Source: Carnobacterium alterfunditum DSM 5972
Lineage (GTDB): Bacteria > Bacillota > Bacilli > Lactobacillales > Carnobacteriaceae
Assembly: GCF_000744115.1 (NCBI RefSeq)
Contig: NZ_JQLG01000004.1
Coordinates: 2,020,190-2,084,189, forward strand
Direction: 5' to 3'
DNA: 64,000 nucleotides
Of the stretch, positions 1-64,000 are shown piece by piece (within the stretch, counting starts at the first letter, position 1; each line of letters begins with the position of its first letter). Made by a program: the position numbers and the translations under genes. The notes below the pieces were generated by a model, which made no database searches, was not told the origin of the DNA, and worked only from the letters and a program-made list of their open reading frames with translations.

Positions 1-89
1 TCATTGAACAAGGAACACATGAGGAGCTGCTTGAAAAAGGAGCATTTTATGCGAATTTATATAACAGCCAATTTAGTGAAAAAGAGTAA
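1..89 (+). CDS. ABC transporter ATP-binding protein, C-terminal end (partial)
   Basis: Only the last 28 codons are in the window, read from base 3 to the TAA at 87-89. They begin IEQGTHEELLEKGAFYANLY, the typical tail after the H-loop of multidrug or lipid exporter ATPases (G-T-H-x-E-L-L, then the Y-x-x-L-Y-x-x-Q-F pattern). Known family members fuse a six-helix membrane domain to this ATPase domain. The substrate cannot be judged from the tail. A terminator follows directly. Confidence 0.7.
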   Translation, partial: IEQGTHEELLEKGAFYANLYNSQFSEKE

Positions 90-103
90 AATAAACGAAT
101 AAA

Positions 104-150
104 AAAATCATGAAGGTTCGGTAATACTGAATCTTCGTGATTTTTTATTT
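104..150 (+). terminator. Rho-independent terminator of the ABC transporter gene
   Basis: The arms AATCATGAAGGTTC and GAATCTTCGTGATT pair with a few G-U pairs around a short loop, followed by a T-rich run. It lies 15 bases after the stop codon of the upstream gene. Confidence 0.8.
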
Positions 151-224
151 TTCAGTCTAGCAGTCTAGGGCATTAAAGGGTACAATTACTTTAGAAGTAT
201 GAATAAGAGGGGGAAAACTTAAAC

Positions 225-1004
225 ATGCAAAAGAAAATGATTTTTTTTGATATCGACGGCACTTTAGTAAATAATCAGAAACTTATTCCAGATAGTACTA
301 AATTAGCTATTAAAATGCTTAAAGAAAATGGTCATGAAGTGGCAATTGCTACCGGAAGAAATTTATTTATGGCTCAAAATATAATCGATGAATTAGAAAT
401 CAGTCATTATATTGTTTGCAACGGAGCAGCAGGATACTTACATAAGGAACAAGTTTACGAGAACCCGTTGGATCCGGTTCAACTAGAGAAACTCATTAAA
501 GTAGCGGATTTAAATAACCATCAAATCATCTATGAAACTCCTGCTAAATTAAGAAGAAGAAATGAATTAGCTAATGTTAGGATAACAACGGCAATGAAGT
601 CTGTCGGTTATGGCGTTCCTAAGTTTGATCAAGATTTCTATCAACACAATTCACTAGTTCAATGGTTACTTTTTTACCGAGAAGATGAAAAGTATCTTTA
701 TGAGAGTAATCAATTTTCAAAATTCCGCTTTGTGCGCTGGCATGATTCTGGAGTTGATGTTCTACCTCATGATGGTTCAAAAGCTAATACTGTCTTAAGA
801 GTAGCATTAGAAAATGGCTATGATGTAGAAAATACTATTGCATTCGGAGATGGTCTGAATGATTTAGAAATGATCGAAAAAGTCGGTACCGGAGTGGCTA
901 TGGGAAATGCTTTGGAAAGTGTTAAATTAAGAGCAGATAAAGTGACAAAAAGTTGTAATGAAGATGGAATTTATATTGCATTGAAAGAACTTAATTTGAT
1001 ATAA
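225..1004 (+). CDS. Cof-type HAD-superfamily phosphatase
   Basis: This is a 259-residue cytosolic hydrolase of the Cof/YwpJ type, which dephosphorylates small phosphorylated metabolites such as sugar phosphates or nucleotide cofactors. Motif I is DIDGTLV at residues 9-15, with the nucleophile and acid-base Asp. Motif II is the IATGR segment near residue 41. Lys185 sits in motif III (HDGSKAN), and motif IV is FGDGLNDLEM near residue 207. A large type IIB cap lies between motifs II and III. Length is normal for the family. The ATG at 225 follows a purine-rich GAGGGGGA site. The gene stands alone, and its stop lies 5 bases before a tRNA-like stretch. The physiological substrate cannot be told from sequence. 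Confidence 0.85.
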   Translation: MQKKMIFFDIDGTLVNNQKLIPDSTKLAIKMLKENGHEVAIATGRNLFMAQNIIDELEISHYIVCNGAAGYLHKEQVYENPLDPVQLEKLIKVADLNNHQIIYETPAKLRRRNELANVRITTAMKSVGYGVPKFDQDFYQHNSLVQWLLFYREDEKYLYESNQFSKFRFVRWHDSGVDVLPHDGSKANTVLRVALENGYDVENTIAFGDGLNDLEMIEKVGTGVAMGNALESVKLRADKVTKSCNEDGIYIALKELNLI

Positions 1005-1008
1005 TGTT

Positions 1009-1057
1009 AGGAGTATAACTCAGCTGTGAGAGCGATCAACTGACAGCGTTCTACTCT
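1009..1057 (+). pseudogene. tRNA remnant: 5' half with D-arm, T-arm missing
   Basis: AGGAGTATAACTCAGC followed by TGTGAGAGCG matches the 5' acceptor strand and D-arm of common bacterial tRNAs. The stretch then jumps after about 20 bases to TACTCTG, which can pair with AGGAGTA (with G-U) as a 3' acceptor strand. There is no variable loop or T-arm, so it cannot be a functional bacterial tRNA. I read it as a deletion remnant of a tRNA that stood before the intact tRNA-Ala. The anticodon cannot be assigned. Confidence 0.45.
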
Positions 1058-1128
1058 GGGGTCTTGGTATAATGGGATTACGACTGGCTGGCAGCCAGTT
1101 AATACGGGTTCAATTCCCGTAGACTCCA
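1058..1128 (+). tRNA. tRNA-Ala (anticodon GGC)
   Basis: A 71-base cloverleaf can be folded by hand. The acceptor GGGGTCT pairs with AGACTCC and is followed by discriminator A. The D-stem is GTAT/TTAC (three pairs). The anticodon stem ACTGG/CCAGT encloses loop CTGGCAG, which places GGC at 34-36 and T at 33. The variable loop is TAAT and the T-arm is ACGGG-TTCAATT-CCCGT. The third acceptor pair is G-U, the classic identity element for alanyl-tRNA synthetase, which supports the anticodon reading. CCA is not encoded. A terminator hairpin follows, and the 3' end overlaps the island's direct repeat. Confidence 0.75.
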
Positions 1129-1194
1129 TACTGTAATTTATAACAAGTCGTTAAAACGTTGATACAACAGTATCTTTAAGACGTTTTAACGACT
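1118..1194 (+). repeat. Left direct repeat of the island (attL-like)
   Basis: The 77-bp stretch starts in the T-stem of the tRNA (CGTAGACTCCATACTG) and ends with the 3' arm of the tRNA terminator. It recurs at 7124-7200 with six substitutions. The longest identical run lies in its right half, from AACAGTATC to the end. Confidence 0.7.
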
Positions 1195-1202
1195 GTTTTT
1201 TT
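1146..1202 (+). terminator. Terminator after tRNA-Ala
   Basis: A perfect 14-bp stem (AGTCGTTAAAACGT at 1146-1159 with its complement at 1181-1194) is followed by a run of seven T. The distal repeat copy carries the same hairpin with one C-A mismatch. Confidence 0.8.
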
Positions 1203-1230
1203 CATTTCACGACTAATTCCACGTCTATTG

Positions 1231-2079
1231 TTAGAAATCTAAATAGTTTGCGAACTTTTCAGCAGTGTTTTCTTTAGCCTTTTTAGATACATGTGCGTAG
1301 ATGTTCATGGTGGTATGAATATCTGAATGACCTAGTCTGTCTTGTACTTCTTTAATTGTAGCACCAGCTTCAAATAGTATTGAACAATGGCTATGTCTGA
1401 GCCCATGAGTTGTGATTCTCTTTAGTCCGTATTTTTCTATAATACGATCAAGGTATTTTCCAACTTTAGGTGGCTGCATAATGGTATTTTTAGTGCTAGG
1501 AAAAATTAATTGAGTAGGGCTTAATGTATTGAAACCTAACTTCAAGTAATCTTCTTTTTGTGTTTTTTTCCAAGATTTAAGAATAGCCATTGTTTGAGCA
1601 TCCATTGAAATACTACGGACAGAAGTTTTTGTCTTAGGAGTTTGTATGATTAAAACGTTATTTAATCCGAATGTCACAGTTTTATTTATTTTAATGTAGT
1701 TCTCTGTAAAATTGATATCACGCCATTGCAGGGCTAAAATTTCGCCTTTACGTGCACCAGAGAATGCTAACGTTCTAAATAGTGCAAGTTGTAAAGGGTC
1801 ATCATCTTTTTTTAAACAATCGAAGAAATGAGTTAGTTCTTCTTTATCATAAAAATTTAAAACCTTATCTTCTTGTACGTTTACTTTCTTAATTGGTATA
1901 CTAATCTTTTTAACAGGATTTTTCTCTAATATGCCAATTGTGATAGCATAATCAAATATGCGTGAAGCATAGTTGCTTATAGCTTTATACTTTTGAACAC
2001 TCTTATACCACTTATTTATAGCTTCTTGACAGAATACTACCGTGATCTTATCCATGTATAAGTGGCCATACAATGACAA
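1231..2079 (-). pseudogene. Tyrosine integrase, N-terminally shortened
   Basis: 282 residues can be read from a TTG without a good ribosome binding site. The catalytic domain is complete: SGARKGEILAL with the first Arg (about 108-118), THGLRHSHC with His-x-x-Arg (about 226-234), and LGHSDIHTTMNIYAHV with the second His and nucleophile Tyr (about 248-263). A partial core-binding domain precedes it. Phage and ICE integrases of this kind are usually 370-400 residues with an N-terminal arm-binding domain. Here that part is missing, and upstream frames are broken by stops. It would catalyse site-specific recombination between attachment sites. Its position beside the tRNA repeat fits. Whether the short form has activity is unknown. 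Confidence 0.7.
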
Positions 2080-2382
2080 TTAAGAATTAAGGAAGTAACT
2101 GCTTAGCAATGCCCTTAGTTGGATCACTTAACCATGATTTTATTTAAAATTGCTTTAAAGCACTTCTAAGAAGCAATGTATATATAGCATATGTAACAGA
2201 GTATTCAATTATCTATAAGTGGTGAATATATAGTCTGAAAAGAGATTGGGCAGTTAATTTTCTCTTTTCTAATATAAGTCATAACTTATTAAATAGGATA
2301 AAGTTTCTCTTAATTTAGAAGCCTTCTTTTACTTTATAGTTATAAATAGATATAAAAGAATAAAAATTAGGGAGTGACAAAT
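2080..2382. other. Non-coding stretch between integrase and DUF3800 gene
   Basis: No coding frame is convincing. The integrase-proximal part probably contains the eroded 5' end of the integrase gene. A 9-bp inverted repeat GAAAAGAGA / TCTCTTTTC lies at 2237-2245 and 2261-2269. The region next to the downstream gene is very A+T-rich and should contain its promoter, but I could not fix -35/-10 boxes. Confidence 0.4.
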
Positions 2383-3043
2383 ATGTACAATGTTTATATT
2401 GATGAAAAGGGTCCTCAAGAAAGCTTTAGGATATCAGAACCATTTGATTTTGAAAATAAACTGAAGTATGCAGATGATAAGATGCATTCGTACGTTGCAA
2501 ATATCTGCTCCATACCATCTTCTAATATGTCGAAAGTTGAAGCAGCTTATATAGAACTAGAAAACAAATACATGACTACTCGTCCAAAGCTAAAACTAGA
2601 CGAATTAAAAGGAAAAACTATTTTAAAAGGGAATTTTAAATTCGGAGTAGCAAGTATGAAGGTAAATGAGCTTGATTTTTATAACTCCTTACTTACTATG
2701 TTGAAAAAATATCGTGTTCAAAATTTATTTTTTAGCATCAGTAAAATGTCTGTCATTGTTAGTGCCAGACTGAGTGACTGGATTTTAGAACTTGATTCTA
2801 AAAGATTTATAGATTCTGCAATTCGAGTACAGTACACACTTGCTAAGTACGCTAATAATGAAGCGAACGAAAATGTCATTAACAAATTGCTAAATAAATT
2901 CGAAGGGACTAAAGACTTGCTTAACGCTATAAAATCACACATGCAAGAAATAGTCGATAAAAATGTAAATAATAAAAGAATGGAAAGCCAGGTAAATGAG
3001 TACAAATACATAATTCAAATAATAAGAAAATACAATTATATAA

Positions 3044-4106
3044 CGTCGATTGTAAGATTAAGCTATACAAATAAAAAAGCCATTCGTGATACACTCTAAT
3101 TGTATTTCCAACCACAGAAAACAAGGAGTGATCACGAATGACCTATACCCATATTACCATGGATGAACTAGTGATGATAGAAGCTTATTACCACCAAGGT
3201 GTTCCAGTTGCTAAAATAGCTACTTACTTGAATCGTACTCGTACACCGATTAATAATGTTATCAGGTTCTTCAAAGCAGGACACACAGCTTTCGACCATT
3301 ACCTACGGTATAAAAAAAACAAGAAACAGTGTGGACGCAAAAAAATTGATTTACCAAAAGAACAACAGCTTTATATCAAGGGAAAAGTAGCTGAGGGCTG
3401 GACGCCGGATGTCATTATTGGCCGTAAAGAAATGACAATAGACTGTTCCGTACGAACACTTTATAGGCAGTTTAAAGAAAGAATATTCGATGAAGTTACA
3501 CTCCCGATGAAAGGGAAAAGAAAACCTAACGGACATCAAGAACGTAGAGGTAGACAAGCTTATAAACGAAATATCTCTGAAAGAATAATAGACTATCCCA
3601 CATTTAAAGAAGAGTTTGGTCATATCGAAGGAGATACCATTGTAGGTGTTCACCACAAAAGTGCGGTTATTACTCTAGTAGAGATTTTATCAAAAGCTAT
3701 CATTACCTTAAAGCCCAAAGGGCGTAAAGCCTGCGACATTGAGAATGCCATGAATCAATGGTTCCAAGCCATACCAAAAAATTTATTCAAATCCATTACG
3801 TTTGATTGCGGAAAGGAGTTTTCCAACTGGAAATCTTTGTGCAACCAACATGATGTCGCTATTTACTTCGCTGATCCTGGAACGCCTTCACAACGAGCTT
3901 TAAATGAGAATTCTAATGGACTTCTTCGAAAAGATGGATTGCCAAAAAAAATGGATTTCAACGAAGTTGACCAGACTTTCGTATCATCTGTTGCACACAA
4001 ACGAAATAACATTCCAAGGAAGTCACTAAATTACCAAACACCGTTGGAAGTTTTTATGAGTTATATGGATGAAGATAGTTTGTATAGCTTAATTTGACAA
4101 ATCAGA
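3044..4106 (+). mobile_element. IS30-family element, copy 1
   Basis: This is a 1063-bp element. Its ends are CGTCGATTGTAAGATTAAG on the left and, as reverse complement of the right end, TCTGATTTGTCAAATTAAG, both continuing into CTATACAAA. It is flanked by a 3-bp target duplication TAA (3041-3043 and 4107-4109). It is identical to copy 2 except for one substitution that I could find, so transposition was recent. Confidence 0.9.
3138..4097 (+). CDS. IS30-family transposase, copy 1
   Basis: 319 residues. The N-terminal HTH segment (DELVMIEAYYHQGVPVAKIA, about 9-28) recognises the IS ends. The DDE catalytic domain shows HIEGDTIVG (Asp, about 161), TFDCGKEFSNW (Asp, about 223) and a Glu in the ALNENSNGLLR segment (about 259). 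The start ATG follows AAGGAGTG. It differs from the second copy only by Gly82 in place of Arg. It is presumably functional and acts on the element's own inverted repeats. Confidence 0.95.
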   Translation: MTYTHITMDELVMIEAYYHQGVPVAKIATYLNRTRTPINNVIRFFKAGHTAFDHYLRYKKNKKQCGRKKIDLPKEQQLYIKGKVAEGWTPDVIIGRKEMTIDCSVRTLYRQFKERIFDEVTLPMKGKRKPNGHQERRGRQAYKRNISERIIDYPTFKEEFGHIEGDTIVGVHHKSAVITLVEILSKAIITLKPKGRKACDIENAMNQWFQAIPKNLFKSITFDCGKEFSNWKSLCNQHDVAIYFADPGTPSQRALNENSNGLLRKDGLPKKMDFNEVDQTFVSSVAHKRNNIPRKSLNYQTPLEVFMSYMDEDSLYSLI

Positions 4107-4746
4107 TAAATAATAATCCTTCAGATAACTATAATTTTGATTGGAGAAAAGTAACATTCGCAATAGATTTGTGGCAGACAGAACAAATAGTTGAAAGTGA
4201 AGATAAACCAAACTACAATTTATTTTTAGATGAAGGTATAAAAAAAGAATATTTTGAAGATTTAAATTTTGAGTTAATCGAAGAAGAATGTGATTCCAGT
4301 CAATATGTGGGGATACGAATAGCAGATGTCTTAGTTGTTTTAATAGGAAACTTACTTAACAACTTAAGAATAAATGTTATGCATGATAATTCTGCTCCTG
4401 ATCTTTTAAAAAGAGTACCAATAGAGCATTATCAGTTAGATGATAAGCAATTTACTTTAATGAAAACCATGTATGAATTTATATATAATGATGATAACAA
4501 ATATGGATTAATTAATGATACGTATTTTGATGAAAGTGTAAATATGGAGAGTTTTATCGTATACATAAATAGGTATAAAAATTTTAAAGAATACAATGAT
4601 TTTAAAGGAAATCATTCGGAGGAGCATTTCAAAATATATCAAAAAATATTTAATATAAAGTTCAGCGAAGCATATGAGAACGAAAAAAAAATTCGAAACT
4701 CTTTCGGAAAATATAAAAAAGCAATTGAAGAAAAAATTGTTCGCCC

Positions 4747-4941
4747 ATTGTAGACTCTATAAGGCACCTAATTAATGACAGAAATGTGTCGAAAATGGAA
4801 CAATGCAAAGGCTCGATTAGAACAATAAGACTAGTCAATGAAATTAGTATCTTTGAAGAAGATTTTGCAGGAAAAGTATTAGAAAGTATTGAAGTAGAAG
4901 GCAAGATTCACAGCCGATTGATTTCAAAGAAACGTAAGTAA
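4747..4941 (+). pseudogene. Open stretch after the DUF3800 gene, possible frameshifted remnant
   Basis: In the -1 frame relative to the DUF3800 gene, 64 codons run without a stop (IVDSIRHLINDRNVSKMEQC onward) to TAA at 4939-4941. The composition is protein-like (charged, amphipathic). No start codon with a ribosome binding site was found. It could be a tail of the upstream protein separated by a frameshift in the A-rich run near 4730, or a remnant of a separate gene. I do not recognise it. Confidence 0.3.
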
Positions 4942-6285
4942 ATAGAATGATTTAAAATGAGGGATAGCTTTTAACCAGTAATATGGTTGGAGGTTATTTT
5001 TTTTTGCGGTTATAAAAGTAAAACATGACTGTTAAAAGCTTCTAGCAATCCTTTTGCCTATACTTATGTCATTAAGCTTTTGAAACACGCTTAGAATGCG
5101 TTTCTCACACATTAAAATACTAGTATGAAAGGGTTTTAAGCAGATGTGGGAACAAGGTTGCTGAAATAAATAATAAGTAACACCTGCATAGAATATAATT
5201 TTATGTTTTTGGCAGTCAGTCGATAAATATCATAGCTATATTAGAAACACAATCCGACCATCTTTAATAATTGTGTAGATAAATGGCATGGTAAAATCAA
5301 GAAAATGACCATCGTTTATAGTTGTCATGGATCAAATTAAAACAACTCAATAGTAACGCAACAGGCGACTTCTAAACGTTTCATCTATAGTGTTAGAAAT
5401 AACGGTATTTAATCAATAGGGTAAAATTCCAGGTGGTTTCATATCCAGAATAACTATATAAATGGCTGAATTGCAGTACGTTCTATAACTTATATTTTAC
5501 TCTTTCCATGATATGATTAAAGCTATCAATCTATCAGGCATACCAACGATTACAAGGGATTTAATAGGCTAGTTGTCTGTTTATCCACGTAAGACAGTAA
5601 CAGTCTTAGAGTGCACTAATTTAGCTTTAAAAGCTATACATAAATTCATTAAGCTATACAATATTTATTGTTTTACTATTATTCAACAAGCTTTATAAAA
5701 TGGCATATAAATAGCTGAATCAGTTGTAAATATAACAATCGAATCAGATGCCGAAATAATAAAACAATCCGTTATAAATATAGCAACGAAGTAGTAAAAG
5801 TGGTAACTAATCAATGAAGCAGACAGCCGATAAAGTGACCATTTCAATGGATATTTACAACTAACTAATTTAAAGTGATAAAAACACGAACAATTATGCT
5901 GCTTTAATTACTGATGTTTTTTTAGTAAAATATACTATAATCTAAAAAATCAGTCAATCAAACTGAAATAATGAGCGTGTAAGAGTAGTTAGAATAAGCG
6001 TGGATAAACATGCTTAAACAACGGCTAAAGGCTTTAAAAACTTAATGTGAGCTTTTAAACCATGTAACAGTAATAGTTTTCCAACCATTCAAAAGATAGC
6101 TATTAAATAAATGGTTTTAATTATGAAACAAGTTTTTTTATTTCTAACTTAGAATTTCTTTAGTTTTAATTTTAATTATGGAGAAACTACTATCCATTTT
6201 TGATAAAAGAATGTTATATTACGAATGTTATAAATTGATAGAAATACTATGATATACTGATATTAAAAAAATAGGAGGATTGAAC
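4942..6285. other. 1.3 kb stretch without long open frames (decayed sequence)
   Basis: No frame of 60 codons or more is open on either strand, which is unusual for this genome. Short protein-like runs interrupted by stops can be read on the + strand, for example around 5500-5700 (SGIPTITRDLIG, then LSVYPRKTVTVLECTNLALK). This suggests one or more badly eroded genes. I do not recognise their family. The last 50 bases hold the promoter region and AGGAGG site (6273-6278) of the next gene. Confidence 0.5.
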
Positions 6286-6915
6286 ATGGCGGCATTTATG
6301 ATCGTTTGGATGATTATTTGTTTTCTTATTTATGGAGTTGTTGTAACCATAGTTTCAAATGTTAAAAAGAAAAAAGAACGAGAAATTCAAGAAAAAATAG
6401 AAAAAGAAGAGAATAAGAAAAGAATATATTTAGAGTCTATAAAACCAGTTGATAGATTTACCATTGAATTTGATGAAGTATCTACCAATGAAGATGTAGT
6501 AAACAAAAAGGTATCAACAATCATAAAAGCTGGATCAGGCTATGAACCATATTTTGGATACAAAAATGATACTATTGAAGAAATGAATGGAGAGAAAATT
6601 TTTAAATATATAGCCTTTTGTCATTCGGGAGATGATTTAGAAATAGATACTATCGAATCTGGAGAAGTGATCTCTGCAAAAGTATTATTAAAAGGTAATT
6701 TAATTGGAGTAGTTCCTCAAGAAAACATTGAGTCTTTGCAGAAGTCCATGTATACATACCCGTTTCATAATGTACGAATATTACTAACAGGTGGACCTTA
6801 TAAATTTTTTGATTATGTTAAAGATAAAATAGTCACTGTTAAAGATCCGTTTGGTTATAAAGTAGAAATAACTTTTTATAAAAATGATCCTACAGTTGAA
6901 TTCGAGTCACTTTAA
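6286..6915 (+). CDS. Membrane-anchored hypothetical protein
   Basis: 209 residues starting at ATG 6286, seven bases after AGGAGGA; a TTG six bases earlier overlaps the site and is unlikely. Residues 1-26 form a single membrane helix (AAFMIVWMIICFLIYGVVV), followed by a Lys/Glu-rich stretch to about residue 50 and then a soluble domain of mixed strands. The segment LKGNLIGVVPQENIESL recalls the end of HIRAN domains (DNA-end or damage-associated beta-barrel domains), but I see too few conserved positions to assign it. It is the last gene inside the island, so it is probable cargo. Function unknown. Confidence 0.65.
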   Translation: MAAFMIVWMIICFLIYGVVVTIVSNVKKKKEREIQEKIEKEENKKRIYLESIKPVDRFTIEFDEVSTNEDVVNKKVSTIIKAGSGYEPYFGYKNDTIEEMNGEKIFKYIAFCHSGDDLEIDTIESGEVISAKVLLKGNLIGVVPQENIESLQKSMYTYPFHNVRILLTGGPYKFFDYVKDKIVTVKDPFGYKVEITFYKNDPTVEFESL

Positions 6916-7123
6916 AATAGTAGACAAAATAAAAAGCCACTCCATTGAGCAGCTTTAAACCTTGTAGCCACGTTCTCCGTGGAATATTTCACGTCTACTT
7001 CTACTTGCACGTCTATTTGTTTCTAAACGGTTGTGACTGATTAGTAAGTTAAATAGTTTCTTCTATCATATAGCCTTATATTTGTTAGTGTTTAAAATCG
7101 GTTAAATACCACTATTCTAAACT
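6916..7123. other. Non-coding end of the island
   Basis: A weak hairpin with AAAGC/GCTTT arms (about 6932-6957) may end transcription of the hypothetical gene. A second small hairpin CCACG/CGTGG lies near 6970. Nothing else is recognised before the right repeat. Confidence 0.3.
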
Positions 7124-7200
7124 CGTAGATTCCATACTGTAATTTATGATAAGTCGCTAAAACGTGGATAAAACAGTATCTTTAAGACGTTTTAACGACT
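7124..7200 (+). repeat. Right direct repeat of the island (attR-like)
   Basis: This 77-bp stretch matches 1118-1194 with six substitutions. It contains the last tRNA bases (CGTAGATTCCATACTG) and the terminator hairpin, but no tRNA body lies upstream, as expected for the distal junction of an element inserted in a tRNA 3' end. Confidence 0.7.
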
Positions 7201-7373
7201 TATTTTATTTTTATTAATAACCTTTATCTCTGCAGATGGTTGCCGGAGTTATTGAGAAAAGCATATTAAATTTTGATTCATAGACGAGAAGCTGGAAGAA
7301 GCTACTGATCATATGTGTAAATTTGCTAGAATAAATCAAGCCTATAATTTTTAGTGTTGATAAAGCAATTAAA

Positions 7374-7541
7374 TTACTCACCTTTCTCTTTAGGCTTCAG
7401 GCGTTCCCATGGCTCTCCACAAGCAAATCCGTTATTCCAAAAGAAATTTTGGTTTGAAGCATCCACGCCATTTGACGTAGAATCAATAAATAAGACAAGC
7501 GCCTCTGGATCAGTAATCAATTCTCGAAAAGAGGTTGAAAT
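7374..7541 (-). pseudogene. C-terminal coding remnant, family not recognised
   Basis: On the - strand 55 codons are open between a TAG at 7542-7544 and a TAA at 7374-7376. The text includes LITDPEALVLFIDSTSNG and FFWNNGFACGEPWERLKP, which looks like real protein sequence. There is no start codon, so this would be the tail of a lost gene next to the island's right end. A + strand frame of 80 codons covers the same bases but has no ribosome binding site and poorer composition. I do not recognise the family. Confidence 0.35.
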
Positions 7542-7575
7542 CTATGAAATGTCTGATTATTCTTCATTAATGAGC

Positions 7576-7614
7576 AAAAGCTCCTATCTCAATTAAGAGT
7601 TAGGAGCTTTTTTA
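7576..7614. terminator. Bidirectional terminator-like hairpin
   Basis: Arms AAAAGCTCCTA and TAGGAGCTTTT with T-rich tails on both strands. It lies just downstream of the - strand hypothetical gene at 7648 and probably ends it. Confidence 0.7.
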
Positions 7615-7647
7615 TGTAAAACTAGTTTATTTAGGCTAGATACTAGT

Positions 7648-7950
7648 TTAACGAGTTTGTCCAAATGAAATTAATGTACTGTTTATTAATAATGTTTGCA
7701 TTCTGATTCCTTTATGGTTAGCTGAGATCAAATAAGCAGTTCCTACCATATTTTCAGAAAAACCTTCTTCAACAACAAAATGATTTGCTCTAATGTCCAA
7801 GAAATAGCTGTCATCTGCAACAAGCATGTAAACATTTTGAGCATGAAATGAATTGATTTCAAAGATATCATCTGTAGACAGTTTTTCAATTGGTGTAGCA
7901 TCAACTACTTTGTTCAAAGTCATTAAGTATTCTTTCATTACTTCATTCAT
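7648..7950 (-). CDS. Small hypothetical cytosolic protein
   Basis: 100 residues, no signal peptide or membrane helix, acidic N-terminal half, beta-rich middle (QNVYMLVADDSYFLDIRANH). The ATG is preceded by a good AAGGGGG site at about eight bases. It is monocistronic on the - strand and ends before a strong hairpin. I do not recognise a family or motif. The good start signal and own terminator argue that it is a real gene. Confidence 0.6.
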   Translation of the reverse strand: MNEVMKEYLMTLNKVVDATPIEKLSTDDIFEINSFHAQNVYMLVADDSYFLDIRANHFVVEEGFSENMVGTAYLISANHKGIRMQTLLINSTLISFGQTR

Positions 7951-8043
7951 ATCTTGACCCCCTTGTGTTTCTATTTTAATAATACCACAATTATATTTTT
8001 AAAATAAGATAGGTGGACTCAAATAAAAAATCCCCTTTAATTT

Positions 8044-8089
8044 GATGTAACACCCAAAAACTGTTTTTTTAGCTTTTAAAGGTTACATC
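8044..8089. terminator. Inverted repeat downstream of def
   Basis: Arms GATGTAAC and GTTACATC are separated by a long A/T-rich loop. On the - strand a T run follows some 20 bases later. It is a plausible but not classical terminator for the deformylase gene. Confidence 0.4.
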
Positions 8090-8117
8090 TTTTAAAGAGA
8101 ATAGTGTTTTTCTACTG

Positions 8118-8681
8118 TTACGAAAGAATCTTCACATCATCGTCGATTTTAAAAGGCTGATCCACATTGATATGATCGTAAAACATGATCCCGTTGATAT
8201 GATCGATTTCATGTTGAATAACAATTGCTTGATAGTTTTTTAAACGCATTTTATGAGCATTGCCCTCTAAGTCAAAGTAAGTAATTGTGATCCGACTGTG
8301 ACGAGGGACATAACCTGGGACTTCACGATCAACAGATAAGCAACCCTCTCCTTCAGTTAAACAAGCACTCTGAACAGAATGGCTGATAATTTTTGGGTTG
8401 ACCATAACAGTACTGATGATTGGTTCGTCGGTTTCTTCTTCGATACCTGGGATATGAACAGCAATCATGCGCTTTGAAATATCTAATTGCGGTGCTGCAA
8501 GGCCCACTCCAGCTCTTAAGTTGTACTCTTCAGCAATTTCTGGGTCTTGGCTATTTTTAAGAAACTGCAGCATATCTTTTCCTAATTGTTTTTCTTCATC
8601 ACTGATCGGTAAAGTTAGTTCTTTAGCCACCATTCTTAAAGTAGGATGGCCTTCTTTGATAATGTCTTTCATCGTAATCAT
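8118..8681 (-). CDS. def: Peptide deformylase
   Basis: 187 residues. This metalloenzyme removes the formyl group from the N-terminal methionine of new proteins. All three family motifs are present: GVGLAAPQ (about 58-65), EGCLS with the metal-binding Cys (about 111-115), and QHEIDH with two metal-binding His and the catalytic Glu (about 155-160). The length and inserts fit the Gram-positive type 2 enzyme. The ATG follows AGGAGTG. It is monocistronic and points away from gdhA. Confidence 0.95.
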
Positions 8682-8891
8682 AAATGTTCACTCCTAATGA
8701 TATTTCATATAGTAACTTTCTAAATAAGAAAAATTAGTTATCTATTTCTTCTTATTTATTTTATCAGTAAACTCACCAATTTGCACGAGGTATAAAAATA
8801 CTAAATAAAACTTTTTTTTGTATATAGATTATGAGATAATGGTGAGCATGAAATAGAAATTAGTTTTAAATCGAAATTTTGAGGAGATTAA

Positions 8892-10241
<1,350 letters not shown>

Positions 10242-10245
10242 GATT

Positions 10246-10280
10246 AAAAAGAGAATCCATTGATTTGGGTTCTCTTTTTT
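10246..10280 (+). terminator. Terminator of gdhA
   Basis: Arms AAAAAGAGAATCC and GGGTTCTCTTTTT enclose a short loop and end in T6, five bases after the stop codon. Confidence 0.9.
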
Positions 10281-11900
<1,620 letters not shown>

Positions 11901-11902
11901 AC

Positions 11903-12880
11903 ATGGCACAAAAAACAATGATCGAAGCGATTACTGAAGCGCTTGACCAAGAAATGGAACGCGATCAAGATATTTTGATTTTCGGTGAAGATGTAGGTAA
12001 AAATGGCGGTGTGTTCCGTGCAACTGCTGGTCTTCAAGAAAAATACGGCGAAGAACGTGTTTCAGATACACCCCTTTCTGAATCAGCCATTGGTGGATTA
12101 GCTATTGGGCTTGCTTTAGAAGGTTTCCGTCCTGTTCCAGAAATTCAGTTTATTGGATTCTTATTTGAAGTATTAGACTCGATCGTAGGACAAGCAGCAC
12201 GTACTCGTTACCGTATGAGTAGTACTCGTAACATGCCTATTACTATTCGCACACCATTTGGTGGTGGCGTTCATACTCCGGAAATGCACTCAGATAACCT
12301 TGAAGGTCTACTTACTCAATCTCCAGGTATCAAAGTAGTAGTTCCATCAAACCCATATGATGCAAAGGGCTTATTGACCTCTGCTTTACGCGACAATGAT
12401 CCAGTTGTCTTCATGGAACACATGAAACTATATCGTTCATTCCGTGATGAAGTTCCGGAAGAATCTTACACTGTTCCTCTTGGAAAAGCAGCTATTACTC
12501 GCGAAGGTACAGATGTTTCTGTTATCACTTACGGAGCTATGGTTCGCGAAGCAATCAAAGCAGCTGACGAACTTGAAAAAGAAGGAATCTCTGTTGAAAT
12601 TGTTGACTTAAGAACTATTTCTCCTTTAGATATTGAAACAATTATAGCTTCTGTTGAAAAAACTGGGCGCGTTGTAGTTGTTCAAGAAGCACAACGTCAA
12701 GCTGGTGTTGGGGCTATGGTTATGTCAGAAATCTCTGAACGTGCTATCCTTTCATTAAAAGCTCCAATCGGGCGTGTTGCTGCACCTGATACAGTTTTCC
12801 CATTTGGTTTAGCAGAAAATTCTTGGTTGCCAAATGCAACTGATATTGCTGAAAAAGTAAAAGCAACTTATAATTTCTAA
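11903..12880 (+). CDS. pdhB: Pyruvate dehydrogenase E1 component, beta subunit
   Basis: 325 residues, partner of PdhA in the E1 heterotetramer. Recognisable family segments are [15 protein letters not shown] (about 27-41), ADV-type cofactor contacts around [34 protein letters not shown] (about 113-131) and the C-terminal transketolase domain. ATG 11903 follows AAGGAGAG inside the end of pdhA. A 128-base gap with a hairpin separates it from pdhC. Confidence 0.97.
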
Positions 12881-12899
12881 TCTATTCAAAGTGAAATAG

Positions 12900-12934
12900 C
12901 AAATACAATGATTTTACAAAAATTATTGTATTTG
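12900..12934 (+). promoter_or_regulatory. Intercistronic hairpin between pdhB and pdhC
   Basis: A perfect 10-bp stem CAAATACAAT/ATTGTATTTG encloses a 15-base loop and is followed by TTTCTTCTT. It resembles a weak terminator or an mRNA processing/stability element inside the operon. It may set the E1 to E2/E3 ratio; this is inference. Confidence 0.5.
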
Positions 12935-13008
12935 TTTCTTCTTATGTGTTAAAAACTGAGAACCATTTCCAGAAAGAATAGCTAATTAAAGAAGGGAAGA
13001 TATAAAAA

Positions 13009-14625
13009 ATGGCATTTAAATTTAAATTACCAGATGTTGGCGAAGGAATGGCAGAAGGCGAAATCGTAAAATGGTTAGTAGCTGAAGGCGATACAGTTGA
13101 AGAAGAAGATTCAATCGTAGAAATCCAAAACGACAAATCTGTAGAAGAAATTGCATCACCTGTTTCAGGAACAATCAAAAAAATCATGGTTGAAGAAGGA
13201 ACCGTAGCAACAGTTGGACAAGTTATTGTTGAAATCGATGCTCCAGGACATGAAGAGGATGAAGAAGAATCAATTCCAGCTACTTCACCAGCAGCTCCAG
13301 CAGCGACTCCAGCGGCAGCAACTCCTGCAACGCCAAAAGCTTCATCAGGAACTTCTTTCTACCAATTCAAAATGCCAGATGTTGGCGAAGGAATGGCAGA
13401 AGGCGAAATCGTAAAATGGTTAGTAGCCGTCGGCGATACAGTTAATGAAGAAGATTCTGTTGCAGAAATCCAAAACGATAAATCTGTAGAAGAAATTGCA
13501 ACACCTGTTTCAGGAACAATCAAAAAAATATTAGTTGAAGAAGGAACAGTTGCTTTGGTAGGTCAAGCATTATTAGAAATTGACTCTCCAGGACATAACA
13601 CTGAAGGTACAGCACCCGTTGCTGAACCAGCAGCAGCTCCAGCAGCAGCAGGTTCTACTGTAGCGCCTGCTTCAAACGAAAATGTTCTAGCAATGCCATC
13701 AGTTCGTCAATTTGCTCGTGAAAACGATGTAGATATTACTCAAGTTGCTGCAACTGGAAAAAATGGTCGTACAACAAAAGAAGATATTGAAAACTTCATG
13801 AGTACTGGCGGAAAAGCACCCGCAGCTGCACCAACTGAAAAAGTATCTGAAGCTAAAGCTAAGGCTCCAGCAGCTAAGAAAGAAGCAGCACCAGCTAAAG
13901 CGTTCAAATCTAATCAAGCTGAACTTGAAACTCGTGAAGCAATGACTCCAATGCGTAAAGCTATCGCTAAAGCAATGGTGAACAGCAAAGCAACCGCTCC
14001 ACATGTGACTTTGTTTGATGAAGTAGATTCAACTAAATTGATGGCTCACCGTAAACACTTTAAAGATATTGCAGCTGGCAAAGGCGTTAAATTAACATTC
14101 TTGCCGTATGTTGTTAAAGCTATCGTTTCAGTATTGCGTAAATATCCTGCAATGAATGCTTCAATTGACGATTCAACTAACGAAGTTGTTTACAAACATT
14201 ACTTCAACATTGGTATCGCTACAGATACTGATCGCGGATTATTCGTACCAGTTATCAAAGATGCTGATGCTAAGAGTATTTTCTCTATTGCTGGTGAAAT
14301 TACTGAACTTTCCGGCAAAGCTACAGAAGGTAAATTAGCACCTAATGAAATGAGCAATGGTTCAATCTCAATCAGTAATATCGGTTCAATCGGTGGCGGC
14401 TGGTTTACTCCAGTAATCAACTATCCTGAAGTTGCTATTTTAGGTGTTGGTCGTATCGCTAAAAAAGCAATTGTTAATGCAGATGACGAAATTGTTGTAG
14501 CACCAGTTATGCAACTGTCATTAAGTTTTGACCACCGTATCATTGATGGAGCAACTGCACAAAAAGCAATGAACGAATTAAAAGCATTGCTTGCTGATCC
14601 AGAATTATTATTAATGGAAGGGTAA
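13009..14625 (+). CDS. pdhC: Dihydrolipoamide acetyltransferase (E2) with two lipoyl domains
   Basis: 538 residues, the core of the complex, transferring acetyl from lipoyl-lysine to CoA. Two near-identical lipoyl domains span about 1-80 and 117-196, with modified Lys43 and Lys158 in the NDKSVEEIA motif. Ala/Pro-rich linkers at about 88-113 and 200-222 follow each. A peripheral-subunit-binding domain lies at about 226-262 ([15 protein letters not shown]). A second linker leads to the catalytic domain with [12 protein letters not shown] (His-x-x-x-Asp-Gly) near the end. The two lipoyl domains are so similar at DNA level that internal duplication is recent or maintained by gene conversion. ATG follows GAAGGGA. 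Confidence 0.97.
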
Positions 14626-14637
14626 GGTGGATTTAAA

Positions 14638-16044
14638 ATGGTAGTAGGAGATTTCGCAATAGAGTTAGACACAGTTGTTATCGGTTCTGGTCCAGGAGGA
14701 TATGTAGCAGCCATTCGCGCTGCCCAAATGGGACAAAAAGTAGCAATCATAGAAAAAGAATATATAGGTGGAGTTTGTTTAAACGTTGGATGTATTCCTT
14801 CGAAAGCATTAATCAGTGCTGGTCACCACTATCAAGAAGCTTTGGACTCATCTGTTTTCGGAGTAACCGCTGAAAATGTAGTTTTAGATTTTGCTAAAAC
14901 TCAAGAATGGAAAAACAATAAAGTCGTATCAACTCTAACAAAGGGTGTTGAAGGCCTATTGAAAAAAAATAAAGTAGAGATTCTTCGTGGTGAAGCTTAC
15001 TTCAATGATGAACATACTTTACGTGTAATGACTGAAGTAGCTGCTCAAACGTATTCATTTAAAAATGCAATCGTTGCAACTGGTAGCCGTCCTATCGAAA
15101 TTAAAGGATTTAAATTCGGTAAACGTGTAATTGACTCAACTGGTGGATTAGCTTTACCAGAGGTTCCCAAAAAACTTATTGTTGTTGGTGGCGGTTATAT
15201 CGGAAGTGAATTAGCTGGAGCTTACGCAAACTTAGGAGCTGAAGTAACAATTCTTGAATTTGCGCCATCTATTTTACCAACATTTGAAAAAGATATGGTC
15301 AAATTAGTAAAAGATAACTTTGAAAAGAAAAATGTTACGATCGAAAACGGTGCTATGGCTAAACAAGCTGTTGAAACTGAAAACGGCGTTTCTGTCACTT
15401 ATGAAGTTAAAGGCGAAGAAAAGACAATTGAAGCTGATTATGTAATGGTAACAGTTGGTCGTCGTCCAAATACTGATGAAATGGGCTTGGAATTAGCTGG
15501 TATTGAACTTAATGACCGTGGTTTAGTTAAAGTTGATGCACAAGGTCGTACAAATGTTAAAAACATTTATGCAATCGGAGATATTACTCCAGGAGCAGCT
15601 TTAGCTCATAAAGCTAGCTATGAAGCAAAAATTGCTGCAGAAGCAATTTCTGGTAAAAAAGTAGCAATCGATTATAGAGCTATGCCTGCTGTTGCATTTA
15701 CAGATCCTGAATTAGCTGTTGTAGGGTTAACTGCTGCAGATGCTAAGGAAAAAGGATTAGATGTAAAAACATCTAAATTCCCATTAGCTGGAAATGGCCG
15801 CGCATTGTCATTAAATGCTACAGAAGGTTTTGTTCGCCTAGTTACAACTAAAGCTGATGGTGTTCTTGTAGGAGCACAAATCGCTGGTGTTAGTGCTAGT
15901 GATGTTATTGCTGAACTTGCTTTGGCAGTTGAATCTGGAATGGTTGCAGAAGATATTGCTTCAACTATTCATGCTCACCCATCTTTAGCTGAAGTTTCTA
16001 TGGATGCTGCTGAGTTAGCATTAGGTTTACCAATTCATATGTAA
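14638..16044 (+). CDS. pdhD: Dihydrolipoamide dehydrogenase (E3)
   Basis: 468 residues, a flavoprotein that reoxidises lipoyl groups with NAD+. It shows the FAD Rossmann motif [15 protein letters not shown] (about 17-31), the redox disulfide [13 protein letters not shown] (about 43-55), the NAD site [16 protein letters not shown] (about 183-198) and the C-terminal HAHPSLAE segment with the catalytic His. It starts 12 bases after pdhC and is the last gene of the operon. The terminator that should follow is split by insertion sequences. Confidence 0.97.
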
Positions 16045-16110
16045 TAAAAAAAGCTACGCTATTTGGTAGTCATCTTAATTGTTCCAGTTAGGATGTGTCC
16101 GTACTGAAAA

Positions 16111-16128
16111 AGAGCTTCTCATTCTAAA
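16111..16128 (+). terminator. Left arm of the pdh operon terminator, split by IS3
   Basis: AGAGCTTCTCATTCTAAA here is the exact reverse complement of 19124-19141, which is followed by TTTTTAATTTT. Joining the two without the insertion gives an 18-bp stem with an 11-base loop and a T tail, about 65 bases after pdhD. No other terminator is visible after pdhD. The alternative is that these arms belong to long inverted repeats of the IS. Confidence 0.6.
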
Positions 16129-16187
16129 CGGATTGAAATGGACCCTGTGTCAAGGACATTTTAAAAAAGAGACCTCATGAAACACTC

Positions 16188-16195
16188 AATAAAAG
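16188..16195. repeat. 8-bp target duplication of ISL3 (left copy)
   Basis: AATAAAAG here is repeated exactly at 17696-17703, directly flanking the ISL3 inverted repeats. Eight base pairs is the normal target duplication of ISL3 elements. Confidence 0.9.
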
Positions 16196-17695
16196 GGCTC
16201 TACGTCAAATGGTGTGGATGAGCTAAATTTAGTTGGAAATAACGTCTTGTTTAAGCAGCGTGAGAGAATCTTCTCGCGCTGCTTTTTTTTGCTTTAAAAC
16301 TAATCAAAATACGACATCTAAAGTTCTGAAAATTCCGATAACCATAAGCAACCCGTTTGATGACTTTTATTTTATTGATTGACCCTTCTAAAGCACCGTT
16401 AGAATAGGGATACATAAAAGTATGTTTTATCCTAGGCAAGTGTTTACGCAGGGTTTTAAGGGCAGTCTGCATAAAAGGAGATAACTCTTTAGGAGAAGCC
16501 TTAAGTACAAGGTTTTTAAACCCTTTATAGTCATTTTTTTTAGAATAATAAAGAAGATTTTGATACAAATCATACGTCGCTTTAAGAGTCTCGTCGAGCG
16601 TAAGTAGGTAGTCGATGATTTCTGTATTCGGTAAAGGTTTTTTAAAGAGTCGTTGATAGCGGTAATCCTTAAAATTTAAGTCGTCTGAATCCTTTAACAG
16701 GAGTTGCCAGTACCTTTTAAATTTTCTGTAATTCTTTAAATCTTCTGAATTAGAGGTATGGAATTGTTTCATTGTTTGAACTCTGGTTTGATTCAACGAG
16801 CGTGATATCAACTGAACGATATGGAAACGGTCAATGATCACTTTAGCATTAGGAAAGAGATCTTTAACTAATGTAAAGTAGGCCGCGTTCATGTCTACGA
16901 CAATCGTTTTTACGTTCATCCTCGTCTTATAGGGATAGCGAAGAAAGTGACGGCGTAAAGCTAGTAGCAGCCGAGTTGGCAAGATATCGATTGGTTCATG
17001 TGTGTCTGCATTCGAATAAATAAAGCTCATTTTTCCTTCGACGTTTTTAACGGATTGAAATTCATCGAAAGAGAGGTGTTGCGGCAAGGATTTGAAGGTA
17101 TTTTTAACAGACTGATTGAGTTGTTTCAAGACTCTGTCTACAGTGGTAGGAGAAACAAAATGCCGTTTAGACAGGTCTTTTATAGAAATAGTGTCGGCTA
17201 ATTCAACCGCGATAGACTGTTTGACCCGTTTAGCGATGAAGCAACCTTCTTCAATTTCAGGAGAACGTGCAACAAAGGTAACACCGCATGCTCTACAAAG
17301 AAACCGCTGCTTCTTTAATCGAATAGACGTTGCATAATGAGTCGAACTGACCCATTTAACCCTAGAGGTTAAATACCCATTCTTTACAATAGAGTAGGCG
17401 TGGTTCTTCATCCCACAACACTCACAGTGAGTGGGTTTGTACGTTAAAGTGGCATAGAAAACTTTTGATCTGAACCCTTTGATTCGTTTCTCCTCGCAAA
17501 ATTTTTCATCAAAAAAGATATTTTTATCTTTTAAATCAAGTGCAGTTCGGATACAATTATTATGAGACATATGAATTTTCCTTTCTAGTGGGTTGTCGTG
17601 ACTTTATTCTAACTGGAAAATTCATTTGTTTCTATTTTTTTATAAAAAAATAGGTGCGAATGAATTTCTTCATCCACACCAAAAATTATACAGCC
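16196..17695 (-). mobile_element. ISL3-family element nested in the IS3 element
   Basis: The element is exactly 1500 bp. Its left end GGCTCTACGTCAAATGGTGT and right end (reverse complement) GGCTGTATAATTTTTGGTGT share GGCT and the GGTGTGGATGA block. An 8-bp duplication AATAAAAG flanks it. It carries one transposase gene. A strong hairpin AGCAGCGTGAGA/TCTCGCGCTGCT with T8 at 16255-16285 would stop + strand transcription entering from pdh. Confidence 0.92.
16251..17570 (-). CDS. ISL3-family transposase
   Basis: 439 residues. An N-terminal zinc finger (CECCGMKNH at about 42-50 with CRACGVTF at about 94-101) is followed by an HTH segment and a DDE domain. The latter shows VVDMNAAYFTLVKDLFPNAK (about 225-244), VIIDRFHIVQLISR and the C-terminal NGALEGSINKIKVIKR with the Glu. 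Length and ends agree with an intact element. The ATG follows GAAAGGAAAATTC. The coding end overlaps the hairpin described for the element. Confidence 0.93.
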   Translation of the reverse strand: MSHNNCIRTALDLKDKNIFFDEKFCEEKRIKGFRSKVFYATLTYKPTHCECCGMKNHAYSIVKNGYLTSRVKWVSSTHYATSIRLKKQRFLCRACGVTFVARSPEIEEGCFIAKRVKQSIAVELADTISIKDLSKRHFVSPTTVDRVLKQLNQSVKNTFKSLPQHLSFDEFQSVKNVEGKMSFIYSNADTHEPIDILPTRLLLALRRHFLRYPYKTRMNVKTIVVDMNAAYFTLVKDLFPNAKVIIDRFHIVQLISRSLNQTRVQTMKQFHTSNSEDLKNYRKFKRYWQLLLKDSDDLNFKDYRYQRLFKKPLPNTEIIDYLLTLDETLKATYDLYQNLLYYSKKNDYKGFKNLVLKASPKELSPFMQTALKTLRKHLPRIKHTFMYPYSNGALEGSINKIKVIKRVAYGYRNFQNFRCRILISFKAKKSSARRFSHAA

Positions 17696-18558
17696 AATAA
17701 AAGCTGCTCCCTGTAATGAACAGGGGGCAGTTTTTTCAGATTCCATTGTCCACGTTCATTGTTGTAATAGTCCATATAATCAGTCACAATTGCTCGAAGT
17801 TCTTCCAAATTCCCACAATCTTTATACTCTATTTCATCTTTCAAATGTCCAAAGAACGACTCTTGTGGAGCGTTATCCCAACAGTTCCCTCTTCTGGACA
17901 TGGATTGCCCTAACTGATTATCAGCCAATTTCTTATGGAATTTAGGGCTGGTGTAATGGACTCCCTGATCTGAATGGATAAAGGCATCTTTATGTAGCGT
18001 TGTGCTATGGGCACTCATTAATAAATCAACCGTTGTTAATGAAAGATCAAGTTTTAAACTGTCAGACACATAGTGAGCTAGAATTTCTTTCGTTGTTCCA
18101 TCTTTTACAGTTGATAAATAACCTATAAACCCGCCGGTTCCAGGTAAATAAGTGATATCTGTTAATAAAACTTTATGGGCTATTCCTTGATCAAACTGAC
18201 GTTTCAACTTGTTCTCAACAGTGCTGTGTTCTTTGGTGGCTTTTGCCATTCTTTTATAGGGGTTTGCTTTACGAATAGGACAGAAGATATTAAATTTCCT
18301 CATCAGGCGCTGTACTTTTTTACGATTGACGGTAATGCCCAGAACGTTTAGGAAGTACATTACGATACTTCGAGAACCTTTCTCGTAACCACGGTAGTTA
18401 TAAGCTTCTTCAATTTGAGTTCTCCAGACTTGATCTTCCTCATCACGTGCATTTCTACTGTCTAAACTTTTAACATAATTGTAGTAACCTGAACGAGAAA
18501 CACCCAACGCTTTACAGGCATCTATGAGGGTTCCTGTATAGGAACCCTTGGTTTTCAT
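17686..18558 (-). CDS. IS3-family transposase OrfB (DDE subunit), end altered by ISL3
   Basis: 290 residues with HTH_21 and rve integrase domains. Catalytic residues lie in LLTDITYLP (Asp), FIHSDQGVHY (Asp) and NCWDNAPQESFFGHLK (Glu). The ATG overlaps the stop of orfA in ATGA, so it is coupled or expressed as a fusion by frameshift. The last codons Ala-Val-stop come from the ISL3 inverted repeat. Reading across the target duplication, the original gene would have ended Ser-Val-Ser-stop. The catalytic part is therefore untouched. Confidence 0.9.
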   Translation of the reverse strand: MKTKGSYTGTLIDACKALGVSRSGYYNYVKSLDSRNARDEEDQVWRTQIEEAYNYRGYEKGSRSIVMYFLNVLGITVNRKKVQRLMRKFNIFCPIRKANPYKRMAKATKEHSTVENKLKRQFDQGIAHKVLLTDITYLPGTGGFIGYLSTVKDGTTKEILAHYVSDSLKLDLSLTTVDLLMSAHSTTLHKDAFIHSDQGVHYTSPKFHKKLADNQLGQSMSRRGNCWDNAPQESFFGHLKDEIEYKDCGNLEELRAIVTDYMDYYNNERGQWNLKKLPPVHYREQLLLAV

Positions 18559-19007
18559 TTCATGGATCCTTGAAAAGATTCTGCTAATCTTTTCGCTGTT
18601 TTCTGGCCTCCTTTCGCTCCATTCTGATTTTTTAACAAGTCATTTTCTTGTCCTAATAATAGGATTTTGGCCTGTAACTTTTCAATTTGTTGTTCAAGTG
18701 TTAATGGTGTTTTTCGAGGTCTGCCTGAACAATCTTGTCGTGTATCTTTCAATGCCAAAACACCATTATCACGGTATCTTTTTCGCCATTTACCAGCGAA
18801 TGATCTTATCCTACTTTTACCAATCATTTCCGGATCAAATCCAGCTTCAATAAATAGTTGCTTAGCCGTTTTTGAACCCAATGATTCTGAAACAAAGTAG
18901 CGTTTAAACTCATCGGAATAAGTAATACTTTTCTCCGATACATTTTTAACGTATGGGTTTGCTTTTAAAATTTGAATTTGTTCTGGTGTAAATGTTAATT
19001 TTGACAT
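18555..19007 (-). CDS. IS3-family transposase OrfA (DNA-binding subunit)
   Basis: 150 residues with two HTH segments (about 27-60 and 62-85) that bind the IS ends. A Leu-rich coiled coil follows at about 108-130 (LEQQIEKLQAKILLLGQEND), used for assembly with OrfAB. The ATG follows AAAGGAGCG. It overlaps orfB by four bases on the same strand. No inactivating change is seen. Confidence 0.9.
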   Translation of the reverse strand: MSKLTFTPEQIQILKANPYVKNVSEKSITYSDEFKRYFVSESLGSKTAKQLFIEAGFDPEMIGKSRIRSFAGKWRKRYRDNGVLALKDTRQDCSGRPRKTPLTLEQQIEKLQAKILLLGQENDLLKNQNGAKGGQKTAKRLAESFQGSMK

Positions 19008-19075
19008 TTATCCGCTCCTTTCTGCACGAAGTGCAAGTATTAACCTATTCTTCTTTATATCAGTATACAAAAATA

Positions 19076-19120
19076 GACCCTATAGAGAGCACCTTTTTTT
19101 GGTGTCCATTCTATAGGGTC
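19076..19120. repeat. Hairpin at the promoter end of the IS3 element
   Basis: GACCCTATAGA at 19076 is complementary to the segment ending at 19120, with an inner GCACC/GGTGT pairing around a T-rich loop. The structure sits between the IS end and orfA and may prevent translation of transcripts that enter from outside. Confidence 0.6.
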
Positions 19121-19123
19121 CAT

Positions 19124-19152
19124 TTTAGAATGAGAAGCTCTTTTTAATTTTG
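19124..19152 (+). terminator. Right arm and T tail of the split pdh terminator
   Basis: TTTAGAATGAGAAGCTCT at 19124-19141 is followed by TTTTAATTTTG. Its complementary arm is 3 kb away at 16111-16128 on the other side of the insertions. Alone it cannot form the stem with nearby sequence. Confidence 0.6.
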
Positions 19153-19203
19153 AAAAAATACTGATAAATGCAACATAATAATAGCCACTTGAACGATCCA
19201 TTT

Positions 19204-19212
19204 TGTTATACT
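19204..19212 (+). promoter_or_regulatory. Extended -10 promoter before the LDH-like gene
   Basis: TGTTATACT matches the extended -10 form TGnTATAAT with one change. No good -35 box stands at 17 bases. It is the best promoter candidate between the IS3 element and the gene at 19292. Confidence 0.45.
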
Positions 19213-19291
19213 AGGGTTGTCAAGGTGTTAGTAAATAAAGTAATGAATAAAAAAAAAGAAGTAAGCATGCACGACACTTGGGGGAAAACAA

Positions 19292-20230
19292 ATGAAAAGC
19301 GAAAAAAAAATAATAGTAGTCGGATCTGATGACTTGGCCTATCAGATTTGTTTATTGAGTATGGCCACTTTACAGTTAAAAGAAGTCTATTTGATTCCAT
19401 CCTCAACTCAGCAAGACAATAAAATAGATGATTTGCAGTATGCTTCCAAATTGTTTTCTATGAGCAATCTAAAAATCGGTACTGAAAAAGATTATGCAGA
19501 TGCTGAAATTTTAATTTTGACTGCTAGAGAGCCAAAACTTGAAAATGAACAGGAATCAGATTATATTAGGAGAAATATTTTATTGGTACGAAAAATCGTT
19601 AATCAAGCTATGGCTTCAGGGTTCATGGGACTAATTTTAGTTGCTAATGAGTTGAATGATTTATTTACATACTTAGTATGGAAATTTTCCGGTTTGCCCA
19701 AATATAAAATTTTTGGGATAGGGACTTATATCGATACGATCTATTTCCAAAAACTATTGAGTGAAACATTGGATGTTTCTTTTTGCGATGTTAAAGGTTA
19801 TATTATTGGAGGAAGGGATCCGCTGCATAAATCTGCAGCTTGGAGTCGTTCAAGCATTGGGGGGAATTCATTGTTGGGATTAATGATGGATCCAAATACC
19901 GCTACTAGCCAAGAGAATATATTTGAAATTGAAGAGAAGCTGAGTAAACAGGACCAAATAAATGAAAATAGTGATTTAACGGTAACGACGGCGACAGCAG
20001 TACTCAAACTCGTACAATATATTATAACAGATGAAAAAGCTGTTGTTCCACTCGTCCATCTTATGGATATAGAAGAAATAAAAGATATACCTTTATCGAT
20101 ACCTGTTTTATTGGGAGAAAATGGAGTCAGGCAAATTAGTGGATTGAACTTTTCTGAAACAGAGCAAAAAAAATTATTGATGATTGCAAAAGAGATCAGG
20201 AGTCAGTTAGACTGGATAGAACAAGGGTAA
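19292..20230 (+). CDS. Lactate/malate dehydrogenase-fold protein lacking catalytic residues
   Basis: 312 residues align by eye over the whole L-lactate dehydrogenase fold: ILVANELNDLFTYLVWKFSG (about 115-134) and FGIGTYIDT (about 141-149) correspond to the VAANPVDILTY and GSGTSLDT regions. Key positions are changed. The dinucleotide motif GxGxxG is GSDDLA (11-16). The mobile-loop substrate Arg is not visible in the TAREPKLENEQESD stretch (77-90). The Arg three residues after the conserved Asp is Tyr151. The catalytic His motif GEHGD is GGRDP (173-177). It is therefore very unlikely to be a dehydrogenase; a sensing or structural role is possible. The ATG follows GGGGGAA. It starts a cluster with the UPF0223 gene, 15 bases apart. 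Confidence 0.7.
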   Translation: MKSEKKIIVVGSDDLAYQICLLSMATLQLKEVYLIPSSTQQDNKIDDLQYASKLFSMSNLKIGTEKDYADAEILILTAREPKLENEQESDYIRRNILLVRKIVNQAMASGFMGLILVANELNDLFTYLVWKFSGLPKYKIFGIGTYIDTIYFQKLLSETLDVSFCDVKGYIIGGRDPLHKSAAWSRSSIGGNSLLGLMMDPNTATSQENIFEIEEKLSKQDQINENSDLTVTTATAVLKLVQYIITDEKAVVPLVHLMDIEEIKDIPLSIPVLLGENGVRQISGLNFSETEQKKLLMIAKEIRSQLDWIEQG

Positions 20231-20245
20231 AATATGGAGGATGAA

Positions 20246-20527
20246 ATGGAAAAAAATTATAGTTATCCAATTGATTATGATTGGACAAAAGAACAAATGG
20301 AAGATGTAGTAAATGTTTGGCGTATGGTAGAATTAGCTTATGAAAAAGAAATTGATCGAGAAGAATTTTTAATGAAGTATAAGAAGTTTAAAAAAGTTAT
20401 TCCTGCTATCGGTGAAGAGAAGAGATGGGGAAATAAATTTGAAGCACTTTCAGATTACTCTCTCTATCGTGTAGTAAAAGAAGCCAAAACAACGACTAAA
20501 AAAAAGATCCACTTGGGCGAAAGATAA
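20246..20527 (+). CDS. UPF0223 family protein
   Basis: 93 residues (MEKNYSYPIDYDWTKEQMED), matching the small helical UPF0223/YktA family of unknown function. The start is ATG 20246 because GGAGG at 20236-20240 gives five-base spacing; an in-frame ATG at 20234 overlaps that site. In Bacillus the gene also stands near the inositol-phosphatase-like yktC and typA, as here, so the order is conserved. Confidence 0.85.
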   Translation: MEKNYSYPIDYDWTKEQMEDVVNVWRMVELAYEKEIDREEFLMKYKKFKKVIPAIGEEKRWGNKFEALSDYSLYRVVKEAKTTTKKKIHLGER

Positions 20528-20595
20528 GCTATTTATAAATGATTCTTTTCCTGATAAGTTACATCAAAATTATTTTTGAAAGGAAGTGAATTCTT

Positions 20596-21381
20596 TTGGA
20601 TCGGTTTACAGAAAGAGATCAATTAATAAGAAAATGGATTTATGCTGCTGCTGCGACAATAAAAGAATCATTCGATGATGAATTAGATATCGAACGAAAA
20701 TCAAATCGAAATGATCTAGTTACAAATATGGATAAAGCTATCGAAAAGCAGTTCATTGAAAAAATCCAACACTTTTTCCCTGGAGAACGTATCTTAGGAG
20801 AAGAAGGGCTTGGAGATGAGATTTCTCTTTTAGATGGCGTAGTGTGGATCATAGACCCCATCGATGGAACCTTGAATTTTGTTAAACAGCAGGATGATTT
20901 TGCCATTATGATAGCTATTTATGAAGATGGCAAAGGTCAATTAGGATATATTTATGATGTTATGCAAGATAAATTATATTCTGCTCGAACTGGTAAGGGA
21001 GCTTACTGCAATAAAAGACTGCTTCCTACTATTGAAGATAGACCTTTAAAAGAAGGTCTGGTGGCTATTAGCAGTGCTCTCATGTCAAAAGAAGAAGGGC
21101 TAGCTAGAACGGTTGGCAGAGCGAGTTCTGGCGTTCGTTTAATTGGTTCTGCAGGTATTGAAACAGCTCATGTTGCTTCAGGAAGATTGATTGGTTACTT
21201 GGCAGCAACTTTAGCTCCTTGGGATATTGCTGCAGGCAAAATAATTGCTGAAGAAGTTGGATTGATCTATACAAAGCTAAATGGAGATAAGGTTGATTTG
21301 TTACAAAAAACCCCTGTGCTAGTTGCTTCTCCTACAGCTCATAAAGAAATTATCGAACTTTTGAAAAGCCAAAAAATATAG
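20596..21381 (+). CDS. Inositol monophosphatase family protein (SuhB/YktC-like)
   Basis: 261 residues, Mg-dependent phosphatase fold. It shows GEEG (about 75-78), the metal-binding WIIDPIDGTLNF (about 88-99) and WDIAAGKIIAEEVG (about 214-227). Substrates in this family include inositol phosphates, 3'-phosphoadenosine phosphates and fructose bisphosphate; which applies here cannot be told. The TTG start lies seven bases after AGGAAGTG. It follows the UPF0223 gene by 68 bases and may be cotranscribed. Confidence 0.88.
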   Translation: MDRFTERDQLIRKWIYAAAATIKESFDDELDIERKSNRNDLVTNMDKAIEKQFIEKIQHFFPGERILGEEGLGDEISLLDGVVWIIDPIDGTLNFVKQQDDFAIMIAIYEDGKGQLGYIYDVMQDKLYSARTGKGAYCNKRLLPTIEDRPLKEGLVAISSALMSKEEGLARTVGRASSGVRLIGSAGIETAHVASGRLIGYLAATLAPWDIAAGKIIAEEVGLIYTKLNGDKVDLLQKTPVLVASPTAHKEIIELLKSQKI

Positions 21382-21706
21382 AATAATTAGAAAAAATTTA
21401 CTCAGCTACTCAATTTATGTGGATAATCACCTACTAAATGTAGATGTGAAACATGTAATAAATAAATCGCTTTCAATAAAAAAATACCTTTATCTTCTCT
21501 TTTTTCTTTCCAAATGCTTCTATAAGTGTTAGAATAGATAAGTTGATAGTTGTCTTCATAAGTTTTCAATGCGTTTTCATCAAATAATTGCAAAAAAACT
21601 TATGGATAGTTCAAGTGCAAAAAAAAAGGTATTGGACAAATTTTTATTCGTAGATAGCGATTCAGTAGCATTGAAATAACTAGAAGAATCTTGGAGGAAT
21701 ACATTA
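21382..21706. other. Intergenic stretch before typA
   Basis: A 63-codon frame on the - strand (21402-21593, beginning with TTG, MQLFDENALKTYEDNYQLIY) has no ribosome binding site, and I do not count it as a gene. The last bases hold the typA ribosome binding site CTTGGAGGAA. No clear terminator for the preceding gene was found. Confidence 0.35.
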
Positions 21707-23548
21707 ATGAAAAGAAGAGAAAATCTTAGAAATATAGCTATTATTGCCCATGTCGACCACGGTAAAACAACCCTAGTTGATGAATTACTAAAGCAATCAG
21801 ATACATTAGAAGGACATAGTCAATTATCAGAACGTGCAATGGATTCAAATGCATTAGAGCAAGAACGTGGAATCACGATCTTAGCTAAAAATACTGCTGT
21901 TAGATACCAAAATACTAATATCAATATCTTGGATACACCAGGACATGCTGACTTTGGTGGAGAAGTTGAACGTATCATGAAAATGGTAGATGGAGTTATT
22001 TTAGTTGTCGATTCTTATGAAGGAACAATGCCACAAACACGATTCGTATTGAAAAAAGCTTTGGAGCAAAATTGTGTTCCTATTGTTGTTGTAAACAAAA
22101 TTGATAAAGATTCAGCTCGTCCAGCAGAAGTAGTTGACGAAGTATTAGAATTATTTATTGAATTAGGTGCTAATGATGATCAATTAGACTTTCCAGTTAT
22201 CTATGCTTCAGCAATGAATGGAACATCTAGTTTATCAGATGATAAAAATGATCAAGAACCAACAATGAACTATATATTTGATACGATTCTTTCAGAAATC
22301 CCTGCTCCAATCGATAACTCTGACGAACCTTTACAATTCCAAGTATCATTATTAGATTACAATGATTATGTTGGACGTATTGGTATCGGACGTGTATTCC
22401 GTGGAACAATTAAAGTTGGAGATGCTGTAACTTTAAGTAAATTAGATGGTTCAACTAAAAACTTCCGTGTAACAAAACTTTTAGGATTCTTTGGTTTAGA
22501 TCGTGTTGAGATCCAAGAAGCTAAAGCAGGAGATTTAATTGCTGTTTCGGGTATGGAAGATATCTTTGTTGGAGAAACCGTAACACCAGTGGATCACGTT
22601 GATCCATTACCAATTCTTCACATCGACGAACCAACATTGCAAATGACTTTCTTAGTAAACAATTCTCCTTTCGCGGGTCGCGAAGGTAAATGGGTGACTT
22701 CACGTAAAATTGAAGAACGCTTAATGTCTGAATTGCATACGGATGTTTCATTACGTATTGAAAATACTGATTCTCCAGATGCCTGGATCGTTTCAGGACG
22801 TGGAGAATTACATTTGGCAATTCTTATCGAAAACATGCGTCGCGAAGGTTATGAATTGCAAGTTTCTCGTCCAGAAGTTATCTTGAGAGACTTTAATGGT
22901 GTTCAATGTGAACCATTTGAATTAGTTCAAATCGATACTCCTGAAGAATACATGGGTTCAATTATTGAATCTCTAAGTGCTCGTAAGGGAGAAATGAAAG
23001 ATATGGTCAATAACGGGAATGGTCAAGTTAAATTGACTTTCCTAGCTCCAGCCCGTGGATTGATCGGTTATTCTACAGAATTCCTTTCAATGACTCGTGG
23101 ATATGGAATTATGAACCATACATTTGATCAATACTTGCCACGTTTGAAAACTAAAATTGGTGGACGTCGTAATGGGGCATTAGTTTCAACTGAAACTGGT
23201 AAAACAACAACTTATGGTATCATGGGTGTTGAAGATCGTGGAGTAATCTTTATCGAACCAGGTACTGAAATTTATGAAGGTATGATCGTTGGAGAAAACG
23301 CTCGTGATAATGATATTACTGTAAATATCACGAAAGCTAAACAAAAAACTAACGTTCGTTCTGCTAATAAAGACCAAACTAACGTAATTAAAGCACCTCG
23401 TCATTTAACACTTGAAGAATCATTAGAATTTATAACAGATGATGAGTATTGTGAAATCACTCCTGAAAGTGTTCGTTTACGTAAACAAGTATTAAACAAA
23501 AGTGAACGTGAAAGATCAGCTAAGAAAAACAAATCTTCACAAATCTAA
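21707..23548 (+). CDS. typA: Ribosome-associated GTPase TypA/BipA
   Basis: 613 residues, a translational GTPase that aids 50S assembly under stress and cold. The G1 motif is AHVDHGKTT (14-22), G2 lies in ERGITI, G3 is DTPGHAD (about 75-81) and G4 is NKID (about 129-132). EF-G-like domains III and V follow, with the family-specific C-terminal domain. The ATG is nine bases after GGAGG. It is monocistronic with a very strong terminator. Length is normal. Confidence 0.97.
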   Translation: MKRRENLRNIAIIAHVDHGKTTLVDELLKQSDTLEGHSQLSERAMDSNALEQERGITILAKNTAVRYQNTNINILDTPGHADFGGEVERIMKMVDGVILVVDSYEGTMPQTRFVLKKALEQNCVPIVVVNKIDKDSARPAEVVDEVLELFIELGANDDQLDFPVIYASAMNGTSSLSDDKNDQEPTMNYIFDTILSEIPAPIDNSDEPLQFQVSLLDYNDYVGRIGIGRVFRGTIKVGDAVTLSKLDGSTKNFRVTKLLGFFGLDRVEIQEAKAGDLIAVSGMEDIFVGETVTPVDHVDPLPILHIDEPTLQMTFLVNNSPFAGREGKWVTSRKIEERLMSELHTDVSLRIENTDSPDAWIVSGRGELHLAILIENMRREGYELQVSRPEVILRDFNGVQCEPFELVQIDTPEEYMGSIIESLSARKGEMKDMVNNGNGQVKLTFLAPARGLIGYSTEFLSMTRGYGIMNHTFDQYLPRLKTKIGGRRNGALVSTETGKTTTYGIMGVEDRGVIFIEPGTEIYEGMIVGENARDNDITVNITKAKQKTNVRSANKDQTNVIKAPRHLTLEESLEFITDDEYCEITPESVRLRKQVLNKSERERSAKKNKSSQI

Positions 23549-23558
23549 ATCTAAAATT

Positions 23559-23613
23559 AAAAAGACAGATTTCCAAAAATGTGTAAATCATTTTTGGAAA
23601 TCTGTCTTTTTTT
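23559..23613 (+). terminator. Terminator of typA
   Basis: A perfect 23-bp stem (23559-23581 with 23589-23611) and a seven-base loop, ending in a T run. It is one of the longest stems in the window. Confidence 0.95.
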
Positions 23614-23639
23614 ATAGAAAGCCTTCATTAAATAAGTTA

Positions 23640-24702
23640 CGTCGATTGTAAGATTAAGCTATACAAATAAAAAAGCCATTCGTGATACACTCTAATTGTA
23701 TTTCCAACCACAGAAAACAAGGAGTGATCACGAATGACCTATACCCATATTACCATGGATGAACTAGTGATGATAGAAGCTTATTACCACCAAGGTGTTC
23801 CAGTTGCTAAAATAGCTACTTACTTGAATCGTACTCGTACACCGATTAATAATGTTATCAGGTTCTTCAAAGCAGGACACACAGCTTTCGACCATTACCT
23901 ACGGTATAAAAAAAACAAGAAACAGTGTGGACGCAAAAAAATTGATTTACCAAAAGAACAACAGCTTTATATCAAGCGAAAAGTAGCTGAGGGCTGGACG
24001 CCGGATGTCATTATTGGCCGTAAAGAAATGACAATAGACTGTTCCGTACGAACACTTTATAGGCAGTTTAAAGAAAGAATATTCGATGAAGTTACACTCC
24101 CGATGAAAGGGAAAAGAAAACCTAACGGACATCAAGAACGTAGAGGTAGACAAGCTTATAAACGAAATATCTCTGAAAGAATAATAGACTATCCCACATT
24201 TAAAGAAGAGTTTGGTCATATCGAAGGAGATACCATTGTAGGTGTTCACCACAAAAGTGCGGTTATTACTCTAGTAGAGATTTTATCAAAAGCTATCATT
24301 ACCTTAAAGCCCAAAGGGCGTAAAGCCTGCGACATTGAGAATGCCATGAATCAATGGTTCCAAGCCATACCAAAAAATTTATTCAAATCCATTACGTTTG
24401 ATTGCGGAAAGGAGTTTTCCAACTGGAAATCTTTGTGCAACCAACATGATGTCGCTATTTACTTCGCTGATCCTGGAACGCCTTCACAACGAGCTTTAAA
24501 TGAGAATTCTAATGGACTTCTTCGAAAAGATGGATTGCCAAAAAAAATGGATTTCAACGAAGTTGACCAGACTTTCGTATCATCTGTTGCACACAAACGA
24601 AATAACATTCCAAGGAAGTCACTAAATTACCAAACACCGTTGGAAGTTTTTATGAGTTATATGGATGAAGATAGTTTGTATAGCTTAATTTGACAAATCA
24701 GA
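23640..24702 (+). mobile_element. IS30-family element, copy 2
   Basis: A 1063-bp element with the same ends as copy 1, flanked by the 3-bp duplication TTA (23637-23639 and 24703-24705). It lies between the typA terminator and the ftsW promoter without breaking a gene. Direct orientation to copy 1. Confidence 0.9.
23734..24693 (+). CDS. IS30-family transposase, copy 2
   Basis: 319 residues, identical to the transposase of copy 1 except Arg82 for Gly82 (base 23977 C against G at 3381). The diverged third copy has Asp at that place (YIKDKVAQ), so neither residue is clearly ancestral. The HTH and the DDE residues are intact. Confidence 0.95.
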   Translation: MTYTHITMDELVMIEAYYHQGVPVAKIATYLNRTRTPINNVIRFFKAGHTAFDHYLRYKKNKKQCGRKKIDLPKEQQLYIKRKVAEGWTPDVIIGRKEMTIDCSVRTLYRQFKERIFDEVTLPMKGKRKPNGHQERRGRQAYKRNISERIIDYPTFKEEFGHIEGDTIVGVHHKSAVITLVEILSKAIITLKPKGRKACDIENAMNQWFQAIPKNLFKSITFDCGKEFSNWKSLCNQHDVAIYFADPGTPSQRALNENSNGLLRKDGLPKKMDFNEVDQTFVSSVAHKRNNIPRKSLNYQTPLEVFMSYMDEDSLYSLI

Positions 24703-24731
24703 TTATTAAATTAAATTACCACCCTTTGTTA

Positions 24732-24760
24732 TTGTTGGATAGATATTTTGTTGCTATAAT
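24732..24760 (+). promoter_or_regulatory. Promoter of ftsW (and probably pycA)
   Basis: TTGTTG at 24732-24737 and TATAAT at 24755-24760 are separated by 17 bases, a good sigma-A promoter. Confidence 0.75.
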
Positions 24761-24832
24761 AACAGTGTTGCGAAAATAATCATTAGTTTAAGAAGACTAA
24801 ATAATTTGTCAACACGAATAAAATTAGAGAAT

Positions 24833-24865
24833 AAAGGAGGCTAAAGGCTTCTTCTAGCCGTAAAT
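24833..24865 (+). promoter_or_regulatory. Distant ribosome binding site with hairpin before ftsW
   Basis: AAAGGAGG ends 25 bases before ATG 24866, too far for normal initiation. Between them GGCTA and TAGCC can pair around a short loop (24839-24859). Folding would bring the site to within about six bases of the start. An in-frame TAA at 24842-24844 rules out an earlier start. Confidence 0.45.
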
Positions 24866-26008
24866 ATGAAAAAATTCAAATACCTAGATTATTATATCTT
24901 TATTCCTTATTTAGTTTTATCCATAATAGGGATCTTAATGGTCTACAGCGCTAGTAGTTATATTGCCATTAGCCAGTACGATGACTCCCAACGTTATTTT
25001 ATCAGACAAGCATTTTTTGTCTTTCTGGGTTTAGTCACTAGTATGGTTGTTTTTTTATTCAAATATAAATTATTGAAAAATAAACGCTTTTTAATAGTTG
25101 CTAGTGGTTTGGTCGCACTACTGCTTCTTTACTTGTTCTTTTTTGGGAAAGTCACAAATGGAGCAAAAGGGTGGATATTTATTTTGGGTTTTGGGTTCCA
25201 ACCGGCTGAGTTTGCAAAAATAGTCGTTATTTGGTATTTTGCTTATATTTTTTCAAAGAAGCAAAATCAGTTAGTGCATAATTTTAAGGAGACCGTTACT
25301 CCACCATTAACACTTTTCGGATTTTATTTGTTATTGATTCTCTTGCAACCTGATGTAGGTGGAGCTGCCATATTACTTGTTACTGGAACTATTATGATTT
25401 TAGCAAGTGGCGTTTCAACAAAATTAGCAGCAGCTGTTGGAACAATAGGAATCGCTTTAATAGGGGGCATACTTGCTCTTGTACGTACGTTTGGCATGAG
25501 TTTGCCATTAATAGAAAAATACCAATACGATCGTTTCTTAGCTTTTTGGGATCCGTTTGCTGTTTCTGAAAGTGCGGGACTTCAATTAGTAAATTCATAT
25601 TATGCTTTAAGACGTGGAGGACTCTTCGGAGTAGGAATCGGAGAGAGCATCCAGAAAACGGGTTATCTTCCTGAGCCGTATACAGACTTTATCATGTCTA
25701 TAATTGGTGAAGAGATGGGATTGCTCGGTATACTGGTCATTGTTGGTTTATTTGGTCTATTGATTTTACGGATCTATTTAGTCGGCATTAGAGCAAAAGA
25801 TTCATTTGGAGCGTTGATTTGTATAGGGATCGCAACTATGTTATTAGTCCAAGGACTTGTTAATCTGGGCGGAGTTATAGGTTTGATGCCTATAACTGGA
25901 GTAACCTTTCCTTTTATCAGCTACGGAGGATCAAGTACGATCGTGCTGACTATTTCTATTGGCTTAGTTTTAAATGTTAGCGCAGCGGATAAAAAAAACG
26001 ATAATTAG
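24866..26008 (+). CDS. ftsW: Peptidoglycan polymerase FtsW (SEDS family)
   Basis: 380 residues with about ten membrane helices. SEDS proteins polymerise lipid II into glycan strands with a partner penicillin-binding protein, FtsW at the division septum. Family segments include GAKGWIFILGFGFQPAEFAKI (about 97-117) with the conserved Gly/Gln-Pro-x-Glu, LQPDVGGAAIL, and GVTFPFISYGGSST (about 347-360). Placement next to pycA as in Bacillus supports FtsW rather than RodA. Translation start is discussed in the separate entry on its ribosome binding site. Confidence 0.9.
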   Translation: MKKFKYLDYYIFIPYLVLSIIGILMVYSASSYIAISQYDDSQRYFIRQAFFVFLGLVTSMVVFLFKYKLLKNKRFLIVASGLVALLLLYLFFFGKVTNGAKGWIFILGFGFQPAEFAKIVVIWYFAYIFSKKQNQLVHNFKETVTPPLTLFGFYLLLILLQPDVGGAAILLVTGTIMILASGVSTKLAAAVGTIGIALIGGILALVRTFGMSLPLIEKYQYDRFLAFWDPFAVSESAGLQLVNSYYALRRGGLFGVGIGESIQKTGYLPEPYTDFIMSIIGEEMGLLGILVIVGLFGLLILRIYLVGIRAKDSFGALICIGIATMLLVQGLVNLGGVIGLMPITGVTFPFISYGGSSTIVLTISIGLVLNVSAADKKNDN

Positions 26009-26018
26009 GAGTGACATA

Positions 26019-29000
26019 ATGAAAAAAGTATTAGTAGCAAATCGTGGTGAAATTGCCATTCGTATTTTTCGAGCATTAACAGAGTTAGCTATTGAAACGG
26101 TGGCAGTGTATGCACAAGAAGATGAAGGTTCTGTTCATCGTTTTAAAGCGGATGAAGCTTATTTGGTTGGAAAAGGTAAAAAGCCGATTGATGCTTATTT
26201 AGATATAGAAGACTTAATTCGTATTGCCAAAGACTCAGAAGTGGATGCCATTCATCCAGGATACGGTTTTTTATCTGAAAATATTGACTTTGCTAGACGT
26301 TGTGAAGAAGAAAATATTATTTTTATTGGACCTAAACTTCATCACTTAGATATTTTTGGGGATAAAATTAAGGCTAAAGAAGCGGCAATTGCTGCCGGTA
26401 TTCAATCTATTCCAGGATCTGACGGACCAGTCGCTGACTTAGAAGGCGTTAAAGCATTCGGAAATAAATACGGCTACCCAATTATCATCAAGGCTGCACT
26501 TGGTGGAGGCGGACGTGGAATGCGGGTTGCCAACAGTGAAGCAGATGTAAAAGATAGTTTTGAACGAGCAAGAAGTGAAGCTAAGGCAGCATTCGGTAGT
26601 GGTGAGATTTACGTTGAGCGTTATATACAAGATCCCAAGCATATAGAAGTCCAAATTTTAGGTGATGCGCATGGGAATATCGTGCATTTATATGAAAGAG
26701 ACTGTTCTGTTCAACGACGCCATCAAAAAGTTGTTGAAGTCGCTCCTTGTGTGTCTATCTCAGAGAAGTTAAGAATGGAAATGTGTCATTCAGCTGTGCA
26801 ATTAATGGAACACGTAGGTTATGTGAATGCCGGAACAGTTGAATTTCTATTAGAAGGGGACAACTTTTACTTTATCGAAGTTAATCCTCGCGTACAAGTT
26901 GAACATACCATTACTGAAATGATTACAGGAATAGATATTGTTCAAGCCCAAATCCTTATCGCTCAGGGCAAAGATTTGCATAAAGATATTCGAATACCAC
27001 AACAAAAAGATATCCCGTTGATTGGAGCAGCAATCCAATGCCGTATCACAACGGAAGACCCGATGAATAATTTCTTGCCAGACACTGGTAAAATCAATAC
27101 GTATCGTTCACCAGGTGGATTTGGTATTCGTCTTGATGCTGGAAATGGCTTCCAAGGTAGTGTTGTGACACCTTTCTTTGATTCGCTATTAGTTAAGGCT
27201 TGTGTTCAAGCATCGACTTTTGAATTAGCTGTCCAAAAAATGGGACGCGCATTAAAAGAATTTCGTATTCGAGGTGTGAAAACAAATATTCCGTTTATGC
27301 AAAACGTTATCTCTCATCCTGTTTTTCTATCAGGTGAAGCTAAAACAACTTTCATTGATACGACACCTGAATTGTTTGAATTCTCAAAAGTTAGAGATCG
27401 CGGAAACAAAATGATGCAGTATGTTGGAAATATTACTGTTAATGGATTTCCTGGGATTGAGAAAAGGGACAAAAAATTCTTTACGCCAGCAAGAAAACCT
27501 GCAAAATTACTGACTTTAGAAAATGGGTATGAAAGTGCAAAAAATATATTAGATAAAAATGGTCCAGAAGCAGTCGTAGAATGGATCAAAAACAAACAAG
27601 AAGTATTGCTGACAGATACAACATTTAGAGATGCACATCAAAGCTTATTGGCTACTCGTGTGAGAACGCAAGACTTTTTGAACATCGCTGAAGAAACCCA
27701 AAAAGGCATTCCACAATTATTTTCTTCAGAGATGTGGGGAGGGGCAACATTTGATGTAGCTTATCGCTTCTTAAATGAAGATCCATGGGAAAGGCTGGCA
27801 AAATTGCGCAATAAAATGCCAGATACTTTACTGCAAATGTTATTCAGAGGATCAAATGCGGTCGGATACCAAAATTATCCCGATAATGTCATTGAAGCTT
27901 TTATCCAACAAGCAGCCCAAAATGGTATTGATGTATTCCGTATTTTTGACAGCCTAAATTGGATCCAACAAATGGAAAAAAGTATTCAAAGTGTGCGCGA
28001 CAATGGAAAGATCGCTGAAGCAGCAATCTGTTATACCGGGGATATTAACGATCCCACAAGAGATAAATATACAATAGAATACTATAAAGATATGGCAAGA
28101 GAATTAGAAAATCAAGGTGCTCATATAATTGCAGTAAAAGATATGTCTGGGATATTAATGCCCCAAGCGGCATATCGATTAATTAGTGAATTAAAAGCGA
28201 CAGTAAATGTACCAATTCATTTACACACACATGATACCAGTGGAAATGGAATATTCACCTATGCTGCTGCAGTAAAAGCAGGTGTGGATATCGTAGACGT
28301 CGCTATGAGCGCTATGAGTGGTGCAACTAGCCAACCAAGCATGAATAGCTTGTATTATGCCTTAGTAAATGCAGATAGAGCTCCAGATATTTCAATCGAA
28401 AACGTTCAACAAATCAATCATTATTGGGAAGATATTCGTTCACATTACAGCGATTTTGAAGTAGGGATCAGTGCGCCCTCGACTGAAGTCTATCAACATG
28501 AGATGCCCGGTGGACAATATACTAATTTACAACAACAATCTAAAGCAGTAGGCTTAGTAGAACAATGGGATGAAGTTAAAACAATGTATGCAACAGTTAA
28601 CCAAATGTTTGGCGATATCGTTAAAGTAACACCTTCATCAAAAGTCGTTGGTGATATGGCTTTATTTATGGTTCAAAATAAGTTATCAGAAGAAGATGTT
28701 TATGAAAAAGGCATGTCTATTGATTTCCCTGAATCTGTTATTAGTTTCTTCATGGGAGACCTAGGACAACCTACTGGTGGTTTTCCTGAAAAACTACAAC
28801 GCATTGTACTAAAAGATAAGAAACCAATTACTGTTCGCCCTGGTAGTCTAGCTAAACCAGTTGATTTTAACGAAGCCAAAAAAGAACTAGCTGAAAAAAT
28901 ACAAACAGAGCCAACCCAAGAAGATGTGCTCAGTTATATTATGTACCCACAGGTCTTTTTAGATTACCGTAAAAATCTTGAAAGTTTTGGTGAAGTAACA

Positions 29001-29450
29001 TTACTGGATACGATGACCTTTTTCCATGGTATGCGAACTGGGGAATCTATCGAAGTTCAGATTGAAAAAGGGAAAACATTGATCATAAAGTTAAATCAAA
29101 TTGGAGAACCAAATTCTGAAGGGATGCGTATCCTATATTTCGATTTAAATGGTCAAGGAAGAGAAGTAGTCGTAAAAGATCATAGTATCACAAGTACAAA
29201 ATTGGTTCGGAAAAAAGCGGAACCTACAAATAAAGAACATATTGGTGCAACAATGCCAGGTTCTGTTCTTGAAGTACTGGTCAAAAAAGGGGATCGAGTG
29301 ATCCAAGGTCAGCCAATTATTATAACGGAAGCCATGAAAATGGAAACGACCATTAAAGCAAATATAGAAGGAATTATTGATCAAATTTACGTTGAGGACA
29401 ACGATGTTATTGAAACGGGAGATTTATTGATTGAAATCAAAGCCAAATAG
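26019..29450 (+). CDS. pycA: Pyruvate carboxylase
   Basis: 1143 residues; replenishes oxaloacetate from pyruvate, bicarbonate and ATP. The N-terminal biotin carboxylase (KVLVANRGEIAIRIFRAL, then ATP-grasp GGGGRGMR about 167-174 and EVNPRVQVEHTITE about 291-304) is followed by the carboxyltransferase barrel (LLTDTTFRDAHQSLLATRVR about 533-552) and the C-terminal biotin domain with ITEAMKMETT carrying the biotinyl Lys. The start is ATG 26019 after TAGGAGTG, ten bases after ftsW; an earlier in-frame start inside ftsW is not supported. No truncation. Confidence 0.97.
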   Translation: MKKVLVANRGEIAIRIFRALTELAIETVAVYAQEDEGSVHRFKADEAYLVGKGKKPIDAYLDIEDLIRIAKDSEVDAIHPGYGFLSENIDFARRCEEENIIFIGPKLHHLDIFGDKIKAKEAAIAAGIQSIPGSDGPVADLEGVKAFGNKYGYPIIIKAALGGGGRGMRVANSEADVKDSFERARSEAKAAFGSGEIYVERYIQDPKHIEVQILGDAHGNIVHLYERDCSVQRRHQKVVEVAPCVSISEKLRMEMCHSAVQLMEHVGYVNAGTVEFLLEGDNFYFIEVNPRVQVEHTITEMITGIDIVQAQILIAQGKDLHKDIRIPQQKDIPLIGAAIQCRITTEDPMNNFLPDTGKINTYRSPGGFGIRLDAGNGFQGSVVTPFFDSLLVKACVQASTFELAVQKMGRALKEFRIRGVKTNIPFMQNVISHPVFLSGEAKTTFIDTTPELFEFSKVRDRGNKMMQYVGNITVNGFPGIEKRDKKFFTPARKPAKLLTLENGYESAKNILDKNGPEAVVEWIKNKQEVLLTDTTFRDAHQSLLATRVRTQDFLNIAEETQKGIPQLFSSEMWGGATFDVAYRFLNEDPWERLAKLRNKMPDTLLQMLFRGSNAVGYQNYPDNVIEAFIQQAAQNGIDVFRIFDSLNWIQQMEKSIQSVRDNGKIAEAAICYTGDINDPTRDKYTIEYYKDMARELENQGAHIIAVKDMSGILMPQAAYRLISELKATVNVPIHLHTHDTSGNGIFTYAAAVKAGVDIVDVAMSAMSGATSQPSMNSLYYALVNADRAPDISIENVQQINHYWEDIRSHYSDFEVGISAPSTEVYQHEMPGGQYTNLQQQSKAVGLVEQWDEVKTMYATVNQMFGDIVKVTPSSKVVGDMALFMVQNKLSEEDVYEKGMSIDFPESVISFFMGDLGQPTGGFPEKLQRIVLKDKKPITVRPGSLAKPVDFNEAKKELAEKIQTEPTQEDVLSYIMYPQVFLDYRKNLESFGEVTLLDTMTFFHGMRTGESIEVQIEKGKTLIIKLNQIGEPNSEGMRILYFDLNGQGREVVVKDHSITSTKLVRKKAEPTNKEHIGATMPGSVLEVLVKKGDRVIQGQPIIITEAMKMETTIKANIEGIIDQIYVEDNDVIETGDLLIEIKAK

Positions 29451-29558
29451 ATTTTAAATAGTGAAGAATCGGACTAAGAAAGAGCTTATTTAAATAAGAA
29501 ATATAGCAAGAATAGTAGTCTAGAATTCTTTAGCTACCAAATTGAGGAGGCTAAATGA

Positions 29559-30731
29559 GTGAAGACATTTTTAAGAGCTATGCCGCTGGTTTTTATTATG
29601 CTTCTTATTGTTTACTGGTTACCGGAAGTTATTTCAAAAAATCCAACGGATATTATCACACCAAAAGAAGAAAGTGAATCCATTCAATCCGAATCTTTTG
29701 ACTATCAAACAACTGATTTAGAACCGGAACAGCTTCCCGTTTTAGGGTTAGGCGGTTATATAGGTAAAAATGTTGAAAGTTTCACAGAAAATTTTGGGGA
29801 TCCAAAACGAATAGATCCAACGATATATGGTGATGAACAGTGGATATTTGGAGAACATGAAACAGATTATATCCAATTAGGCGTTAAAAATGGAGTAATA
29901 ACAGATTTATTTGCATTGGGATCTGATTTAAATGTTGCTCCCTTCGAAATTGGTATGTCTATTACAGAAGTATTTCAAATTGCTAGTTTTTATCCAACTT
30001 ATTCTGTTGAGAGTCAAGATAAACAAGTAACTTTAGAATTAACAGAAAGCGACTTGAATTATCGTCCTTTGATTGCTTTTGATAACCAAACATTCGCAGT
30101 ATTGATGATGGATCGTTCAACGAACCAGATTACTGCTGTTCGTTATTTAGATGCTTCGTCCTTGCTTCGTTTAGGAGTGTATGATGATGGTTCTGTAGTA
30201 AATGATGATGATTCTATAGATATAGATGAAGCCAATCAAAAAGCAATCAGCGAAGCCAACAAAAAGCAGGTATACGAGATATTAAATATATTGCGCCAAA
30301 GGTATGAACTTTCTGTATTAAACGCGAGTGAAGCTCTATCTGAAGCAGCTCAAACTATCTTTATAGATCAAGAGATGCAACTTACTCTTGATGGGGATGC
30401 ACAATTGGAAGAAGAAGGCAGCTTTGCTGAAACTAGCGGTTTATCCTCTACTGAAACATATATCCTTGATGATAGGTCTAGATACGTTGAAGATAATACA
30501 AATCAAGAGTTCCAACCTCTCACGAGTGAGCAAATAGAACATACTTTACAAAAAACGAATTTAGAACTAGATGAGGTGCGTATTTTGTATTCCAATCAGA
30601 AAACCGATATGACTTGGTTAGTAACGAATTGGCTCACACTTGAGATTGAACGGAAATTTCTAATGGATGCTAGAATGACAGAGATTGGGGTAGCCTATCG
30701 CGGTAATGATATCTTACTTATTCTTCATTAA
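29559..30731 (+). CDS. CAP-associated domain protein (YlbC-like), CAP domain degenerate
   Basis: 390 residues. One N-terminal membrane helix (about 7-25) anchors an extracellular protein. Residues about 60-205 match the CAP-associated N domain (GLGGYIGKNVESFTENFGDPKR). The following CAP/SCP-like part starts recognisably (LNILRQRYELSVLNASEALSEAA) and ends with MTEIGVAYRGND, but the usual His residues (FSH and GHR) are absent and the middle is short and acidic. The start is GTG, eight bases after GAGGAGG. The position before ylbG and rsmD mirrors Bacillus ylbC. The function of the family is unknown. Confidence 0.75.
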   Translation: MKTFLRAMPLVFIMLLIVYWLPEVISKNPTDIITPKEESESIQSESFDYQTTDLEPEQLPVLGLGGYIGKNVESFTENFGDPKRIDPTIYGDEQWIFGEHETDYIQLGVKNGVITDLFALGSDLNVAPFEIGMSITEVFQIASFYPTYSVESQDKQVTLELTESDLNYRPLIAFDNQTFAVLMMDRSTNQITAVRYLDASSLLRLGVYDDGSVVNDDDSIDIDEANQKAISEANKKQVYEILNILRQRYELSVLNASEALSEAAQTIFIDQEMQLTLDGDAQLEEEGSFAETSGLSSTETYILDDRSRYVEDNTNQEFQPLTSEQIEHTLQKTNLELDEVRILYSNQKTDMTWLVTNWLTLEIERKFLMDARMTEIGVAYRGNDILLILH

Positions 30732-30799
30732 GATTTAAAAAAAGATTTAAAAAATTTCAACACATTAGGCAAAGGTCAACAACAAAAAGGAGGAAAGAC

Positions 30800-31126
30800 A
30801 TGGAGTTAACTACAAATGAAAGACAAGGAATCATAGTTTGGGTATATAGTTTAAGGCATTTTAAAACACTTAAACGTTTTGGGTTGATTCATTATGCTTC
30901 CCGACGGATGAAATATGTTGTTATGTACATCAATCAATCCGATGTAGAAATGACGCAAAAAAAATTAAACGAACTACATTTCGTTCGAAAAGTAGAACTG
31001 TCGTATAGACCTTTTATTAATTTAGATTTTAAAGATTTCTTTGGAAAAGAAAAAAAAAGTTCTAATAAAGAACATTCTAATAAAGAAGATATTGAAGAAA
31101 ACAAATCTAGCGAGGCTGTCTTTTAA
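30800..31126 (+). CDS. ylbG: YlbG family protein (UPF0298)
   Basis: 108 residues. The body (RQGIIVWVYSLRHFKTLKRFG, HYASRRMKYVVMYI, LSYRPFINLDF) is the small conserved YlbG family of Firmicutes, function unknown. The Lys/Glu/Ser-rich tail of about 30 residues is low-complexity. ATG follows AAGGAGGAAAG. In Bacillus it likewise precedes rsmD and coaD. Confidence 0.85.
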   Translation: MELTTNERQGIIVWVYSLRHFKTLKRFGLIHYASRRMKYVVMYINQSDVEMTQKKLNELHFVRKVELSYRPFINLDFKDFFGKEKKSSNKEHSNKEDIEENKSSEAVF

Positions 31127-31130
31127 TCAC

Positions 31131-31173
31131 AAATGCTGAATAAGTCGGTATATTATCGGCTTGTTTAGCATTT
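31131..31173 (+). repeat. Hairpin between ylbG and rsmD
   Basis: AATGCTGAATAAGTCG pairs with CGGCTTGTTTAGCATT (16 bp including G-U pairs) around a nine-base loop. There is no T run after it, so it is more likely an mRNA stability or processing element, or a weak terminator. Confidence 0.55.
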
Positions 31174-31233
31174 AGTATTATGGAAGCTGTTTCTGTTTAT
31201 AGCGTAAACTAGATAACGAAAGGAAGATTAAAA

Positions 31234-31806
31234 ATGCGAATTATTACAGGTGAATACGGAGGCAGAAAATTAAAAGCTGTTCCTGGAAACAATACAAGAC
31301 CAACGACAGATAAAGTAAAAGAATCTATTTTTAACATCATAGGACCGTATTTTGACGGAGGAGCTTGTTTGGATTTATTTGCTGGGAGCGGAGGTTTAGC
31401 AATCGAAGCTGTTTCTCGAGGTATGGATAAAGCTGTATTGATTGATCAAGATCCTTTAGCTATTAAAACAATCAAAGAAAATATAAACGTAACAAAAGAA
31501 CCTGGAAAATTTGATGTCTATCGAAATGATGCTAATCGTGCTATAGATCTACTAAAAGGCAATAAAAAATTCGATCTTTTATTTTTAGATCCCCCATATG
31601 CTAAGCAAGAAATTGAAAAACAAATCGAAAAAATAATAGATTCTGGTTTATTAAATGATGAAGCCATTATCATTTGTGAGGTAGATAAGCGTACTCACTT
31701 AAAAGAAAAAATTGGAGCAGCAACAGCCTACAGAAATGAAATTTATGGAGCAAGTCAAATCGTCATGTATGAATATGTTAGTAATACGGAGGAGACAAAT
31801 GAATAG
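31234..31806 (+). CDS. rsmD: 16S rRNA (guanine-966 N2) methyltransferase
   Basis: 190 residues, S-adenosylmethionine-dependent. The N-terminus [18 protein letters not shown] and [15 protein letters not shown] are family hallmarks. The cofactor motif is [18 protein letters not shown] (about 46-63), and the catalytic motif is [10 protein letters not shown] (about 115-124). The gene overlaps coaD by eight bases, so the two are translationally coupled, as is usual in Firmicutes. Confidence 0.95.
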
Positions 31807-32284
31807 AATAGCTCTGTTTCCAGGAAGTTTTGACCCATTTACTAATGGACATTTAGATACTGTAGAAAGAGCTTCAAAGTTATTTGATCAAGTCGTAATA
31901 GCCGTTTCGACTAATACGTCGAAGAATGCTCTATTTTCTTTAGAAGAAAAAATGACTTTTATAAAAAATGCAGTAGAACATATTGAAAATATAAGTGTAA
32001 CAGAGCATAGTGGTGGGCTGACTGTTGATTTAGCAAAAAGAATAGGTGCAGTAACTTTGTTAAGAGGGTTACGGAACAATGCCGATTTCGAGTACGAATC
32101 AACTATTGCGGCAATGAATAAAGTTCAACATCAGGAAATAGAAACGATATTTTTAATGTCAAATGAAAAATATCGTTTCTTAAGTTCAAGCTTGATCAAA
32201 GAAGTAGCGATGTTCGGAGGAGATGTTTCCAGTCTCGTCCCAATAGGTGTTAATGAAGCCATAAAAAGAAAGTATAAAAAGTGA
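31799..32284 (+). CDS. coaD: Phosphopantetheine adenylyltransferase
   Basis: 161 residues; makes dephospho-CoA from 4'-phosphopantetheine and ATP. It shows [15 protein letters not shown] (T-x-G-H nucleotidyl transfer motif, about 5-19), [11 protein letters not shown] (about 89-99) and the ISSS-like FLSSSLIKE (about 127-135). The start is ATG 31799 after ACGGAGGAGA, inside the end of rsmD; longer readings upstream lie in rsmD. Confidence 0.97.
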
Positions 32285-32331
32285 AAATGATTAATTAGTG
32301 AGTAAATTTATGCACACAAAGGATGAATGAA

Positions 32332-33375
32332 ATGAACAACAAAGAAAGAAAAAATCGTAAGAGTCTCTTTATTGTGTTGATTGTGTTCATTCTTGCTGGA
32401 ATGTTTATGCCTATACCGTATTATATAGAAGGACCTGGTTCGGCTGTTCACTTAAATGAATTGGTAGAGGTCAACAACGAAAAAGATCAAGAAGAAGGTC
32501 ATTTTATGTTGACCACTGTTGCTATTCGAAGAGCTACTCCTCTGACATATTTTATGAAGTACATGCCTTTTCATGAAGGACTGACTAAAGAAAAACTTTT
32601 TGGTACGGGTACTTCTGATGCAGAGTATACAAATCTACAAAATTATTACATGACCAGTTCAATTAATTCGGCTGTTGAAATGGCGTATGATGCAGCTGGA
32701 AAAAGCTATCAATTGACGTATAATGGCGTTTATATCATGTCCGTCTTAGAAGGTTCTAATTTTGACGGGAAGTTAGAAATCGGGGATACGATTCTTTCTC
32801 TTGATGGACAGTCTTTTGATAGTTCAGTTGAATTTATCGAATACGTGCAACAACAAAAGGTTGGTCAAATAATCGAAGTAGCCTATGAGCGTAACGGCGA
32901 AAAACAAACGACTTCCGATAAACTAATGGAAATGAAAGAAACTAAAAAAGCAGGTCTAGGTATCTCTTTAGTAGATAATACCTCAATTAAAACCGATATT
33001 CCGGTAGCTATAAATGCTGGAGAAATTGGTGGTCCATCTGCCGGCTTTATGTTTGCTCTACAGATTTATACGCAATTGGTCGACAAAGATCTGCGTGAGG
33101 GGAACGAAATTGCTGGTACTGGAACGATAGAATCAGATGGGACGATTGGCCGGATCGGTGGGATCGATAAAAAGGTTGTTGCGGCTAGTGATGAAGGAGC
33201 AACAATATTTTTTGCTCCAGACGACACTATTGATCCAGTAATACAAGATAATTATCCTGAAATGACCTCTAATTATCAAGAAGCACTTAAAGCGGCAAAA
33301 GAAATTGATACAGAAATGAAAATTATACCTGTTAAAACATTCCAAGATGCAATTGATTATTTAGAAAAATTATAG
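32332..33375 (+). CDS. PDZ and Lon-type serine protease, SepM/YlbL-like
   Basis: 347 residues. One N-terminal membrane helix (about 12-33) anchors it outside the cell. A PDZ domain lies around 120-200 (GVYIMSVLEGSNFDGKLEIGD), and the C-terminal Lon-like domain has the Ser of GGPSAGFMFAL (about 232-242) with a downstream Lys (IDKKVVAA). In streptococci SepM trims a competence peptide; here the substrate is unknown, although the com genes follow. ATG 32332 has AAAGGA at eight bases. Confidence 0.87.
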   Translation: MNNKERKNRKSLFIVLIVFILAGMFMPIPYYIEGPGSAVHLNELVEVNNEKDQEEGHFMLTTVAIRRATPLTYFMKYMPFHEGLTKEKLFGTGTSDAEYTNLQNYYMTSSINSAVEMAYDAAGKSYQLTYNGVYIMSVLEGSNFDGKLEIGDTILSLDGQSFDSSVEFIEYVQQQKVGQIIEVAYERNGEKQTTSDKLMEMKETKKAGLGISLVDNTSIKTDIPVAINAGEIGGPSAGFMFALQIYTQLVDKDLREGNEIAGTGTIESDGTIGRIGGIDKKVVAASDEGATIFFAPDDTIDPVIQDNYPEMTSNYQEALKAAKEIDTEMKIIPVKTFQDAIDYLEKL

Positions 33376-33410
33376 TCGGTTAAATGCAACAAATAGATTC
33401 TAGAATAGGA

Positions 33411-33446
33411 AAGAGGGTTAGGACAAAAATGTCTTAGCCCTTTTTT
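33411..33446 (+). terminator. Terminator after the SepM-like gene
   Basis: GGGTTAGGAC/GTCTTAGCCC stem with A/T extension, a six-base loop and T6. Confidence 0.9.
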
Positions 33447-33632
33447 GCTGATAAAAAAAGAATAGATTTTTGTTTATTTGCCAATAAATGGCGTAGTGCC
33501 TTTTAACCAATGATCTTCCAACCTATTTGACCATATTAAAAACGCAAAAATCAATTAAAGTGATTGGTTAAATGAAAAAAATATTTTTTACGTATATTAG
33601 ATTTAGAAGAACTCAAAAAGGAGTTTAAGGAG

Positions 33633-34343
33633 ATGTTGAAAACTGGCAAAGAGTGGTTAATTAAGCAACGTTTATTTATTGAAATAGGTATGCTTGGCTG
33701 CCTGATCCTCAGTATAGTGGGCATCAGTTTTCTGTTTTTTAAAGATGCAAATTCAGTAAAAGAACCCTCAACTATGATGAGTTATTTGGAAAGTGAAAAT
33801 CAGAGTCAGAGTTCAATAGAACTGAATCAAATAGATCAAAGTTCAACAAGCCAAACAGAAAAAATTTATGTGGACGTCAAAGGTGCAGTTTACCTTCCAG
33901 GAGTGTATGAAGTGACAAATGATATGCGCCTAATTGATGCCGTTAATTTAGCTGGAGGTTTTAGTGATAAGGCTGATCAAAAACCAGTAAACTTGTCGTT
34001 AAAATTAACAGACCAGATGGTTATATTTATTCCGGAGATCGGAGAAGTTGGAGCAGAGGAAACAGTCCAAGAAACTTCCGCACCTTCACTGGAAGCAAAC
34101 ATTGTTACAGTAACTGAAAATACAGAGGAAATGACAAATTCTGCAAAAGTGAACATCAACCTTGCAGACGCAATTCAGTTGCAGCAACTATCGGGGATAG
34201 GAGAGAAAAAAGCAGAACAAATTGTGAGTTATAGACAAGAAAATGGTTCTTTTCAGACAATTGAAGACTTGAAAAATGTGTCCGGCATTGGTGAAAAAAC
34301 TTTTGAAGCATTAAAAGCGAGCGTGACAGTGGGCAATGATTAA
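33633..34343 (+). CDS. comEA: Competence protein ComEA (DNA receptor)
   Basis: 236 residues. An N-terminal membrane helix (about 16-33) is followed by a Ser/Gln-rich linker, an SLBB domain (VDVKGAVYLPGVYEVTNDMR, about 82-101) and a C-terminal helix-hairpin-helix pair (LSGIGEKKAEQIVSYR and VSGIGEKTFEALKA) that binds double-stranded DNA at the cell surface during transformation. ATG is nine bases after AAAGGAG. comEB and comEC follow, but with their own promoter. Confidence 0.95.
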   Translation: MLKTGKEWLIKQRLFIEIGMLGCLILSIVGISFLFFKDANSVKEPSTMMSYLESENQSQSSIELNQIDQSSTSQTEKIYVDVKGAVYLPGVYEVTNDMRLIDAVNLAGGFSDKADQKPVNLSLKLTDQMVIFIPEIGEVGAEETVQETSAPSLEANIVTVTENTEEMTNSAKVNINLADAIQLQQLSGIGEKKAEQIVSYRQENGSFQTIEDLKNVSGIGEKTFEALKASVTVGND

Positions 34344-34369
34344 AGAACGCAACGGTTAAAAATGAAGTG

Positions 34370-34398
34370 TTGAAAGTCTTAACGGCCTTTTGTATACT
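34370..34398 (+). promoter_or_regulatory. Promoter before comEB-comEC
   Basis: TTGAAA at 34370-34375 and TATACT at 34393-34398 with a 17-base spacer. It suggests that comEB and comEC can be expressed independently of comEA. Confidence 0.65.
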
Positions 34399-34453
34399 TG
34401 AGAAAATAGGTAAAATAAAAAAATTAAACAGATAAATTAGTAGGAGGATGAAT

Positions 34454-34966
34454 ATGGCGGAACGCATACCTTGGGATCAATATTTTATGTCTCAAAGCTT
34501 ATTGTTGTCTTTACGAAGTACATGTACTCGTTTAACTGTCGGAGCAACAATTGTAAGAGAAAAAAGGATCATTGCAGGAGGCTACAATGGGTCGGTCAGC
34601 GGAGATGTACACTGCATAGATGAAGGCTGTTATGTAGTTGATGGTCATTGTCTGCGAACTATTCATGCTGAAATGAATGCGATTCTTCAATGTGCAAAAT
34701 TTGGAGCACAAACTCAAGGTGCTGAAATATATGTTACTCATTTTCCTTGCTTGCAGTGCACAAAAATGATTATCCAAGCCGGTATAACAAAAATAAATTA
34801 TTTAGAAGATTACCATAACAACGCTTATGCAGTGAAGTTGATTGAACAAGCCCATGTTCAATGTCAAAAAGTCGCACTTCCAAAAGATTTTTTCCAACAA
34901 CTAGATTTCAATACCAATATCCAAGCTAGTTTAAGCCGTAGTGATGGACACACACCTATTCAATAG
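34454..34966 (+). CDS. comEB: dCMP deaminase family protein ComEB
   Basis: 170 residues. Zinc-dependent deaminase with HAEMNAILQCAKFG (His and catalytic Glu, about 75-88) and PCLQCTKM (two Cys ligands, about 101-108). Family members convert dCMP to dUMP; the role in competence is unclear, as comEB is dispensable in Bacillus. ATG 34454 lies six bases after AGGAGG; the ATG at 34448 abuts the site. Confidence 0.93.
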   Translation: MAERIPWDQYFMSQSLLLSLRSTCTRLTVGATIVREKRIIAGGYNGSVSGDVHCIDEGCYVVDGHCLRTIHAEMNAILQCAKFGAQTQGAEIYVTHFPCLQCTKMIIQAGITKINYLEDYHNNAYAVKLIEQAHVQCQKVALPKDFFQQLDFNTNIQASLSRSDGHTPIQ

Positions 34967-37315
34967 TTGAAAGGATATGTCCTTTTTCCAGCCATTTCCT
35001 GTTTATTGTGTACTATTATTATGTTAACGACTCATTGGTTAAGGTTTTTATTGCTCTTTTTTTGGCTGATTCGATTAGTATGTACACGTAAAAAAAATAT
35101 AATTGTTTATTCTTGTTTACTAATGATTGTGACAATTTTTTTTGTAGGATTAGAAAAAGATAACAACCAAACGAACCTTCTAGCAGAGGAACAATCATTT
35201 TTGATTGAACTTGATCCAAATAAGTTGAAGATCGATGGAGATCAACTTCAATTTTATGGTAGAGTTAAAGAATCTGGAGAAAAGGTAAATCTTTCTGAAA
35301 AAATCGTTGTTTTTTATCGCCTATCTACTGAAGCAGAAAAAAACAGTTGGGAGAAGCAACGAAAAGTAGAGGATTTTATAGTGACGGGTTCATTAAGTAA
35401 GCCTGAAAAAAATAGAAACTTAAATCAATTTGATTACCAAAGTTATTTGCACCAAAATAAAATTCATTGGACATTACAGGCTGAAACAATCGACACTCGT
35501 TCTGAAATCCAGAAAAATTTTTTTTTTGATAAACTGAATTTAAAAAACATAAGACAGGCTATTTTAGCTCATATTGAAAAAGAAACAACAGTTATGGTTT
35601 CAAGTTATATCAAAACACTTCTATTTGCCGACACTAGTTCTATTGACGATCAAGTGATGAATGGGTATAAACAAATTGGCATTATTCATTTGTTGAGTAT
35701 TTCTGGTCTGCACATCCAATTTTTCATAGCAGGATTAACGTATATTCTCTGGCGGATTGGTGTTACTCGAGAGAAAACGTATTTATTTTTATTATTTTTT
35801 CTACCCATATATGGAAGTTTAACTTACTGGGGAACAAGTATATTTAGAGCTATTGTGATGAGTTTGATCAGTCAAACTAGTTCACGCCTTGGCAAACCTA
35901 TTTCAGGTCTTGATGCATGGTCATGGACGTTAATTATCGGTCTTTGGATAGATCCTTATCAAATTTTTTCTATCGGCTTTCAATTGAGCTATTTACTGAG
36001 TTTAACATTGATTCTATTTTCAAACTCTTTATTTAATCAATCAAAATTCAATAGTGTAAATAGTTTGTGTATTTCTTTTATTTTGACTCTTATTTCGATT
36101 CCAATTCTCAGTTTTCATTTCTTTGAATTTTCATGGCTAGGAATGTTTACAAATTTGATTTTTGTTCCTTTGTTTACTTGGATCATTATGCCTTTGATCA
36201 TTGTACTTTTTATTAGTTCCTATCCGCTGTCAGGAACGCAATGCTTTCATTTTCTTATAAGTGTAACAGAAGGTTTGTTGAGGATAATTGAATGGTTGGT
36301 TTTAAAAATCAAGCTCTTCCCATATGGGACTTTCGTTACAGGGAAAGTTCCCACTGGTCTATTCATTTTGGTAATAGTCGTACTGATTATTTTTCTTATA
36401 GCATTGGAAGAGCAAAAAAAAATAAAACGGTCAATTATTTTGCTGACCCTTGTTTTTACTGTTTTTATTTATTACCAAAAATATAATCCTTTTGGAGAAG
36501 TTCTCTTAATAGATGTCGGTCAAGGAGATGCTATTTTAATCAAGGAGCCTTTTGGGGCTGGTGTCTATTTGATTGACACAGGTGGGACAATAGCATTTGA
36601 AAAAGAAGAATGGCAAATAAGAAAGAATCAGTCAACTGTGGCAAGCCGTGTTTTGATACCTATTATCAAGTCTTTAGGTTTAACACAATTAGATCAAGTT
36701 TTTATTACGCACGGTGACGAAGATCATATGGGTGAATTAAAAGAATTAGCTCAGAATATTGAAGTGAAAGAACTGATTTTTCCTGTAGGTACAACAAAAA
36801 AACAGTTATTTCATGATGTAGCACAAACGTTAGAAAGAAATGAAACACAACTAAGGGCAATTACGGCTGAAAATACGAAAAAGCAACTTTTTGGTCCATC
36901 TTTAGCAGTATTATGGCCAGTAAAAGCTGGAGAAGGCGGAAACAATGATTCATTAGTGCTGTATGGAGAAATAGGAAGCTACTATTGGTTGTTTACTGGA
37001 GACATCGAAGAAGCAGGAGAAGCAGAATTAGCAGCTTTCTATCCCAACTTAAGGGTAGATATTCTAAAGGTTGCACACCACGGAAGCCAAACATCGACTA
37101 GCGAGCAATTTATTCAACAAATGAAACCAAAAATAGCATTAATTTCATGCGGATTAAACAACCGCTACAATCACCCTAATGGCGAGGTATTAGAACGAAT
37201 GGCTGATTTGAATACGATTGTTTACCGAACAGACTTACAGGGCAGTTTTAGGTATACGTATTCAAATCGTTTAAGTGGTATGATAGAAAAAGATTTTCAA
37301 ACGATTCTAAAATAA
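34967..37315 (+). CDS. comEC: DNA uptake channel ComEC
   Basis: 782 residues, a normal length. Many membrane helices include the ComEC competence domain (LLSISGLHIQFFIAGLTY, about 243-260). A C-terminal metallo-beta-lactamase-like domain has DVGQGDAILIK, FITHGDEDHMGEL (about 580-592) and VAHHGSQTS, thought to degrade the non-transported strand. The TTG start directly abuts the TAG of comEB and has no own ribosome binding site, pointing to termination-reinitiation. A GAAAGG inside the start serves no in-frame codon. Confidence 0.92.
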   Translation: MKGYVLFPAISCLLCTIIMLTTHWLRFLLLFFWLIRLVCTRKKNIIVYSCLLMIVTIFFVGLEKDNNQTNLLAEEQSFLIELDPNKLKIDGDQLQFYGRVKESGEKVNLSEKIVVFYRLSTEAEKNSWEKQRKVEDFIVTGSLSKPEKNRNLNQFDYQSYLHQNKIHWTLQAETIDTRSEIQKNFFFDKLNLKNIRQAILAHIEKETTVMVSSYIKTLLFADTSSIDDQVMNGYKQIGIIHLLSISGLHIQFFIAGLTYILWRIGVTREKTYLFLLFFLPIYGSLTYWGTSIFRAIVMSLISQTSSRLGKPISGLDAWSWTLIIGLWIDPYQIFSIGFQLSYLLSLTLILFSNSLFNQSKFNSVNSLCISFILTLISIPILSFHFFEFSWLGMFTNLIFVPLFTWIIMPLIIVLFISSYPLSGTQCFHFLISVTEGLLRIIEWLVLKIKLFPYGTFVTGKVPTGLFILVIVVLIIFLIALEEQKKIKRSIILLTLVFTVFIYYQKYNPFGEVLLIDVGQGDAILIKEPFGAGVYLIDTGGTIAFEKEEWQIRKNQSTVASRVLIPIIKSLGLTQLDQVFITHGDEDHMGELKELAQNIEVKELIFPVGTTKKQLFHDVAQTLERNETQLRAITAENTKKQLFGPSLAVLWPVKAGEGGNNDSLVLYGEIGSYYWLFTGDIEEAGEAELAAFYPNLRVDILKVAHHGSQTSTSEQFIQQMKPKIALISCGLNNRYNHPNGEVLERMADLNTIVYRTDLQGSFRYTYSNRLSGMIEKDFQTILK

Positions 37316-37387
37316 TTCATTAATAGTCTTGCAAAATAATTTAATGCTTTGTACCATAGAGAGAATACAAGAAAGCGGTGGAACAGA

Positions 37388-38428
37388 GTGAACTTTGTAT
37401 CAGAATTAGCAAAGATAAAAAATGGGACTATTGCCCGTATTTATGTGGTACTAGGAACAGAGTCGTACTTAGCAAATGTAGCTAGGAAAACGCTACTTGA
37501 TTCTTTATTAAAAACAGAAGAAATAGAACTGAACTATGGTGCATACGATATGGAAGAAATATCTATCGGCACAGCCTTAGAAGATGCAGAATCTATTCCA
37601 TTTTTTGGCGACCGACGCGTTGTCTTTGTGGATAGGCCTTTTTTCTTAACAGGTGAAAAAACAAAATCAAAGTTAGAGCATGATTTGAAATGGTTAGAGA
37701 ATTACTTAACTCATCCTTCTGAGTCAACCACACTTGTATTTTTTGCTCCATATGAAAAATTAGATGAGCGTAAAAAAATAACTAAATTACTAAAAAAAAC
37801 AGCCACAATACTCGAAGTTAATGCCTTGTCAGAAAAAGAGATGCGTAAATATCTCAAGGATACGATTGCAAATGAAGAGTACCGTTATTCTCCAGAAGCG
37901 TTTGAATTATTTATTCAATTAACGGATGCTAAATTATCGGTAGCGATGGGAGAGTTACCGAAACTTTTTCTTTATGCACAGGACACTAAATTTATTACAA
38001 AGGAAGCTGTTCAAGAATTAGTAGCTAAATCGCTAGAACAAAATATTTTTGCGTTAAATGAATATGTCTTGAAAAAAAATGTAGGACAAGCGCTTAACTT
38101 ATATCAAGACCTGTTGTTGCAAAAAGAAGACCCAATCAAAATAAATGCAATCATGACTTCTCAATTTCGATTGTTGATCCAAGTTAAAATTTTAGAAAAA
38201 AAAGGCTATCAGCAAGGAGATATTGCTAAACAGTTAAAAACGCATCCTTACCGTGTGAAGCTAGCTGTTCAGCAGATGAGGAAAATTGAGGAATACGCAC
38301 TAGTTGAAGCTTATAACGGATTGATTGATGCTGAGTATCGTTTGAAAACAGGAAAAGGCGATAAAGAAATGCAGTTTGAACTATTTGTTCTGCAGTATGC
38401 ACAAAAAAAGGTCAGTAAAAGAACATAG
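37388..38428 (+). CDS. holA: DNA polymerase III subunit delta
   Basis: 346 residues; clamp-loader subunit that opens the sliding clamp. The N-terminal AAA+-like fold (IYVVLGTESYLANVARK) lacks a P-loop, as usual for delta, and the C-terminal collar domain includes LFVLQYAQKK. GTG 37388 is preceded by GCGGTGG; the longer frame reading upstream has no site. The location between comEC and rpsT is conserved in Firmicutes. Confidence 0.93.
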   Translation: MNFVSELAKIKNGTIARIYVVLGTESYLANVARKTLLDSLLKTEEIELNYGAYDMEEISIGTALEDAESIPFFGDRRVVFVDRPFFLTGEKTKSKLEHDLKWLENYLTHPSESTTLVFFAPYEKLDERKKITKLLKKTATILEVNALSEKEMRKYLKDTIANEEYRYSPEAFELFIQLTDAKLSVAMGELPKLFLYAQDTKFITKEAVQELVAKSLEQNIFALNEYVLKKNVGQALNLYQDLLLQKEDPIKINAIMTSQFRLLIQVKILEKKGYQQGDIAKQLKTHPYRVKLAVQQMRKIEEYALVEAYNGLIDAEYRLKTGKGDKEMQFELFVLQYAQKKVSKRT

Positions 38429-38579
38429 ATATAGGAATTTAAGATGCTATAGCTATCAAGTAAAAAAACTTTACACATTTTTATTGCATTGAGAGATATC
38501 TTTATGTATAATTGAGTTTGTTGAAACAACTGGAATAAACTATTTTAAGTTGTAAATAATTGAAAGTGGGGTGAATCAA

Positions 38580-38834
38580 ATGCCAAACATCGAAGCTGCA
38601 ATCAAACGTGTTCGTACTTCTGAGAAATCAGCTGCACAAAACAACGTTCAAAAAAGTTCAATGCGTACTGCTATAAAAAAATACGTTCAAGCTATTGAAG
38701 CAGGTAACGAAAACTCTGAACAATTACTTAAAGAAGCAATCAAATCAATTGACATGGCTGCATCTAAAGGATTGATTCATAAAAATAAAGCTAACCGTGA
38801 CAAATCTCGTTTATCTGCTAAATTAGTTAAATAA
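38580..38834 (+). CDS. rpsT: 30S ribosomal protein S20
   Basis: 84 residues, basic and helical ([40 protein letters not shown]), binding the 5' domain of 16S rRNA. ATG 38580 lies seven bases after GGGGTG. It has its own terminator. Confidence 0.97.
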
Positions 38835-38860
38835 GAGGTCATTGTTATAAAGAGTCATAA

Positions 38861-38904
38861 AAAAAGTAGTAAGGTCCTGATTAGTCAGGCCTTACTGCTT
38901 TTTT
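38861..38904 (+). terminator. Terminator of rpsT
   Basis: AGTAGTAAGG-TCCTGA against TCAGGCCTTACTGCTT with one bulged base, four-base loop, then T6. Confidence 0.9.
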
Positions 38905-39161
38905 ATTTTGAGTATTTCGAGCATCAAAAGAAAGACTATAGTATTTAGGGTACTATCACGATCTGTTAACTGAATGAAGAAGCTGATCGAGTTTCCGATA
39001 GTAATTAAAATAAATTTTTCAATTACTTATGTAACCTTTAGCTAATTAGTTGTAAGAACACATGTTCAATGATAAGATAATAGGGTAGAATTAAAAACGA
39101 TGTGTTTTACATTAGATAGGATCCGTTTTAGATTTAATAGAAGAGCAAGGAGGTACGTAAA
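38905..39161 (+). other. Intergenic region before uvrB
   Basis: About 250 bases without a gene. It should hold the uvrB promoter; GATAAGATAATAGGG near 39068 could contain a -10 box. No CGAAC-N4-GTTC SOS box is visible despite uvrB often being LexA-controlled. The ribosome binding site is AAGGAGG. Confidence 0.4.
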
Positions 39162-41156
39162 ATGCCAAAAGACCAATTTGAACTGGTTTCTAAATACCAG
39201 CCTAGTGGTGATCAGCCAGAAGCAATCAAAAAGTTAATTGCCGGTCTCGAAAAAGGTGAGAAAGAACAAACTTTATTAGGTGCCACAGGAACTGGGAAAA
39301 CATTTACGGTCTCAAATGTAATTAAAGAAGTAAATAGACCAACTTTAGTTATTGCGCATAATAAAACTTTAGCAGGTCAATTATATGGAGAATTCAAAGA
39401 GTTTTTCCCCGATAATGCTGTAGAATATTTTGTTAGTTACTATGATTACTATCAACCAGAGGCCTATGTTCCTTCAAGTGATACTTTTATTGAAAAAGAA
39501 TCAAGTGTCAATGATGAGATAGATAAATTACGTCATTCTGCTACAAGTTCTTTACTAGAAAGAAGAGACGTTATTGTAGTTGCTTCAGTTTCTTGTATTT
39601 ATGGTTTGGTCAATCCAAAAGATTACCGAGACCATGTGCTTTCTTTACGTGTAGGTACTGAAATGAACCGAGATGAAATGTTGCGTCGATTAGTTGATAT
39701 GCAATTTGAGCGTAATGATATCGATTTTCAGCGTGGACGATTTCGTGTTAGAGGGGACGTAGTAGAAATATTCTTAGCGTCGCGTGACAGCGAAGCGATA
39801 CGTGTAGAGTTCTTTGGTGATGAAATCGATCGTATCAGAGAAGTAGATGTTTTAACAGGTGAAGTTAAAGCTGATGTTCAACATGTCCCTATCTTTCCAG
39901 CAACTCACTTTGTAGCCAATGATGAACAAACAAGGTCAGCTATTAAAAATATTCAAGAAGAACTGGAACAACGATTAAAGGTTCTTCGTGCTGAAGATAA
40001 ATTAATTGAAGCACAACGGTTAGAGCAACGGACAAATTATGATTTGGAAATGCTATTAGAAATGGGTTATTGTTCAGGTATTGAAAATTATTCTAGGCAC
40101 ATGGATGGTCGTAAAACTGGAGAAGCGCCTTATACACTAATTGATTTCTTTCCAGATGATTTTCTAATTGTGATAGATGAGTCTCATATCACTATGTCTC
40201 AAATTAGAGGAATGTACAATGGCGATAGAGCTAGAAAAGAACAATTAATTGAATATGGATTCAGACTACCGAGTGCCTTAGATAATAGACCGCTTCGCTT
40301 GGAAGAGTTTGAGAAACATGTCAATCAAATTATGTACATTTCAGCAACGCCGGGACCATATGAATTGGAAAGAGCTCCAGAAGTGATCGAACAAATCATT
40401 CGTCCAACAGGATTGCTCGATCCAATCATAGAAGTACGTCCAATCAAAGGGCAAATTGATGATTTGATTGATGAGATAAATGAGCGTTCTGAAAAGAATG
40501 AGCGTGTCTTTATCACGACCTTAACTAAAAAAATGTCAGAAGATCTAACGGACTACTTAAAAGAAGTAGGGATCAAAGTTGCTTATCTACACAGTGAAAT
40601 AAAAACGCTTGAACGAACAGAGATTATTCGAAATCTGCGTTTAGGCGTATATGATGTGTTGATCGGTATCAACTTACTACGTGAAGGTATAGATGTACCA
40701 GAAGTATCATTGGTTATTATTCTAGACGCGGATAAAGAAGGATTTCTGAGAAGCGAACGCGCACTTGTTCAGACAATCGGACGAGCCGCACGTAATGAAA
40801 ATGGGAGAGTTATTATGTATGCAGATCGAATTACCGACTCCATGCGTGCAGCCATGTCAGAAACGGAAAGACGTCGTGAAACGCAAAAAGAGTATAACGA
40901 AAAATATGGTATTACTCCTAAAACAATCATCAAAGATATTCGCGATTTGATTTCAATCACCTCTGTGATAAAAGGAAAAGAAGACGGAGCATCAGGTATC
41001 GAGAATATCGCTAAAATGACTAGAGCACAGCGATTAGAAGTGATTGACGGTTTGGAAATAGAAATGAAACTAGCTGCAAAAGAATTAAACTTTGAAAAAG
41101 CGGCTAATTTGAGAGATATGGTATTAGAAATAACGGCTCAATATAAATTGAAATAA
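39162..41156 (+). CDS. uvrB: Excinuclease ABC subunit B
   Basis: 664 residues. DNA damage verification helicase of nucleotide excision repair. Walker A is [12 protein letters not shown] (about 38-49), and the beta-hairpin segment [12 protein letters not shown] (about 92-103) inserts between strands. Walker B DESH is seen in [10 protein letters not shown], with helicase motifs V and VI in [10 protein letters not shown] and QTIGRAARN. The C-terminal UvrC-binding domain ends [14 protein letters not shown]. Monocistronic. Confidence 0.97.
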
Positions 41157-41177
41157 AATAATCTATCAAATAAAAAC

Positions 41178-41206
41178 TTGCATTTTACTATAAATTCTAG
41201 TAAGAT
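41178..41206 (+). promoter_or_regulatory. Promoter of rpsO
   Basis: TTGCAT (41178-41183), 17-base spacer, TAAGAT (41201-41206). Confidence 0.65.
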
Positions 41207-41214
41207 TTAAGAGT

Positions 41215-41301
41215 GTATTAAGCACAGACCTTCTACTTGGTAAAACGAATCACCAACGTCTACTCAGTAAGAGGAAAAATTGAGGAAAGAGGTGTTTAGA
41301 A
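41215..41301 (+). promoter_or_regulatory. Probable S15 autoregulatory leader of rpsO
   Basis: The ~85-base transcribed leader contains paired segments (for example CTTGGT with ACCAA, and GACCTTCTAC near GTCTACTC) ahead of AGGAAAGAGGTG. Firmicute rpsO leaders commonly fold into a structure bound by S15 that mimics its rRNA site. The assignment rests on location and folding potential only. Confidence 0.45.
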
Positions 41302-41571
41302 ATGTCAATTTCTAAAGAACGCAAAAATGAGATCATCAAGGAATACGCAATTCATGAAGGAGACACAGGTTCTCCCGAAGTACAAGTTGCTGTATTAACA
41401 GCTGAGATCAACCACTTAAACGAACACGCACGTGTTCACAAAAAAGACCACCATTCTTATCGTGGACTTATGAAAAAAATTGGTCACCGTCGTAACTTGC
41501 TTGCGTACTTACGCAATAAAGATATTACTCGTTACCGTGAATTGATTCAAAGATTAGGTCTACGTCGTTAA
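41302..41571 (+). CDS. rpsO: 30S ribosomal protein S15
   Basis: 89 residues, the usual length, with [20 protein letters not shown] and [20 protein letters not shown], residues that contact the 16S rRNA three-way junction. ATG follows AAAGAGGTG. A terminator separates it from pnp, although the two genes are adjacent as in most bacteria. Confidence 0.97.
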
Positions 41572-41589
41572 TTTTTCGTAGTCTATTTA

Positions 41590-41626
41590 GAAGCGAGGTT
41601 CTAAGGAATCTCGCTTCATTTTGTTT
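41590..41626 (+). terminator. Terminator between rpsO and pnp
   Basis: GAAGCGAGGTTC pairs with GAATCTCGCTTC (one G-U) around a four-base loop, followed by ATTTTGTTT. Confidence 0.8.
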
Positions 41627-41767
41627 GTAAAAGAAAAAGCTTTTTATTTTGTTGTCCATCCTACTATACAAATGTGAGTATTTAAATGAAATTGAATTTT
41701 GACATTTGTTTAGTAGTCTGTTTGGAAAAAACGAATAAAAGCTTCAAAAAAAGGAGAAATGCACACA

Positions 41768-43876
41768 ATGACAGAGAAACAAGTTTTTACTAAAGAATGG
41801 GCAGGACGTACATTAACAGTTGAGGTTGGGCAATTAGCAAAACAAGCTAATGGAGCGACTTTGATTCGCTATGATGATACTGTCGTGTTAACTGCAGCAG
41901 TAGCTAGTAAAAAAGCGAAAGATGTCGATTTCTTTCCTTTGACTGTAAATTACGATGAAAAAATGTATTCAATTGGTAAAATCCCGGGTGGGTTCATTAA
42001 AAGAGAAGCACGTCCAAGTGAAAATGCTACTTTAACGGCTCGATTAATTGACCGTCCAATTCGTCCAATGTTTGCAGAAGGATTTCGTAATGAAGTTCAA
42101 ATCACAAATACAGTCATGTCAGTAGACCGCAATTGTTCACCAACCTTTTCAGCAATGTTTGGTTCTTCTTTGTCACTTGCTATTTCTGACATTCCGTTTA
42201 ATGGTCCTATTGCAAGTGTTGATGTAGGTCGTGTAGATGGAGAATATATTATCAATCCAACTGTTGAACAAGAAGCATTATCTGACATTCATTTAACTGT
42301 TGCAGGCACAAAAGAGGCCATTAATATGGTTGAAAGTGGAGCCGCTGAAGTTTCTGAAGAAGATATGTTAGGTGCTTTGATGTTTGGGCATAGAGCGATC
42401 CAAGAATTAGTTGCTTTCCAAGAGGAAATTGTAGCTGTTGTTGGGAAAGAAAAAATGGTTATCCAATTGTTGCAGATCGATGAAGAGTTAGAAAAAGAAG
42501 TAAATGACGCTTTTCAAGCTAAGATGGTAGCAGCTATCCAAACAGAAGAAAAATTAGCTCGTGAAGAAAATATTGAAGATACTAAAGACGAAGCAAAGGC
42601 TTTTTATGAGGAAAAATATCAAGAAAATGCTGAAATTAAACGGATCAATAAAGAAGTAAAACAAATTGTTGAAGACATGGAAAAAAATGAAGTGCGCCGT
42701 TTAATTACAGTCGATAAAATCAGACCAGATGGTCGTAAAATCGATGAGATCCGTTCTTTAGCTTCAGAAATTGGGCTTTTACCAAGAGCACATGGATCCG
42801 GTTTGTTCACACGTGGACAAACGCAAGCCTTGTCTATAGCGACTCTAGCTCCATTAGGCGAACATCAAATTATTGATGGTCTTGGAGTTGAAAACAGCAA
42901 ACGATTTATCCATCATTACAATTTCCCACAGTATTCTGTTGGAAGTACCGGCCCCGCACGTGGACCAGGTCGTAGAGAAATTGGACATGGAGCATTAGGA
43001 GAACGCGCTTTATCACAAGTTATTCCAAGTGAAGAAGATTTCCCTTACATGATTCGCTTAGTTGCTGAAGTTCTTGAATCAAACGGTTCTTCATCGCAAG
43101 CAAGTATTTGTGCCGGAACATTAGCTTTAATGGATGCTGGTGTACCAATCAAGGCTCCTGTAGCTGGAATCGCAATGGGTCTTGTTAAAGAGGGCGAAAA
43201 TTATACTGTCTTAACTGATATTCAAGGATTAGAAGACCACTTAGGCGATATGGACTTTAAAGTAGCGGGTACAAGCAAGGGAATTACTGCTCTTCAAATG
43301 GACATCAAAATTGAAGGTATCACGGAACAAATTTTAGAAGAAGCATTAACGCAGGCTAAAAAAGCTAGAATGGAAATTCTGAATGAATTGACGTCTACAA
43401 TTGCTGAGCCGCATGAAGAATTAAGTGCATATGCTCCTAAAATTGAAATGATGCAAATCAAACCTGAAAAAATCAAAGTTGTTATTGGCCGCGGTGGCGA
43501 TCAAATCAATTCAATCATTGATGAAACCGGCGTTAAAATTGATATAGACCAAGAAGGAAATATCAGTATCGCATCTGAAGATGCATCAATGATCAAACGT
43601 GCCAAAGAAATTATTGATGAATTGACAAAAGACATTGAAGTTGGAAAAGTTTACTCAGGAAAAGTGAAACGAATTGAAAAATTTGGGGCATTTGTTGATA
43701 TTGCTAAAGGAAAAGATGGATTAGTCCATATTTCTGAATTAGCAAATGAACGTGTTGCCAAAGTCGAAGATGTTATCTCTCTAGGCGAACAATTTGATGT
43801 TAAAGTTATTGAAATCGATAAACAAGGAAGAATCAATCTTTCTCGTAAAGTGTTATTGGAAAGTGAAGAAAAATAA
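41768..43876 (+). CDS. pnp: Polynucleotide phosphorylase
   Basis: 702 residues; 3'-5' phosphorolytic exoribonuclease. Two RNase PH domains (first about 10-140; second with DGRKIDEIR about 320 and [18 protein letters not shown] about 398), a KH domain ([16 protein letters not shown], about 574-589) and an S1 domain ([20 protein letters not shown]) are in normal order. The start is taken as ATG 41768, eleven bases after AAGGAG; ATG 41759 is only two bases from the site. Confidence 0.96.
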
Positions 43877-43888
43877 AAAAGTAAATAG

Positions 43889-43929
43889 AAAAAAGAGCTC
43901 AATTTGAAAAAATTGGGCTCTTTTCTTTT
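43889..43929. terminator. Convergent terminator between pnp and the hydrolase gene
   Basis: AAAAGAGCTCAATTT pairs with AAATTGGGCTCTTTT, with T-rich flanks on both strands. It can serve both converging genes. Confidence 0.85.
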
Positions 43930-43932
43930 GAT

Positions 43933-44682
43933 TTAGTTTACTTCGATTGATTTTAGCCATTCCGTTAATAGTTTAACAGTTTCTTCTTGCTGTTCTTCAG
44001 GTAAGATGCTGGCAGGTTTATCGCCTTCTTGGTTTCCATAATCACCAAATCCGGCATGGTTTCCGCCTTTAATAGTATGAAACGAAGTGGAGTCAGGTAA
44101 GTAATCTTTCCCTGATTGATAAGCCTGATTATCAATCAGTCCATCATTAGAACCAATAATCGAGATAACTGATATAGGCAGATCATCTAGCCGATTTTTT
44201 TCATCGGTGTAGCTGGCCAATAAAAAAACACCCTTTAATTGTTTAGAACTTGATTGATTTGCAAACTGGCTAGCCATGACACCACCTAAGGAATGGCCAC
44301 CTATAACATAGTTTTCAATTTTTTCTTCAGCGATAATAGCACTCGCTTTATTTTTATCGGTAACAGCAAGGTTCAATGTATGTTTAACCAAATAAACAGG
44401 ATAACCTTTCGCGGCAAGCTTAGCCGCAATCGTGCTATAACTTTTTTCTTCTACTAGACCTCCTTGGTAAAATAGGATAGAAGTTTCCTGTTGATCATTC
44501 AATGGGTAAAAAATAATCGATTCTTGCGTTTCCTTGACTGTGTATTGATTGGTAGATCGAGCTTCTTTTAAAGCTTCACTTAAAGGCTGGTAAGTCTTGT
44601 TGTGCACTAAAAATAGACCACCTAAAAGAATCAGCACTAACAGAACTAAACTAGCAATTAAAATTTTGTATCTAGACTTCAT
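43933..44682 (-). CDS. Membrane-anchored alpha/beta hydrolase
   Basis: 249 residues from ATG 44682, five bases after AAAGGAG. One N-terminal membrane helix (about 7-26) presumably leaves the enzyme outside. The nucleophile elbow is VIGGHSLGGVMA (Ser about 127), the acid is likely in IIGSNDGLID, and the catalytic His in GGNHAGFGDYG (about 213). This matches the Abhydrolase_5-type family of predicted lipases/esterases. The substrate is unknown. Confidence 0.82.
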   Translation of the reverse strand: MKSRYKILIASLVLLVLILLGGLFLVHNKTYQPLSEALKEARSTNQYTVKETQESIIFYPLNDQQETSILFYQGGLVEEKSYSTIAAKLAAKGYPVYLVKHTLNLAVTDKNKASAIIAEEKIENYVIGGHSLGGVMASQFANQSSSKQLKGVFLLASYTDEKNRLDDLPISVISIIGSNDGLIDNQAYQSGKDYLPDSTSFHTIKGGNHAGFGDYGNQEGDKPASILPEEQQEETVKLLTEWLKSIEVN

Positions 44683-44811
44683 AAATGCTCCTTTCAAATT
44701 TATTTAAATGAGAGTATGTAAAAAAGTGTAGCATAATTTTGTTTTATTCGTTAGATAAATAAAACAAAAAAGAGCGAATAATCTACATTTGTATAAATTC
44801 CTTTGAAATTG

Positions 44812-44820
44812 TGCTAAAAT
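44812..44820 (+). promoter_or_regulatory. Extended -10 promoter before asd
   Basis: TGCTAAAAT matches the extended -10 consensus TGnTATAAT closely; no strong -35 box was found at 17 bases. The gap to asd is too short for a lysine riboswitch. Confidence 0.4.
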
Positions 44821-44889
44821 ATATATTGGGAGTACATGTGGTTAATAGATAAGATTAAAAAATGAAAATTGTAGTAGGAGAGATAAAAA

Positions 44890-45939
44890 ATGAATGGATA
44901 TACGATTGCAGTTGTGGGAGCAACTGGAGCGGTAGGAACAAAAATGATTCAAATGTTGGAACAAGCTACTTTTCCAATAAAAAGTGTGAAATTTTTAGCT
45001 TCTAAAAGATCTGCTGGAAAAAAGTTACTTTTTAAGGGTAAAGAAGTAGAAATTCAAGAAACAACAGCTAAATCTTTTGAAAATGTTGATATTGCATTAT
45101 TTAGTGCGGGCGGATCAATTTCAAAACAATTTGCTCCTGAAGCTGTAAAATGCGGTGCAGTTGTCATTGATAATACAAGCGCATATAGAATGGATCCAGA
45201 TGTTCCTTTAGTCGTTCCAGAAGTAAACGAAGAGGCTATCCGTTCTCACAAAGGGATCATAGCTAATCCAAACTGTTCTACTATACAATTAATGGTCGCA
45301 TTAGAACCTATTCGTAAGCAATATGGATTAGACCGTATCATCGTTTCGACTTATCAAGCAGTCAGCGGGGCAGGTATTTATGCGATTAACGAAATGAAAG
45401 AGCAAGCACAACACATGCTAAATGGTGAACCATATGAAGCAGCTATTTTACCATCGGGCGGGGATAAAAAACATTTTCCAATTGCTTTTAATGCTTTACC
45501 TCAAATTGATTTATTTGCTGAAGATGGCTATACATTTGAAGAGTTAAAAATGATCAATGAAACGAAAAAAATTATGGGTGATAACAAAATAAAAGTTTCT
45601 GCAACATGTGTTCGTATTCCAGTTGTTTCAGGGCATTCAGAATCCGTATACATTGAAGTGAAAGAAGATGGAACTAGCGTAACGGCTATCCAAGAAATTT
45701 TGAGAAATGCTCCTGGTGTAGTGCTTCAAGATGATCCAGCTAACCAAATTTATCCAACAGCCTTGGAAGCAGAAGGCAAGAAAGAAACTTTTGTTGGAAG
45801 AATACGAAAAGATAGAGACGAAGACAAAGGTTATCATATGTGGATCGTTTCTGATAACTTATTAAAGGGTGCAGCTTGGAATTCTGTTCAAATAGCTGAA
45901 AGTTTATACAAACTAGGATTGATCAAAGAAAGAAACTAA
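44890..45939 (+). CDS. asd: Aspartate-semialdehyde dehydrogenase
   Basis: 349 residues. It reduces aspartyl phosphate with NADPH for lysine, threonine and diaminopimelate synthesis. The NADP site is [14 protein letters not shown] (about 7-20), the catalytic Cys lies in NPNCSTIQ (about 131-138), and the His in the GHSESVY segment (about 251). ATG follows GTAGGAGAG. It heads asd-dapA-rnjB, an order shared with Bacillus apart from a missing aspartokinase gene. Confidence 0.96.
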
Positions 45940-45971
45940 AAAAGTTAAATTTAAAACGAAGGGTGATTTTA

Positions 45972-46850
45972 ATGGATTTAAAAAAAGCTCGCATTATAAC
46001 AGCTATGACAACTCCATTTAATGAACAAGGATCGGTTGATTATGGGAAATTAGAAAAATTGATCGATTTCTTGCTTGAAAATGGAACCGAAGGATTAGTT
46101 GTGGGAGGAACAACTGGAGAATCTCCTACACTAGCTCATGAGGAAAAAGTAGCATTATATCGTAAAACAGTTGAACTAACAGCAGGACGTGTTCCAATCA
46201 TTGTCGGTACAGGATCATTTAATACGGCTGAAACGATTGCTTTTACAAAAGAGGTTGAAAACATTGCTGGCATCGATGCAGCACTAGTAGTGGTTCCCTA
46301 TTACAGTAAACCCAATCAAGCTGGTTTATACGCTCATTTTGAAGCGGTGGCGGCTAGTACAACCCTACCAATCATTATTTATAATGTTCCTGGTCGTACG
46401 AGTGTGTCTATTGATCCTGAGACGACGATCAAACTTTCCACTATTAAAAATATCATTGGTGTGAAAGAATGTTTAGGTCTAGATGCTGTAAGTGAAGAAA
46501 TCAAAAGAACTTCTGAAGATTTCTTAGTCTATACTGGTGAAGATGGAAATGCTTTTCCTGCAAAATGTATCGGGGCTACTGGTGTGATTTCTGTAGCTAG
46601 TCATGTTTTAGGGAATGAAATCTCTAAAATGTACGATTTTTTAGAAACAGGCTCTTTGGCTGAAGCGGCACAGATACACCGTGATTTGGTTCCAAAAATG
46701 AATAGTTTGTTCAGCGTCCCATCTCCGGCACCGGTTAAATTGGTACTAAATCATTTAGGAATTAATGTAGGCGGTGTAAGATTGCCGTTAGTGGCTTGTA
46801 CGAAAGAAGAAGAAGAAGTTATATTGAAATCATTAAATTTAAAAAAATAA
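45972..46850 (+). CDS. dapA: 4-Hydroxy-tetrahydrodipicolinate synthase
   Basis: 292 residues, TIM barrel. It condenses aspartate semialdehyde with pyruvate for diaminopimelate and lysine. It shows GGTTGESPTL (about 45-54), YNVPGRTS (Tyr about 134), and the Schiff-base Lys in IGVKECLG (about 162). The start is ATG 45972, eight bases after GAAGGG. 32 bases separate it from asd. Confidence 0.96.
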   Translation: MDLKKARIITAMTTPFNEQGSVDYGKLEKLIDFLLENGTEGLVVGGTTGESPTLAHEEKVALYRKTVELTAGRVPIIVGTGSFNTAETIAFTKEVENIAGIDAALVVVPYYSKPNQAGLYAHFEAVAASTTLPIIIYNVPGRTSVSIDPETTIKLSTIKNIIGVKECLGLDAVSEEIKRTSEDFLVYTGEDGNAFPAKCIGATGVISVASHVLGNEISKMYDFLETGSLAEAAQIHRDLVPKMNSLFSVPSPAPVKLVLNHLGINVGGVRLPLVACTKEEEEVILKSLNLKK

Positions 46851-46883
46851 AAATAATAAATTGAAAGTAAGAGAGGTGAAGAA

Positions 46884-48563
46884 ATGAGTACAATAAAAAT
46901 TATCCCACTAGGTGGCGTGCGCGAAAATGGAAAAAATATGTATGCTGTTGAAGTGGACGAAGACATATTCGTTTTAGACTGTGGATTGATGTATCCTGAA
47001 ACAGAATTACTAGGAATAGATGTAGTCATTCCTGACTTTAGTTATTTAGAAGAAAATAGAAATCGTGTTACTGGAGTATTTCTAACACATGGACATGAAG
47101 ACGCAATTGGAGCATTGCCTTATTTTCTTCAAAAATTTGATGTTCCCGTATTTGGAACTGAACTAACGATAGCATTTGCAAAGTTATTTGTTGAAAAAGA
47201 TAGTCAAGTAAGTACATTTGATGACTACCACATTATTGATGAAAATACTGAGATAGAATTTGGTGATGTAATTGCCAGTTTCTTCAGAACAACCCATACT
47301 ATTCCTGATTCTGTTGGGATAGCTCTTAAAACAACTGAAGGAAGCATCGTTTATACAGGCGATTTTAAATTCGACCAAAGTGCTAAACCAATGTACCAAA
47401 GTAATTTATCCCGTATTGCTGATATCGGAAAAGACAATGTTTTAGCATTATTAAGCGATTCAAGCGAAGCTGAAAGTCCGGTTGAGAATATAAGTGATTT
47501 GAAAGTAGCAGAAGAAGTATTGGATACATTCCAAAATGCTAACGGCCGTATCATTGTTGCAAGCGTAGCGAGCAATATTTTGCGTATTCAACAAGTATTA
47601 GACGCTGCTCAAAAATCGCATAAAAAGATTTTTATCACTGGGAGTAATCTTGAAAAAATCGTTCAAATTGCAATGCAGTTGAATAAGCTTCAATTGCCAA
47701 GTGAAGATCTAATCGTCCCTGTAGCAGACATTGAAAAATACGATGATCAACAGATAGTTGTTTTGGAAACAGGAGCTACTGGTGAGCCTATTAAGACCTT
47801 ATCGCGCATGGCGAAAGGGAAGCACACTCAAGTGAATATAAAAGAGGGCGACTTAGTTTATATCGTAACAAGCCCATCAACTGCAATGGAAGTAACCGTT
47901 GCCCAAACAGAAAATTTGATTTATCGAGCAGGCGGAACGGTAAAACATATTTCAGATAATTTGAAAGCATCTGGTCATGCTACTCCTAATGATTTAAAAT
48001 TAATGATCAACTTGATCAAACCAACTTATTTCATTCCGGTTCAAGGACAATATCGTATGCTTTCTGCACACGCAAAACTTGCACATGAAGTAGGAATGTC
48101 ATACAAAAATATTTTTATTCCAGGTAAAGGCGACATCATGGAATACAAAAATAACCGTATGCATGTAGCAGGTCAAGTGACTGTTGGTAATACGATGGTC
48201 GATGGTATTGGAATAGGCGATATTGGGAATATTGTTTTACGCGATCGTAAATTGCTATCAGAAGATGGTATATTCGTAGCGGTAGTTACTATTAATCGCA
48301 GAAAGAGTAAAATTATCTCAGGTCCTGAAGTTATGACTAGAGGGTTTGTATATGTTAAAGATAATACTGATTTAGTCAATCAAAGCAATGAGATTATTAG
48401 AAAAGTAGTCGAAGAGAATTTAAGCCGAAAAGAATTTGAATGGAGTCGTCTCAAACAAGAAATTAGAGATGCTTTAAATAAACATCTTTTTGAACAAACA
48501 CGTAGACGTCCAGTTATTCTACCAATTATTATGGAAACAAGTTCACGTAACCGCAGAAATTAA
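46884..48563 (+). CDS. rnjB: Ribonuclease J2
   Basis: 559 residues, beta-CASP metallo-beta-lactamase nuclease in mRNA decay and rRNA maturation, usually complexed with RNase J1. The metal motif reads THGHEDAIGAL (about 72-82), with Ala where RNase J1 has His, as in Bacillus RNase J2. The C-terminal domain serves dimerisation. Its position behind dapA also fits rnjB. ATG follows AGAGAGGTG. Confidence 0.9.
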   Translation: MSTIKIIPLGGVRENGKNMYAVEVDEDIFVLDCGLMYPETELLGIDVVIPDFSYLEENRNRVTGVFLTHGHEDAIGALPYFLQKFDVPVFGTELTIAFAKLFVEKDSQVSTFDDYHIIDENTEIEFGDVIASFFRTTHTIPDSVGIALKTTEGSIVYTGDFKFDQSAKPMYQSNLSRIADIGKDNVLALLSDSSEAESPVENISDLKVAEEVLDTFQNANGRIIVASVASNILRIQQVLDAAQKSHKKIFITGSNLEKIVQIAMQLNKLQLPSEDLIVPVADIEKYDDQQIVVLETGATGEPIKTLSRMAKGKHTQVNIKEGDLVYIVTSPSTAMEVTVAQTENLIYRAGGTVKHISDNLKASGHATPNDLKLMINLIKPTYFIPVQGQYRMLSAHAKLAHEVGMSYKNIFIPGKGDIMEYKNNRMHVAGQVTVGNTMVDGIGIGDIGNIVLRDRKLLSEDGIFVAVVTINRRKSKIISGPEVMTRGFVYVKDNTDLVNQSNEIIRKVVEENLSRKEFEWSRLKQEIRDALNKHLFEQTRRRPVILPIIMETSSRNRRN

Positions 48564-48570
48564 TTAGACG

Positions 48571-48612
48571 AAAAAACTCTCATTTCCTTTAAAAGGAAAT
48601 GAGAGTTTTTTT
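48571..48612 (+). terminator. Terminator of asd-dapA-rnjB
   Basis: AAAAAACTCTCATTTCCTTT pairs almost perfectly with the following AAAAGGAAATGAGAGTTTTT, ending in T7. Confidence 0.93.
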
Positions 48613-48624
48613 GTTAGGTGGCAG

Positions 48625-48662
48625 AAAAAAGGAGCATTCACAAAAATGTGAATGCTCCTTAA
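48625..48662 (-). terminator. Terminator of the opuA operon
   Basis: AAGGAGCATTCAC/GTGAATGCTCCTT stem with six-base loop; on the - strand T6 follows. It is 18 bases after the last opuAC stop. Confidence 0.92.
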
Positions 48663-48679
48663 CTGTGTTCATTGAAAGA

Positions 48680-49573
48680 TTATTTTGTTACGCCTTCAGT
48701 CCATTCAGCGACACGGTCTGGATTTTCTTCGATCCAAGCTTCTGCTGCATCTTCAGGATCTTCACCTTCAGAAATAGCTAACATAATGCTTTCCATTTCT
48801 TCAGTAGTCCAATTAAATTGATCTAATACTTGATAAGCTTCAGGTAGATCTTCTTCTAAGTCTTTACGAGCCATAGTGTTGATTGTTTCTTCTCCACCAA
48901 ATGCACCTTCAGGATCTTCAAGATATTTCAAGTCATAAGTGGCGAACATCCAATGTGGAGACCAACCAGTGATGATAATTTCTTCTTCATCTTTAATAGC
49001 TTGACCTAATTCAACAGTCATTGCACCAGATGAAGAAGTTTTTAGGTCCCAATCACTCAAGTTAGGATAAGTTTCTAGCGCTGTTTCAGTTGCGGCAACG
49101 ACACCAGCACCAGGTTCGATACCTGTGATGGTCATTTCAGCTTCATCAGAAAGGTCAGCGATAGAATCGACATCCATATATTCAGGAACAACTAAACCAA
49201 CTTTTGCGCCTTCTAAGTTCGAGCCTAAGTCAACCACTTGATCGCCATACTCTTCAAATTGAGAACCATGAGTTTCAGGTAGCCAAGCAGCTACCATTGC
49301 ATCAGCATCGCCACTAGATACGGCTTGCCACATAACAGCGTTATCTAATGGTGTCAGTGATACGTCATAGCCTAAGTTTTCTAAAACTTTACCGATAACG
49401 TTAGTAGAAGCAACTTCACTATCCCATTCTACATAAGCTAGCTCAATTTCTTGGCCATTACCAACGTTTGTAGCTTCATCGTCGGTTGATTCTTCTGTTG
49501 TGCAGCCTGCAGCAACTAATGATAACCCAAGACCTGCTGTAAGACCCAAATATTTCCAGTTTAATTTTTTCAT
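48680..49573 (-). CDS. opuAC: Glycine betaine-binding lipoprotein, copy 3 of 3 (operon-distal)
   Basis: 297 residues. The lipoprotein signal has Lys-rich start and lipobox LVAAGC with the acylated Cys24. The ligand cage of OpuAC-type proteins is made of Trp residues; candidates are AYVEWDSE (W50), AVMWQAV (W82) and GWSPHWMFATYD. This copy carries changes relative to its siblings, such as Asp for Asn in GDADAMV and VVDLGSN in place of VNLGVN. Its own ribosome binding site AAGGAGAG precedes the ATG. It delivers betaine to OpuAB. Confidence 0.92.
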   Translation of the reverse strand: MKKLNWKYLGLTAGLGLSLVAAGCTTEESTDDEATNVGNGQEIELAYVEWDSEVASTNVIGKVLENLGYDVSLTPLDNAVMWQAVSSGDADAMVAAWLPETHGSQFEEYGDQVVDLGSNLEGAKVGLVVPEYMDVDSIADLSDEAEMTITGIEPGAGVVAATETALETYPNLSDWDLKTSSSGAMTVELGQAIKDEEEIIITGWSPHWMFATYDLKYLEDPEGAFGGEETINTMARKDLEEDLPEAYQVLDQFNWTTEEMESIMLAISEGEDPEDAAEAWIEENPDRVAEWTEGVTK

Positions 49574-49643
49574 AATTGATAAATCTCTCCTTTATATTTA
49601 AATTAAATCTTTTAGTAAGATTATTTTAGATAGAATAAAACGA

Positions 49644-50537
49644 TTATTTTGTTACGCCTTCAGTCCATTCAGCGACACGGTCTGGATTCTCTTCGATCCA
49701 AGCTTCTGCGGCGTCTTCAGGATCTTCACCTTCAGAAATAGCTAGCATAAGGATTTCCAATTCTTCAGAGGTCCAGTTAAATTGATCTAATACTTGATAA
49801 GCTTCAGGTAGATCTTCTTCTAAGCCTTTACGAGCCATAGTGTTGATTGTTTCTGCATCACCAAATGTTCCTTCAGGATCTTCAAGATATTTCAAATCAT
49901 AAGTGGCGAACATCCAATGTGGAGACCAACCGGTGATGATAATTTCTTCTTCATTTTTAATAGCTTGACCTAACTCAATAGCCATCGCACCAGATGAAGA
50001 AGTTTTAAGTTCCCAATCACTCAAGTTAGGGTAAGTTTCAAGCGCTGTTTCAGTTGCGGCAACGATACCAGCTCCAGGTTCGATACCTGTGATACTTTTT
50101 CCAGCTTCATCAGAAAGGTCAGCGATAGAATCAGCGTCCATATATTCAGGGACGACTAAACCAACTTTTGCACCTTCTAAGTTCACGCCTAGGTTAACCA
50201 GTTGGTCGCCATATTCTTCAAGCTGTGAACTATGAGTTTCAGGCAGCCAAGCAGCTACCATCGCATCAGCATTGCCACTAGATACGGCTTGCCACATGAC
50301 GGCATTATCTAATGGTGTCAGTGTTACATTATAGCCTAAGTTTTCTAAAACTTTACCGATAACGTTAGTAGAAGCGACTTCACTGTCCCATTCTACATAA
50401 GCTAATTCAATTTCTTGTCCATTACCAACGTTTGTAGCTTCATCTTCGGCTGTTTCTTCTGTTGCGCAACCTGCAGCAGCTAATGATAACCCTAAACCTG
50501 CTGTAAGACTTAAATATTTCCAGTTTAATTTTTTCAT
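49644..50537 (-). CDS. opuAC: Glycine betaine-binding lipoprotein, copy 2 of 3
   Basis: 297 residues, no length change against the other copies, with about one residue in ten different. Lipobox LAAAGC (Cys24) and all cage Trp residues are kept. The intergenic spacer also repeats (AAAGGAGAAATTTATCAATT before the ATG), showing that gene plus ribosome binding site were duplicated as a unit of roughly 0.96-0.99 kb. All three copies look functional. Confidence 0.92.
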   Translation of the reverse strand: MKKLNWKYLSLTAGLGLSLAAAGCATEETAEDEATNVGNGQEIELAYVEWDSEVASTNVIGKVLENLGYNVTLTPLDNAVMWQAVSSGNADAMVAAWLPETHSSQLEEYGDQLVNLGVNLEGAKVGLVVPEYMDADSIADLSDEAGKSITGIEPGAGIVAATETALETYPNLSDWELKTSSSGAMAIELGQAIKNEEEIIITGWSPHWMFATYDLKYLEDPEGTFGDAETINTMARKGLEEDLPEAYQVLDQFNWTSEELEILMLAISEGEDPEDAAEAWIEENPDRVAEWTEGVTK

Positions 50538-50630
50538 AATTGATAAATTTCTCCTTTATAATTAAATCAAATTTTAGAGTGAAAGATTATTTAAATAATT
50601 AGTATAGCCTATACGGTCTAAATAAAACGA

Positions 50631-51524
50631 CTATTTTATTACGCCTTCAGTCCATTCAGCGACACGGTCTGGATTTTCTTCGATCCAAGTTTCTGCTGCA
50701 TCTTCAGGATCTTCACCTTCAGAAATAACTAACATAAGGCTTTCCACTTCTTCAGAGGTCCAGTTAAATTGATCCAATACTTGGTAAGCTTCAGGCATAT
50801 CTTCTTCTAAACCCTCACGGGCCATAGTATTGATTGTTTCTTCTCCGCCGAATGCACCTTCAGGGTCTTCAAGATATTTCAAATCATAAGTGGCGAACAT
50901 CCAATGTGGAGACCAACCAGTGATGACAATTTCTTCTTCATTTTTTATAGCTTGGCCTAACTCAATAGCCATCGCACCAGATGAAGAAGTTTTAATTTCC
51001 CAATCACTCAAGTTAGGGTAAATTTCTAATGCTGTTTGAGTTGCAGCAACGATACCAGAACCAGGTTCGATAGCTGTGATGCCCTTTTCAGCTTCATCAG
51101 TAAGGTCAGCGATAGAATCGGCATCCATATATTTAGGGACAACTAAACCAAGTACTGCACCTTCTAAGTTCACTCCTAGGTTAACCATTTGGTCACCATA
51201 TTCATCAAGCTGAGGACCATGAGTTTCAGGCAGCCAAGCAGCTACCATTGCATCAGCATTGCCACTAGCTACAGCTTGCCACATGACGGCGTTATCTAAT
51301 GGTGTCAATGTTACATTATAGCCTAAGTTTTCTAGAACTTTACCGATAACGTTAGTAGATGCTACTTCAGTATCCCATTCTACATAGGCTAATTCAATTT
51401 CTTGACCTTTACCAACGTTTGTAGCTTCATCTTCTGTTGTTTCTTCTGTTGCGCAACCTGCAGCAACTAATGATAATCCTAAACCTGCTGTAAGACTTAA
51501 ATATTTCCAGTTTAATTTTTTCAT
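50631..51524 (-). CDS. opuAC: Glycine betaine-binding lipoprotein, copy 1 of 3 (next to permease)
   Basis: 297 residues, lipobox LVAAGC (Cys24). It shows small differences from the other two, such as LGLVVPKYMD and ETWIEENP, scattered over both lobes but outside the cage segments. As the copy beside opuAB it probably keeps the original position. OpuA couples ATP hydrolysis to betaine uptake against osmotic stress. Confidence 0.92.
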   Translation of the reverse strand: MKKLNWKYLSLTAGLGLSLVAAGCATEETTEDEATNVGKGQEIELAYVEWDTEVASTNVIGKVLENLGYNVTLTPLDNAVMWQAVASGNADAMVAAWLPETHGPQLDEYGDQMVNLGVNLEGAVLGLVVPKYMDADSIADLTDEAEKGITAIEPGSGIVAATQTALEIYPNLSDWEIKTSSSGAMAIELGQAIKNEEEIVITGWSPHWMFATYDLKYLEDPEGAFGGEETINTMAREGLEEDMPEAYQVLDQFNWTSEEVESLMLVISEGEDPEDAAETWIEENPDRVAEWTEGVIK

Positions 51525-51590
51525 AATTGATAAATTTCTCCTTTATAATTAAATCAAATTTTAGAGTAAAAGATTGTTAAATAAAACGAA

Positions 51591-52436
51591 TTATTTTTTG
51601 TTTAATTTTTGTGTCAGGCGATCAATGATGATTGCCAAAACAACTAAACCTAAACCAGATACGAAACCTGTACCGACTTGAGCACGTTGTAGGGAAGAAA
51701 GAACTTCTCTACCCAGACCAGGTGCCCCGATCATTGAAGCAATAACGACCATTGATAAAGCCAACATAACGGTCTGGTTGATACCAGCCATAATAGTTGA
51801 TTTAGCTAAAGGCAATTCGACTTTAAATAATTTTTGAGCGCCTGTGCTACCAAATGATTCAGCAGCTTCAACTAGTTCAAATGAAACTTGTCTGATTCCA
51901 AGGTTAGTAAAACGAACAGTGGGTGGGATAGCAAAAATTAAAGAAGCGAATACTCCTGGGACCATACCAATACCAAAGAACGCAACTGCCGGAATTAAAT
52001 AGACAAATGCAGGCATTGTTTGCATGAAATCAAGAATAGGAGCAATAATTGCATTCGCAATTTTACTTTTAGCCATCAAAATCCCAAATGGAACACCAAT
52101 AACAATAGACAATAAACTAGCAACCAAGACTAAAGTCAAGGTATTCATTAAGTCTGACCAAAGATCTTGATTATAAATGAACCAAAGACCAATTATTGAA
52201 AATGTAGCTAATCCGAATGTTTTCTTTGAAGCAAAGAAAGCAATCGCAGCAATAATCAAAATAAACAAAATAGGAGGAACTAATAATAAGGTTTCCGTTG
52301 TAAATTCCATTGCAATTTCAGAATATTTTTGGATTGGATCAAACAAGAAAGCAAAAGTATCTGTTAACCAAACTGTAAGGTTCTCAACTCCGTCTGCTAC
52401 GGGTAATTCTGGGATGATATCTAATATACTAGACAT
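51591..52436 (-). CDS. opuAB: Glycine betaine ABC transporter permease
   Basis: 281 residues with about six to seven membrane helices. The ATPase-contact loop (EAA motif) is seen as [20 protein letters not shown] (about 191-210). The start is ATG 52436, overlapping the opuAA stop by eight bases with GAGG nine bases upstream. It is a separate protein, unlike the permease-binding protein fusion of Lactococcus OpuABC. Confidence 0.93.
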
Positions 52437-53625
52437 TTTCAAGGACCTCACTTTCTCCTGCAAGAGCGGCTATTACAGCACCTCTGACAATAATACCAAC
52501 TAATTTACCTTCATCGACAACTGCCACTGGTGTAGTTGAATCATGAATAACTGTAAAGATATCATTCATTGATGTTGTTCTAGTAACAGTGGGGATATCA
52601 ACTTTAAGGATACTATCAATTGTTTCAATATTTTTCTTACGAGCAGCTGAAGCATCTTCAGCTGTGATATAGCCTAAAAGATTGCGTTGGCTATCTACAA
52701 CTAGCATACTTGATATTCCTTGTTTACGCATTTGCTCTAGTGCAAAGCGTGGTCCGTGATTTTTAATATTTAAAGTCTCCGGACGTTGCATAATATTTTC
52801 GGCTGTCAATACTTTAGAACGATCAACGTCTTCAATGAATTTTTCAACGTAATCATTTGCAGGGTGAGTTAATATTTCTTCAGGTGAACCAATTTGTACA
52901 ATTGATCCATCTTTCATTAAGGCAATTTTATCGCCTATTCTTAAAGCTTCATTTAAATCATGAGTAATGAAGATAATGGTTTTTTTAACATTGGATTGAA
53001 GCTCGATTAATTCATCTTGCATTTCACGACGGATCAAAGGATCTAATGCTGAGAACGCTTCGTCCATTAATAAAATTTCAGGATCATTAGCTAAAGCACG
53101 TGCTAATCCAACTCTTTGCTGCATTCCACCGGATAATTGATTAGGGAATTGATCTTTATAATCGCCTAATCCTGCATTATCTAAAGCTTTTTGAGCTTTT
53201 TGTTCTCTTTCAGCTTTTTCCATACCTTGAATTTCTAATCCGTATTCGGTATTTTCTAGAATAGTCCGATGAGGGAAAAGACCAAAATTTTGGAAAACCA
53301 TACTCATTTTTTCTCTTCGTACTTGACGCAATGCTTTCTTATCCATAGTAGATAAGTTTTCATTATCTATATAAATATTTCCTTTAGTTGGATCAATCAG
53401 ACGATTGAACATTCGAACAAGAGTTGATTTCCCACTACCGGATAATCCCATAATAACAAAAATCTCACCCTCTTCAACCGTAAAACTAACATCATCGACT
53501 CCAACAGTGACCCCAGTTTCTTTAAATATTTCTTGCTTAGATTTCTGTTGATCTAACAGTTCTAAGGCTTGCGTTGTTTTTTTACCAAAAACTTTTGTTA
53601 CATTTTCAATAGTTATTTTTGACAA
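52429..53625 (-). CDS. opuAA: Glycine betaine ABC transporter ATPase with CBS domains
   Basis: 398 residues from TTG 53625, seven bases after AAGGAGC; longer readings lack a site. Walker [10 protein letters not shown] (about 62-70), signature [15 protein letters not shown] (about 163-177) and Walker [13 protein letters not shown] (about 184-195). Two CBS domains (from about 280 on; [18 protein letters not shown]) sense ionic strength, or c-di-AMP in related systems. First gene of opuAA-AB-AC-AC-AC. Confidence 0.94.
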
Positions 53626-53815
53626 AATAACAGCTCCTTCCCATTTTTTATTTATGAATCTCAAACTAGCTAACCAAAAATGATTAAGATAGAATTGAAA
53701 CATAAATTGATTAGCAAACCACCGTCAAAAGTGGTTTTTCAAAAAATCTTTTTTAAGAAAAATTAACATCAATTATTCTAAAAAAAAACATTTCTAAATT
53801 AGATACAAGTGTAAG

Positions 53816-53834
53816 TGTAACATGAATGTCATAA
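53816..53834. promoter_or_regulatory. Imperfect palindrome, operator candidate 1
   Basis: TGTAACATGAATGTCATAA has the same centre as the perfect palindrome at 53955-53980, with one mismatched pair in each arm. It sits at the start of the first tandem repeat copy. Confidence 0.45.
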
Positions 53835-53955
53835 AAAAAAAAATAAAACCATTTTCAAAAATAAGCTTTAGCAGCCCTTTTTTGCTTTCGCAGTAGACCT
53901 TAGAGCATATAACAAAAAAGGAATATTTTTTTAAAAAACGTTTTCATTCATACAT
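53821..53955. repeat. Tandem direct repeat, copy A
   Basis: About 135 bp matching 53964-54098 at an offset of 143 bases. Shared blocks include CATGAATGT, AATAAAACCA, TAGACCTTAGAGCATATA and AACGTT. Differences are many small substitutions and indels, so the duplication is old. Confidence 0.75.
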
Positions 53956-53980
53956 AATTATAACATGAATGTTATAATTA
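53955..53980. promoter_or_regulatory. Perfect 26-bp palindrome, operator candidate 2
   Basis: Twelve-base arms TAATTATAACAT and ATGTTATAATTA flank a GA centre. It overlaps the start of the second tandem repeat copy. A dimeric repressor such as an osmolyte regulator is plausible; no regulator gene lies in the window. Confidence 0.5.
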
Positions 53981-54098
53981 AAAAAATAAAACCACTTTTA
54001 AAATAAGTTTTAGTAGCCATGTTTTACCCTTGCAATAGACCTTAGAGCATATACTAAAAAAGTAATATTTAAAAAAACGTTCTCATTCCTCTATTTAT
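53964..54098. repeat. Tandem direct repeat, copy B
   Basis: Second copy of the repeat described at 53821-53955, closer to the HD hydrolase gene. Confidence 0.75.
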
Positions 54099-54211
54099 GA
54101 GTTGCCTTAAAAAAGAGTGGTATGAAGTTAGAGATAAAACTTGTGATTTTTTTGTGAGATTGATAGACTTATTTCATGTAATTCAAAGATTAGAAAAGAG
54201 GTAGAGGATCA

Positions 54212-54877
54212 ATGTTGTCAAAGGTGCAGAAAATAATAATAAAGGATACTGAAGAATATGTCTTTCAATTGCTAAAAGATGATGCTAGTGGCCATGATTG
54301 GTGGCATATCGATCGTGTCAGAAAGCTAGCTAAAAATATAGCTGAAAACGAACTAGAAGACATAAACCTCTTTGTCTGTGAAATGGCGGCTCTTTTGCAT
54401 GATGTAGCAGATGGGAAGTTAAATAATACAGAAGCTGAAGGAGAAAAGAAAGTTAGAAATTGGCTATCACAGTATCGATTGACTAAAAAAGAAAGTCAGC
54501 AAATAATGGAAATTATTCTTCATCTATCTTATAAGGGTGGAACAAATAAAGTAGTCTTATCTTCTATAGAAGGGAGAATCGTTCAAGATGCAGATCGTCT
54601 AGATGCAATGGGCGCAATTGGGATTGCACGAACGATGGCCTATTCTGGGTCGAAAAATCGTTTGATTCATGACCCAGCAAAAAAAGCACGTGACCATCTT
54701 ACAATAGAAGAATATCGTTCTGGCGAAGATACTGCTATTATGCATTTTTATGAAAAATTATTAAGATTAAAAAATGAAATGAATACAACTGTTGGGGAAC
54801 AACTAGCAGAAAAAAGGCACAGTTATATGGAAGATTATTTGAAAGAATTTTACGCTGAATGGGATGGAGAAAGATAA
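54212..54877 (+). CDS. HD-domain phosphohydrolase (YpgQ-like)
   Basis: 221 residues. HDWWHIDRVRKLAKNIA (His about 27-31) and AALLHDVADGKL (HD pair about 63-64) give the metal site, with a late Asp in IVQDADRLDAMGAIGIAR (about 127-144). This pattern matches the YpgQ/YedJ group, where Bacillus YpgQ is a nucleoside triphosphate pyrophosphatase. The ATG follows AAGAGGTAGAGG. Monocistronic or with the GNAT gene 54 bases later. Confidence 0.87.
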   Translation: MLSKVQKIIIKDTEEYVFQLLKDDASGHDWWHIDRVRKLAKNIAENELEDINLFVCEMAALLHDVADGKLNNTEAEGEKKVRNWLSQYRLTKKESQQIMEIILHLSYKGGTNKVVLSSIEGRIVQDADRLDAMGAIGIARTMAYSGSKNRLIHDPAKKARDHLTIEEYRSGEDTAIMHFYEKLLRLKNEMNTTVGEQLAEKRHSYMEDYLKEFYAEWDGER

Positions 54878-54931
54878 AGTCCTGATAAAAATCAATTTGA
54901 TTTGAGATAACTAGGTAGGGGAGGTCAACTG

Positions 54932-55417
54932 ATGAATGGAATAGAAGAACTTATATTAATAGAGGCGACTGTAGGCGATATTCCTATGATAGAAAATTAT
55001 GTGATAGAAAAAAATCCTTATACAGTGACACCAATAGATGGGATGACGGAAAGTTTACATGAATATAAAAAATACCCGATTTTAATTTTAGATAAAGATA
55101 AAATGGTGGGTTTTTTTATTCTTCAAACAGGAGAATCCATTCTAAACTATACTTCAAATCCTCATGCAATCTTATTAAAAGACCATTCAGTTGATAAACG
55201 TTATCAAAAAAGAGGCTATGGAAAATTATCAATGGAAAAATTGCCTGAATTTATAAAAAAACATTTCTCTTCTATTAATGAGGTTATTTTATTGATTGAT
55301 TATGATAACATTGGCGGACAAATGATGTATTTAAAATCAGGGTTTAAGGATACTAAAAATAGAGTGAAAGATTTAAATGGGTACAAGTTTATCTATTCTA
55401 AAATCATAATAAACTAA
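54932..55417 (+). CDS. GNAT-family N-acetyltransferase
   Basis: 161 residues. The acetyl-CoA pyrophosphate loop is seen as VDKRYQKRGYGKLSM (about 90-104), the Q/R-x-x-G-x-G/A motif. The final strands (INEVILLIDYDNIGGQMMYLKSGF) follow with the usual N-x-x-A/G-x-x-x-Y pattern. The substrate is unknown. ATG lies after GGGGAGGTC. The TPP riboswitch promoter follows it. Confidence 0.87.
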   Translation: MNGIEELILIEATVGDIPMIENYVIEKNPYTVTPIDGMTESLHEYKKYPILILDKDKMVGFFILQTGESILNYTSNPHAILLKDHSVDKRYQKRGYGKLSMEKLPEFIKKHFSSINEVILLIDYDNIGGQMMYLKSGFKDTKNRVKDLNGYKFIYSKIIIN

Positions 55418-55454
55418 TTTGAAAAAATAGAATAAGAATAAGCTAAAGAGATGA

Positions 55455-55483
55455 TTGACAATTTTAAACAATAACCGTATCAT
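55455..55483 (+). promoter_or_regulatory. Promoter of the thiT transcript
   Basis: TTGACA at 55455-55460, 17-base spacer, TATCAT at 55478-55483, about 30 bases before the riboswitch. Confidence 0.7.
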
Positions 55484-55511
55484 AATATATGTAAGTAAAT
55501 TGAATGAACAA

Positions 55512-55606
55512 CCATCACAAAGGGGTGCCGTGAAAAGCTGAGATTGAATCAATTGATTCTAACCCTTGGAACCTGTTCGTTAGTACGAACGTAGGGATTG
55601 TGACGG
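55512..55606 (+). promoter_or_regulatory. TPP riboswitch
   Basis: All hallmarks of the THI element are in order: GGGGTGCC, GCTGAGATTG, ACCCTTGGAACCTG, then a P4/P5-type hairpin GTTCGTTAGTACGAAC and GTAGGGA. The closing helix P1 is TCACAA with TTGTGA. It binds thiamine pyrophosphate and lowers expression of the downstream thiamine transporter. Confidence 0.95.
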
Positions 55607-55640
55607 GGACGAAATATTGTTTTGTAAAATAATAATTCGA

Positions 55641-55693
55641 GCTCCTCCTTTGATGTGTGGCACTGTTCAACACATTTAAGGAGGAGTTTTTTT
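55641..55693 (+). terminator. Riboswitch expression platform: terminator containing the thiT ribosome binding site
   Basis: CTCCTCCTT (55642-55650) pairs with AAGGAGGAG (55678-55686), extended by an inner GTGT/ACAC stem and followed by T7. The 3' arm is the ribosome binding site of thiT, so the same hairpin can stop transcription and hide the site. Confidence 0.85.
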
Positions 55694-56252
55694 GAATAAT
55701 GATCGATTACGCGTTTGGATAGAAGGAACGATATTTGCTGCTTTAGCCATTGTATTATCAATGATTCCAACAAATATTGGAACAGGTTTTACTGTTTCTT
55801 TAGGAATGATCCCATTAACGTTATTTGCTTTTAGACATGGCTTTTTAGCAGCGTCCGCAGCCGGATTTCTCTGGGGCATATTACATTTTCTGATGGGGAC
55901 TGCTAGTATTTTACATCCACTGCAAGGATTTATAGAATATTTTATTGCTTTTGCATTTGTTGGGTTTGCAGGTGTCGTCAAAAGGCCCTTGCTTAGTGCC
56001 TTCGAAAACAATAATAGGGTCAAACAGTATCAATTCATTGTAATAGGAACAATTATTGGTACAATTGCTCGTTTTTTCTGGCATTTCGTTGCAGGTTATT
56101 ATTTTTGGGGAAGCTATGCTCCAGAAGGCATGAATCCGCTATGGTACTCTTTTATTGCGAATGGAGGAAGTGCGCTAGCCACTGGGATCGCAACAAGTAT
56201 AGTATTAGTTATCATAGCTAAAACTACGCCAACTTTATTTTTGAAAAAATAA
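55692..56252 (+). CDS. thiT: Thiamine transporter ThiT (ECF S component)
   Basis: 186 residues with six membrane helices. The N-terminal RVWIEGTIFAALAIVLSMIP and GFLWGILHFLMGTASILHP with the conserved Trp and Glu-rich loops are typical of ThiT, which binds thiamine and pairs with the shared ECF energising module (not in this window). TTG 55692 stands five bases after AAGGAGGAG. The TPP riboswitch upstream confirms the substrate. Confidence 0.95.
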   Translation: MNNDRLRVWIEGTIFAALAIVLSMIPTNIGTGFTVSLGMIPLTLFAFRHGFLAASAAGFLWGILHFLMGTASILHPLQGFIEYFIAFAFVGFAGVVKRPLLSAFENNNRVKQYQFIVIGTIIGTIARFFWHFVAGYYFWGSYAPEGMNPLWYSFIANGGSALATGIATSIVLVIIAKTTPTLFLKK

Positions 56253-56286
56253 AAAATAATCATAAATTTACTTAAATACTTTTATT

Positions 56287-56320
56287 AAGGGGATCAGACA
56301 CTAGTTCTGATCTCTTTTTT
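56287..56320 (+). terminator. Terminator of thiT
   Basis: GGGGATCAGA/TCTGATCTCT stem, seven-base loop, T6. Confidence 0.9.
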
Positions 56321-56416
56321 AATAAAGCATGTCTGATGAATGGCTAATTTCTAGTAGCTAAAAGAAAAGTGAAGTAGTAAGATTAGACGATAACGAAGTT
56401 TGAGAGGAATAATGCA

Positions 56417-57868
56417 ATGAACATACTAATATACATATTTTTAGGCTTTTTCATTTTAAATACCATATTTGCTGTTATTACGGTATTTCGTGAAAAACGA
56501 GATATTGCGGCTACTTGGGCATGGTTGCTTGTATTGCTTCTATTGCCAGGGATTGGGTTTATTTTTTATCTGTTTGTAGGTAAAAAATTGACTCGTGAAA
56601 AAATATTCGATATCAAATCCCAAGAGAACATTGGAATGCCAGAGCTTGTTCAAGCTCAAAAAGATATGCTGGCAGAGGATGAAGAGCTGTTGTCTGCTAA
56701 ACAAGCTACTGAAAATGCAAAAGAGATGGCTAGTTTATTTTTAGAAAGCGATGAATCTATCTTAACTAAAGGAAATAAAGTAGAATTATTTACTGATGGA
56801 GCCAAAAAATTTGAGTCTCTGATTGAAGATATTTCTAAAGCTGAACACCATATTCATATGATTTATTATATTATCCATAATGATAAAATAGGTAACCTTG
56901 TCCTTAAAGCGTTAGAAGAAAGAGCAGCAGCAGGAGTCGATGTTTTAGTCATTTATGATGCATTAGGTTCTCGATCACTAAAGTCGAACTTTTTTAAACC
57001 ATTGAAAAAATTAGGTGGAAAAGCTGAACCATTTTTTGGATCAAAACTTCCAATCATTAATTTGCGATTTAACTATCGTAATCACCGTAAAATTGTGATT
57101 ATTGATGGAAAAATTGGGTATACTGGTGGTTTCAATGTGGGAGATGAATACTTAGGCGAATATAAGAAATTCGGCTACTGGAGAGATACTCATTTAAAAA
57201 TACAAGGTAATTCGGTATTAGCTCTTCAGAGTCGTTTTTTAATGGATTGGAATGCTGCTGTTCCTAAGCACAAATTGGAATATGCAGAGAACTACTTTCC
57301 TTTGATCGATAAAAAAGGACACTCGAATGTTCAAGTTGTTTCAAGTGGACCTGATTCGGACGTTGAACAAATCAAAAAAGGCTATATCAAAATGATCAGT
57401 ATGGCTAAGGAATCTGTTTTTATTCAAACGCCTTATTTTGTTCCTGATGATTCAGTATTAGAATCGATCCAAATTGCTGTTATGTCTGGTATCGACGTAA
57501 AAATTATGATACCGAATAAACCAGATCACCCGTTTATTTATCGTGCAACAATGTATTATGCAGCAGCAATGGTCGCCGTTGGAGCAGAAGTTTATATTTA
57601 TGACAATGGATTTTTACATTCTAAAACAGTGGTTGTTGATGGAGATATTTGTTCAATTGGTACAGCAAATTTTGATATTCGAAGTTTTAAACTAAATTTT
57701 GAAGTGAATGTATTTATTTATGATTGTAAAGTTGCACAAGAACAACAAAAACTTTTCTACGAAGATATGAAGAAAAGTTACTTGTTAACGCAGGAGATAC
57801 TGGATAATCAGTCTAAATGGTTAAAATTAAAGCAAACTTTTTCACGATTATTTTCTCCAATATTGTAA
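56417..57868 (+). CDS. cls: Cardiolipin synthase
   Basis: 483 residues. Two N-terminal membrane helices (about 3-22 and 32-52) are followed by two phospholipase D domains, with motifs NHRKIVIIDGKIGYTGGFN (about 219-237) and HSKTVVVDGDICSIGTANFD (about 398-417). It condenses two phosphatidylglycerols to cardiolipin. Neighbouring osmolyte transporters are of interest because cardiolipin content often follows osmotic stress; the link is inference. ATG follows GAGAGGAA. Confidence 0.95.
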   Translation: MNILIYIFLGFFILNTIFAVITVFREKRDIAATWAWLLVLLLLPGIGFIFYLFVGKKLTREKIFDIKSQENIGMPELVQAQKDMLAEDEELLSAKQATENAKEMASLFLESDESILTKGNKVELFTDGAKKFESLIEDISKAEHHIHMIYYIIHNDKIGNLVLKALEERAAAGVDVLVIYDALGSRSLKSNFFKPLKKLGGKAEPFFGSKLPIINLRFNYRNHRKIVIIDGKIGYTGGFNVGDEYLGEYKKFGYWRDTHLKIQGNSVLALQSRFLMDWNAAVPKHKLEYAENYFPLIDKKGHSNVQVVSSGPDSDVEQIKKGYIKMISMAKESVFIQTPYFVPDDSVLESIQIAVMSGIDVKIMIPNKPDHPFIYRATMYYAAAMVAVGAEVYIYDNGFLHSKTVVVDGDICSIGTANFDIRSFKLNFEVNVFIYDCKVAQEQQKLFYEDMKKSYLLTQEILDNQSKWLKLKQTFSRLFSPIL

Positions 57869-57937
57869 AAATCCAATAAAATAGTCATAGAAAAATAGCC
57901 TGATTTGATTTTTTACTTATATTTCGATACTTTAAGC

Positions 57938-57977
57938 GAGATTTGAACAACTATCCCTTGTTCAGATCTCTTTTTTT
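57938..57977 (+). terminator. Terminator of cls
   Basis: GAGATTTGAACAA/TTGTTCAGATCTC stem with one G-U pair, then T7. Confidence 0.9.
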
Positions 57978-58085
57978 AGGAGAAAAACTAATAAAAAAAT
58001 CATCAAATTTGAATAGATCAGATATATTTGAGATAATAAAATTAATTACAGTCAAAAAAAGAAATTATATGATGAGGTGAATGGA

Positions 58086-59267
58086 TTGATAGAATTTAAA
58101 AATGTTTCCAAAGTATATAAAAATGGAAAAAAGGCCGTCGATAATATTAACCTTATATTTAATGATGGAGAGTTTATTGTTTTCATCGGTACAAGTGGAA
58201 GTGGAAAAACAACTTCGATGCGTATGATAAACCGAATGATCGAACCAACTTCAGGTCAAATCTTAATTGATGGGGAAGATATTATGGAGAAAGACCCTGT
58301 TCGCTTGAGACGGAAAATAGGTTATGTTATTCAACAAATCGGTCTAATGCCACACATGACGATCTATGATAATATTGTCATGGTTCCTAAATTATTAAAA
58401 TGGCCAGAAGAGAAGCAACGTGAAGCTGCTGAACGGTTGCTTGCAAAAGTAGATTTGCCAAAAGAGTTCTTGTCACGCTATCCAGCGGAACTTTCAGGAG
58501 GTCAACAACAAAGAATTGGCGTTATCCGTGCCTTAGCGGCCGATCAAGATATTATTCTGATGGATGAACCATTTGGAGCACTAGATCCTATCACTAGAGA
58601 TGCTTTGCAAGAACTAGTAAAAGAGCTGCAAAAAGAGATGGGAAAAACGTTTATTTTTGTTACTCATGATATGGATGAAGCCTTAAAATTAGCTGATCGT
58701 ATTGTGATCATGCAAGAGGGACGTGTGGTGCAATTCGATACTCCTGATAGCATATTGGCTGAGCCGGCTAATAAATTTGTAGAAGATTTTATTGGAGAAG
58801 ATCGGTTGATCCAAGCTAGATCAAATATGCAAACTGTAGATCAAGTTATGATAAAAAATCCAATCTCAGTAACCCCAGGGAAATCTATTTCAGAGGCTAT
58901 TCGCTTAATGAGAGATAAACGGGTCGATTCGTTATTTGTTACGGACGATTCAGGTGTCTTAAAAGGATATGTAGATATTGAAAGAATTGATCGTAACCGC
59001 AAAAGAGCTACAAGCGTAGGGGATATTATGGTAGAAAAAGTTTACTTTGTTCGAGAAGGAACCCTGTTAAGAGATACAGTTCAAAAAATACTAAAGCGCG
59101 GCTTTAAAAATATTGCAGTTGTAGATGATAAAAATCGTTTAATAGGTTTGGTTACTCGTGCATCATTGGTGGATGTTGTTTATGATACTATATGGGGCGA
59201 AGAAGAAGAAGAACTGGCAAATGGCAGTCTTTTCGAAGCAACCACTCCTGAAAAACTTAATGAATAG
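58086..59267 (+). CDS. opuCA: Osmolyte ABC transporter ATPase, OpuC type
   Basis: 393 residues from TTG 58086, six bases after GAGGTG (a GTG at 58077 overlaps that site). Walker [14 protein letters not shown] (about 36-48), signature [15 protein letters not shown] and Walker [13 protein letters not shown]. Two CBS domains follow ([35 protein letters not shown]). First gene of a four-gene operon with ATPase, permease, binding protein, permease, the layout of OpuB/OpuC carnitine or choline systems. Confidence 0.9.
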
Positions 59268-59281
59268 AGGAGGAAAAAATA

Positions 59282-59917
59282 ATGGCTGAATTTTTTGCAG
59301 CAAATGGCTCTGATTTGCTCCTGAAGACATGGGAACATTTTTATATTTCAGCATTTGCATTGATATTAGGTGTTATCGTAGCTGTCCCTTTAGGAATAGC
59401 ATTAACGCGGTTTGAAAAAAGCGCTAAATTTATTATTGGTTTAGCTACTATCCTACAAACTGTTCCCTCTTTAGCGTTGTTGGCTCTAATGATCCCTATA
59501 TTTGGAATTGGGAAGGTACCGGCAATCGCTGCATTGTTTATCTATTCATTATTGCCTATTTTGAGAAATACTTACATAGGCATGAACGGAGTAGATGTTG
59601 ATTTAAAAGACGCAGGCAAAGGAATGGGGATGACCAATCTCCAGATGATTCGTCGTGTTGAGCTGCCCCAAGCTGCACCAGTTATTATGGCAGGAATTCG
59701 CTTATCCGGTGTTTATGTAATATCTTGGGCAGCTTTAGCATCTTTTATTGGTGCTGGAGGGTTAGGCGATTTCATCTTTAATGGATTAAATCTTTTTATC
59801 CCTAGTCTAATTATCGGTGGAACTATTCCGGTGACTATGCTTGCATTGTTAACCGATTTCGGACTAGGAAAACTAGAAAAAAAAGTAACACCTAGAATGA
59901 TGCAAGGAAATGAATAG
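59282..59917 (+). CDS. opuCB: Osmolyte ABC transporter permease, OpuCB type
   Basis: 211 residues, about six membrane helices. The ATPase-contact loop reads [20 protein letters not shown] (about 101-120), followed by [19 protein letters not shown] follows GAGGAGG, 15 bases after the ATPase gene. It shares the fold and loop with the second permease of the operon, indicating an old duplication. Confidence 0.9.
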
Positions 59918-59930
59918 GAGGGCTTCAGCT

Positions 59931-60875
59931 ATGAATAAAATTCAAAAAATTGCTGCCCTTTTTATGACAGCAATAGTATTAAGCAGTTGTTCATTACCTG
60001 GTCTAGGTGGTGGGTTTAATGAAGAAGGGATAACGATTACTGGTGGTTCAAATACAGAATCACAAATTGTAGGTTATATTATTGAAGGGATGGTTGAACA
60101 TTATATCGATATAGATGCTCAGATCATAAATAATTTGGGGTCGTCTTCTTTAAACCATCAAGCTTTGATAGGTGGAGATGCTAATGTAGCTGCTATAAAA
60201 TATACAGGAACTTCTTTGACAGGTGAATTAGGACAAAGTCCGGTTACTGATCCTGAAAAAGCATTAAATCTAGTTGTAGATGGATTTGCTGCTGAGTTTG
60301 AGCAAAAATGGTTTCCAACATATGGTTTTGCGAATACGTATGCTTTTATGGTGACAAAAGAACTTGCAGATGAACATAACTTAGTTACTATCAGTGATCT
60401 AGAAAAAATAGCTGGTGAATTAGATGCCGGAGTAGATAACTCATGGATCGAACGTAAGGGAGACGGCTATGACGCGTTTCTAAAGACGTATGATTTTGAT
60501 TTCAAACGTGTCTACCCTATGCAAATCGGGTTAGTTTACAATGCATTACAAGCTGAAGAAATGGATGTTGTGTTAGGTTATTCAACGGATGGACGTATTA
60601 AAAGTTACGACCTGATCGTTTTGGAAGATGATAAGCAATTATTTCCTCCCTATGATGCCAGCCCACTTGCGACTTTTGAAGTATTAGAAGCCTATCCTGA
60701 ATTAAATGAAGTTTTATTAAAATTACAAAGTTCTATAACAAATGAAAAAATGCAAGAATTAAACTTTATTTCAGATAATAATTTAATCGAACCTAAAGTT
60801 GTAGCCGATGATTTTTTGAAAGAAAATAATTATTTTGAAACTGTCGAAGTAAATGAAGAAGGGGGCACACAGTAA
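59931..60875 (+). CDS. opuCC: Osmolyte-binding lipoprotein, OpuCC type
   Basis: 314 residues from ATG 59931, nine bases after TAGGAGGG; an earlier ATG overlapping opuCB has no site. Lipobox IVLSSC with Cys20. ITGGSNTESQIVGYIIEGM and NNLGSSSLNHQALIGGDAN form the first lobe, and QLFPPYDASPLATFEV is a conserved late segment. Family members bind carnitine, choline or betaine. The exact ligand is not evident. Confidence 0.88.
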   Translation: MNKIQKIAALFMTAIVLSSCSLPGLGGGFNEEGITITGGSNTESQIVGYIIEGMVEHYIDIDAQIINNLGSSSLNHQALIGGDANVAAIKYTGTSLTGELGQSPVTDPEKALNLVVDGFAAEFEQKWFPTYGFANTYAFMVTKELADEHNLVTISDLEKIAGELDAGVDNSWIERKGDGYDAFLKTYDFDFKRVYPMQIGLVYNALQAEEMDVVLGYSTDGRIKSYDLIVLEDDKQLFPPYDASPLATFEVLEAYPELNEVLLKLQSSITNEKMQELNFISDNNLIEPKVVADDFLKENNYFETVEVNEEGGTQ

Positions 60876-61549
60876 TGGATATGGCACAAATGAATATATG
60901 GGAGCAATTAATTTTCTATTTTTCTGAAAATGGGTTATATATATGGAGCCAATTTATTCGCCACTTTTTGATATCAATTTATGGTGTGCTTTTTGCTGGG
61001 ATCATTGGTGTTCCTCTTGGTTTCTGGATTTCTCGCCATAGAAAATTAGCAGACTGGGTAATTGGAGCAGCTAATGTGATCCAAACCATCCCTTCATTAG
61101 CGATGTTATCTATCTTAATGTTGGGTCTGGGTTTAGGTGTGAATACGGTTATTACAACAGTATTTTTATATTCATTATTGCCAATCATTAAAAACACCTA
61201 CGCAGGAGTTAAAAACGTAGATAAAAATATTTTAGATTCAGGTAAAGGTATGGGTATGACAAAATGGCAGTTAACCTATATGGTTGAACTTCCTTTAGCA
61301 TTGTCTGTTATTATGGCTGGAATCCGTAATGCTATGGTAGTCGGCATTGGAGTAACGGCAATCGGAACCTTTATTGGTGCTGGAGGTCTAGGTGATATTA
61401 TCACCAGAGGAGTAAATGTAACTGATGGAGGAGCCATTATCCTTGCAGGCGCCATCCCTGCAGCTTTAATGGCAGTAATCAGTGATCTGATATTAGGTTG
61501 GATCGAGAAAAAATTGGACCCAACAAAAAATAAAAGAATATTAACATGA
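60875..61549 (+). CDS. opuCD: Osmolyte ABC transporter permease, OpuCD type
   Basis: 224 residues, second permease of the heterodimer, with loop NVDKNILDSGKGMGMTKWQL (about 112-131) then MVELPLALSVIMAGIR. The ATG overlaps the stop of opuCC in TAATG, giving translational coupling. A terminator follows. Confidence 0.9.
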   Translation: MDMAQMNIWEQLIFYFSENGLYIWSQFIRHFLISIYGVLFAGIIGVPLGFWISRHRKLADWVIGAANVIQTIPSLAMLSILMLGLGLGVNTVITTVFLYSLLPIIKNTYAGVKNVDKNILDSGKGMGMTKWQLTYMVELPLALSVIMAGIRNAMVVGIGVTAIGTFIGAGGLGDIITRGVNVTDGGAIILAGAIPAALMAVISDLILGWIEKKLDPTKNKRILT

Positions 61550-61585
61550 TAACTTAATTAATAGAAAAAATAAGCGGGATAATTA

Positions 61586-61649
61586 AAAAGCTCTCCTTCA
61601 GGTTAAATTAGATGATTTTAGATTTAATTGACGTAAGGGGAGTTTTTTT
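61586..61649 (+). terminator. Terminator of the opuC-type operon
   Basis: CTCTCCTT pairs with AAGGGGAG and an inner GGTTAAAT pairs with ATTTAATT (G-U included), ending in T7. It is a long stem with a small internal mismatch. Confidence 0.85.
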
Positions 61650-61699
61650 AGTCTATTTTCAAATTGAAGAAACGATTAAAAGTGTAAACGAAAATTAAT

Positions 61700-62026
61700 T
61701 TAGGGCAATCGAATATGTCTTATATCATTAGGAAGAATAAGGTAAGTCATATGAGTAAGAGGATCCTCTAAGACGATTTGCGATCTTTTAAAAGGGGTAC
61801 ATCTAATATAACCAGTGGCTTCAGTTAAATGAGCTTGATTTTTTAGTTGATTCAATTGTAAAATAATTTTCTTCTTTTTAGTAAAAGCTTGAGTTAAAAA
61901 AAAACTAATCTGTTCTCCGGGCATTTGTGGCAAAAAAGCTATTTCATCAGTCGTAGTAGATAAAAAGAATTTTTTTTGTAAAAAGTTAAAGGGATGAACT
62001 TGCTCTTCTAAAGTGTTTTTTTTCAT
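61700..62026 (-). CDS. YolD-like protein, SOS-controlled
   Basis: 108 residues from ATG 62026, after GGAGG at seven bases; a longer reading would run through the promoter. The second half (ATGYIRCTPFKRSQIVLEDP, then YLILPNDIRHIRL) has the beta-rich pattern of YolD-like proteins, small partners often encoded beside Y-family DNA polymerases (UvrX/ImuB type). No polymerase gene lies next to it here. Two LexA-type boxes and a good promoter stand directly upstream, so it should be induced by DNA damage. Family assignment is by pattern, not search. Confidence 0.65.
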   Translation of the reverse strand: MKKNTLEEQVHPFNFLQKKFFLSTTTDEIAFLPQMPGEQISFFLTQAFTKKKKIILQLNQLKNQAHLTEATGYIRCTPFKRSQIVLEDPLTHMTYLILPNDIRHIRLP

Positions 62027-62037
62027 CTGGGTTCCTC

Positions 62038-62051
62038 CGAACGTTTGTTTG
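62038..62051. promoter_or_regulatory. LexA/SOS box, weaker copy
   Basis: CGAACGTTTGTTTG fits the Gram-positive box CGAACRNRYGTTYC except at two positions. It lies between the -10 box and the ribosome binding site of the YolD-like gene. Confidence 0.55.
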
Positions 62052-62059
62052 ATAATTAT

Positions 62060-62088
62060 ATTATACGAACAAACGTTCAACAAAGCAA
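62060..62088 (-). promoter_or_regulatory. Promoter of the YolD-like gene with SOS box in the spacer
   Basis: On the - strand TTGCTT (62088-62083) and TATAAT (62065-62060) are 17 bases apart. The strong SOS box occupies the spacer, ideal for repression by LexA. Confidence 0.75.
62066..62079. promoter_or_regulatory. LexA/SOS box, strong copy
   Basis: CGAACAAACGTTCA matches CGAACRNRYGTTYC at all but the last base. Confidence 0.8.
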
Positions 62089-62162
62089 GTTGTTTAATTA
62101 TTTTTTAAAAGTTTCTATTTTTCTGAAAAAATGGCATAATAAAAAGTAATAATATATAGATT

Positions 62163-63226
62163 TCTGATTTGTCAAATTAAGCTAGACAAAATATCTTCAC
62201 TCATGTAACTCAAAAATACTTCCAATGGTGTTTGATACTTCAATGATTTTCTTGGAATATTATTTCTCTTGTCTGCAACGGAGGAAACAAACGATTGGTC
62301 GACTTGATTAAAGTCCATTTCTTTTGGTAAGCCATCTTTTCGTAGCAAACCATTCGAATTTTCGTTCAAAGCCCGTTGTGAAGGTGTTCCAGGATCCGCG
62401 AAATAGATGGAAACATCATGTTGGTTGCATAATGATTTCCAGTTTGAAAATTCTTTTCCACAATCAAACGTGATAGAGCGGAATAAATTTCTAGGAATAA
62501 CTTGAAACCAACGGTTCATAGCTAGTTCAATATCACTGGCCTTGCGTCCCTTGGGTTTCAAGGTAATAATGACTTTCGACAAACGTTCCACTAACGTTAT
62601 GACCGCACTTTTATGCTGGACACCTACAATGGTGTCGCCTTCTATATGGCCAAATTCTTTAGTGAATTGAGGGTAATCTTTCTCTCTTTCTGCGATATTC
62701 CGCTTGAAAGCTTGTTTTCCTCGACGTTCTTTATGACCATTTGGCTTTCTCTTCCCCTTCATTGGAAGTGTGGTTTCATCAAAGATTTTTTCTTTGAATT
62801 GGCGGTAAAGGGTACGAACAGAACACTTAATGGACTCTTCCGCCCGACCAATAATGACATCAGGAGTCCAACCTTGAGCGACTTTATCTTTAATGTAGGC
62901 CTGTTGTTTCTTTGGGAGAACGATTCTGTGACGCCCGCAACGCCTTTTATTTTCCTTGTATTGTTGGTAATACTCAAGGGCCGTATGACCTTCTTTTAAG
63001 AAGTTGATGACGGTATAAATGGGTGTACGAGTTCGGTTTAAATAGATGGCTATTTTGGCAACTGAGATATTTTTGTGATAATAAGATTCTATCATCACTA
63101 GCTCATCCGTGGTAAGATGTGTGTAGGTCATTCGTGATCACTCCTATGTCTTCTTTTGTCGGAAATACATTTTGAGTGTACCACGAATGGCTTTTTTATT
63201 TGTCTAGCTTAATTTTACAATCGGCG
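62163..63226 (-). mobile_element. IS30-family element, copy 3 (diverged)
   Basis: 1064 bp on the opposite strand from copies 1 and 2, with matching ends TCTGATTTGTCAAATTAAG and (reverse) CGCCGATTGTAAAATTAAG. A 3-bp duplication ATT (62160-62162 and 63227-63229) flanks it. It is clearly diverged in sequence, so it is an older or separately acquired member. Confidence 0.9.
62172..63131 (-). CDS. IS30-family transposase, copy 3
   Basis: 319 residues, same length as the other two but with many substitutions (for example MIESYYHKNISVAKIAIYLN). HTH and DDE residues are kept (HIEGDTIVG, TFDCGKEFSNW, ALNENSNGLLR). No frameshift is seen, so it may still act, including on the ends of the other copies. 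Confidence 0.94.
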   Translation of the reverse strand: MTYTHLTTDELVMIESYYHKNISVAKIAIYLNRTRTPIYTVINFLKEGHTALEYYQQYKENKRRCGRHRIVLPKKQQAYIKDKVAQGWTPDVIIGRAEESIKCSVRTLYRQFKEKIFDETTLPMKGKRKPNGHKERRGKQAFKRNIAEREKDYPQFTKEFGHIEGDTIVGVQHKSAVITLVERLSKVIITLKPKGRKASDIELAMNRWFQVIPRNLFRSITFDCGKEFSNWKSLCNQHDVSIYFADPGTPSQRALNENSNGLLRKDGLPKEMDFNQVDQSFVSSVADKRNNIPRKSLKYQTPLEVFLSYMSEDILSSLI

Positions 63227-63250
63227 ATTTATAAAAAAGGAGGTTTAGTA

Positions 63251-64000
63251 ATGGAGTATAAAATTATTGCAGATTCATGTTGTGATCTACCGTTAGCTTT
63301 TATAAAAAATAATGATATTGAAATTATAAATTTAATGATCAACCTTGACGGAAAAGATTTTGTGGATGATATGGGAGAGACTTTTGATAGAGATGCTTTT
63401 TTTGAGGCATTAAAAAACGGTGCAAAGGCTACTAGTTCCCAAGTCAACATTGGGACATTTATAGAAGTATTCAAAAAGTATGTTGTTAAAGGACAACCCA
63501 TTATATTTTTAGGGTTATCTTCAGGTTTAAGCGGTTCTTACAATAACGCTTTAGCAGCTGTAGAAATGTTGAAAGAAACATACGAACAAGTAAACATAAC
63601 CATTGTTGACAGTAAAGCAGCTTGCTTGGGGGAAGGGCTCCTAGTATATGAAGCTGTAAATAGAAAAAAAGAAGGTCAGTCTTTAGAAGAAGTTGTAACT
63701 TGGTTAGAAGACAATAAAATGAAACTTCATTCATGGGTAACAGTCGATGATATTAGGCATCTTGAACGCAGTGGGAGAATATCTTCAGTTTCAGCAACTC
63801 TTGGAAGTGTTTTGAATGTTAAGCCCATCATAGTTATGAATGAAAAAGGGGGCTTAGTTCCGTCCGCTAAAGTTAGAGGCAGAAAAAAATCATTACACTA
63901 TTTAATTAATAAGACAGTTGAGGGTATAGTGGATCCGGAAAATCAGACCATTTTTATTGGCCATGTCGGTGTTCCAGAAGAAGCTGAATGGATCAAAAAA
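63251..64000 (+). CDS. DegV family fatty-acid-binding protein (partial, runs off the window)
   Basis: The first 250 codons are present. MEYKIIADSCCDLP at the start, ATSSQVNIGTF (about 59-69), GLSSGLSGSYNNA (about 87-99) and HLERSGRISS (about 168-177) are DegV family segments. DegV/FakB proteins hold a fatty acid for phosphorylation by FakA. ATG follows AAAAGGAGG at eight bases. The IS30 copy 3 ends only 21 bases before the ATG, and the ribosome binding site lies right after the target duplication, so the native promoter has been displaced. Confidence 0.92.
   Translation, partial: MEYKIIADSCCDLPLAFIKNNDIEIINLMINLDGKDFVDDMGETFDRDAFFEALKNGAKATSSQVNIGTFIEVFKKYVVKGQPIIFLGLSSGLSGSYNNALAAVEMLKETYEQVNITIVDSKAACLGEGLLVYEAVNRKKEGQSLEEVVTWLEDNKMKLHSWVTVDDIRHLERSGRISSVSATLGSVLNVKPIIVMNEKGGLVPSAKVRGRKKSLHYLINKTVEGIVDPENQTIFIGHVGVPEEAEWIKK

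Follow-up and report, generated by a model that had tools for sequence, protein, structure and literature searches.

Control of the busA/opuA promoter by BusR has been described in PMC8517857 and PMC10243994, with GAC-N22-GTC as the BusR operator (PMC8517857), and according to PMC6207618 opuA-type clusters are under a GbsR/OpuAR repressor in some bacilli. With regard to promoter architecture, tandem bacterial promoters consist of two promoters of the same direction placed shortly apart before one operon (e.g. PMC8830795), and bidirectional promoters arising from the symmetry of the -10 element have been described as well (PMC10268837, PMC12825309). The opuA locus of Carnobacterium alterfunditum DSM 5972 encodes the same transporter as the BusR-controlled loci. 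However, no BusR gene was found in the genome, GAC-N22-GTC is absent from the opuA upstream region, and the palindrome located there has a centre of 2 bp and not of 22 bp. The locus resembles the tandem promoters in that two putative promoters of the same direction precede one operon, although here they are recognisable copies from one duplication and their activity is predicted from sequence. The locus thus represents an ordinary, well-supported case of tandem promoter duplication which is mildly interesting with regard to promoter evolution.

The window, i.e. the whole stretch of 64,000 nucleotides that was analysed, contains the opuA operon and a divergently oriented gene encoding an HD-domain phosphohydrolase (Table 1). 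The gap between the TTG start codon of opuAA and the HD-domain gene comprises 586 bp with an A+T content of 75%. OpuAA is encoded in all 18 genomes of the family that were examined, the closest named relative found being Carnobacterium jeotgali (94% for OpuAA).

Table 1. Features of the opuA locus of C. alterfunditum DSM 5972, given as positions within the window.
Feature	Position	Strand	Remarks
opuAC genes (three, in tandem)	48680-49573, 49644-50537, 50631-51524	-	OpuAC domain shown for the copy at 50631-51524
opuAB	51591-52463	-	permease
opuAA	52432-53625	-	ATPase of a glycine betaine ABC transporter, carrying CBS domains; starts with TTG
opuAA 5' leader	53626-53812	-	partial conservation within the genus (mean identity per column 76%, 6 sequences)
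Proximal copy of the opuA promoter unit	53812-53949	-	direct repeat; aligns with the one copy that each of five congeners has at equal distance from the start codon
Proximal extended -10, TGTTACACT	53814-53822	-	putative; T located 197 nt upstream of the start codon of opuAA
Position of the TGAAAA-N7-TTTTCA dyad over the -35	53837-53857	-	TGAAAA kept, TTTTCA reads TTTTTT
Distal copy of the opuA promoter unit	53955-54088	-	direct repeat
Inverted repeat, 12-base arms, 2-base centre	53955-53980	.	symmetry also places TGTTATAAT on the + strand, 53970-53978
Distal extended -10, TGTTATAAT (consensus)	53957-53965	-	putative; from sequence and congener alignment
HD-domain phosphohydrolase gene	54212-54877	+	divergent from opuAA

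The gap contains two direct repeats of about 135 bp each which are 82% identical and offset by 142-143 bp, the start-to-start spacing being 139-143 bp depending on the repeat family. The two copies at an offset of 143 bases pointed out in the initial annotation are therefore real: the best 91-base self-match within the gap comprises 71 of 91 positions, far above the maximum of 52 obtained from 100 dinucleotide shuffles of the 586-bp sequence. No third copy of the unit was detected in the 2.62-Mb assembly, the next best match covering 22 bases (E 0.09). Each of the five congeners read (G001-G005) has one copy of the unit in its opuA gap according to alignment and model (plain blastn alone recovered it in three of the five), and their opuAA-HD gaps measure 435, 449, 460, 450 and 449 bp, respectively, compared to 586 bp in the window. 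Since the congeners carry single copies and their gaps are shorter by about one unit, the second copy is attributed to a lineage-specific tandem duplication. Both window copies furthermore pair in a tree of 11 unit sequences with a support of 94/94, just below the star of the tool and in a tree in which four forks stay open, and they share 12 derived changes among the 103 columns in which at least four of the five congeners agree. Based on this pairing and the shared derived columns, the simplest assumption is that the duplication took place in the lineage of this species. A very weak additional model match just upstream of the copy of G004 (E 0.135) is read as a chance match in A-rich sequence. 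These comparisons support a duplication in tandem of the promoter unit of opuA in this lineage and, with it, the presumed nature of the repeats as a duplicated promoter or control region.

The most conserved stretch of the unit on the minus strand ends in ATTCATGTTACACT (ATCCATGTTATACT in G004). The proximal extended -10 is found in identical form in four of the five congeners, with G004 having TGTTATACT, and the distance from the -10 to the start codon, 197 nt in the window, is 196-210 nt in the congeners. Both copies have a TGn extension and a hexamer compatible with sigma-A, the proximal one matching TATAAT at four of six positions and the distal one at all six. By comparison, the -35 position, located 17 bp upstream of the -10, reads TTTTTT in both copies (two of six matches to TTGACA), so neither has a hexamer near TTGACA at a spacing of 16-18 bp. 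Four of the five congeners have TTTTCA (four of six matches) 17 nt before the -10 and G004 has TTTTTA. TTTTCA is also found in genus g3, at a distance of 17 nt in three of the four sequences and of 18 nt in the fourth, and in genus g2, where all three sequences have it at 18 nt. The TTTTCA half has thus been lost in both window copies, and the presence of TTTTTT in both most simply places its loss before the duplication. A missing -35 element can be compensated for by an extended -10. A consensus promoter scanner reported neither of the two putative promoters; its four other sites compare to 4.2 expected from shuffles and include two overlapping plus strand sites ending at 53958 and a minus strand site inside the leader (53728-53699), which is a possible alternative promoter for opuAA.

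A sequence-only model, R1, built from 11 units of 10 genomes and used to score 150 first-look candidates per genome, indicates that a unit of about 95 bp carrying the promoter and a TGAAAA-N7-TTTTCA dyad over the -35 is conserved in two genera. For each of the 11 genomes from g1 and g3 the best match was located upstream of opuA; ten of them had supplied training sequences, and the held-out genome G016 reached an E-value of 3.6e-16. The distal window copy, itself a training member, scored 2.2e-16. Two held-out g2 genomes gave a weak match at opuA (G011, 1.2e-5; G006, 8.8e-4), and in five further genomes (G008, G009, G010, G013 and G015) the best match, with E-values of 0.02-0.05, was located away from opuA. 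Among the best 150 of 4483 candidates in the genome of C. alterfunditum, the next best hit after the two opuA copies had an E-value of 0.024, although weaker sites may have escaped this selection. The dyad pattern TGAAAA-N5..9-TTTTCATTT occurs at three places in this genome, none of them at opuA. No description of such an opuA unit was found in a limited literature search, and we know of no regulator that explains this opuA-specific element. A role of the unit as a structured RNA leader was rejected on account of its consensus energy of only -1.2 kcal/mol with two short helices, one of which corresponds to the TGAAAA/TTTTCA dyad; two of the nine pairs of the consensus fold show changes on both sides. 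A known RNA family was rejected as well, as the best Rfam match scored 26.5 bits where 52 are required.

The initial annotation had described a palindrome at the start of each copy, the second one being perfect over 26 bases. The distal palindrome is indeed strong, but owing to its non-symmetric GA centre 24 of 26 bases are symmetric, and the proximal one is poor, with 7 of 12 pairs and four uninterrupted pairs from the centre. Arms of at least 12 bases with a spacer of up to 10 were obtained in 9 of 2000 shuffles of the gap, which is unusual for one gap, though not astronomically so. At the corresponding position the congeners form four (G003 and G005), five (G001 and G002) or six (G004) of the 12 pairs, and values of two, two, three and three were found in g3 and of six, five and five in g2, while the background in opuA upstream regions is 3.5 +/- 1.7 pairs at any position, with 11.6% of positions giving at least six. 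The comparison with the congeners showed the promoter half of the dyad to be conserved and the mirror half to vary. However, the core ACAT-NC-ATGT is present in both window copies and in G004, hence the mirror half must in part predate the duplication. A genome search for TTATAACATGAATGTTATAA allowing up to three mismatches returned five rows, i.e. the distal copy on both strands, the proximal copy once and two other places, one inside an ORF of 325 aa and one 46 bases before an ORF of 211 aa, compared to three matches for the reversed TTATAACATGAATGTTATAA used as control. The expectation that the palindrome would recur at other osmolyte genes was thus not borne out, as neither of the two other places is next to an evident osmolyte gene and there is no clear excess over the control.

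As candidate regulators of the palindrome, dimers of the BusR or GbsR kind had been suggested. The BusR homologue adjoining opuA in the Jeotgalibaca caeni locus L119 (GntR and TrkA_C domains) was used as query against the 18 genomes of the family and gave GntR-type matches in all of them, mostly limited to the winged-helix end, the best one with 54.8 bits over residues 11-85 of 214. Domains were read for the two longest matches, covering residues 7-164 (G012) and 16-136 (G011), which are GntR-UTRA proteins, and for the TrkA_C proteins of C. alterfunditum. All four of the latter lack GntR, three being TrkA_N-TrkA_C proteins and one a chloride-channel protein (Voltage_CLC), and a busR gene combining a GntR winged helix with RCK_C/TrkA_C was thus not found in this genome. 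The GAC-N22-GTC motif was detected in none of 17 opuA upstream regions of the family (350 bases each). Among 80 control loci from genome_contigs, two of which have fewer than 350 bases upstream, it was present in seven and in the strict form GTGAC-N22-GTCAC in six (four Vagococcus, one Dolosicoccus and one Streptococcus); the exact pattern missed L119 despite the BusR homologue encoded there beside opuA. At the Vagococcus and Dolosicoccus loci the strict motif brackets a TGTTA- or AACAT-like core. With the gene not found and the motif absent from all 17 upstream regions, BusR and its operator were rejected as the control of opuA in C. alterfunditum, which suggests that opuA may be controlled independently of BusR, a c-di-AMP repressor, in these Carnobacteriaceae. 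The genes encoding OpuAR are located adjacent to opuA. None of the 14 MarR_2 matches in the genome, which may include GbsR-type proteins, is located in the window, and consequently no gene for a MarR-type regulator was identified next to opuA with this profile and an adjacent GbsR/OpuAR was rejected. The CcpA site pattern, which we take to be WTGAAARCGYTTWNN, has a site in the proximal copy, but with three genome matches compared to six for its reversed control it was rejected.

In our opinion the data are probably best explained by the lineage-specific duplication having created two tandem sigma-A-type promoters that face opuAA, with the palindromes lying on their extended -10 elements and with compensation as the likely function. 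The proximal promoter (P1, TGTTACACT) and the distal promoter (P2, TGTTATAAT) would be located about 143 bp apart. The ATGTTAYAMT half of the palindrome would be held by promoter function and its mirror half would have arisen in this lineage, apart from the ACAT part that is also found in G004. The doubled promoter together with the consensus -10 of P2 may then maintain or increase the transcription of opuA following the decay of the -35 from TTTTCA to TTTTTT. Counting against this explanation are the TTTTTT at both -35 positions, the silence of the scanner, the rarity of a 12-base dyad in shuffles and the lower fit of the distal copy to the conserved columns, as if it were decaying. The latter would also be expected if a neutral duplication had left the distal copy as a relic without function, so that the proximal promoter alone mattered: the distal copy matches 75 of the 103 conserved columns compared to 82 in the proximal copy and has TTAAAA where most congeners have TTGAAAA. 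Nevertheless, the exact TATAAT with a correctly placed TG in the distal -10 is the opposite of decay, and we regard a relic as possible but doubtful. An origin of the repeats from a mobile or dispersed element, as might be supposed from a length of about 135 bp, AT-richness and a palindrome at one end, was rejected as extremely improbable, given that the genome has no further copy, that no Rfam family scored above threshold and that the relatives have single, position-conserved orthologous copies at opuA.

The palindrome itself might be regarded as a newly evolved operator of a dimeric regulator that lies over the -10, blocks RNA polymerase upon binding and was duplicated together with the promoter. 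Besides the rare symmetry, this would agree with repressors often targeting the core promoter (PMC12825309), and its best point is the ACAT-NC-ATGT core shared by both copies and G004, which places part of the mirror half before the duplication. On the other hand, the proximal copy and the congeners show the low pair counts given above, no other site in the genome exceeds the control and no candidate regulator was identified, neither BusR nor its motif nor a MarR_2 match in the window. Thus, of the repeated operator and promoter units proposed in the initial annotation, the duplicated promoter holds, whereas the operator, whose dyad is not conserved in the five congeners, is improbable, and its assignment to a dimeric osmoregulator is unsupported. 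Still less probable is that the palindrome renders the distal promoter bidirectional, towards both opuAA and the HD-domain gene, as has been described for promoters with a symmetric -10 (PMC10268837, PMC12825309). Although TGTTATAAT is present on both strands and a plus strand site of the scan has a -10 (CATAAT, 53953-53958) that extends across the left border of the palindrome, the two TATAAT hexamers are separate and do not overlap, the predicted starts are about 35 bp apart compared to the defining 7-25 bp (PMC10268837), and the number of scanner sites is at the level of chance. Furthermore, a promoter-like block (TTGTGA-17-TAGACT, 54141-54169, plus strand) within a stretch conserved in the congeners is located nearer to the HD-domain gene. 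A broader and rather speculative scenario, which we consider unlikely, is that Carnobacterium and another genus of the family control opuA without BusR via the element of about 95 bp, and that the decayed dyad, the duplicated unit and the new palindrome on the -10 represent an operator turnover in progress.

The duplicated control region had also been paralleled with the triplication of opuAC, a comparison that appears to be loose. Three opuAC genes are indeed present, as in two of the four g3 genomes read, while G004 has two and the other four congeners have one. However, WIN_3 and G004_1 group together in the tree of the proteins (100/98), and this part of the expansion is therefore older than the split between C. 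alterfunditum and G004. The tree suggests more than one opuAC expansion. Since G004 shares the older opuAC expansion yet has one promoter copy, the amplifications of opuAC and of the promoter look like separate events, although selection for an increased uptake of glycine betaine could underlie both. The locus is a clean natural example of cis-regulatory duplication, found at an operon for osmostress which also gained binding-protein genes, and the conserved 95-bp unit makes osmotic sensing at an opuA promoter that is apparently independent of BusR testable.

The opuAA leader of about 190 nt contains the conserved blocks CAATTTATG, TTCATA and TAAAAA. No conserved base pairing was found in it by eye, and a long-range ATTTATG/CATAAAT pairing was rejected, being broken by CATACCT in G001 and G002. 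A strongly conserved opuA upstream block of their own, located some 150 bases before position 3001, was observed in the Trichococcus loci L058-L064 and L066 (including a record labelled Sedimentibacter); it is devoid of the BusR motif and ends in ATGTAACACTATATTTGTAC, from which L059 deviates by one base. At the other end of the operon, two strong inverted repeats with arms of 20 and 14 bases are located between the convergent RNase J and opuAC genes (48571-48660) and probably act as terminators.
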